NCBI RefSeq assembly: GCF_017308015.1
Contig: NZ_JAFKFW010000038.1
Coordinates: forward strand, 1 to 34,491
DNA: 34,491 bases
Direction: 5' to 3'
Source: Allobosea sp.
Lineage (GTDB): Bacteria > Pseudomonadota > Alphaproteobacteria > Rhizobiales > Beijerinckiaceae
The notes beneath the pieces were generated by a model, which saw only the letters and a program-made list of their open reading frames with translations, made no database searches and was not told the DNA's origin. A program made the translations under genes and the position numbers. The first letter of the stretch is position 1; every line of letters starts with the position of its first letter. Below, piece by piece: positions 1 to 34,491 of the stretch.

Positions 1-405
1 GCGCGGCAGGATGTCAGCGCGCAGCAGGTCGAAGCCCTCGTCGAGCAGTTCAAGGGCGTGATCGAAGCGAATGGCGGCGCCATCCGCAAGGTCGAGTACT
101 GGGGCGTCAAGTCCCTCGGCTACCGCATCAAGAAGAACCGCAAGGCGCATTACACGCTGCTGAACATCGAGGCTCCCTCCGCCGCCGTGCTGGAGATGGA
201 GCGCCAGATGCGCATCAACGAAGACATCCTGCGCTTCATGACCATCAAGGTCGAAGAGCTCGAGGAAGGTCCGTCGGCCATGCTGCAGAAGCGTGACCGC
301 GACGACCGTCCGGAGCGTGGCGGCGACCGTTTCGACCGCGGCCCGCGCCGTGATCGTCCGCGTCGTGAAGACGAAGCGACCGAAACCGCCGAAGCGGAGG
401 CCTGA
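1..405 (+). CDS. rpsF: 30S ribosomal protein S6, 5' end outside window
   Basis: Small-subunit ribosomal protein S6, which binds 16S rRNA beside S18. The reading frame is open from base 1, so the start codon and roughly the first 10 residues lie upstream; the GTG at 58 is internal. The visible part keeps the S6 core, including the [19 protein letters not shown] segment and the RxxEDILRFM strand typical of the family. After the core comes a tail of about 40 residues rich in Arg and Asp, then acidic (ending TETAEAEA), which E. coli S6 lacks in this form but which is common in rhizobial S6. The stop at 403-405 is two bases before the rpsR ATG, so the genes are surely co-transcribed. Confidence 0.97.
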
Positions 406-407
406 GA

Positions 408-653
408 ATGTCGACTGCATCCGCTGGCGCCCGCCGCCCCTTCTTCCGCCGCCGCAAGTCCTGCCCGTTCTCGGGCGAAGGCGCCCCGAAGATCGACTAC
501 AAGGACGTGCGTCTGCTCTCGCGCTACATCTCCGAGCGCGGCAAGATCGTCCCGTCCCGCATTACGGCGGTCTCCGCCAAGAAGCAGCGCGAGCTCGCCC
601 AGGCGATCAAGCGCGCCCGCTTCCTCGGCCTGCTGCCCTACGTCATCCGCTGA
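408..653 (+). CDS. rpsR: 30S ribosomal protein S18
   Basis: Ribosomal protein S18, 81 residues, which pairs with S6 on the 30S platform. The family core is plain: [10 protein letters not shown] near the start, [19 protein letters not shown] in the middle and the basic end [13 protein letters not shown]. The ATG at 408 follows the rpsF stop by two bases, and a GGAGG ribosome-binding site lies inside the last rpsF codons. A strong hairpin follows about 30 bases downstream (686-710). The length is normal for alphaproteobacteria. Confidence 0.98.
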
Positions 654-685
654 TCCGTTCATTCGGACCCGGCAGACGATAAATC

Positions 686-710
686 CCGGAGGCGCTTCGC
701 GCGCCTCCGG
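686..710 (+). terminator. Hairpin after rpsR, terminator or attenuator
   Basis: A perfect 10-bp stem, CCGGAGGCGC paired with GCGCCTCCGG around a 5-base loop (ttcgc), followed by TTCTCGCTTT. The T-tract is interrupted, so termination may be partial, allowing read-through into the DUF2232 gene and rplI. It is placed between the S6-S18 pair and the rest of the cluster. Confidence 0.65.
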
Positions 711-798
711 TTCTCGCTTTCAAGATCAACCGGTCGCCCGGCGGTGAAACTCCATCGGGTTCGTTGAGGCCAAAGGGCCTCTCACCCTGCCGCATCGA

Positions 799-1782
799 AT
801 GGTGCGTGAGCAGCGGGACAGCAGGACGGACTTCATGATTCCGATTGTCGGCATCGGCGCGGGCCTCGTTTCGGCCCTGCTCTTCTCAGTGGTGATCACC
901 GGATCGCCGCTGGCCGCCCTGCTGTACTCGGCAGCCCCTCTCCCGATCTTCATCGCTTCTCTGGGCTGGAACCATCGTTCCGGGCTATTCGCCACGGCTG
1001 CGGGCGCGCTCGCCGTCGCAATTGCGCTCGCCCCCACCGGCGGCATCGCGTTTGCCCTGATCATCGGCCTGCCGGCCTGGTGGATCGCCTATCTCGCCCT
1101 GCTTGCCCGCGGCGGCGCCGACGGCCAGGTCGAGTGGTACCCGCTCGGCAACCTGCTGCTCTGGATCGCCGCCACCGCCGCGATCGCGACTGTCGGCAGC
1201 GCCCTGGTCATGACCACCGATTACGAGACTTACCGCTCGGTGATCGCGCGCATGATCGAGAACCTGCTGAACGAGATGGTGCGCGGCAAGCTGATCGCCC
1301 TGCCCGGCGACGTCCAGGTCAAGGAGCTGGCGCAGAGCCTGGCGCCGGCCGTGCCGCTCGGCATCGGCGCCTCCTTCGTCACCACCATCACCGCCAATCT
1401 CTGGCTGGCCGCCCGCGCCGTGAAGATGTCGGACCGCCTGCCGCGTCCCTGGCCCTTCATCCCGTCGACGACGCTGCCGCGGCAAGCACTGCTCTTGCTG
1501 ATCGCCGCCGGTTTTGCCGCGACGATGGGCGGTTTTATCGGTGTTGCCGCCATGGCCTTCGTCGGCGCGCTGCTCGCCGCCTTCATGTTCAGCGGACTCA
1601 CCACGCTGCACGACATCTCGCGCGGCCGCGCCTGGCGGATGCCGATGCTGATCTCGATCTATGTCGCCCTCGTCGTCATGCAGGCCGTTCTGACGCCGCT
1701 GCTCGCGATCACCGGGGTCATCGACACGCTGCTCGGCCTGCGCAAGCGGGCCGCGCTGCCGCCTCCGCCTAACCGTTCCTGA
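799..1782 (+). CDS. DUF2232 polytopic membrane protein
   Basis: Integral membrane protein of about 327 residues that lies between rpsR and rplI in many alphaproteobacteria and matches the DUF2232 (YybS-like) pattern by context and composition. Several hydrophobic segments can be read, including residues ~13-35, 38-55, 60-85, 105-130, 190-212, 228-270 and 280-305, with a more polar stretch at 135-185. No catalytic motif is visible and the molecular role is unknown. The ATG at 799 has no clear ribosome-binding site; the in-frame ATG at 835 starts directly at the first hydrophobic helix (MIPIVGIGAG) and is an equally good start. The gene ends 36 bp before rplI. Confidence 0.8.
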   Translation: MVREQRDSRTDFMIPIVGIGAGLVSALLFSVVITGSPLAALLYSAAPLPIFIASLGWNHRSGLFATAAGALAVAIALAPTGGIAFALIIGLPAWWIAYLALLARGGADGQVEWYPLGNLLLWIAATAAIATVGSALVMTTDYETYRSVIARMIENLLNEMVRGKLIALPGDVQVKELAQSLAPAVPLGIGASFVTTITANLWLAARAVKMSDRLPRPWPFIPSTTLPRQALLLLIAAGFAATMGGFIGVAAMAFVGALLAAFMFSGLTTLHDISRGRAWRMPMLISIYVALVVMQAVLTPLLAITGVIDTLLGLRKRAALPPPPNRS

Positions 1783-1818
1783 AACCCTCGTCACAAGACA
1801 GAACAAGGAGAAGACAAA

Positions 1819-2385
1819 ATGGAAGTGATCCTGCTCGAGCGCGTCGCCAAGCTTGGCCAGATGGGCGACATCGTGAAGGTGCGCGACGGCTTCGGCCGCA
1901 ACTACCTGCTCGCCCGCGGCAAGGCCCTGCGCGCCACCGAGGACAACAAGAAGCGCTTCGAGAGCCAGAAGCTCGAACTCGAGACCCGCAACCTCGAGCT
2001 GAAGTCCGAGGCCGATGCGGTCGCAGAGCGCCTCGACGGCCAGAGCGTCACCATCCTGCGCCAGTCGGGCGAGTCCGGCGTGCTGTACGGCTCGGTCTCG
2101 ACCCGCGACATCGCCGAGGCCCTGACCAAGGACGGCTTCAATGTCTCGCGCGGCCAGGTGACGCTGAACACCCCGATCAAGACGCTCGGCCTGCACACCG
2201 TTCCGGTCGTGCTGCATCCGGAAGTCTCGGTTACGATCACCGTCAACGTCGCCCGTTCGGCCGAAGAGGCCGACCGTCAGGCCGCCGGCGAGAACGTCAC
2301 CGCCCGCGAGGAGTTCGATCTCGACGATCTCGGCCTCGAGGTCGGTGCGGCGCTGGCCGAAGCCGGCGACGACGACGATCGCTGA
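1819..2385 (+). CDS. rplI: 50S ribosomal protein L9
   Basis: Large-subunit ribosomal protein L9, which bridges the L1 stalk base and neighbouring ribosomes. The N-terminal domain begins with [19 protein letters not shown] and [14 protein letters not shown], the L9 signature. A long charged connecting helix covers residues ~40-75 and the C-terminal domain runs ~80-150. The protein has 188 residues against about 149 in E. coli; the excess is an acidic tail ending in GDDDDR, as in other rhizobial L9. AAGGAG lies 8 bases before the ATG at 1819, fixing the start. A clear intrinsic terminator follows at 2411. Confidence 0.97.
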
Positions 2386-2410
2386 GCCTTAGCGCTCCCG
2401 AATCGAGTCA

Positions 2411-2440
2411 AGGGCGCCGTGGCAACACGGCGCCCTTTTC
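2411..2440 (+). terminator. Rho-independent terminator of the rpsF-rplI cluster
   Basis: Perfect 11-bp stem AGGGCGCCGTG / CACGGCGCCCT with a GCAA tetraloop (2422-2425), followed by TTTTC. It starts 25 bases after the rplI stop and closes the ribosomal-protein unit, so dnaB needs its own promoter in the next 165 bases. Confidence 0.9.
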
Positions 2441-2574
2441 GTCTGCGGCTGTGAACTGCGTGGATTGACCGTCAACATGCTGGCAGAAGCTGGCGGAGTG
2501 CTAAACTAGGTTCATTCCGACTCAGTTGCCGCCATGCGCTCCGCTTCCCGCGGTCCGAATGCCGGCTTGAAGAT

Positions 2575-2594
2575 GTAAGTAAACTCTTACTTAC
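2575..2594. promoter_or_regulatory. Inverted repeat just upstream of dnaB, possible operator
   Basis: GTAAGTA (2575-2581) and TACTTAC (2588-2594) form a perfect 7-bp inverted repeat with a 6-base spacer (aactct). It ends 10 bases before the dnaB ATG and is AT-rich against a GC-rich background. Symmetry and size resemble operators of TetR-type repressors, but an mRNA hairpin in the dnaB leader is equally possible. No convincing -35/-10 pair was found in 2441-2574, which otherwise holds nothing I can name apart from a short TTGAC-C-GTCAA palindrome at about 2465. Confidence 0.4.
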
Positions 2595-2604
2595 CAAGGC
2601 AGCC

Positions 2605-4092
2605 ATGGCCCCCGTCACCGCCCTCGTCGCCCGCCTCGACAACCGCGAGGCGGAATTCCGCGTACAGCCTCACAATATCGAGGCCGAGCAGGCACTGCTG
2701 GGCGCTATCCTGGTCAATAACGACGCGTTCTACCGCGTCTCCGATTTCCTGCTGCCAGAGCATTTCTTCGAGCCGGTCCACCAGCGCGTCTACGAGCTGG
2801 TCGCGAGCATGATCCGGGCCGGCAAGATCGCGACGCCGATCACGCTCAAGACCTTCGTCAACGACATCGATCTCGGCGAAATCACGCCGAGCCAGTATCT
2901 CGCCCGTCTCGCCGCCGAGGCGACGACCGTCATCAACGCCGCCGATTACGGCCGCACGATCTACGACCTCGCGGTGCGCCGCCAGCTCATCGGCGTCGGC
3001 GAGGATCTCGTCAACGTCGCCTATGACGCGCCGGTCGAGATGGCGCCGCGCGAGCAGATCGAGGATGCCGAGCGCCGGCTCTACGAGCTCGCCGAAAAGG
3101 GCCGCTACGAGGGCGGCTTCCAGAAATTCGACGGGGCGCTGCGCCTCGCCATCGACATGGCGGCGAGCGCCTACCAGCGCGCCGGCGGCCTCTCCGGCAT
3201 CTCGACGGGCCTGCGCGACGTCGACCAGCGCATGGGCGGCCTGCAACGCTCCGACCTGCTCGTGCTCGCCGGGCGCCCTGCCATGGGCAAGACTTCGCTC
3301 GCGACCAACATCGCCTTCAACATCGCCAAGGCGTGGCGCGGGGAGCGGCAGGAGGACGGCTCCATCAAGACGGTCGACGGCGGCATCGTCGGCTTCTTCT
3401 CGCTGGAAATGTCGGCCGACCAGCTCGCGACACGTATCGTGGCCGAGCAGTCGAGCATCTCCTCCTACAAGATCAGGCAGGGCCGCATCACCGAGGGCGA
3501 TTTCGCCCGATTGACCGATGTCGCCGCCCAGATCGAAAAGCTGCCGCTCTATATCGACCAGACCGGCGGCATCTCGATCGCCCAGCTGATGGCGCGCGCC
3601 CGACGCCTGAAGCGGCAGAAGGGACTAGACGTCCTGTTCATCGACTACCTGCAGCTCCTTTCCGGCTCGTCCAAGAACAGCCAGAACCGCGTGCAGGAGC
3701 TGACCGAGATCACGACCAGCCTGAAGGCGCTGGCCAAGGAACTCAACGTCCCGATCATCGCGCTCTCGCAGCTCTCGCGTCAGGTCGAGAATCGCGACGA
3801 CAAGCGCCCGCAGCTTTCGGACCTGCGCGAATCCGGCTCGATCGAGCAGGACGCCGACGTGGTGATGTTCGTCTACCGCGAGGAATACTACCTCAAGGGC
3901 AAGGAGCCGCGCCCCGGCACCGAAGAGCACAACAAGTGGCAGATCGAGATGGAAGCCATGCACGGAGTCGCCGAACTGATCATCGGAAAGCAGCGCCACG
4001 GCCCGACCGGCGCAGTGGCCTTGCAGTTCGACGCGGATGTGACACGCTTCTCCGACCGCGCCGACGAGTTGCGCCTTCCGGACCGTGAATGA
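2605..4092 (+). CDS. dnaB: Replicative DNA helicase DnaB
   Basis: Hexameric 5'-3' helicase that unwinds the fork and interacts with primase and the clamp loader. The N-terminal domain covers residues ~18-125 (PHNIEAEQALLG start), then a linker and the RecA-like ATPase from ~175. Walker A is GRPAMGKTS (223-231), Walker B LFIDYLQLL (344-352, Asp347), and the LSQLSRQVE and GSIEQDADVV motifs (~387-420) are intact, with the KQRHGPTG element near 462-469. A short insert (RGERQEDGSIKTVDG, 245-259) precedes the SLEMS motif, as is usual in alphaproteobacteria. There is no intein. The length of 495 residues is normal. The stop overlaps the alr start in ATGA, so alr is translationally coupled. The start ATG has only a weak AAGG ahead of it. 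Confidence 0.97.
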   Translation: MAPVTALVARLDNREAEFRVQPHNIEAEQALLGAILVNNDAFYRVSDFLLPEHFFEPVHQRVYELVASMIRAGKIATPITLKTFVNDIDLGEITPSQYLARLAAEATTVINAADYGRTIYDLAVRRQLIGVGEDLVNVAYDAPVEMAPREQIEDAERRLYELAEKGRYEGGFQKFDGALRLAIDMAASAYQRAGGLSGISTGLRDVDQRMGGLQRSDLLVLAGRPAMGKTSLATNIAFNIAKAWRGERQEDGSIKTVDGGIVGFFSLEMSADQLATRIVAEQSSISSYKIRQGRITEGDFARLTDVAAQIEKLPLYIDQTGGISIAQLMARARRLKRQKGLDVLFIDYLQLLSGSSKNSQNRVQELTEITTSLKALAKELNVPIIALSQLSRQVENRDDKRPQLSDLRESGSIEQDADVVMFVYREEYYLKGKEPRPGTEEHNKWQIEMEAMHGVAELIIGKQRHGPTGAVALQFDADVTRFSDRADELRLPDRE

Positions 4093-5231
4093 TGCCCGCC
4101 GACCTGACTGACTCCGGCGCCTTCGGCGCAACCCTCACCATCGATCTCGACGCGCTGGTTTCGAACTGGCGTCTGCTGGGCGAGCGAGCCGGCACCGAGG
4201 CCGGCACCGAGGCCGGCGCCGTGGTCAAGGCGGACGCCTATGGCATCGGCATCGAGCCGGCCGTGACGGCGCTCGACAAGGCCGGCTGCAGGAGCTTCTT
4301 CGTCGCCCATGTCTCCGAGGCCATCCGCGCCCGCAAGGTCGCGCCGGATGCCACGATCTATGTGCTGAACGGACTTTTGCCCGGCGCCGCCGAGACCTTC
4401 GCGGCACATGGCCTGTCGCCGGTGCTGGGCTCGCATGAGGAATTGCTGGAATGGGCCTCCTTCCGGCAGACCGGCGCGCAGGTCCGGCCGGCGGCGCTGC
4501 ATGTCGACACCGCGATGAACCGGCTCGGGCTCTGGCCGGGCGAAGGACTGAACCTGGCGCGCGAACGTTCCGGCGTGATCGCGGCAGCGGGAATCGGACT
4601 GGTCATGAGCCATTTCGCTTCTTCCGAGGACGAAGCCGACCCGGCCAATGCTCGCCAGATCGCCGCCTTCGCCGAGATCGCGGCGGCCCTGCCCGACGTG
4701 CCGGCCTCGCTCAAGAACTCGTCGGGCCATTTCCTCAAGGGCTGCCCGTCCTACCAGCTCACCCGGCCGGGTTACGCGCTCTATGGCGGCAATCCCACGC
4801 CCGGAAAGCCGAACCCGATGAGGCCGGTCGTCGGTCTGGAGGCGACGATCATCCAGACCCGCGAGGTCGAGGACGGCACGCAGGTCGGCTATAACGGACG
4901 CTGGACCGCCAAGGGCAGGCGCAGGCTCGCGACGATCTGTCTCGGCTATGCCGACGGCTATCCGCGCAACGGAAGCTGGACCGACAGCGCGACCGGCGGA
5001 TCGGCCATGATCGGCGACGTTCCTTGCCCCTTCGTCGGCTCGGTCTCGATGGACCTGATTATCATCGACGTCACCGGCGCCCCGCAGGACGCTGCGAAGC
5101 GTGGTGCGAGCGTGAGGCTGATCGGCGGGCCGCTCGACCTGGAGACTGTCGGTGCCGGCGCCAAAACCATCGGTTACGAGATCCTGACCAATCTCGGCCG
5201 CCGCTACCACCGGCGCTATATCGGCGGCTGA
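4089..5231 (+). CDS. alr: Alanine racemase
   Basis: PLP-dependent racemase converting L-alanine to D-alanine for peptidoglycan. The PLP lysine is Lys47 in VVKADAYG and the opposite catalytic base is Tyr268 in VGYNGRWTA; the GYADGYPR segment (286-293) and the SMDL motif (320-323) are also present. It has 380 residues, typical of the family. The gene starts inside the dnaB stop (ATGA) and its own TGA overlaps the radA ATG by one base, giving a dnaB-alr-radA coupled unit, a common alphaproteobacterial arrangement. Oddity: a 12-base tandem repeat gives EAGTEAGTEAGA just before the PLP lysine, so the loop in front of the cofactor strand is slightly extended. Confidence 0.95.
   Translation: MMPADLTDSGAFGATLTIDLDALVSNWRLLGERAGTEAGTEAGAVVKADAYGIGIEPAVTALDKAGCRSFFVAHVSEAIRARKVAPDATIYVLNGLLPGAAETFAAHGLSPVLGSHEELLEWASFRQTGAQVRPAALHVDTAMNRLGLWPGEGLNLARERSGVIAAAGIGLVMSHFASSEDEADPANARQIAAFAEIAAALPDVPASLKNSSGHFLKGCPSYQLTRPGYALYGGNPTPGKPNPMRPVVGLEATIIQTREVEDGTQVGYNGRWTAKGRRRLATICLGYADGYPRNGSWTDSATGGSAMIGDVPCPFVGSVSMDLIIIDVTGAPQDAAKRGASVRLIGGPLDLETVGAGAKTIGYEILTNLGRRYHRRYIGG
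4188..4217 (+). repeat. 12-base tandem repeat inside alr
   Basis: The unit GCCGGCACCGAG occurs twice in a row (4188-4199, 4200-4211) followed by a half unit (GCCGGC). It keeps the reading frame and adds Ala-Gly-Thr-Glu units between the first helix and the PLP-lysine strand. It looks like replication slippage. Confidence 0.8.
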
Positions 5232-6631
5232 TGGCCAGGCGCGGACCGACCTATCACTGCCAGGCCTGCGGCGCGGTCTATCACCGCTGGCAGGGCAAGT
5301 GCGATGCCTGCGGGACCTGGTCCTCGCTGGTCGAGGAGGCTCAGGCCGCGCCCGTTCCCGGCGGCGGCCGGCCCTCCTCCAGCGGGCGCACGCGCGGCCG
5401 CGTCTTCGCGTTGGAGACGCTGAAAGGCGAGACGCAGGACGCACCGCGCATCGCCTCCGGCATCGGCGAGCTCGACCGCGTCACCGGGGGCGGCTTCGTG
5501 CCGGGCTCGGTGCTGCTGATCGGCGGCGATCCCGGCATCGGCAAGTCGACGCTGCTGATGCAGGCCTGCGCAGCGCTCGCCAAGGCAGGCAAGCGGGTCG
5601 TCTATGTTTCGGGCGAAGAATCGACCGGGCAGGTACGGCTCCGCGCCGAACGGATGGGGTTGGCCGAGGCGCCGGTCGATCTCGCGGCCGAGACCAATGT
5701 CGAGGACATCGTCGCGACACTGGGCCAGGGCGAGCGCCCTGCCCTCGTGGTGATCGATTCGATCCAGACGATGTGGTCGGGCGAGGTCGAGAGCGCGCCA
5801 GGCACGGTGACGCAGGTGCGCGGCTCGGCCCAGGCACTGATCCGCTACGCGAAGACCAGCGGCGTCTGCCTGATCCTGGTTGGGCACGTCACCAAGGACG
5901 GGCAGATCGCCGGCCCGCGCGTGGTCGAACACATGGTCGATGCCGTGCTCTCCTTCGAAGGCGAAGGGGCGCACTCGTTCAGAATCCTGCGCGGCCAGAA
6001 GAACCGTTTCGGCGCGACCGACGAGATCGGCGTCTTCGAGATGACCGGCAAGGGGCTGTCGGAAGTCACCAACCCCTCCGCGCTCTTCCTCGCGGGCCGT
6101 GATCAGCCGGCGCCGGGCGCGGCCGTCTTCGCCGGCATGGAAGGCACGCGGCCGGTCCTGGTCGAGATCCAGGCGCTGGTCGCGCCGACAGCGCTCGGCA
6201 CGCCGCGGCGCGCTGTCGTCGGATGGGAGAACAGCCGGCTCGCCATGGTGCTGGCCGTGCTCGAGACCCATGGCGGCCTCAGGCTCGGCCAGCACGACGT
6301 GTATCTCAATGTCGCCGGTGGCCTGCGCGTCAACGAGCCGGCGGCCGATGTCGCGGTCGCCGCGGCGCTGGTCTCCTCACTGAGCGGAGCAACCCTGCCG
6401 CAGGAAGCGGTCTATTTCGGCGAGATCGCGCTGTCGGGCGCGATTCGGCCGGTCGCGGTCGCCGCGGCGCGTCTTCGGGAAGCGGCCAAGCTCGGCTTCG
6501 AGGCCGCGCTGATGCCCGCGGGCGGTGCCGATCACGGCGATGGCAACGGGCTCACACTGCGCCGTTTCGGCCATGTGACGGAACTCGTTGCCGATATCGC
6601 GGCGCGCGCACCTCGCAGAGATGTGAAATGA
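5231..6631 (+). CDS. radA: DNA repair protein RadA
   Basis: RecA-related branch-migration ATPase/helicase in recombinational repair. The ATG at 5231 is chosen because it begins the conserved N-terminus (MARRGPTYHC) and overlaps the alr stop as TGATG. The N-terminal zinc finger uses Cys10, Cys13, Cys24 and Cys27. Walker A is GDPGIGKST (99-107), Walker B LVVIDS (172-177), and the RadA-specific KNRFG motif is at 257-261. The C-terminal Lon-protease-like domain covers ~285-460. The protein has 466 residues, a normal length. The reading frame is open for about 200 bases upstream within alr, but that extension has no family resemblance. Confidence 0.97.
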   Translation: MARRGPTYHCQACGAVYHRWQGKCDACGTWSSLVEEAQAAPVPGGGRPSSSGRTRGRVFALETLKGETQDAPRIASGIGELDRVTGGGFVPGSVLLIGGDPGIGKSTLLMQACAALAKAGKRVVYVSGEESTGQVRLRAERMGLAEAPVDLAAETNVEDIVATLGQGERPALVVIDSIQTMWSGEVESAPGTVTQVRGSAQALIRYAKTSGVCLILVGHVTKDGQIAGPRVVEHMVDAVLSFEGEGAHSFRILRGQKNRFGATDEIGVFEMTGKGLSEVTNPSALFLAGRDQPAPGAAVFAGMEGTRPVLVEIQALVAPTALGTPRRAVVGWENSRLAMVLAVLETHGGLRLGQHDVYLNVAGGLRVNEPAADVAVAAALVSSLSGATLPQEAVYFGEIALSGAIRPVAVAAARLREAAKLGFEAALMPAGGADHGDGNGLTLRRFGHVTELVADIAARAPRRDVK

Positions 6632-6738
6632 CCTCGCCGGATGGGTGACGCAGAAGCCCGGAACGCGTATAGCAAAGCCGAAACGGCCGCCCTGCCTCCG
6701 GCCGGTCGGCACCTGACCACAGCAAAGCGGCCCTCCCA

Positions 6739-7356
6739 ATGCCTGTCACCATTCTCGATCTCGTCGTCATCGGCGTGGTTCTGATCTCTGCTTTGCTCGC
6801 GGCGGTGCGCGGCTTCACGCGCGAAGTGCTCGCGATCGTCTCATGGATCGCGGCGGCCGCCGTCGCCTGGGTGTTCCATCCCCAGCTCGTGCCCTTCATC
6901 AAGCAGTACATTCCGGCCAGTTCGGCACAGGATACGATCGCGCTGGTCGCCGCGATCGCGGCGCTGTTCCTGGGCACCCTGATCGTCGTCTCGCTGATCA
7001 CCGCCCGGATCTCCGATTTCGTGCTGGATTCACGCATCGGCGCACTGGATCGCACGCTCGGCTTCGTCTTCGGCGCCGCACGCGGCCTTTTGCTGGCGGT
7101 GATCGGCTACCTGTTCTTCACGGCGCTGGTCGGCGGCGAGAAGCTGCCGGTCTGGGCCAAGGACGCCAAAGCCAGGCCGATCCTGGAAGAAACCGGCCGC
7201 TCGCTGATCTCGATGCTGCCGCAGGACGTCAATGCCGATTTCATCAAGAATCTGCTGAAGAAGCCCGCTGCCGAGTCCGCTCCGGAAGCCCCGGCCGAGG
7301 AGCCGCGCAGCCCCGCGACGCCGGCACCGGTTGCACCTGCCCCGGCCCGTCCCTAA
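6739..7356 (+). CDS. cvpA: CvpA family membrane protein
   Basis: Membrane protein of the CvpA family (205 residues), named for colicin V production and usually found directly before purF, as here. Four hydrophobic helices can be read at residues ~5-22, 27-47, 66-90 and 105-130, with the family-type RGFTREVL sequence after helix 1 and RTLGFVFGAARGLL leading into the last helix. A soluble tail from ~140 ends in a Pro/Ala-rich stretch (~175-205). The biochemical role is not established; links to envelope stability are known for other members. The 107-base gap after radA shows no clear promoter. Confidence 0.9.
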   Translation: MPVTILDLVVIGVVLISALLAAVRGFTREVLAIVSWIAAAAVAWVFHPQLVPFIKQYIPASSAQDTIALVAAIAALFLGTLIVVSLITARISDFVLDSRIGALDRTLGFVFGAARGLLLAVIGYLFFTALVGGEKLPVWAKDAKARPILEETGRSLISMLPQDVNADFIKNLLKKPAAESAPEAPAEEPRSPATPAPVAPAPARP

Positions 7357-7396
7357 TTGAGGCGTAGCTTAGCCGTCACAGCGCGTGGAGCTCGAC

Positions 7397-8869
7397 ATGA
7401 TCTCGCAATCCGAGACTGACACCGCCTTCGATCCCGATGCCGACCGGCTGCGGGAGGAATGCGGCGTCTTCGGCATCTACGGCCATGCCGATGCTGCGGC
7501 GCTGACAGCACTCGGCCTGCATGCGCTCCAGCATCGTGGCCAGGAGGCGGCGGGCATCGTCTCCTTCGACGGCAAGCGCTTCCATTCCGAACGCCGCCTC
7601 GGCCTGGTCGGCGACGCTTTCTCGGAAGCCAGCGTCATCGACAAGCTCAAGGGCAAGCAGGCCATCGGCCATGTCCGCTATTCGACCACCGGCGAGACGA
7701 TCCTGCGCAACGTCCAGCCGCTTTTCGCCGAGCTTCATGGCGGCGGCTTCGCCGTCGCGCATAACGGCAACCTGACCAACGGGCTCACGCTGCGCCGCAA
7801 TCTCGTCCGCGACGGTGCGATCTACCAGTCGACCTCCGATACCGAGGTGCTGCTGCATCTCGTGGCGCGCAGTCGCAAGCAGCAATTCATCGACCGCTTC
7901 ATCGAGGCGATCCGCCAGATCGAGGGCGCCTATGCCTTCGTCGGCATGACCAACAAGAAGCTGATCGGCGCGCGCGATCCGCTCGGCATCCGCCCGCTCG
8001 TGCTCGGCGATCTCGACGGCTGCCCGATCCTCACCTCCGAAACCTGCGCTCTCGACATCATCGGCGCCAAGTTCGTGCGTGAGATCGAGAACGGCGAGGT
8101 CGTGATCATCTCCGAAACGGGGATCGAGAGCCACAAGCCCTTCCCGCCGGTGGCCGAGCGGCCCTGCATCTTCGAATACATCTATTTCGCCCGCCCCGAT
8201 TCCATCGTGAAGGGCCGCAGCATCTACGAGCGCCGCAAGGCGATGGGTGCGGTGCTGGCGCAGGAAGCGCCGACCGAGGCCGATGTCGTCGTGCCCGTGC
8301 CGGATTCCGGCGTGCCGGCGGCGCTGGGCTATGCCCAGGCCAGCGGCATTCCCTTCGAGCTCGGCATCATCCGCAACCACTATGTCGGCCGCACCTTCAT
8401 CGAGCCGACGCAGAAGGTCCGCGAACTCGGCGTCAAGCTGAAGCATTCTGCCAACCGTTCGGTGGTCGAGGGCAAGCGCATCATCCTGGTCGACGATTCG
8501 ATCGTGCGTGGCACCACCTCGTTCAAGATCGTGAAGATGATGCGCGAGGCCGGCGCCAAGGAGGTGCATTTCCGCATCTCCTCGCCGCCGATCACCCATC
8601 CGGACTATTACGGCATCGACACGCCCGACCGGGAGAAACTGCTCGCCGCGACCCATTCGCTGGAGGAGATGCGCCAGTTCGTCGGCGCGGATTCGCTGGC
8701 CTTCATCTCGGTCGACGGGCTCTATCGTGCCATGGGTCACGAGCGGCGCGACCCGGCCCGGCCGCAATTCACCGACCATTGCTTCACCGGCGACTATCCG
8801 ACCTCGCTCACCGACATGGTCGGCGAGAGCGCCAAGCAGCGGATCTCGCTGCTGGCCGAAGCCGGCTGA
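7397..8869 (+). CDS. purF: Amidophosphoribosyltransferase
   Basis: First committed enzyme of purine synthesis: PRPP plus glutamine gives 5-phosphoribosylamine. I chose the ATG at 7397, with GGAG six bases upstream, over the in-frame GTG at 7385. The N-terminal glutaminase domain has its nucleophile at Cys22 (REECGVFGI) behind a 21-residue propeptide. The PRPP loop ILVDDSIVRGTT is at 363-374. The protein has 490 residues. In the Bacillus-type enzyme four cysteines hold an Fe-S cluster; here two matching positions remain (Cys257, Cys462) but the other two are Asp403 and Thr459, so no cluster should form. It forms a conserved block with cvpA and the following dehydrogenase. Confidence 0.96.
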   Translation: MISQSETDTAFDPDADRLREECGVFGIYGHADAAALTALGLHALQHRGQEAAGIVSFDGKRFHSERRLGLVGDAFSEASVIDKLKGKQAIGHVRYSTTGETILRNVQPLFAELHGGGFAVAHNGNLTNGLTLRRNLVRDGAIYQSTSDTEVLLHLVARSRKQQFIDRFIEAIRQIEGAYAFVGMTNKKLIGARDPLGIRPLVLGDLDGCPILTSETCALDIIGAKFVREIENGEVVIISETGIESHKPFPPVAERPCIFEYIYFARPDSIVKGRSIYERRKAMGAVLAQEAPTEADVVVPVPDSGVPAALGYAQASGIPFELGIIRNHYVGRTFIEPTQKVRELGVKLKHSANRSVVEGKRIILVDDSIVRGTTSFKIVKMMREAGAKEVHFRISSPPITHPDYYGIDTPDREKLLAATHSLEEMRQFVGADSLAFISVDGLYRAMGHERRDPARPQFTDHCFTGDYPTSLTDMVGESAKQRISLLAEAG

Positions 8870-8892
8870 TCGCAACCACGGCCCCTTCCTTG

Positions 8893-9004
8893 GCCCTCGT
8901 CCTGCGAAGCCGCAAAGCGGTGTCCCGAAGGATGCTTCAGGAGGCTCGGGAAACATCCGGAACATCCTTCGAGACGCTCCTGCGGCGTTCCTCCGGATGA
9001 GGGC
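8893..9004. repeat. Intergenic long inverted repeat
   Basis: Two 42-base arms (8893-8934 and 8963-9004) are imperfect reverse complements: both read GCCCTC(g/a)TCC at the outer end and CGAAGGATG at the inner end, separated by 28 bases. Inside, CATCCGGA and TCCGGATG pair again. It fills nearly the whole gap between purF and the dehydrogenase and looks like a dispersed palindromic element of the kind common in rhizobial intergenic DNA. As RNA it would form a large hairpin. Confidence 0.7.
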
Positions 9005-9031
9005 TGCGACAACGGCCATGAGGACTGATCG

Positions 9032-9772
9032 ATGACCCAACCACTCAAGGGGCGCGTCGCGCTCGTCACCGGCGCGTCGCGCGGCATCGGCCGCGCCGCG
9101 GCGCTCGCCTTCGCCGCAGCGGGCGCCCACGTCATCGCGCTGGCCCGCACCGCCGGGGCTCTCGAGGAGCTGGACGACGAGATCATCGCGATCGGCGGCA
9201 GCGCAACCCTCGTCCCGCTCGATCTCGCCGATGCCGGCGGGCTGGAGAAGCTTGGCCACGCGGTCACGGAGCGCTGGGGCAAGCTCGACATCCTGCTCGC
9301 CAACGCCGGCGTTCTCGGTTCGCTCAGCCCGCTCGATCACGTCACCGAGAAGGACTGGGCCAAGGTCCTCGATATCAACGTCACCGCCAACTGGCGCCTT
9401 CTCAAGGCGCTCGATCCGGCACTGCGCGCCTCCGATGCCGGCCGCGTCCTGCTGATGACCTCGGGCGCCGCCCACAAATGCACGGCCTATTGGGGCCCCT
9501 ATTCGGTCTCGAAGGCCGCAGTGGAAGCGCTGGGGCGCACCTATGCGGCCGAGACGGCGACGACCCCGGTCAAGCTCATGCTGGTCAATCCCGGCCCCCT
9601 GCGCACCAAGATGCGGGCCGAGGCGATGCCAGGCGAAGACCCGCAGACGCTGAAGACGCCGGAGGAGCTGGCGCCGCATCTGGTCCGGCTGGCTTCGCCC
9701 GACTGGGCCGAGAGCGGCAAGATCTTCGACTTCCCGCAAGGCAAGGTGCTGACGCCGCAACTGCCTGTCTGA
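9032..9772 (+). CDS. SDR family NAD(P)-dependent oxidoreductase
   Basis: Classical short-chain dehydrogenase, 246 residues, with a Rossmann fold. Cofactor motif TGASRGIG at 13-20, NAG at 91-93, catalytic Ser144, Tyr157 and Lys161 (YSVSK), and the NPGPLRT segment after strand 6 are all in place. An Arg follows the first glycine motif region (ALART, Arg39), which would fit NADP use, but this is inference. The substrate cannot be read; the purF-SDR neighbourhood is common in Hyphomicrobiales. A GAGGA ribosome-binding site precedes the ATG. The stop lies only 6 bases from the stop of the convergent Nudix gene. Confidence 0.92.
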   Translation: MTQPLKGRVALVTGASRGIGRAAALAFAAAGAHVIALARTAGALEELDDEIIAIGGSATLVPLDLADAGGLEKLGHAVTERWGKLDILLANAGVLGSLSPLDHVTEKDWAKVLDINVTANWRLLKALDPALRASDAGRVLLMTSGAAHKCTAYWGPYSVSKAAVEALGRTYAAETATTPVKLMLVNPGPLRTKMRAEAMPGEDPQTLKTPEELAPHLVRLASPDWAESGKIFDFPQGKVLTPQLPV

Positions 9773-9782
9773 GACGGCTCAG
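9769..9782. terminator. Small palindrome spanning two convergent stop codons
   Basis: CTGAG-ACGG-CTCAG contains the TGA stop of the dehydrogenase (9770-9772) on one arm and the stop of the opposite Nudix gene (9779-9781) on the other. The stem is only 5 bp and lacks a T-tract, so it is at best a weak bidirectional end signal. Confidence 0.25.
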
Positions 9783-10195
9783 TCGCGCCCCAGCGAGGCC
9801 TGCACCAGCGTGATCAGATCGGGGATGGTGAGGTTCGGCAGAGCTGCCATCTCGCCCAGGTCGAACCAGCGGATCTCGTCATGCTCGTCGACGAGATTGA
9901 TGGCCGCGCCGCCTTCCCAGGCCCTGACGACATAGATGTGGTGGAGCGCTGCGCCGTTGCGCTCGGGAAAGCGCTCTGCCTCCGAGAGAACCAATTCGTA
10001 GCGCGTCGGCACCAGCCCGACCTCTTCGCGGCATTCGCGCAGCAGGGCCTCTTCCAGTGCCTCGCCAGCCTCGACCCGGCCACCGATCGCATCCCAATGA
10101 CCGGGCCAGGCGCGTTTCCAAGTCGCGCGCAGGCCGAGCAGGACCTTCCGATCGGCATCGACGAAGAGCGCGCTGACGGTTTCGAGCATGGACAT
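9779..10195 (-). CDS. Nudix hydrolase
   Basis: Small (138-residue) hydrolase of nucleoside-diphosphate-X compounds. The Nudix box is complete: Gly39, Glu45, Arg53-Glu54, Glu57-Glu58, Gly60, Leu61 (GGRVEAGEALEE then ALLRECREEVGL), giving the metal-binding helix. The substrate is not readable; cleaning of damaged nucleotides or a cofactor-type pyrophosphatase activity are the usual options. It begins 11 bases after the stop of the flavoprotein gene and is the last gene of a der-oxidase-Nudix unit. An ATG two codons downstream (10189) is an alternative start. Confidence 0.93.
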   Translation of the reverse strand: MSMLETVSALFVDADRKVLLGLRATWKRAWPGHWDAIGGRVEAGEALEEALLRECREEVGLVPTRYELVLSEAERFPERNGAALHHIYVVRAWEGGAAINLVDEHDEIRWFDLGEMAALPNLTIPDLITLVQASLGRD

Positions 10196-10206
10196 GCCCG
10201 CAACCG

Positions 10207-11304
10207 CTACTCAGCCCTGAGCCAGCGCAGCAAGCCGGCCTGATCGCCGCTTTCGACGGCCGACGCGACGCGCCGGCCGACGGCCGCGCCGAACTTGTAG
10301 CCGTGGCCGGAGCAGGCCGAGACCACTGTTACACGACCGATCTGCCTCGACAGGAATTTTCGATCCGCCGTGAAGGTGTAGGCGCAGGTGACGACGCGCT
10401 CGACGCGATACTCGGCGATGCGCGCGAAGGGCGGCGCGAAATAATCGCGGATCTGCTGGCCCTCGCCCGGACGCGGCTCGCGCTCCTCGTCGGGCTGGCG
10501 CGGGCGCTTGTGCACGCCGGCGCCGACCTTGAGGCCGGTGCCGTCGACCGGGGGCAGGACGTAGCCATCGACCGTGCCGCCAACATCCACGATGACCGGT
10601 GCCGCTTCCCAGGCGGCCTTCAGATCTGCTGGCGGATCGAGATAGGCGACGGCGGTGCGATAGGTCGTCAGGACGTCTGCAAGCTCTGGCAGGAGTTTCA
10701 GCACCCAGGCGCCGGAACTGACGACGATGCGGTCGAAGCTCGCTGACTCGCCGTTCGCCAAGCCGATGCGGCCGGCCTCCGGATCGATCGAGACGACCGT
10801 CGCGCCTTCACGCAAGGTGACGCCGCGCTCGCCCAGCAGACGCACCATGTCGGCGGCGATCCGAGCCGGGAACAACGCGCCGCCCTCGGGGCTGAGATAG
10901 GCGTAACGAATCGTCTCCGGATCGATGAAGGGATAGCGCCCGGCGGCTTCGGCCGCGTCGTAGAGTTCGTAGGGCGAGGCCATGCGGTCGAGGCCTTCGC
11001 GATATTCCTCGCCCTCGTCGCCTTCGGTCTGGGAGATGCCGAGCACGCCACAGGGCGCATAGTGCTGCTTGCCGAGATCGGCCCAGAGTTCGCCCCAGGC
11101 CTCGAAAGCCTCGGTGATGGTGCGGGCATAGCCATCGGCACCGCCATAGGCGCGGCGGATGATACGGTGCTGGTCGCCGGAGGCGGCGTAAGGGTTCGGG
11201 ATCTGCGGCGCCTGCTCAAAGAGCGTCACCTCGTGTCCGCACCTGTTCAGCGACCAGGCAGTGGAAAGCCCGGCGATACCGGCGCCGACGACCGCGACCT
11301 TCAT
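10207..11304 (-). CDS. FAD-dependent oxidase, sarcosine oxidase/N-methyltryptophan oxidase-like
   Basis: DAO-family flavoprotein of 365 residues, similar in layout to monomeric sarcosine oxidase and N-methyltryptophan oxidase, which oxidise N-methyl amino acids and release H2O2. The dinucleotide motif VVGAGIAGLS (5-14) with acidic Glu30 binds FAD. The C-terminal region has TCAYT (306-310), where Cys307 matches the covalent-flavin cysteine of the family, and SACSGHGYKF (329-338), the second flavin-contact motif. The substrate is not known. The ATG overlaps the der stop by one base (TGATG), so it is translated from the der message. Confidence 0.85.
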   Translation of the reverse strand: MKVAVVGAGIAGLSTAWSLNRCGHEVTLFEQAPQIPNPYAASGDQHRIIRRAYGGADGYARTITEAFEAWGELWADLGKQHYAPCGVLGISQTEGDEGEEYREGLDRMASPYELYDAAEAAGRYPFIDPETIRYAYLSPEGGALFPARIAADMVRLLGERGVTLREGATVVSIDPEAGRIGLANGESASFDRIVVSSGAWVLKLLPELADVLTTYRTAVAYLDPPADLKAAWEAAPVIVDVGGTVDGYVLPPVDGTGLKVGAGVHKRPRQPDEEREPRPGEGQQIRDYFAPPFARIAEYRVERVVTCAYTFTADRKFLSRQIGRVTVVSACSGHGYKFGAAVGRRVASAVESGDQAGLLRWLRAE

Positions 11305-12701
11305 CAGCCCTTGCGTTCCTTGTCATAGGGATTGGCGCCGCCACGGCGATGCAGCCGGATCGGCGTGCCCGGCAGTTCGAATGCATCCCGCAGATTGTTG
11401 ACGAGGTAGCGGGTGTAGGACACCGGCAAATGGTCGAGCTGGTTGCCGAACAGCGCGAAGGTCGGCGGCCGGGCCTTGGCCTGCGTCATATAGCGGATCT
11501 TGATGCGCCTGCCGGCCACCGCCGGGGGCGGATGCGCCGAAAGCACGCCTTCGAGCCAGCGGTTGATGCGCGCGGTCGAGACACGGCGATTCCAGACCTC
11601 GTACGCTGAGAACACGCCCTGCATCAGCCGGTCGATGCCTTCGCCGGCGAGGCCGGAGAGAGGGATGATCGGCACGCCGCGGACCTGCGCCAAGAGATGG
11701 TTGGCCTTCTCCTTCAGCTCGGCGAGCAGGCCCTGCTTATCGGCGACGAGATCCCATTTGTTGAGGCCGATAACGACCGCACGGCCCTCGCGTTCGGTCA
11801 GGTCGACCAGCGTCAGATCCTGTTTCTCGAAGGGAATGGTAGCGTCGAGCAGGACCACCACGACCTCGGCGAAGCGGATCGCGCGCAGCGAATCCGCGAC
11901 CGAGAGCTTTTCCAGCTTCTCCTCGATGCGCGCGCGCTTGCGCATGCCGGCCGTGTCGAAGAGCCTGACCTTGCGGCCGCGCCATTCCCAGTCGACCGAG
12001 ATGGTGTCGCGGGTGATGCCGGCCTCGGGGCCGGTCAGCATCCGCTCCTCGCCGATCATGCGATTGACCAGTGTCGACTTGCCGGCGTTCGGACGGCCGA
12101 TGATGGTGACGCGCAAGGGGCGATCGGGATCGTGGCCTTCCTCGTCGTCCGCATCGGCGGCGGGAACGTCGGCCCAGGCCGTCTCGTCCTCGTCGTCCTC
12201 AGTTTCGTCGGGGATGAAGGGCATCAACGCTTCGAGCAGGTCCGAGGTACCCTCGCCATGCTCGGCAGAGAACGGCACGGGATCGCCGAGGCCGAGCCCA
12301 TAGGATTCGATGATGCCGTCGGTGCCCTTCTTGCCCTCGGCCTTGTTGGCGAGCAGGATCACCGGCTTGCCGGAGCGACGCACCAGTTCGGCAAAAGGCT
12401 GGTCCATCGGCGTAATGCCGAGACGGGCGTCGATCATGAAGAGAACGACATCGGCCTGCGCGATCGCGGTCTCGGTCTGCGCGCGCATGCGGCCGGCGAG
12501 CGAATCCTTGTCGGCCTCCTCGAGGCCAGCGGTATCGATCACCTTGAAGCGGAGATGGCCGAGGGTGGCGTCGCCTTCGCGGCGGTCACGCGTCACGCCC
12601 GGCCGGTCGTCGACCAGCGCGAGCTTCTTGCCGACCAGCCGGTTGAACAGCGTCGACTTGCCGACATTGGGGCGCCCGATCAGGGCGACGATGGCTGTCA
12701 T
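11304..12701 (-). CDS. der: Ribosome biogenesis GTPase Der (EngA)
   Basis: Essential double-GTPase in 50S subunit maturation. First G domain: GRPNVGKS (9-16), DRPGVTRD (32-39), DTAGL (56-60), NKAE (119-122). Second G domain: GRPNAGKS (202-209), DTAGM (249-253), NKWD (314-317). A KH-like C-terminal domain covers ~365-455 ([15 protein letters not shown]). The two G domains are joined by a very acidic linker (165-195), longer than in E. coli. The protein has 465 residues. In many relatives the TPR-type membrane gene precedes der, as here; the oxidase and Nudix genes following it are a less usual addition. Confidence 0.97.
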
Positions 12702-12783
12702 CAGATTTCACACATTATCGCCGTCGCCCCAGCCTGCCGAAGCGAGGAGCCGGAGCGGCGGCGGCGTTGGAGCGAGGCTCCGT

Positions 12784-13446
12784 TCAGTTCTTCACCGTGA
12801 CGGGGCCGCCACGGACCAGAGCAAGATAGAGTTCGACGCGCTGGCGCAATCCCTGCGGCGCCTGCGGATCGGTGATCGCGGCGTCGAACCAGCGCCCGGC
12901 ATCCTCGAACAGATTGGCCTTGAGCGCGGCGATTCCGAGAAATTCGCGCGCCGTGTGGCGCCAGACGCCCTGGGCGGAAGCCAGCGGTTCCAGCGCCGTC
13001 TTGACCTCCGCGTAGGGAGAAAGATCGACGCGCAGGATGCCCGCGCGCAGCTTGGCGAGATCGCGAGACGTCTGGTCGAGCGAGGCGTCCGCCGCGAGCG
13101 CATCGAAGGCGGCGACACCCGCAGCCGCATCGCGCTTGGCGGTCTCGGCGGCCAGGCGGAAGCGGGCGATCAGGCGATAGCCGGCCGGCGCCGTGGACGA
13201 GAGCTCCTTAAGGATCGTCTCGGCCTGGGCGGCGTCACCGTCACGCGAGGATTTCAGCGCCGCTTCAAGGCGCGCGCCGACGGCCTGCGAGGCCTGATTC
13301 TCGCGATGCAGCCAGAACTGCCAGCCGGCGACGGCGAGCACCGCCAGCACGGCGAGGCTGGTGACGACCCAGCCATATTTCTTCCAGAGCTCCGCTGCCT
13401 TGTCGCGGCGGACTTCCTCATCGATCTCGCGAAAAATATCGGCCAT
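12784..13446 (-). CDS. YfgM-like/TPR_21 membrane-anchored protein
   Basis: A 220-residue protein with a short charged N-terminus (MADIFREIDEEVRRDKAAE), one transmembrane helix at ~26-46 and a helical, TPR-like domain to the end (ALKSSRDGD, LAKLRAGIL and GIAALKANLFEDA are the repeat-like helices). This matches the TPR_21 family that includes YfgM, an ancillary partner of the Sec translocon in E. coli, and it lies directly before der as yfgM-bamB-der do in enterics (bamB is not present here). The role is inferred from that similarity. The 82-base gap to der contains a GGAGC-CTC-GCTCC hairpin but no T-tract. Confidence 0.8.
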   Translation of the reverse strand: MADIFREIDEEVRRDKAAELWKKYGWVVTSLAVLAVLAVAGWQFWLHRENQASQAVGARLEAALKSSRDGDAAQAETILKELSSTAPAGYRLIARFRLAAETAKRDAAAGVAAFDALAADASLDQTSRDLAKLRAGILRVDLSPYAEVKTALEPLASAQGVWRHTAREFLGIAALKANLFEDAGRWFDAAITDPQAPQGLRQRVELYLALVRGGPVTVKN

Positions 13447-13516
13447 TTGACTGTCAAAATCCCTGTTGGGAGCCCGGTAGCATTTTCAAGCCGGGAATGC
13501 GAGCCGGATCGGCATC

Positions 13517-14614
13517 TCAACCCTCCGGAGGAGTCGCCCGAAACAGCAAACTGCCATCGCCATAGGAATAAAAGCGATAATTCGCGGCGATCGCATGGGC
13601 ATAGGCGCGTTTCATCATGCCGAGTCCGCAGAAGGCGGAGACGAGCATGAAGAGCGTCGAGCGCGGCAGGTGGAAATTCGTCATCAACATGTCGACCGCG
13701 CGGAAGCGGTAGCCGGGCGTGATGAAGATCGCGGTGTCGCCGGAGAAGGGCCGGACCGTGCCGTCCTCGGCGGCTGCGCTCTCGATCAGGCGCAGCGAGG
13801 TCGTGCCGACGCAGACGATGCGCCCGCCCTTTGCCTTGACGGCGTTCAGCGCCGCCGCCGTCTCGGGCGAGACCGTGCCCCATTCGGCATGCATGCGGTG
13901 GTCGTCGGTGTCATCAGCCTTCACCGGCAGAAAAGTGCCGGCGCCGACATGGAGCGTGACGAAATGCCGGCTGACGCCGCGCGCCTCCAGCGCCGCGAGC
14001 AGTTCCGGCGTAAAGTGCAACCCGGCGGTCGGCGCGGCGACAGCGCCGTCCTTTCGGGCGAAATTGGTCTGGTAGTCGGTCGCATCGGCGCTGTCGGTCG
14101 GGCGCTTGCCGGCGATATAGGGCGGCAGCGGCAATTCACCGAGCCGTTCGATCGCCTCGTCGAGATAGGCGCCGGTGAGGCTGAACCGGAGTTCGACCTC
14201 GCCGCCCTCGCCCTTGGCGATGACCTCCGCCTGCAGGCGGCCGAGCTCGCAGGCATTGCTGGCGGCTTCCGAATCGAAAACGACAGTCTCGCCGACACTC
14301 AGTTTCTTGGCCGGCCGGGCGAAGGCGAGCCAGCGATCCTCGCTCTCGCGCTTGTGCAGCATGATCTCGACGCGGGCCGAATCCTCGCCGCGATAGCGCC
14401 GCCCGCGCAGGCGGGATGGGATGACACGGGTGTCGTTGAGGACGAGCGCGTCACCGGGCTCAAGCAGCGCCACGAGATCGCGGATGCCGCGATCCTCCAG
14501 CGGCTGCGACGCATCGGGGCGCACCACGAGCAGCCGGGCCGCATCGCGCGGGCTGGCGGGCCTGAGCGCAATACGATCCTCGGGCAGGTCGAAATCGAAG
14601 AGATCGACATTCAC
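13517..14614 (-). CDS. queA: S-adenosylmethionine:tRNA ribosyltransferase-isomerase
   Basis: Adds the ribosyl part of SAM to preQ1-modified tRNA to give epoxyqueuosine. The family pattern is present from the start ([19 protein letters not shown]) through [16 protein letters not shown] (~53-68), [14 protein letters not shown] (~191-204), [12 protein letters not shown] (~221-232) and the [17 protein letters not shown] segment near the C-terminus. The length of 365 residues is normal. No tgt gene follows within the window; the next downstream gene is the TPR protein. The ATG at 14614 begins the conserved N-terminus. Confidence 0.96.
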
Positions 14615-14644
14615 GACCGCAGCGTCCTTCTCGTCAAACGAAAC

Positions 14645-14697
14645 GAGCCCTCACCCCGTTGGCTGCGAGCGCGGCTCGCGTCCGGGGATGAGGGCTC
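14645..14697. repeat. Intergenic palindrome between ppiB and queA
   Basis: GAGCCCTCA (14645-14653) and TGAGGGCTC (14689-14697) are exact reverse complements, extended inward by CCCCG/CGGGG with one bulged base, and an inner GCGAGC-GCG-GCTCGC hairpin sits in the middle. The outer ends (GCCCTCA...TGAGGGC) resemble those of the element at 8893-9004. It could act as a terminator for the ppiB transcript (which runs leftward), but there is no T-tract. Confidence 0.6.
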
Positions 14698-14715
14698 GCC
14701 TCAAACTAGCGAAGA

Positions 14716-15186
14716 TCAGGCCGCGTCGGCCATCACCTTCATCGAGACGATCGAGTCGGGATCGCGCACCGGCTCGCCGCGCTTGATCTTGTCGACATTG
14801 TCCATGCCTTCGACGACCTCGCCCCAGACGGTGTACTGCTTGTCGAGGAAGCGGGCATCGTCGAACACGATGAAGAACTGGCTGTTGGCCGAGTTCGGGT
14901 TCTGGGCGCGGGCCATCGAGCAGATGCCGCGGACATGCGGCTCGGCGTTGAACTCCTGCTTCAGGTCCGGATAGCTCGAGCCGCCGGTGCCGGTGCCGTG
15001 CGGGCAGCCGACCTGGGCCATGAAGCCGTCGATGACACGATGGAAGACGATGCCGTCATAGAAGCCCTCGCGGGCGAGCAGCTTGATGCGCTCGACATGG
15101 CCCGGCGCGAGATCGGGACGCAGCTTGATCACCACCTTGCCCTTGGTGGTTTCCATGACGAGTGTGTTCTCGGGATCCAGCGACAT
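14716..15186 (-). CDS. ppiB: Cytosolic cyclophilin-type peptidyl-prolyl isomerase
   Basis: Cyclophilin (156 residues) catalysing cis-trans isomerisation of proline bonds. The active-site strand FHRVIDGFMAQVG (~48-60), with its catalytic Arg, the NSQFFI motif and a core closing with YTVWGEVVEGMD are typical of bacterial PpiB. There is no signal peptide (MSLDPENTLVMETT), so it acts in the cytoplasm. The ATG overlaps the stop of the TonB-C-like gene by one base. A second cyclophilin with a signal peptide lies two genes upstream in the same direction; the two sequences are clearly paralogous. Confidence 0.93.
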   Translation of the reverse strand: MSLDPENTLVMETTKGKVVIKLRPDLAPGHVERIKLLAREGFYDGIVFHRVIDGFMAQVGCPHGTGTGGSSYPDLKQEFNAEPHVRGICSMARAQNPNSANSQFFIVFDDARFLDKQYTVWGEVVEGMDNVDKIKRGEPVRDPDSIVSMKVMADAA

Positions 15187-15830
15187 CAGGTCTGCCTTTC
15201 ATTGAGCCGCGCACGGCCGTGGAAGCGAATGGTGAAGGGTCGCCCCGCGATACTCGCTCCGAGGCCCGCCGACAACCTCATCGGCGTGCAGGAGCGGATG
15301 GCGGCGATAGCGGAATTGCTGAAGCGCTGCTGGAATTCGGCGTCGCCACGCCTGGTCTCCCAGGTGACGCGCGGCTGGCCGAAGAGGCTGCCGTCGCGGC
15401 GGAGGCTGAAGCGGAGCGAGACCATCGCCCCCGTCAGATCGCCCGGAAGCGGCGGCGGGTCCCAGCATCGCCGGATCGCCGGAGCGATCTCATCGAGCCG
15501 GTCGACGATTTCAGTGCCGTCCCGCGGCTCGTCAGGCGTGATCTGACCGATCAGGCCGATCTCGCCGACACCATGCAGGACGCGCGGCGTGCCGAGCCGG
15601 CGCTGATCCAGGCCCGGAACGTCATTGCCACTGAAGGGGCCGCCGATACCTGGATTGTAGCGCTGGCCGCTCTGCGGCGGCAGGATCGGGTTCTGCGAGC
15701 CCGAAGGCGGGGGCAGGACCGGATTCTGCGAACCGGAGGGCGGCGGCAGGCCGAGATCGCGCGTTTCCTGCGCCAGGGCTCCGCTCAGGCCAAGCGCCAG
15801 GGCGATCCCGATCAGGGCCGTCCGAACCAT
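15186..15830 (-). CDS. Secreted protein with TonB/TolA C-terminal-like domain
   Basis: A 214-residue exported protein lodged between two cyclophilin genes. Residues 1-20 are a signal peptide (cleavage after ALA). Residues 28-60 form three 11-residue proline-rich repeats of the type LPPPSGSQNPV. The C-terminal ~105 residues (RRCWDPPP, then VSLRFSLRRDGSLFGQP, then SAIAAIRSCTPM and GRPFTIRF) have the layout of TonB/TolA C-terminal domains. Cys122 and Cys181 could form a disulfide. There is no transmembrane anchor beyond the signal peptide, so it is not a TonB energy transducer. Function unknown; a periplasmic binding or scaffolding role is a guess. Confidence 0.75.
   Translation of the reverse strand: MVRTALIGIALALGLSGALAQETRDLGLPPPSGSQNPVLPPPSGSQNPILPPQSGQRYNPGIGGPFSGNDVPGLDQRRLGTPRVLHGVGEIGLIGQITPDEPRDGTEIVDRLDEIAPAIRRCWDPPPLPGDLTGAMVSLRFSLRRDGSLFGQPRVTWETRRGDAEFQQRFSNSAIAAIRSCTPMRLSAGLGASIAGRPFTIRFHGRARLNERQT
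15651..15749 (-). repeat. 33-base coding tandem repeat
   Basis: Three consecutive 33-base units encode LPPPSGSQNPV, LPPPSGSQNPI and LPPQSGQRYNP (residues 28-60 of the secreted protein). The first two are almost identical in DNA, the third has diverged. They form a flexible proline-rich spacer between signal peptide and C-terminal domain. Confidence 0.75.
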
Positions 15831-15872
15831 CGCCGTACCCTCCCCGGCTCGCCCTGCCTGCTCCGTGCCGCC

Positions 15873-16421
15873 TTACTTGGCGTCAGCCTGCATCCGCATG
15901 CGGACGATCTTGTCGGGGCCGCTCACCTGGCCGCTGCCCTGCGCGCCCTTCTTGATCTTGCGCACGGCATCCATGCCCGAAACGACCTCTCCGAACAGCG
16001 TATACTGGCCGGTGAGCGAGCCACAGCCCTCGTAGCAGATGAAGAACTGCGAGTTCGCCGAATCCGGCGACTGCGAGCGCGCCATGCCGACCGAGCCGAC
16101 CTTGTAGGGGGTCGGGGTGAATTCGGCAGGCAGGTTGGGCAGGTCGGACTTGCCGGTGCCGGTGCCGGTCGGATCGCCGGTCTGGGCCATGAAGCCGTCG
16201 ATGACGCGGTGGAAGACGATGCCGTCATAGAAGCCGCGCTTCACCAGCGTCTTGATCTGCTGGACATGCTTCGGGGCGAGATCCGGCCGCAGACGGATCG
16301 TCACCGGGCCATCCTTGGTCTCGAGAATGACGGTGTTATCCGGATCGGGCTTCGGCGTCTGTGCCTGGGCGAAACCGAACGAGGCGACGACGGCGAGGGC
16401 GGCGAGCGAGCTGCGCAGCAT
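15873..16421 (-). CDS. Exported cyclophilin-type peptidyl-prolyl isomerase
   Basis: Second cyclophilin, 182 residues, with an N-terminal signal peptide (MLRSSLAALAVVASFGFAQA). The ATG at 16421 is chosen because GGAG stands six bases before it and the protein then begins exactly with the signal peptide; the frame is open further up to 16526 and an ATG at 16433 is the alternative. The mature part has the same FHRVIDGFMAQTG active-site segment and NSQFFI motif as the cytosolic copy, plus Cys residues in the CYEGCGS loop that could form a disulfide in the periplasm. It probably assists folding of envelope proteins. It appears to be the first gene of a transcript with the TonB-C-like and ppiB genes. 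Confidence 0.9.
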   Translation of the reverse strand: MLRSSLAALAVVASFGFAQAQTPKPDPDNTVILETKDGPVTIRLRPDLAPKHVQQIKTLVKRGFYDGIVFHRVIDGFMAQTGDPTGTGTGKSDLPNLPAEFTPTPYKVGSVGMARSQSPDSANSQFFICYEGCGSLTGQYTLFGEVVSGMDAVRKIKKGAQGSGQVSGPDKIVRMRMQADAK

Positions 16422-16461
16422 GAAGATCTCCATGGCCACCGGCGAGCCCGGCGGATGCCGG

Positions 16462-16490
16462 TCGATAGACCCATCCTTTGGCCGGAACAA
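16462..16490 (-). promoter_or_regulatory. Candidate promoter of the cyclophilin cassette
   Basis: On the - strand TTGTTC (16490-16485) and TATCGA (16467-16462) are separated by 17 bases, about 40 bases before the ATG at 16421. This fits a housekeeping sigma-factor promoter with moderate matches. Prediction by eye only. Confidence 0.35.
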
Positions 16491-16591
16491 GGCATCGCCA
16501 CGATGACGCACCTGCCTTTGCTGCACCGCACAAGTGCCAGAAAGACTAATCTTGCAAAAATTCCGGGCTGATGCTGCCTAAACTGGTGACA

Positions 16592-16774
16592 GAGCCGTCA
16601 CAATCGGCTAATCCTTGCGGCGCTGGGAGCGCTTTGCCAGTCGAAGCGCTGCGGACCAGGTCTTGGGAGGAACAAACGCCCGCCTCGCAAATGAGTCGCA
16701 CGCTTCTGAAGACGTGCGCCGGTGCAGCGGTAAAAGCGGACTACCAAAGGCAAGGCATCGGCCTTGCCTTTTTT
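16592..16774 (+). ncRNA. Possible small RNA ending in an orphan terminator
   Basis: A strong + strand terminator (16746-16774) has no + strand protein gene before it; the nearest upstream gene is on the other strand. The preceding ~150 bases can fold into several hairpins: AGCCG/CGGCT (16593-16609), GCGCT-GGG-AGCGC (16620-16632) and CGCACG/CGTGCG (16697-16718). A possible start region lies near TTGCAA (16552) and CCTAAACT (16577-16584), though the spacing is longer than usual. I cannot assign it to a known RNA family, and it lacks the signatures I know for tRNA, tmRNA, RNase P and SRP RNA. The 5' end given is a guess. Confidence 0.4.
16746..16774 (+). terminator. Strong Rho-independent terminator without a gene
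   Basis: AAAGGCAAGG (16746-16755) and CCTTGCCTTT (16762-16771) form a perfect 10-bp stem with loop catcgg, and the T-run continues to 16774. Read leftward it has no T-tract, so it works on rightward transcripts. Confidence 0.85.
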
Positions 16775-16844
16775 CTTTGCCCCCCCTGAATGGCCGCCCC
16801 GGATACTCTCGGCCCGATCGAAATCAGACCAAGCCGTTGCGAAA

Positions 16845-16870
16845 CACGGAGGCGCGAGACGGCCTCCGTG
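16845..16870 (-). terminator. Hairpin after the DUF1062 gene
   Basis: CACGGAGGC and GCCTCCGTG form a perfect 9-bp stem with an 8-base loop; read leftward it is followed by TTTCGC. It begins 7 bases past the DUF1062 stop and probably ends that transcript. Confidence 0.65.
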
Positions 16871-16877
16871 GTCGTTG

Positions 16878-17513
16878 TCAGATCGGCATGCCGGCAGCTC
16901 GGGGCCGCCAGAGCCCCTCCCTTCCGGCATCCGCCGACAGGTCGAGCTCGACAACAATGCCGGCTCTGATGCGTCGCCGCAGACTGTCGGCATGCCCGGA
17001 AACGATGCAGAGTGCGCCTTGCTCAGAGAGAGCCTGGAGCCGCGTCCGCGACACACTCAGCTCGGACGCCAGCAACCGATCGAGGCGCAACCTGGCCGGA
17101 ACCGGAACCATCAGTTCAATCTCCAGATGCGTCCAGTCGCAGGCCTCGCACAGGACGTCCTTGACGATACTGAATTCTGGAAACTCGTCGATGCGCTGCG
17201 CCCTGCGCCGCAATGCATCGAGATCGAACGCCTCCGCCCGGATCCAGAGCGGATCGTTGGACTGAAGCGCCGCAAGAATGCGAGGATCGATGTCGCGGAT
17301 GTTCCGCCGTTCGAAGATCGGGCGGTTCCAGGTCTTGTCGCAGCCGACGCATCTGTAGATCAGCCAGGCATCGAGGCTGCGGCCATTGGCGTTGAGCCGG
17401 GCTTTGCCGCTGGAGCGGAAGGCTCTCGGCCCGCCGCAACCGTTGCAGTTTATCCAGGGTTGGGGAGGGATTTGCGGCGTGATGGTCCATCGAACCCGAA
17501 GTTTCGCGCACAT
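16878..17513 (-). CDS. DUF1062 family zinc-ribbon protein
   Basis: A 211-residue protein matching the DUF1062 pattern: RWTITPQIPP start, CNGCGG (Cys23/Cys26), then FRSSGKARLNANGRSLDAWLI (split here by residue ~50) and YRCVGCDKTWN (Cys55/Cys58). The four cysteines would bind one zinc ion. A further CEAC pair is at 122/125. The C-terminal part (~139-190: RLRLDRLLASELSVSRTRLQ, then ALSEQGAL) resembles an S4 RNA-binding domain. Function unknown; RNA binding is an inference from that resemblance. It stands alone, with ~400 bases of gene-free DNA upstream and its own terminator, and looks like a later arrival in this neighbourhood. Confidence 0.75.
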   Translation of the reverse strand: MCAKLRVRWTITPQIPPQPWINCNGCGGPRAFRSSGKARLNANGRSLDAWLIYRCVGCDKTWNRPIFERRNIRDIDPRILAALQSNDPLWIRAEAFDLDALRRRAQRIDEFPEFSIVKDVLCEACDWTHLEIELMVPVPARLRLDRLLASELSVSRTRLQALSEQGALCIVSGHADSLRRRIRAGIVVELDLSADAGREGLWRPRAAGMPI

Positions 17514-17909
17514 AGCAGTCTTGGTCTTCCATTCGGAAGTTCACCAAGATGGCGCGTGAGAACCCCTTGTCGGGCACGGAGTGGCGGTGCTTCAGGTGGT
17601 CGAAGAGCAGAGACAGCGGGCGCTGCACTGGCACGGTGGAACAATGCCAAACCGGTCTCTCGCCACCACCCGACGAACGTATTCATACGCCGATGGCTGA
17701 GCGCCGCCGGCTGTACGGGTGAACTGGATTGAGACCGGATTTACTTAGGCAAAGCCTACCTCGACGCGCCAAAGCTCTTCGACATCAGCGATAGCAGGGG
17801 ACCCGCTTCAGCGGGAGCCGTACGCGGCCCGAAACGAGGAGAGTCGCGACATGAGACAATTCTGCAACGTCGCGCCGGACAGCCCCGACCTGCTCGGCGC
17901 GAAGCATTG
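17514..17909. other. Gene-free interval between DUF1062 and DUF1467 genes
   Basis: About 396 bases without a recognisable gene on either strand. Short translations of all frames show no family resemblance and no transposase remnant. It has small palindromes only: TAGGC-AAA-GCCTA near 17750 and CCCGC-TTCA-GCGGG near 17810. The DUF1062 promoter should be at its left end, but I see no convincing -35/-10 pair. Confidence 0.6.
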
Positions 17910-18140
17910 TCAGATATCGTAGGCTACCCAGACATACCAGACGCCGACAAAGATCACTGCCGCGATCAGCGAGGTGATGACGGCCTTCTTCAGCAACCCC
18001 GGCATAACCGGCGCACCGGGCTCGGTGCCGGCCACGACATCGCCCGCCTCGTGCTGGCTGCGGATGCCGAAAGGCAGCACCGCAAAAAGCGTGATCCACC
18101 AGATCACGAAATAGAGGGCCAGGCCGCCGACGATGTTCAT
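17910..18140 (-). CDS. DUF1467 small membrane protein
   Basis: A 76-residue inner-membrane protein with two hydrophobic helices (residues ~5-24 and ~52-72) around a short polar loop containing PFGIRSQ, the hallmark of DUF1467. The family is restricted mainly to alphaproteobacteria and usually sits after mce, as here with ridA between. Function unknown. The ATG overlaps the ridA stop in ATGA, so the two are translationally coupled. It is the last gene of the rnj-mce-ridA direction of transcription; no strong terminator follows. Confidence 0.88.
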   Translation of the reverse strand: MNIVGGLALYFVIWWITLFAVLPFGIRSQHEAGDVVAGTEPGAPVMPGLLKKAVITSLIAAVIFVGVWYVWVAYDI

Positions 18141-18544
18141 GCCCCCTTCCCCGCGAGCGCGATGCAGGAGAAGGCGACGCGCGCCTCGGTCGGCACGCCG
18201 AAGCGCGCGGTGTGGCGGGCCGGCAAACCACCGGGGAAATGCTTCACATATTCGGCGTTGCAGACGGCATAATCGGCCGGATCGGTGATCAGCATCGTCA
18301 TCTGGACGACCCGGTCGAGCGAGGTACCGGCTTCCGCCAGGATCTCGGCGATACGGCCGAGCGCATTGCGCACCTCCTCGGCGGGGGTCTGGCCGCGATG
18401 GACGCCGCGCGCCGGATCATGCGGCGCGGAATGCCCGGAGACGAAGACCAGCCCGCCAGCAATGGTGGCGGCGCTGAAGGGACGCGGCGAGCCTTCTTCC
18501 GGCTGACCCAAAAAAGCGATGTCCGTCGAAGCGATGTCAGTCAT
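18137..18544 (-). CDS. RidA family protein
   Basis: YjgF/YER057c/UK114 family member, about 135 residues. Canonical RidA hydrolyses reactive enamine/imine intermediates made by PLP enzymes. The family features are the GLVFVSGHSAPHD strand near the start, EEVRNALGRIAEILAEAG helix, VVQMTMLITD and the C-terminal VAFSCIALAGKG with Arg residues before it. It may belong to one of the non-archetypal Rid groups, so deaminase activity is not certain. I start it at the ATG at 18544; a TTG at 18553 overlapping the mce stop is possible. The gene lies between mce and DUF1467, which are usually direct neighbours. Confidence 0.85.
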   Translation of the reverse strand: MTDIASTDIAFLGQPEEGSPRPFSAATIAGGLVFVSGHSAPHDPARGVHRGQTPAEEVRNALGRIAEILAEAGTSLDRVVQMTMLITDPADYAVCNAEYVKHFPGGLPARHTARFGVPTEARVAFSCIALAGKGA

Positions 18545-18549
18545 TGTCG

Positions 18550-18954
18550 TCAAGCCTGTTCGAGTTCGACCAGTGTACCCAGAAAATCCTTTGGGTGCAG
18601 AAACAGCACCGGCTTGCCGTGGGCGCCGATGCGCGGCTCGCCGGAACCGAGGATGCGGGCGCCTTGCGCCTTCAGACGATCGCGCGCCGCGAGGATGTCG
18701 TCGACCTCGTAGCAGATGTGGTGGATGCCGCCATCGGCATTGCGTTCGAGGAACTTGGCGATCGGTGAATCGGCGCCGAGCGGCTCCAGCAATTCGATCT
18801 TGGTGTTGGGCAGTTCGACGAAAACGACCGTGACGCCGTGCTCCGGCTCGGGCTGCGGCTGCGAGACCCGCGCGCCGAGCGTATCGCGATAGAGCGCCGT
18901 CGAAGCTTCAAGATCCTTCACCGCAATGGCGACGTGGTTCAGGCGTCCGATCAT
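18550..18954 (-). CDS. mce: Methylmalonyl-CoA epimerase
   Basis: Glyoxalase/VOC-fold enzyme interconverting (2R)- and (2S)-methylmalonyl-CoA in propionate degradation. Two beta-alpha-beta halves carry the metal ligands: His in RLNHVAIAV, Glu/His in the HGVTVVFVEL and GGIHHICYEV segments, and Glu in the closing GTLVELEQ. The ATG at 18954 has GGAGAGG six bases ahead, better than the ATG two codons upstream (18960). It has 134 residues, as expected. The mutase and propionyl-CoA carboxylase genes are not in the window. Confidence 0.92.
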   Translation of the reverse strand: MIGRLNHVAIAVKDLEASTALYRDTLGARVSQPQPEPEHGVTVVFVELPNTKIELLEPLGADSPIAKFLERNADGGIHHICYEVDDILAARDRLKAQGARILGSGEPRIGAHGKPVLFLHPKDFLGTLVELEQA

Positions 18955-18987
18955 CTGCATCCTCTCCGGCGGGGCCGTGCGGTCTTT

Positions 18988-20658
18988 CTACACCTCGACG
19001 ACCAGCGCATGCACCAGCGGCTTCTTGCCCCACTCGTCGTTGACCGCGCTGCGCACGCCGCGTTCCAGCGCGTTGCGCAGGGCTTCGGGATCGCGACGGC
19101 GGGCCTTCGGGATATTGTCGATGAGATCGCCGACGGCATCGGCAACAAACTCGTCGAAATCGATGCCGCCGAGCGTGCGCGGCGGCAGGCCCAGCACGGC
19201 GATCTCCGGCTCGCCGGCAATGCCGCCCTTCTCGTCGACGGCGACCGCGATCGAGACGATGCCAGCGAAGGACAGCCGACGACGCTCCTGAATCGTCCTC
19301 TCCAGCGCGTTCACCAGCAGGGAGCCGTCCTGATAGAGCCGCCCATGAGGCGCTTCGTCGATCTTGCGCGCGCCCTCGGCCGAGATTGCGACGACGTCGC
19401 CATTGCCGGCACGCAGGACATGCTTGACGCCGAGGCCGCGGGCGAAGGTTTCGTGCTCGGCCAGGTGCAGGTCCTCGCCATGGGCCGGGATCGCGATCTG
19501 CGGCTTCAGCCAGCCATAGAGCCGGGCCATCTCCTCGCGGCGGGGATGGCCGGAGACATGAACCAGATGCGTCCGGTCGGTGATGATCTCGATCTTGTCG
19601 CGAGCCAGCGCATTCAGGATGTTGCCGACCGACTTCTCATTGCCGGGAATGGTGCGCGAGGAAAAGATCACGCGGTCGCCCGGCGAGAGCGCGATCTCGG
19701 GATGATCGTCCGATGCGATGCGCGAGAGCGCGGCGCGCGGCTCGCCCTGGCTGCCTGTGACCAGCGCCACGACCTTGTCACGCGGCAGGTAGCCATAGGC
19801 ATCGACCGGGCGGAAGCCGGGAACGCCGTCGAGATACCCGCATTCTCGGGCGACATCGATGACCCTATCCATGGCCCGGCCGACGACCACGACCTCGCGG
19901 TCGTTGGCCATCGCCGCTTCCGCGACGGCGCGCAGGCGCGCGACATTGGAGGCGAAGGTCGTGACGGCGACGCGGCCCGGCGCCGATGCGACCAGTTCCT
20001 TCATCTTGGCGGCGACATCAGCTTCGCTCGGGCTGGTGCCGTCGCGCATGACATTGGTCGAATCGCAGACCAGCGCCAGAACGCCCTCGTCGCCGAGTTC
20101 GCGCAGACGCTTCTCGTCGGTCGGCAGGCCAACACGCGGGGTCGGGTCGATCTTCCAGTCGCCGGTATGGACGACGAGGCCGGCAGGCGTGCGGATCGCG
20201 AGCGCATTCGATTCCGGGATCGAGTGGGCCACCGGCACGAACTCGATGTCGAAGGGGCCGAGCGTGATCGCGCCGCCCTGCGGCACGACGTTGATCTCGA
20301 CATTGGGTGCACCGGGCTCGGAGAGCCGGCGCGTCGCGAGGAGACCGGCGGCGAAGCGCGTGCAGTAAACCGGCGCGCGAAGGGAGGGCCAGAGCGCGGC
20401 GAGCGCGCCGATATGGTCCTCATGGGCGTGAGTGATGACGATGCCGAGGAGGTTCGCCCGCTCCTCGATGATGTAGCGCAGATCAGGCAGGACGATATCG
20501 ACGCCCGGCGCCTCCGGCCCGGCAAACGACAGGCCGCAATCGACCAGGATCCACTTTCGTCGCCCTTCCGGCCCGAAGCCGTAGAGAGCAGCATTCATGC
20601 CGATCTCGCCGAGGCCGCCGAGAGGAACGAAAACGAGCTGGACGGAAGAGCGGGTCAC
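18988..20658 (-). CDS. rnj: Ribonuclease J
   Basis: Metallo-beta-lactamase/beta-CASP ribonuclease with endo- and 5'-exonuclease activity in mRNA decay and rRNA maturation. The zinc motif HAHEDH is at 77-82, with later ligands in HTGDW, SGHPRREEM and PAHGE. I chose the GTG at 20658 because AAGGA stands six bases before it and the protein then starts VTRSSVQLVFVPLGGLGEIG as in relatives; the frame is open to 20733 but that extension shows no family resemblance. This gives 556 residues. The gene lies between birA and mce, the usual alphaproteobacterial order. Confidence 0.94.
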   Translation of the reverse strand: MTRSSVQLVFVPLGGLGEIGMNAALYGFGPEGRRKWILVDCGLSFAGPEAPGVDIVLPDLRYIIEERANLLGIVITHAHEDHIGALAALWPSLRAPVYCTRFAAGLLATRRLSEPGAPNVEINVVPQGGAITLGPFDIEFVPVAHSIPESNALAIRTPAGLVVHTGDWKIDPTPRVGLPTDEKRLRELGDEGVLALVCDSTNVMRDGTSPSEADVAAKMKELVASAPGRVAVTTFASNVARLRAVAEAAMANDREVVVVGRAMDRVIDVARECGYLDGVPGFRPVDAYGYLPRDKVVALVTGSQGEPRAALSRIASDDHPEIALSPGDRVIFSSRTIPGNEKSVGNILNALARDKIEIITDRTHLVHVSGHPRREEMARLYGWLKPQIAIPAHGEDLHLAEHETFARGLGVKHVLRAGNGDVVAISAEGARKIDEAPHGRLYQDGSLLVNALERTIQERRRLSFAGIVSIAVAVDEKGGIAGEPEIAVLGLPPRTLGGIDFDEFVADAVGDLIDNIPKARRRDPEALRNALERGVRSAVNDEWGKKPLVHALVVEV

Positions 20659-20755
20659 TGGAATTCCTTGATGATCGGCAGGCTTTGCAGCCCTAACATG
20701 GCGAGCGGCACGCCTCCATAGCGACACGCTCATTCATCCATCGACGTGAGCTCAT

Positions 20756-20853
20756 CCGTCACGGCAAGGAACGAAGGGATGAAGCGATCCGTCACGCTGG
20801 GCTCGACGGCTCACCCGATCCCCTGGATTGCCCCGCTGCGCTCGCGGTGACGG
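20756..20853. repeat. Intergenic palindromic element next to birA
   Basis: CCGTCAC (20756-20762) and GTGACGG (20847-20853) are the ends of an imperfect palindrome; the arms read GGCAAGGAACGAAGGGAT-type and, on the other side, GGATTGCCCCGCTGCGCTCG. The pattern (sequence like GTCA-GCGAGG, GAAGC-ATCC, GGATTGC, GCTCGC-GTGAC) resembles a dispersed element frequent in Bradyrhizobium and relatives. It abuts the birA stop codon directly. Confidence 0.6.
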
Positions 20854-21618
20854 CTAGCCCTGCGCCGGGGAGCCGAAGAACAGATCGCCCGCATCGATCA
20901 CGCGGCGGCCGGTTTCGGTTTCGAGCTCGAGGCGTCCAGCCGGGTCGAGGCCGGCGAAACGGCCGGTCAGCGGCCCCTCCGGCAGGCGGATGGTGATGAC
21001 CTCGCCAAGGAAGGCTGCGCGTTCCAGCCAGGCGGCGCGGGTCGGCCCGAAGCCGCCCGGCTGCGACCAGACGGCGAAGCGCCGGGAGAAGGCATCGCTG
21101 AGGCCTGTGAGCATGGCCTCGACATTGGCCTGCGGCGCTGCGGCCTTGAGAAAGGTCGCGGGATAGGGCGTGTCCGACGGGCAAGAGGCGATATTGACGC
21201 CGCAGCCGACGATGACGTTGAAGCGCCCTGCCCGGCTCTCACCCTCCAGCAGCAGGCCCGAGGTCTTGGCGCGGTCGAGCAGCAGGTCGTTCGGCCATTT
21301 CAGCCTGAGGCCGGCAGCGGACGGGCCGAGCAGTTTCGCGGCGGCATCGTGCAGGGCGAGCCCCACGACGAAGCCGAGCTGCGGTGCCATGGCAGGTTCG
21401 CATGGATCGGTCAGGAGCAGGCTGGCGTAGAGATTGCCGGGCGGCGAGCCCCATTGCCGGCCGTGGCGCCCGCGGCCCGCATTCTGGCTGCGGGCCACGA
21501 TCCAGAGCTTGCCAGGTTCGCCCTGATCGAGCGCGCGACGGGCCTCCTCCATGGTGGAGCCGACCTCGTCGCGGACGATCAGACGATAGCCCGCGGCGCG
21601 GGCGGCCTCCCCAAGCAC
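20854..21618 (-). CDS. birA: Biotin--[acetyl-CoA-carboxylase] ligase
   Basis: Attaches biotin to the lysine of biotin carboxyl carrier proteins via biotinyl-AMP. Residues ~17-25 (EVGSTMEEA), the biotin/ATP loop GRGRHGRQW (48-56), KWPNDLLL (~108-115) and the GVNI segment are in place, and the small C-terminal SH3-like domain starts around 205. There is no N-terminal helix-turn-helix, so this is the non-repressor class. It starts at a GTG; an in-frame TGA lies two codons upstream (21625-21627), so no longer start exists. It has 254 residues and begins 11 bases after nuoN, probably co-transcribed. Confidence 0.92.
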   Translation of the reverse strand: MLGEAARAAGYRLIVRDEVGSTMEEARRALDQGEPGKLWIVARSQNAGRGRHGRQWGSPPGNLYASLLLTDPCEPAMAPQLGFVVGLALHDAAAKLLGPSAAGLRLKWPNDLLLDRAKTSGLLLEGESRAGRFNVIVGCGVNIASCPSDTPYPATFLKAAAPQANVEAMLTGLSDAFSRRFAVWSQPGGFGPTRAAWLERAAFLGEVITIRLPEGPLTGRFAGLDPAGRLELETETGRRVIDAGDLFFGSPAQG

Positions 21619-21629
21619 GCGTCGTCAGC

Positions 21630-23057
21630 TCAGAAGAGCGACCTGGCCGCCGCGGCAGCGGAGTCGAAGAGCGGCGCCGGCACCAGCGAGAGCACCAGCA
21701 CAAACAGCGCGGAGACCATCAGGACCGTGCGCACGCCAAGGTCGGATGTCTCGAAGGCCGGCTTCGGCTCGTCGAAATACATCACCTTGACGATGCGCAG
21801 ATAGTAGTAGGCGCCAACCACGCTGGTCAGCACGCCGATCACGGCGAGCACATAGAGCTTGGCGTTGATCGCCGCGAGGAAGACGTACCACTTCGCCCAG
21901 AAACCGGCGAGCGGCGGAATGCCGGCGAGCGAGAACATCATCATCGCCATCGCGAAGGCCATCCAGCCATTGGTACGGGACAGGCCGGCAAGCTCCGAGA
22001 TATCTTCCACGAGCTTGCCGTCGCGGCGCATCATCAGCACGCAGGCGAAGGCAGCGAGCGTGGTGGCGAGGTAGATCGCCATGTAGGTCATCACGCCCTG
22101 CACGCCCTCGGGCGTGCCGGCGGCGAGACCGACCAGCGCGTAGCCCATGTTCGCAATCGAGGAATAGGCAAGCAGGCGCTTGATATTGCGCTGGCCGATC
22201 GCGGCGAAGGCACCGAGCGCCATCGAGGCGATCGAGATGAAGACGATGATCTGGCGCCAGTCATGGATGGCGCCCGGGAAGGCGCCGATGAAGACGCGGA
22301 TCACCATCGCCATCGCCGCCATCTTGGGAGCCGAGGCGAAGAAGGCGGCGACCGGGGTCGGCGCACCTTCGTAGACATCGGGCGTCCACATATGGAACGG
22401 CACGGCCGAGATCTTGAAGGCGACGCCGGCCGCGATGAAGACGATGCCGAAGATCAGGCCGATGCCGGCATGGCCGCCGGCCGTCGCCGCGGCGATGCCG
22501 GTGAAGGTGACGGTGCCGGTGAAGCCATAGACCAGCGAGCCGCCATAGAGCAGCATGCCGGAGGACAGCGCACCGAGCACGAAGTACTTCAGGCCGGCTT
22601 CCGTCGACTTCGCGTTGTCGCGATCGAAGGCGGCGATGACGTAGAGCGCGAGCGACTGCAGTTCGAGGCCGACATAGAGGCTGATGAGATCATTGGCCGA
22701 GATCATCATCATCATGCCGAGCGTCGAGAGCACGACGAGGATCGGGAACTCGAAACGCATCGTGCCCTGGCGCCGCAGCGTGCCCGCCGAAAGCAGGATG
22801 GCCGCGCCGGCGCCGATGAGCGTCAGCACCTTCATGAAACGGGCGAAGCCGTCGACGATGAAGCCGTCGTTGAAGGTCAGCATCTTGCCGCTGCCCAAGA
22901 CGACCACCACCAGCGCGACCGCGAGCAGCACCAGCGCCAGCCCTTCGAGCAGGCGCATCGCGCGCGCGCCCTGGATCGCGCCGACCAGCACCATGGCGAT
23001 GGCGCCGGTGGCGAGGATGATTTCCGGCAGGGCCGGGCCGAGAGCGGGCAGAGCCAT
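21630..23057 (-). CDS. nuoN: NADH-quinone oxidoreductase subunit N
   Basis: Antiporter-like proton-pumping subunit of complex I, 475 residues with about 14 transmembrane helices. It carries the family segments [19 protein letters not shown] (with the helix-5 Glu), [19 protein letters not shown] and [14 protein letters not shown]. It is the last nuo gene, followed by birA after 11 bases, a neighbourhood typical of alphaproteobacteria. The gap to nuoM is 9 bases. Confidence 0.97.
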
Positions 23058-23066
23058 GACGAGACC

Positions 23067-24581
23067 TTACTGCGCGGCGGCCAGCGCCGTCTTCGCGACG
23101 GCGAGGGCTGCCTGATAGTTCTTGATGAGCGCCTCGGTCGGCGCCGCGAAGGCATCGAGGATCGTGTGCGGCTGGATGCCGTACCAGATCGTCAGCAGGA
23201 CGAGCGGGACGAGGATCAGGGCCTCACGACCGTTCAGATCCTTGATGTCCTTCAGTTCCGGCCTGACGAGCTCGCCGAAGACGACGCGGCGATAGAGCCA
23301 GAGCGCATAGGCCGCCGAAAGGATGACGCCGGAGGTTGCGAAGAACGCAACCCAGGGATTGGCGCGGAACGCACCGAGCAGCGTCAGGAACTCACCGACG
23401 AAGCCGGAGGTGCCGGGAAGACCGACATTGGCCATGGTGAAGACCATGAAGACGACGGCATAGGCCGGCATGCGGTTCACCAGGCCGCCATAGGCAGCGA
23501 TCTCGCGGGTGTGCATGCGGTCGTAGATCACGCCGACGCAGAGGAAGAGCGCCCCGGAGACCAGCCCGTGGCTGACCATCTGGTACATCGCGCCCTGGAT
23601 GCCCTGCGGCGTCAGGGTGAAGAGGCCCATCGTCACGAAGCCCATATGGGCGACGGAGGAATAGGCGATCAGCTTCTTCATGTCCTCCTGCATCAGCGCC
23701 ACCAGCGAGGTGTAGACGATGGCGACGACCGAAAGGGCGAAGACCAGCGGCGCGAACAGGGCCGAGGCTTCCGGGAACATCGGGATCGAGAAGCGGATGA
23801 AGCCGTAGCCGCCCATCTTGAGCAGGATCGCCGCCAGGACGACGGAGCCGGCGGTCGGCGCCTCGACGTGGGCGTCCGGCAGCCAGGTATGGACCGGCCA
23901 CATCGGCATCTTCACCGCGAAGGAGGCGAAGAAGGCCAGCCACAGCCAGGGCTGCATCTGCGACGGGAATTTGTGTGCCAGCAGCGTCGGGATGTCGGTG
24001 GTGCCGGCGTTCCAGTACATCGCCATCACGGCGAGCAGCATCAGCACCGAGCCGAGCAGCGTGTAGAGGAAGAATTTGTAGGAGGCATAGACGCGCCGCT
24101 TGCCGCCCCAGATGCCGATGATCAGGAACATCGGGATCAGGCCTGCCTCGAAGAACAGGTAGAACAGCACGAGGTCGAGCGCCGCGAAGACGCCGATCAT
24201 CAGCGCTTCCAGCACCAGGAAGGCGATCATGTACTCGCGCACCCGCTTCTCGACCGAGGTCCAGGAGGCGAGGATGCAGAACGGCATCAGGAACGCCGTC
24301 AGCACGATGAAGGGGAAGGAGAAGCCGTCGACGCCGAGCTTGAACTTGATGGCCTCCGAGACCCAAGCGTGGGTCTCGACGAGCTGGAAACCCGGGTTGG
24401 CGGTGTCGAACTGGCCCCAGGCGATACAGGCGAGAGCGAAGGTCAGGACCGTCGTGATCAGCGCCGCCCAGCGGGCGTTGGACGCCACCGAAGCCTCGTC
24501 TCCGCGCTGCACCAGGATGAAGGCAGCGCCGACCAACGGCAGAACCAGAAGACCGGTGAGAATACCGAAACCTAACATCAT
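23067..24581 (-). CDS. nuoM: NADH-quinone oxidoreductase subunit M
   Basis: Second antiporter-like subunit of complex I, 504 residues, about 14 helices. The key helix-5 glutamate is Glu145 ([12 protein letters not shown]), the helix-7 lysine Lys224 ([18 protein letters not shown]), and [15 protein letters not shown] marks helix 10. A second ATG follows at codon 2. One base separates it from nuoL, so translation is probably coupled. Confidence 0.97.
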
Positions 24582-24582
24582 C

Positions 24583-26574
24583 TCACCCGCGAGCCACGAG
24601 ATACCAGGTCACGAGCCCAGCCACACCGATGAGCATGGCGAAGGCATAGTGATAGAGATAGCCGGTCTGCAGCCGGACCACGCGGTTGGTGACGTCGACC
24701 ACACGAGCCGAGACGCCATCCGGCCCGAAGCCGTCGATGACGAGCCCATCACCCTTCTTCCAGAGGAAGCGGCCGAGCCATTTCGACGGACGCACGAACA
24801 GGAAGTCGTAGAGTTCGTCGAAATACCACTTGTTGAGCAGGAACTGGTACAGTGCCGGGTTGGCGGCGGCGAGCTTGCCGGGAATGTCCGGCCGGCGGAC
24901 ATACATCAGATACGCCAGCGCGAAGCCGATCAGCATCGCCACGAACGGCGAAGCCACGACCCATTTCGGCACTTCATGCATCGCATGCAGGATGTGGTTG
25001 TCCTTGCCCATGAAGAGGGCCGACTTCCAGAACGTCTCGAAGTCGTGGCCGACAAAGGCTTCCTTGAAGACGACGCCGGCGAAGATCGCGCCGATCGACA
25101 GCACGACGAGCGGGATCAACATCACCCAGGGGCTCTCATGCGGCGTGTGGTCATGGCCATGGCCGTGATCGTCATGGCCGTGCGCATCGTGACCATGGCC
25201 CCAGCGCGGCTTGCCCTCGAAGGTCATGAAATAAAGCCGCCAGGAGTAGAAGGAGGTCATGCAGGCCGCGACGACGAGCAGCACGAAGGCGTAGGACGAA
25301 GCGAAACCACCGTTGCCTACCGAGGCATAGGCGCTCTCGATGATCGCGTCCTTCGAGAAGAAGCCGGCGAAGCCGAAGATCGTGCCGGGGATGCCGACAC
25401 CGGTCAGCGCCAGCGTGCCGATCGTCATGGCGGCGGCGGTGATCGGGATGTGCTTCCGCAGCCCGCCCATATGGCGCATGTCCTGCTCGTGATGCATCGC
25501 GTGGATGACCGAGCCCGCGCCCAGGAAGAGCAACGCCTTGAAGAAGGCGTGGGTGAACAGGTGGAAGATGCCGGCACCGTAATTGCCCACGCCGAGCGCG
25601 ACGAACATGTAGCCGAGCTGCGAGCAGGTCGAATAGGCGATGACGCGCTTGATGTCATTCTGCACGAGGCCGACCGTCGCCGCGAAGAAGGCGGTGGTGG
25701 CGCCGATGACGACGACGACGGTGAGCGCGACCGGGGCGTATTCGAAGACGGGCGACAGGCGCGCCACCATGAAAACGCCGGCCGTGACCATCGTCGCGGC
25801 ATGGATGAGAGCCGAAACCGGGGTCGGGCCTTCCATCGCGTCCGGTAGCCAGGTGTGCAGCAGGAACTGCGCCGACTTGCCCATCGCGCCCATGAAGAGC
25901 AGCAGGCAGGTCAGGGTCAGCGCATTCCAGTCATAGCCGAGGAAGCGGAAGCTCTGGCCCACCATCTCGCCGGCGCGCGGGAAGATCGCGTCGAAGGTGA
26001 CGGCCCCGAAGAGCACGAAGATCAGGAAGATACCGAGCAGGAAGCCGAAATCGCCGACGCGGTTGACGATGAAGGCCTTCATCGCCGCGGCGTTGGCCGA
26101 GGGCTTCTGGTACCAGAAGCCGATCAGCAGATAGGAGGCGAGGCCGACGCCCTCCCAGCCGAAGAACATCTGGACGAGGTTGTCCGCCGTCACCAGCATC
26201 AGCATGGCGAAGGTGAAGAGCGAGAGATAGGCAAAGAAGCGCGAGCGGTGCGCGTCCTCATGCATGTAGCCGATGGAATAGAGATGAACGAGGCTGGAGA
26301 CCGTGTTGACCACGACCAGCATCACCGCCGTCAGCGTGTCGACGCGGAAGGCCCAGTCGACCTGCAATTCGCCGGAGGAGATCCAGCTCGCGACCTGCAC
26401 GCGGGTCGTGCCGGAGCCGAAGCCGACCTGGGCGAGCGCGACCCAGGACAGGGCAGCCGAGACCATCAGCAGCGAGGTCGTGACGATCTCGGAGCCGCGC
26501 GCGCCGATCAGCCGACCGAAGAGGCCGGCGATCAGGAAGCCGATGAGAGGGAGGAAGACGATCGCGTGATACAT
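24583..26574 (-). CDS. nuoL: NADH-quinone oxidoreductase subunit L
   Basis: Distal proton-pumping subunit of complex I, 663 residues, with the antiporter core and the long lateral helix at the C-terminus. Glu141 ([14 protein letters not shown]), Lys233 (MGKSAQF), His338/His342/Lys346 ([14 protein letters not shown]) and Lys408-Asp409 line the proton path by comparison with E. coli. A histidine-rich loop (H460-H479: nine His in 20 residues) lies between helices after TFEGKPRWG, on the stretch 25138-25197. It starts 8 bases downstream of the end of the nuoK reading direction gap (26575-26602). Confidence 0.97.
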
Positions 26575-26602
26575 GGCAGTGAGGTCCAGGCGCGGGAGGC
26601 GC

Positions 26603-26911
26603 TCAGCCTTTCATCATGTTGATGTCTTCCACCGCGATCGTGCCGCGGTTGCGGAAGTAGACGACGAGAATGGCGAGGCCGATCGCGGCCTCGGCCGCCG
26701 CCACCGTGAGCACGAGCAGCGCGAAGACCTGACCGACGATATCGTTCAGGAAGCTCGAGAAGGCGACGAAGTTCAGATTGACCGACAGCAGGATGAGCTC
26801 GATCGACATCAGGATGACGATGACGTTCTTGCGGTTGATGAAGATACCGAGCACGCCGAGCGTGAACAGGATGGCGCTGACGGCGAGATAATGGCCCAGT
26901 CCGATCGTCAT
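26603..26911 (-). CDS. nuoK: NADH-quinone oxidoreductase subunit K
   Basis: Small complex I membrane subunit (102 residues, three helices) homologous to MrpC/ND4L. The two membrane glutamates are Glu38 ([13 protein letters not shown]) and Glu74 ([12 protein letters not shown]), both needed for coupling in other species. The ATG at 26911 overlaps the nuoJ stop by one base (TGATG); the same frame stays open far upstream within nuoJ but that part is not coding. It ends DINMMKG like other alphaproteobacterial NuoK. Confidence 0.96.
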
Positions 26912-27534
26912 CACGCCATCTCCTCGGGAACCCCGGTGCGCGACGGCACCTGCTTGACCACCATCGCCGCATCCCTGGTACGGGCGTTCTGCGTCGGAAC
27001 GTGCTGGCGCTTGATGCCGGGCCGCTCGCGCAGCGTCAGCACGATCGCGCCGATCATGGCGACCAGCAGCACGAGGCCGGCCGCCTGGAAGTAGTAGACA
27101 TACTGGGTGTAGAGCACGCGGCCGAGCGCCTCGGTGTTCGAGATACCGGCCGGGATCGCGGCGACCGGCGCCTTGACGATCTGCGGATCGATGACCCAGG
27201 CGCCGACGACCAGCAGGAGTTCGACGGCGAAAATGAAGCCGATCAGGGCACCGATCGGCAGATAGTTCAGGAAGCCCTGGCGAAACTCGGCGAAATCGAC
27301 ATCGAGCATCATCACCACGAAGAGGAAGAGCACCGCGACCGCGCCGACATAGACGACGACCAGCAGCATCGCGAGGAACTCGGCGCCGAGCAGCAAGAAC
27401 AGCCCGGCCGCGTTGACGAAGGCCAGGATCAGGAACAGCACGGAATGCACCGGGTTGCGCGAGGTCACCACCATGAAGGCGGATGCCACGGTCACCCCTG
27501 CGAAGAGATAGAAGAAAGCCGCTGCGGCGTTCAT
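26911..27534 (-). CDS. nuoJ: NADH-quinone oxidoreductase subunit J
   Basis: Complex I membrane subunit (207 residues, five helices; mitochondrial ND6). Helix 3 region [21 protein letters not shown] contains the conserved tyrosine-glycine pi-bulge found in ND6. The tail after the last helix ([10 protein letters not shown], ~168-207) is a soluble extension, as in other rhizobial NuoJ. Unlike its neighbours it is separated from the upstream gene (nuoI) by 187 bases that contain a promoter candidate and two hairpins. Confidence 0.95.
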
Positions 27535-27621
27535 CTCGGCCAGCCCTTCCCGCCCCTTTTCGGCGCGGTCCTCGTTTGGTTCGTGCCCCGGGACTCAAAA
27601 GACCCCGAGCAATTTGGAGCG

Positions 27622-27650
27622 TCTATAATCAGGCCCGCCGGGCGGGACAA
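27622..27650 (-). promoter_or_regulatory. Candidate internal promoter before nuoJ
   Basis: On the - strand TTGTCC (27650-27645), a 17-base spacer and TATAGA (27627-27622) make a good housekeeping-type promoter about 90 bases upstream of nuoJ. The -35 lies inside a CCCGCCG/CGGCGGG inverted repeat (27634-27640 and 27656-27662). It may give extra transcription of the nuoJ-N-birA-rnj part. Confidence 0.45.
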
Positions 27651-27679
27651 CCGCACGGCGGGTCTGCATCCTCAGTCAC

Positions 27680-27715
27680 GTCCTTCGGCATCACCACGGG
27701 GTGGTGCCGAAGGAC
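27680..27715 (-). terminator. Hairpin just after nuoI
   Basis: GTCCTTCGGCA (27680-27690) and TGCCGAAGGAC (27705-27715) pair over 11 bp, with a CACC/GGTG inner stem. In the direction of transcription it starts 6 bases past the nuoI stop and is not followed by a T-run, so it is more likely an mRNA-stabilising or processing structure, or a partial terminator, than a full stop. Confidence 0.5.
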
Positions 27716-27721
27716 GGTCAA

Positions 27722-28210
27722 TCACCGATAGGGCGCGTCCATCGCGATGTTGCGCGCGATCTCGCGTTCCCAGCGCGCGCCGTTCGCGAGCAGCTTGTCC
27801 TTGTCGTAGAACAGCTCCTCGCGCGTCTCGGTCGCGAACTCGAAATTCGGCCCCTCGACAATGGCATCGACCGGGCAGGCTTCCTGGCAGAAGCCGCAGT
27901 AGATGCACTTGGTCATGTCGATGTCGTAACGGGTGGTGCGGCGCGTGCCGTCGTTGCGGCGCGGGCCGGCCTCGATGGTGATGGCCTGCGCCGGGCAGAT
28001 CGCCTCGCAGAGCTTGCACGCGATGCAGCGCTCCTCGCCGTTCGGATAGCGGCGCAAGGCATGCTCGCCACGGAAACGCGGCGAGAGCTGGCCCTTCTCG
28101 AACGGATAGTTCAGCGTCGCCTTCGGCTTGAAGAAATAGCGCATCGACAGGCCGATGGCCCCGACGAACTCCTTCAGCAGCAGGCCCCTTGCGGCTTGCG
28201 CGAGTGACAT
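27722..28210 (-). CDS. nuoI: NADH-quinone oxidoreductase subunit I
   Basis: Complex I peripheral-arm subunit (162 residues; TYKY) carrying clusters N6a and N6b, the last wires before N2. The two ferredoxin motifs are complete: Cys62, 65, 68, 72 ([12 protein letters not shown]) and Cys102, 105, 108, 112 ([12 protein letters not shown]). The N-terminal amphipathic helix ([19 protein letters not shown]) lies on the membrane. AAGG elements precede the ATG. It starts 20 bases after a small membrane ORF rather than after nuoH, as it would in most species. Confidence 0.97.
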
Positions 28211-28230
28211 CGCCTTCGTCCTTTACATCC

Positions 28231-28467
28231 TCAGCCGAACACCGTCCGGCCGATCACGAAACCCAGGACCGGCATCAAGCCGATCGTCATCACAATCAGC
28301 ACCGCCCGCAAGATGCGGATGCGGCGCTCGTAATCGTCCTTCTCGGCCTGCGTCGTCGAGCGATCCGTGCGCCGGAGCGCCCCGATCACCACGGCCGAGA
28401 TAAGCCGGTACTCCAGCAGGCCCAGCGCGAAGCCGATCACGGCACCGACCAAGCCCGTACCGTTCAT
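28231..28467 (-). CDS. Small two-helix membrane protein between nuoH and nuoI (second)
   Basis: A 78-residue protein I cannot assign to a family. It begins [20 protein letters not shown], giving a first hydrophobic helix (~4-30), then a charged loop with RRTDRSTTQAEKDDYERRIR (~35-54), and a second hydrophobic helix (~55-76, MTIGLMPVLGFVIG). Its ATG overlaps the stop of the preceding small ORF in ATGA, and that ORF overlaps nuoH in the same way, so all three are translationally coupled. The frame is open further upstream but that part overlaps the other ORF and looks like frame-shifted sequence (Arg-rich). Coding is supported by hydrophobic pattern, codon phase and the overlaps. A complex I accessory or assembly role is only suggested by position. 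Confidence 0.7.
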   Translation of the reverse strand: MNGTGLVGAVIGFALGLLEYRLISAVVIGALRRTDRSTTQAEKDDYERRIRILRAVLIVMTIGLMPVLGFVIGRTVFG

Positions 28468-28664
28468 GGCGCCGCCAGCCCGAACCACTGGACCGCCTCG
28501 TACCCGCCGAAGCCGCCGACAACCGCGGCGGCCACCGCTCCTCCAAGCGCCACATCGAGCGCATCGAAGATCCGGCTTCGCCTTGCCCACCAGCAAGCAG
28601 AGCCGAACGAAACCACGCCCGCGATCATCCCGAATCCAACTCGGGAGATCGCAGCCGAACTCAT
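28464..28664 (-). CDS. Small two-helix membrane protein between nuoH and nuoI (first)
   Basis: A 66-residue protein without a family I recognise. The ATG at 28664 overlaps the nuoH stop (ATGA). Two hydrophobic segments: ~6-27 ([19 protein letters not shown]) and ~37-57 ([17 protein letters not shown]), rich in Gly and Ala, joined by a basic [10 protein letters not shown] loop. It ends WFGLAAP. The small residues suggest close helix packing. It is coupled to the next small ORF by another ATGA. It could be an accessory membrane subunit or a pair-forming partner of the 78-residue protein; neither is shown by sequence. Confidence 0.65.
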
Positions 28665-29713
28665 CCCGCGACCGGGCCCCAGCCCGTCAACTGCAGAACC
28701 AGCGCCACGATCACGACGCAGGCCAGCGAGAGCGGCAGGAAGACCTTCCAGCCCAGGCGCATCAACTGGTCGTAGCGGTAGCGCGGCACGAAGGCCTTCA
28801 CCAGCGCGAACATGAAGAACACGAGGCAGACCTTGAGCGCGAACCAGAACACGCCGGGCAGCCAGGTGAAGGGCGGCAACGCGACCGGCGGCGCCCAGCC
28901 ACCGAGGAACAGGATCGTGGTCAGCGAGCACATGGTCATGATCGCCACGTATTCGCCGAGCATGAACAGCAGGTACGGCGTCGAGGAATACTCGACCATG
29001 AAGCCCGCCACGAGCTCGGATTCCGCTTCGGCCAGATCGAAGGGCGGCCGGTTCGTCTCGGCCAGCGCCGAGACGAAGAAGACCACGAACATCGGGAAGA
29101 GCGGGATGAAGTACCAGTTCAGGATCGAGAGCCACGGCACGCCGAGCGCATGGGCGAGGCCGCGGTTCGCCTGAGCCTCGACCACGGCCGAGAGGTTCAG
29201 CGAGCCGACGCAGAGCAGAACCGTGATGATGACGAAGCCGATCGAGACCTCGTAGGACACCATCTGCGCCGCCGAGCGCAGCGCGCTCATGAACGGGTAT
29301 TTCGAATTCGAGGCCCAGCCGGCCATGATGATGCCGTAGACGCCGAGCGAGGAGATCGCGAGGATGTAGAGGATACCGACATTGATGTCGGCGATCGCCC
29401 AGCCTTCCGCCACCGGGATCACCGCCCAGGCGCCGAGCGCCAGCAGGCAGGAGATGAAGGGCGCCAGCAGGAAGATGCCCTTGTTGGCACCCGCCGGAAT
29501 GATCGGCTCCTTGAACGCGAACTTCATCAGGTCCGCGAAACTCTGGAACAGGCCGAAGGGTCCGACCACGTTCGGGCCGCGGCGAAGCTGCACCGCCGCC
29601 CAGATCTTGCGGTCGGCGAGCAGGATATAGGCGATGAAGACCAGCAGGCAGACCAGCAGCAGCAGGCTCTTGCCGAGGATGATCGCGATATCGAGGACGA
29701 GATCCCAGTTCAT
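28661..29713 (-). CDS. nuoH: NADH-quinone oxidoreductase subunit H
   Basis: Complex I membrane subunit (350 residues, eight helices; ND1) that forms the quinone chamber with NuoB and NuoD. Typical segments are [19 protein letters not shown] (~39-57), [28 protein letters not shown] with its conserved glutamates, and the C-terminal [20 protein letters not shown]. It starts 6 bases after nuoG. Its stop overlaps the start of a small membrane ORF. Confidence 0.97.
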
Positions 29714-29719
29714 GGCCGC

Positions 29720-31783
29720 TTACTCCGCCGCCTGCCGATGCCGGCCAGAGGCCAGCGCCGAGCATTCCGCCATGACGGCAGAGGCACGCGCGATCGGGTT
29801 GGTCTGATAGAAATCGGCGACGACAGGCGCGAAGCCCGCCTTGTCGGTCTTGCCGCCGAGGCCGGCAAGCTTTCCGATCTCCGAAGCATCATTGGCCGGC
29901 AGGCCGTCGAGCGCCGCAAAATGCGGATGCGCCTCGTAGAGCGCCTTGCGCAGACCGGCGAGCGAGTCGAACGGCAGCGTCTTGCCGAGATGGCCCGACA
30001 GGGCACGCAGGATCGCCCAGTCCTCGCGGGCATCGCCCGGCGGGAAGGTCGCGCGGTCGCCCATCTGCACACGGCCCTCGGTATTCACATAGGTGCCGGA
30101 CTTCTCGGTATAGGCCGAGCCGGGCAGGATGACGTCGGCACGATGCGCGCCCCTGTCGCCATGCGTGCCCTGATAGACGACGAAGGCACCCTCCGGCACC
30201 TCGATCTCGTCCGCACCGAGCAGGAAGAGCACGTCGAGCGCGCCCGGCTTGACCATCGCGGCCGCGTCCAGACCACCCTCACCCGGCACGAAGCCGAGAT
30301 CGAGCGCGCCGACGCGGGCGGCGGCGGTGTGGATCACGCCGAAGCCGTTCCAGCCTTCGGTGACGGCGCCGAGCGCCTGCGCCGCCTTGGCGGCGAGCGA
30401 GAGCACGGCCTCGCCATCGGCACGGGCGAGAGCGCCCTGCCCGACCAGCACCATCGGCTTGCCGCCAGCGGCAGCGGCCGACTTCACGATCTCGGCCAGC
30501 GTCTCCGGGCCGGCGCCGAGATAATCGTAGGTGTAGGTCAGGTCGGACTTCTCGCCGATAACGGAGACCTTGAAATCGCCGCGCAGCCAGCGCTTGCGGA
30601 TGCGGGCGTTCAGGATCGGCGCCTCGCGGCGCGGGTTCGAGCCGACAATCAGCAGCGAGGTCGCATCCTCGATGCCGGCGATGCCGGCGTTGAGAACGTA
30701 AGATGCGCGACCGAACTTCGGATGCAGCTTCGTGCCATCCTGGCGGGCATCGAGATTGGCGGAGCCGAGCAAGGCCATCAGCGCCTTCAGCGCGAACATG
30801 TCCTCGACCGCGGCGAGATCGCCGGCGATGGCGCCGATCTTTTCAGGCGCGGTCACCTTCACCTTGCCGGCAATGGCGGCGAAGGCCTCGTTCCAGCTCG
30901 CGGGGCGCAGGCGGCCGTTCTCGCGAATATAGGGCCGGTCGAGACGCTGGGTCTTGAGACCGTCGGCGACGTGGCGGGTCTTGTCGGAGATCCACTCCTC
31001 GTTCACCGCCTCGTTGAGACGGGGCAGGATGCGCATCACTTCCTTGCCGCGCGAGTCGACGCGAATGGCCGAGCCGACCGCGTCCATCACGTCGATGCTC
31101 TCGGTCTTGGAAAGCTCCCAGGGACGAGCCTTGTTCTCGTAGGGCCTGGAGGTCAGCGCGCCGACCGGGCAGAGATCGACGACGTTGCTCTGGAGCTCCG
31201 ACGACATCGCCTGCTCGAGATAGGTCGTGATCTCCATGTCCTCGCCGCGGCCGATGGCGCCGAGATCGGAGGCGCCGGCAACCTCGGTGGTGAAGCGGAC
31301 GCAGCGCGTGCACTGGATGCAGCGCGTCATCGTCGTCTTGACCAGCGGGCCGATATACTTGTCCTCGACCGCGCGCTTGTTCTCGGCGAAGCGCGAGGTG
31401 TCCGCGCCATAGGCCATGGCCTGATCCTGCAGATCGCATTCGCCGCCCTGGTCGCAGATCGGGCAGTCCAGCGGGTGGTTGATGAGCAGGAACTCCATCA
31501 CCCCTTCGCGGGCCTTCTTGACCATCGGCGACTTGGTCAGGACGACCGGCGGCTCGCCGTTCGGGCCGGGGCGCAGGTCGCGCACGCCGATAGCGCAGGA
31601 GGCCTGCGGCTTCGGCGGGCCACCCTTCACCTCGACGAGGCACATGCGGCAGTTGCCGGCGATCGAGAGGCGCTCGTGGAAGCAGAAGCGCGGCACCTCG
31701 ACGCCCGCGGCCTCGCAGGCCTGGAGCACCGTGTACTCGGCGGGTACGTCGACCTCGATGCCGTCGATGAGGAGTTTCGTCAT
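29720..31783 (-). CDS. nuoG: NADH-quinone oxidoreductase subunit G
   Basis: Largest peripheral subunit of complex I (687 residues). Cluster N1b: Cys34, 45, 48, 63. Cluster N5: His103, Cys107, 110, 116 ([14 protein letters not shown]). Cluster N4: Cys155, 158, 161 and 205. After residue ~220 there is no CxxC set for the N7 cluster found in E. coli, so this is the mitochondrial-type short form. The rest is the degenerate molybdopterin-oxidoreductase-like domain. It starts 4 bases after nuoF, with GGAG overlapping the nuoF stop. Confidence 0.97.
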
Positions 31784-31787
31784 GGTC

Positions 31788-33092
31788 TCACTCCGCCGCC
31801 ATCAGGCGCACAGGCTCGCTGTGCGGGTTGGCGGCATAGTCGTCGATGCGCTGCTCGATCTCATGCCGGAAATGCGCGATCAGCCCCTGGATCGGCCAGG
31901 CCGCGGCGTCGCCGAGCGCACAGATCGTGTGGCCCTCGATCTGCTTGGTGACGTCGAGCAGCATGTCGATCTCACGCTTCTGGGCGCGGCCTTCGGCCAT
32001 GCGCTCCATGACGCGCCACATCCAGCCCGTGCCCTCGCGGCAGGGCGTGCACTGGCCGCAGCTCTCATGCTTGTAGAAATGGCTGATGCGGGCGATGGCG
32101 CGGACGATGTCGGTCGACTTGTCCATCACGATCACCGCCGCCGTGCCGAGGCCGGAGCGCAGCTTCGAAAGCGAGTCGAAATCCATCGGCGTGTCGATGA
32201 TCTGCTCGGCCGGGACCATGCGCACCGACGAACCGCCGGGGATGACCGCCTTGAGATTGTCCCAGCCGCCGCGGATGCCGCCGCAATGCTTGTCGATCAG
32301 CTCGCGGAAGGTCAGGCCCATCGCCTCTTCGACGTTGCAGGGCTTGTTCACATGGCCCGAGACGCAGAAGAGCTTGGTGCCGACATTGTTCGGCGTGCCG
32401 ATCGAGGAGAACCAGGCAGCGCCGCGGCGCAGGATGGTCGGGGCGACCGCGATCGACTCGACGTTGTTCACCGTGGTCGGGCAGCCATAGAGGCCCATAT
32501 TGGCCGGGAAAGGCGGCTTCAGCCGCGGCATGCCCTTCTTGCCCTCGAGGCTCTCCAGCAGCGCCGTCTCTTCGCCGCAGATATAGGCGCCGGCGCCGTG
32601 ATGCACATAGAGATCAAAGGGATAGCCGTGGACGTTGTCCTTGCCGATCAACTTGGCCTCATAGGCCTCGTCGACGGCGCGCTGGAGCGCCTCGCGCTCC
32701 CGAACGTACTCACCGCGGATGTAGATATAGGCCGCATGCGCGCCCATCGCGAAGGAGGCGATCAGGCAGCCCTCGACCAGCGTATGCGGGTCGTTGCGCA
32801 TGATCTCGCGATCCTTGCAGGTGCCCGGCTCGGACTCGTCGGCATTGACGACGAGATAGTGCGGGCGCCCGTCGCTGACCTTGGGCATGAACGACCATTT
32901 CAGTCCGGTCGGGAAGCCGGCGCCGCCACGGCCGCGCAGGCCGGACTTCTTCATCTCGTCGATGATCCAGTCCCGGCCCTGCTCCAGGATGAACTTGGTG
33001 CCATCCCACTGGCCGCGCTGGATCGCACCCTTCAGGGTACGGTCATGCAGGCCGTAGAGATTGGTGAAGATGCGATCGCGATCTGCGAGCAT
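31788..33092 (-). CDS. nuoF: NADH-quinone oxidoreductase subunit F
   Basis: NADH- and FMN-binding subunit of complex I (434 residues; 51 kDa). The FMN/NADH loop [13 protein letters not shown] is at 54-66, [12 protein letters not shown] at 86-97, [19 protein letters not shown] at 166-184, and cluster N3 ligands are Cys345, 348, 351 and 391 ([13 protein letters not shown]). The ATG at 33092 follows the nuoE stop by 11 bases with AGGA before it. Confidence 0.98.
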
Positions 33093-33103
33093 GTCCTAGT
33101 GCC

Positions 33104-34297
33104 TCACTCTGCCGGCTTGTCGCCAAGCTTCGACTCCGGGCGCCAGCCCGTCGCGAGCTTCTTCGACTGAGCAATCCAGTCGTCACGCAGCGCCCGGCCC
33201 TTGAAGCCGGTCAGTCGCGCATCGACCCAGGCGAGCTCCGCCGGTGTCCATTCGGCGATCTGGTCGTAGTGCCAGATCCCCATCTCATTGAGCATCTTGG
33301 CCAGCTTCGGCCCGACACCCCAGATTAGTTCGAGATCGTCGCCCGTTCCGCCGCGCGCAGCGGTCAGGAGTTCGGGCTTGCTCTCGTCCCTCGCGGTGAC
33401 GTTGTCCGCGGCCGCGGGCTTGGCAGCCTCAGCGACGTCCTTCTTCTCGACCTTGCCCTTGGCAGCCGGCGTGTCGCTCGCCGCGCCCGAGGGCTGGGCC
33501 GGAGCCGAAGGCTGCGGGCGAGCGGCAGCCGCCGTCTCCGTAGCGGGCTTGGCGGCAACGGCGGCCGGGGTGGCCTCGGCCTTCTTGGCCTCGGCTTCGG
33601 CGGCGGCCTTGACAGCGGCGGCTTCGGCAGCGGCCTTGCGCTGCTCGGCGATGCGCTTCTGCCAGCCGCCGGCACCGATCATCGAGCCGTCATAGAGGGC
33701 CTTGTCGGTCAACGTCTGCGGGCCGCCTTCCGGCTCGGAACCGATGCGGCCGTTCTGCGGACCGGGCTTGGTCGGACGGCCGTTGCGGAGATCGTCGAGG
33801 AGCTGGCGGAAATTCGCCGGCGTCAGGTCCTCGTAGTAGTCGACATTGATCTGCGCCATCGGCGCGTTGCAGCAGGCGCCCAGGCATTCGACCTCGAGCC
33901 AGGAGAGCTTGCCGTCGGCGGTCACGGTCGATTGCGGGCCGATCACCTCCTCGCAGACCTTCTTGAGCGCCTCGGCGCCGCGCAGGGCGCAGGGCGTGGT
34001 GCCGCAGAGCTGGACGTAATACTGGCCGACCGGCTGCAGGTTGAACATGGTGTAGAAGGTCGCGACCTCCAGCACCCGCATCGGCGCCATGCCGAGGCGC
34101 TTGGCGACGGTCTCGATCACGGCGCGCGAGACCCAGCCCTCCTGCTCCTGAGCCTTCCACAAAAGCGGAATGACGGCGGAAGCCTGACGGCCTGCCGGAT
34201 ATTTGGCGATCTGCTGGTCGATCCAGTTCTCGTTCGCCGCGGTGAAGGCGAAGGAGGCGGGCTGGACCGGATCGGGCGCGAGACGACGGACGGACAT
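33104..34297 (-). CDS. nuoE: NADH-quinone oxidoreductase subunit E with C-terminal HhH extension
   Basis: 24 kDa subunit of complex I carrying cluster N1a. The thioredoxin-like part (~22-170) has the four ligands Cys98, Cys103, Cys138 and Cys142. The protein is 397 residues, about twice the usual 160-220. The extension has an Ala/Lys/Glu/Pro-rich linker (~213-318) and a helix-hairpin-helix-like domain (~320-385: LELIWGVGPKLAKMLNEMG, then IWHYDQIAEWTPAELAWVD). This fusion is known in several alphaproteobacteria; the task of the extra domain is unknown. The ATG overlaps the nuoD stop by one base. Confidence 0.95.
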   Translation of the reverse strand: MSVRRLAPDPVQPASFAFTAANENWIDQQIAKYPAGRQASAVIPLLWKAQEQEGWVSRAVIETVAKRLGMAPMRVLEVATFYTMFNLQPVGQYYVQLCGTTPCALRGAEALKKVCEEVIGPQSTVTADGKLSWLEVECLGACCNAPMAQINVDYYEDLTPANFRQLLDDLRNGRPTKPGPQNGRIGSEPEGGPQTLTDKALYDGSMIGAGGWQKRIAEQRKAAAEAAAVKAAAEAEAKKAEATPAAVAAKPATETAAAARPQPSAPAQPSGAASDTPAAKGKVEKKDVAEAAKPAAADNVTARDESKPELLTAARGGTGDDLELIWGVGPKLAKMLNEMGIWHYDQIAEWTPAELAWVDARLTGFKGRALRDDWIAQSKKLATGWRPESKLGDKPAE

Positions 34298-34491
34298 CAG
34301 CGGTCCACTTCACCAAAGACGATATCGAGGGAGCCGAGGATCGCGGAGACGTCGGCGAGCATGTGCTTGCGGCACATGAAATCCATGGCCTGGAGATGGG
34401 CGAAGCCCGGGGCCTTGATCTTGCAGCGATAGGGCTTGTTGGTGCCGTCGGAGACCAGATAGACGCCGAATTCGCCCTTCGGGGCTTCGAC
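34297..34491 (-). CDS. nuoD: NADH-quinone oxidoreductase subunit D, 3' end only
   Basis: C-terminal 64 residues of the 49 kDa complex I subunit, which forms the quinone site; the rest is beyond the right edge. The visible frame reads [20 protein letters not shown], then [18 protein letters not shown], then [19 protein letters not shown], the highly conserved end of NuoD. The TGA overlaps the nuoE ATG (TGATG). Confidence 0.95.

What the first reader, a model, noticed from the sequence alone, without database searches (positions are those of the whole stretch)
28231..28664. Two tiny coupled membrane proteins inserted between nuoH and nuoI
In most bacteria nuoH is followed directly by nuoI. Here two ORFs of 66 and 78 codons intervene, each with two hydrophobic helices and each starting inside the stop of the gene before it (ATGA at 28661-28664 and 28464-28467). 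The chain nuoH-ORF1-ORF2 is thus translationally coupled, and nuoI follows 20 bases later. I do not recognise either protein. The position suggests small supernumerary subunits or assembly factors of complex I near the quinone module, or a linked two-component membrane pair. Those roles are inference; the gene layout is seen.
Basis: partly seen in the sequence, partly recalled or inferred. Interest (0 to 1): 0.8.

Follow-up and report, generated by a model that had tools for sequence, protein, structure and literature searches.

The report
Small membrane proteins in complex-I operon
Two tiny membrane-protein genes sit between two genes for the respiratory enzyme complex I; the second belongs to an unnamed family found at this same spot in about a third of the related bacteria sampled and is probably an extra part of that enzyme, while the first comes and goes between close relatives.

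Summary
ORF2 (78 aa) belongs to a fast-evolving family of two-helix membrane proteins. A 42-member profile matched 108 of 297 genomes of the window's order (20 of 52 families). In all 108 the match lies just downstream of nuoH on the same strand (106 by coordinates; 2 by their loci). No small membrane ORF was found between nuoH and nuoI in 40 of 40 intervals read from other alphaproteobacterial orders. ORF2 is under purifying selection (pN/pS 0.40, 9 pairs), with positive charge confined to the loop. No Pfam or NCBIfam family (above cut-off) or PDB relative was found. ORF1 (66 aa) differs: it is in 9 of 60 Bosea genomes, scattered over the tree, twice without ORF2, and not convincingly elsewhere. 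It may be a far-diverged copy of ORF2; the evidence is weak. Most likely ORF2 is a lineage-specific accessory membrane subunit of complex I beside NuoH, a role like that of cyanobacterial NdhL without detectable homology; an assembly factor is the main rival. The function is inferred; no protein was assayed.

The parts
28661..29713 (-). nuoH (complex I membrane subunit at the quinone tunnel), 350 aa
   Evidence: ORF list; genome searches
28464..28664 (-). ORF1, 66 aa, predicted two-helix membrane protein; patchy, seen only in Bosea
28661..28664 (-). ATGA: start of ORF1 overlapping the stop of nuoH
   Evidence: sequence
28231..28467 (-). ORF2, 78 aa, two-helix hairpin with charged loop; member of a nuoH-linked family found in 20 of 52 sampled families of the order
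28464..28467 (-). ATGA: start of ORF2 overlapping the stop of ORF1
   Evidence: sequence
27722..28210 (-). nuoI (iron-sulfur subunit), 162 aa, starts 20 bases after the ORF2 stop
   Evidence: ORF list; genome searches

Best explanation
ORF2 is a lineage-specific accessory (supernumerary) membrane subunit of complex I in the window's order. It is a helical hairpin with both ends on the periplasmic side and a charged loop of about 22 residues on the cytoplasmic side, made together with NuoH and packed against it near the NuoH/NuoI/quinone-entry region, where it would steady that interface or the local lipid and quinone environment. ORF1 is an optional second hairpin in the same slot, probably a far-diverged copy or substitute. 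Shown: conservation, selection, linkage to nuoH, charge pattern. Predicted: the hairpin and its orientation. Inferred: translational coupling, binding to complex I, the site of binding and the role.
For: In 108 of 108 genomes with a profile match it lies downstream of nuoH on the same strand (done by script for 106, gap -1 to 334 bases, median 22; two by loci). The matches cover 20 of 52 family codes and 42 of 123 genera. Family distances follow those of nuoI (Mantel r 0.38, 0 of 2000 permutations as high, highest 0.32), which fits descent with the operon. Purifying selection: pN/pS 0.40, Fisher p 2.7e-12. The first start codon of the first small ORF is at offset -3 or 0 from the last base of the nuoH stop in 50 of 57 Bosea genomes that have one. 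There is more K+R in the loop than in both tails in 42 of 42 members. Precedent: NdhL, predicted to have two TM helices, caps lipids at the plastoquinone-cavity entrance on NdhA (which I take as the NuoH counterpart), and its deletion almost completely abolished NDH cyclic electron flow (PMC7021789, passages read).
Against: No biochemical data. 189 of 297 order genomes gave no match; some diverged members are missed, but intervals too short for the gene are common (38 of 121 loci, partly the same genomes, have gaps under 200), so complex I works without it. Presence needs at least 19 changes on a nuoI tree of 95 order loci (shuffled mean 29.6). It evolves much faster than the core genes (pN/pS 0.40 against 0.11 and 0.01). 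Purified Paracoccus denitrificans complex I has no such subunit reported (PMC11522691, passages), but whether that species has the gene was not checked. Fast divergence would suit an assembly factor as well.
Confidence: 0.52

Rival explanations
1. ORF2 is an assembly factor or membrane chaperone that inserts or holds NuoH, or docks NuoI, and leaves the finished enzyme.
For: Position between nuoH and nuoI, start codons at the nuoH stop, fast divergence and repeated absence suit a transient helper.
Against: No Pfam family matches consistently (scan of 42 members). The complex I assembly factors that I recall are mostly larger (recalled, no call).
Confidence: 0.25
2. ORF2/ORF1 link complex I to another respiratory complex (supercomplex) or to a lipid or quinone pool rather than serving complex I itself.
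For: Glycine-rich two-helix hairpins suit helix packing; P. denitrificans complex I is reported in supercomplexes (PMC11522691, passage).
Against: No match lies away from nuoH (108 of 108 genomes). No partner gene was tested.
Confidence: 0.1
3. The small genes have a role unrelated to complex I (a passenger in the operon, for example a stress or toxin-like small membrane protein).
For: ORF1 is patchy, has lower GC3 (0.73 against 0.88-0.93 in five genes of the operon) and changes state 9 times on the tree for 9 carriers, as a passenger might. Unrelated-looking ORFs sit in this slot in two loci (L063, L077).
Against: For ORF2, every match in 108 genomes is at nuoH and none elsewhere; a passenger should turn up elsewhere.
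Confidence: 0.1
4. ORF1 (not ORF2) is no functional gene but a decaying or chance-open insertion at the nuoH/ORF2 junction.
For: It is in 9 of 60 Bosea genomes only; pN/pS is fairly high (0.52 and 0.39 pooled, up to 0.96 in single pairs); GC3 is low.
Against: It is open with a start at the nuoH stop in 9 of 9 carriers; pN is below pS in the pooled pairs (p 1e-7 and 3.5e-8, sets that share sequences); two genomes keep it without ORF2.
Confidence: 0.2

Closest known systems
NdhL (PF10716) of cyanobacterial and plastid NDH-1
   Same: Small subunit (profile of 76 positions) predicted to have two TM helices, beside NdhA at the quinone cavity (PMC7021789 passages).
   Different: No NdhL match in the window's genome; NdhL is not among the Pfam families that any of 42 members matched at E 0.01. 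ndhL gene position and NdhL topology were not compared.
Supernumerary subunits of Paracoccus denitrificans complex I (NDUFS4, NDUFS6, NDUFA12, PIMT)
   Same: Extra subunits in an alphaproteobacterial complex I (PMC11522691 and PMC8115037, passages).
   Different: As I recall those are not membrane hairpins; the ORF2 family has no sequence relative in the PDB (best E 0.37).
TctB (PF07331)
   Same: Weak profile match of ORF2, E 5.8e-4, 20.5 bits; 4 of 42 members match at E 0.01.
   Different: Below the curated cut-off of 29.1 bits and over part of the profile only; I read it as generic helix similarity.

Membership tests
Complex I accessory subunit (functional class) | Gene linked to core complex I genes | tested here: met
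   108 of 108 genomes with a match have it downstream of nuoH (106, 2)
Complex I accessory subunit (functional class) | Protein physically present in the purified complex | not testable with these tools
   Needs purification or cryo-EM
Complex I accessory subunit (functional class) | Beyond the core set: absent from this place in other complex I operons | tested here: met
   0 of 40 intervals read outside the order hold such an ORF
NdhL (PF10716) | Match to the NdhL profile | tested here: not met
   No match in the own genome (among 14 controls it rang in Synechococcus elongatus and Sulfolobus acidocaldarius, one over the cut-off); not among the Pfam hits of 42 members at E 0.01
NdhL (PF10716) | Two-helix membrane protein bound to the NuoH/NdhA subunit | tested here: inconclusive
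   Two helices predicted; binding untested
TctB (PF07331) | Score over the curated cut-off | tested here: not met
   20.5 against 29.1 bits
ORF2 family (for ORF1) | Significant profile similarity of ORF1 to the ORF2 family | tested here: inconclusive
   hhalign probability 23%, E 8.9e-4, 28 columns of the first helix only; ORF1 sequences against the ORF2 profile: best E 0.0032, the window's 2.8

The most novel reading that the evidence does not exclude
The nuoH-nuoI interval in this order is a dedicated slot for order-specific accessory hairpins that line the quinone entry of complex I. The slot is filled, doubled, emptied or refilled with different alleles by recombination between close relatives, as expected if the hairpins tune or guard the quinone tunnel, for instance against natural quinone-site inhibitors from competing soil microbes.
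Probability: 0.1. Interest if true: 0.85.

Novelty: new variant of a known kind. Interest (0 to 1): 0.6.

Why it matters
Complex I is among the best-studied enzymes, and how accessory subunits are gained is an open question usually asked of mitochondria. Here a probable accessory membrane protein is tied to one spot of the operon across an order, is still being gained, lost, doubled or swapped among close species, and could be deleted and tested in culturable bacteria. If it is a subunit, complex I of many Hyphomicrobiales has an unrecognised component near the quinone site; if an assembly factor, it is a new one.

Tried and rejected
Family filing by profile: Pfam and NCBIfam for both ORFs, Pfam for 42 members (7 families, none matched by more than 4 members), PDB sequences (best E 0.37) and Foldseek on the ORF2 model (best E 2.6, ATP synthase c-subunit hairpins). 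None gave anything to file it under.

Wider distribution by profile: in 289 genomes of the class 12 matched at E 0.01, the window's own included. None of the 11 other loci holds a nuo gene; ten lie in frames of 195 codons or more and one is crossed by three stops, so I read them as chance.

ORF1 outside Bosea: 3 of 297 order genomes matched at E 0.001, one being the window's; the other two are partial matches inside frames of 164 and 653 codons, not followed up and read as chance. In the genus search 18 of 61 matched at E 0.1; of the 12 loci fetched, 7 carry ORF1 at nuoH and 5 have no nuo gene. L220 and L227 were found only by the interval census. The two ORF1 structures searches ended with the poor model, which I did not search for folds.

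First counts of intervals had frame or stop errors for some loci; they were redone and only that is used, except for the unrelated ORFs of L063 and L077, seen. One ORF in L077 is a wrong-frame artefact and was dropped from the family and from the tree labels.

Literature: searches returned no paper; some searches returned listings, none naming a gene between nuoH and nuoI in title or abstract start; of the listed papers I opened three by term search only. The library lacks most subscription papers, so 'not described' holds only for these searches. I recall that older papers on Rhodobacter and Paracoccus nuo/nqo operons list unidentified reading frames; their texts were not seen.

Full report
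WHAT IS THERE. On the minus strand the order is nuoH (29713-28661), ORF1 (28664-28464, 66 aa), ORF2 (28467-28231, 78 aa), 20 bases, nuoI (28210-27722), with ATGA overlaps at both junctions. Core gene names come from my reading of the translations. The genome is Bosea-like: most of the 21 named records that returned an ORF2 relative are Bosea; the rest are labelled Hyphomicrobiales/Rhizobiales or Boseaceae bacterium and one Methylobacterium.

ORF2 IS A WIDESPREAD FAMILY. All 21 named loci have ORF2 between nuoH and nuoI. A profile of 20 such sequences (A1) matched 51 of 297 genomes of the order at E 0.01. Of these, 30 were held as loci (L001, the window's own, and L023-L051), and all 30 lie between nuoH and nuoI. 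I then read 40 further intervals that I picked from order genomes without an A1 match: 14 of 40 hold a small hydrophobic ORF. I also read 30 intervals (the 30 best nuoI matches) of 75 family genomes with nuoI, of 80 searched: 16 of 30 hold one, among them three Bosea. Over everything held at that point, 121 loci had nuoI (some genomes twice, e.g. the window as L001 and L092); 83 had a gap of 200 bases or more and 82 gave a hydrophobic ORF, one of which (L077) is an artefact.

A diverse 42-member alignment (A3; lengths 75-89 aa) shows a shared plan: a first helix of the form G-L-I-G-A-x-x-G-L-x-x-G-x-x-D-Y, a charged loop, and a second helix around F-P-x-x-G-Y-x-x-G. Mean column identity is 37%; one glycine is invariant and three are at 90% or more. 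Over the same 297 genomes A3 matched 108 at E 0.001 (100 of 254 good genomes, 42 of 123 genera), which I count as 20 of 52 family codes. I compared match places with nuoH places by script: 106 of 106 are on the same contig and strand as nuoH and downstream of it, gap -1 to 334 bases, median 22. The other two (G158, G038) are loci L045 and L047, where nuoH and nuoI flank the match. No genome has a match elsewhere. In one genome (G113) there are two matches in tandem, and L066 has two different two-helix ORFs; the eight gaps over 100 bases include these and the window, where another small ORF lies between.

IT STOPS AT THE ORDER, AS FAR AS SEEN. From 161 genomes with nuoH in a class sample of 190 I picked 40, all marked 'same class' and so outside the order. 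The nuoH-nuoI gap is under 200 bases in 40 of 40 and over 120 in 3; in those 3 no hydrophobic ORF of 45 codons or more was found. A3 in 289 class genomes gave 12 matches at E 0.01, the window's and 11 with no nuo gene near. The first-look filter of these searches scored at most about 18-19 candidates a genome, so very diverged members can be missed.

ORF1 IS DIFFERENT. In 61 genus genomes, 60 with nuoI, the intervals of all 60 were read: ORF2 family alone 48, ORF1 plus ORF2 7, ORF1 alone 2, neither 3. A check by profile gives the same totals: ORF2 family in 55 genomes, ORF1 in 9. On a quick tree of the 3' part of nuoH (14 of 57 inner branches well supported), ORF1 presence needs 9 changes for 9 carriers and ORF2 presence 3; the seven ORF1+ORF2 genomes need 7 changes against a shuffled mean of 6.8, so they are not clustered. 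The window's ORF1 differs from those of L002, L003 and L008 at pS 0.48-0.55, while nuoH, ORF2 and nuoI in the same pairs differ at pS 0.07-0.18 (another alignment gives 0.48-0.58 for ORF1). Its nearest protein of eight is that of L205 (51%). Its GC3 is 0.73 against 0.88-0.93 in five genes of the operon. Together this suggests exchange of ORF1 alleles by recombination, or old alleles with many losses; I cannot tell which. Profile comparison links the first helices of ORF1 and ORF2 only weakly (hhalign probability 23%, E 8.9e-4, 28 columns), and ORF1 sequences score poorly against the ORF2 profile (best E 0.0032; the window's 2.8).

SELECTION. Over 9 pairs of Bosea loci chosen from the tree to be nearly independent, pN/pS is 0.40 for ORF2 (p 2.7e-12), 0.11 for nuoH and 0.01 for nuoI; for ORF1 it is 0.52 (3 pairs, p 1e-7) and 0.39 (2 pairs, p 3.5e-8; the sets share sequences), with single pairs up to 0.96. 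Median pairwise dN/dS: ORF2 0.41 (231 pairs), ORF1 0.47 (6 pairs), nuoH 0.23, nuoI 0.04. So ORF2 is clearly constrained and ORF1 probably, both far less than the core genes. Family distances follow nuoI distances (Mantel r 0.38, 0 of 2000 permutations as high). Presence in 95 order loci (58 with, 37 without; not a random sample) needs 19 changes on a nuoI tree against a shuffled mean of 29.6 and minimum of 23 in 200 shuffles: clustered, but often gained or lost.

STRUCTURE AND TOPOLOGY. AlphaFold2 on A1 gives a two-helix model for ORF2 (pLDDT 87.1, pTM 0.62; the five models range from 62 to 87); ORF1 is modelled poorly (63.1). Lysine and arginine average 5.2 in the loop, 0.00 in the N-tail and 0.12 in the C-tail; the loop also holds 4.2 acidic residues; the loop has more K+R than both tails in 42 of 42 members. 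By the positive-inside rule both ends would face the periplasm and the loop the cytoplasm, the side on which NuoI and the quinone-reducing arm sit. Foldseek against the PDB gave no significant match.

MECHANISM. I commit to an accessory subunit beside NuoH (0.52), with an assembly factor second (0.25). The reasons for the first: linkage to nuoH in every match, start codons at or close to the nuoH stop, distances that follow the operon, and a uniform predicted membrane topology. The closest working parallel is NdhL, which sits on NdhA at the quinone cavity (PMC7021789, passages read); no homology was found. What is missing is any protein evidence.

NOVELTY. No Pfam or NCBIfam model covers it above its cut-off, no solved protein sequence matches, and eight paper searches, of which two returned nothing and one was about NdhL, brought up no description in the listings seen. 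Of the papers cited I read only passages found by terms.

Noticed in passing
L063 and L077, between nuoH and nuoI: Two order loci carry a different ORF in this interval, 147 and 157 codons, sharing a CHCxDCRRATGAP stretch after a CxCGA start; I recall such cysteine patterns from GFA/CENP-V-type proteins (recalled, no search run).
   Followed up: no
L066 527-990; G113:C329:8852-9355: Two small membrane ORFs in tandem between nuoH and nuoI in two other families of the order, so doubling of this slot seems to have happened more than once.
   Followed up: partly
window 33104-34297: The nuoE-like ORF is 397 aa, with an alanine-rich linker and a C-terminal part that looks to me like a helix-hairpin-helix unit; longer than the nuoE that I recall from other bacteria.
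   Followed up: no
L137, L139, L210, L218, L222: Five Bosea genomes that lack ORF2 fall near one another on the nuoH tree, in a poorly resolved part; two keep ORF1 alone and three have neither, with a 37-base gap.
   Followed up: partly
G696:C43:729-1121 and G708:C2:208577-208969: A second, distant nuoI-like match (38-40% identity) in two Bosea genomes, possibly a second complex I or a related enzyme.
   Followed up: no
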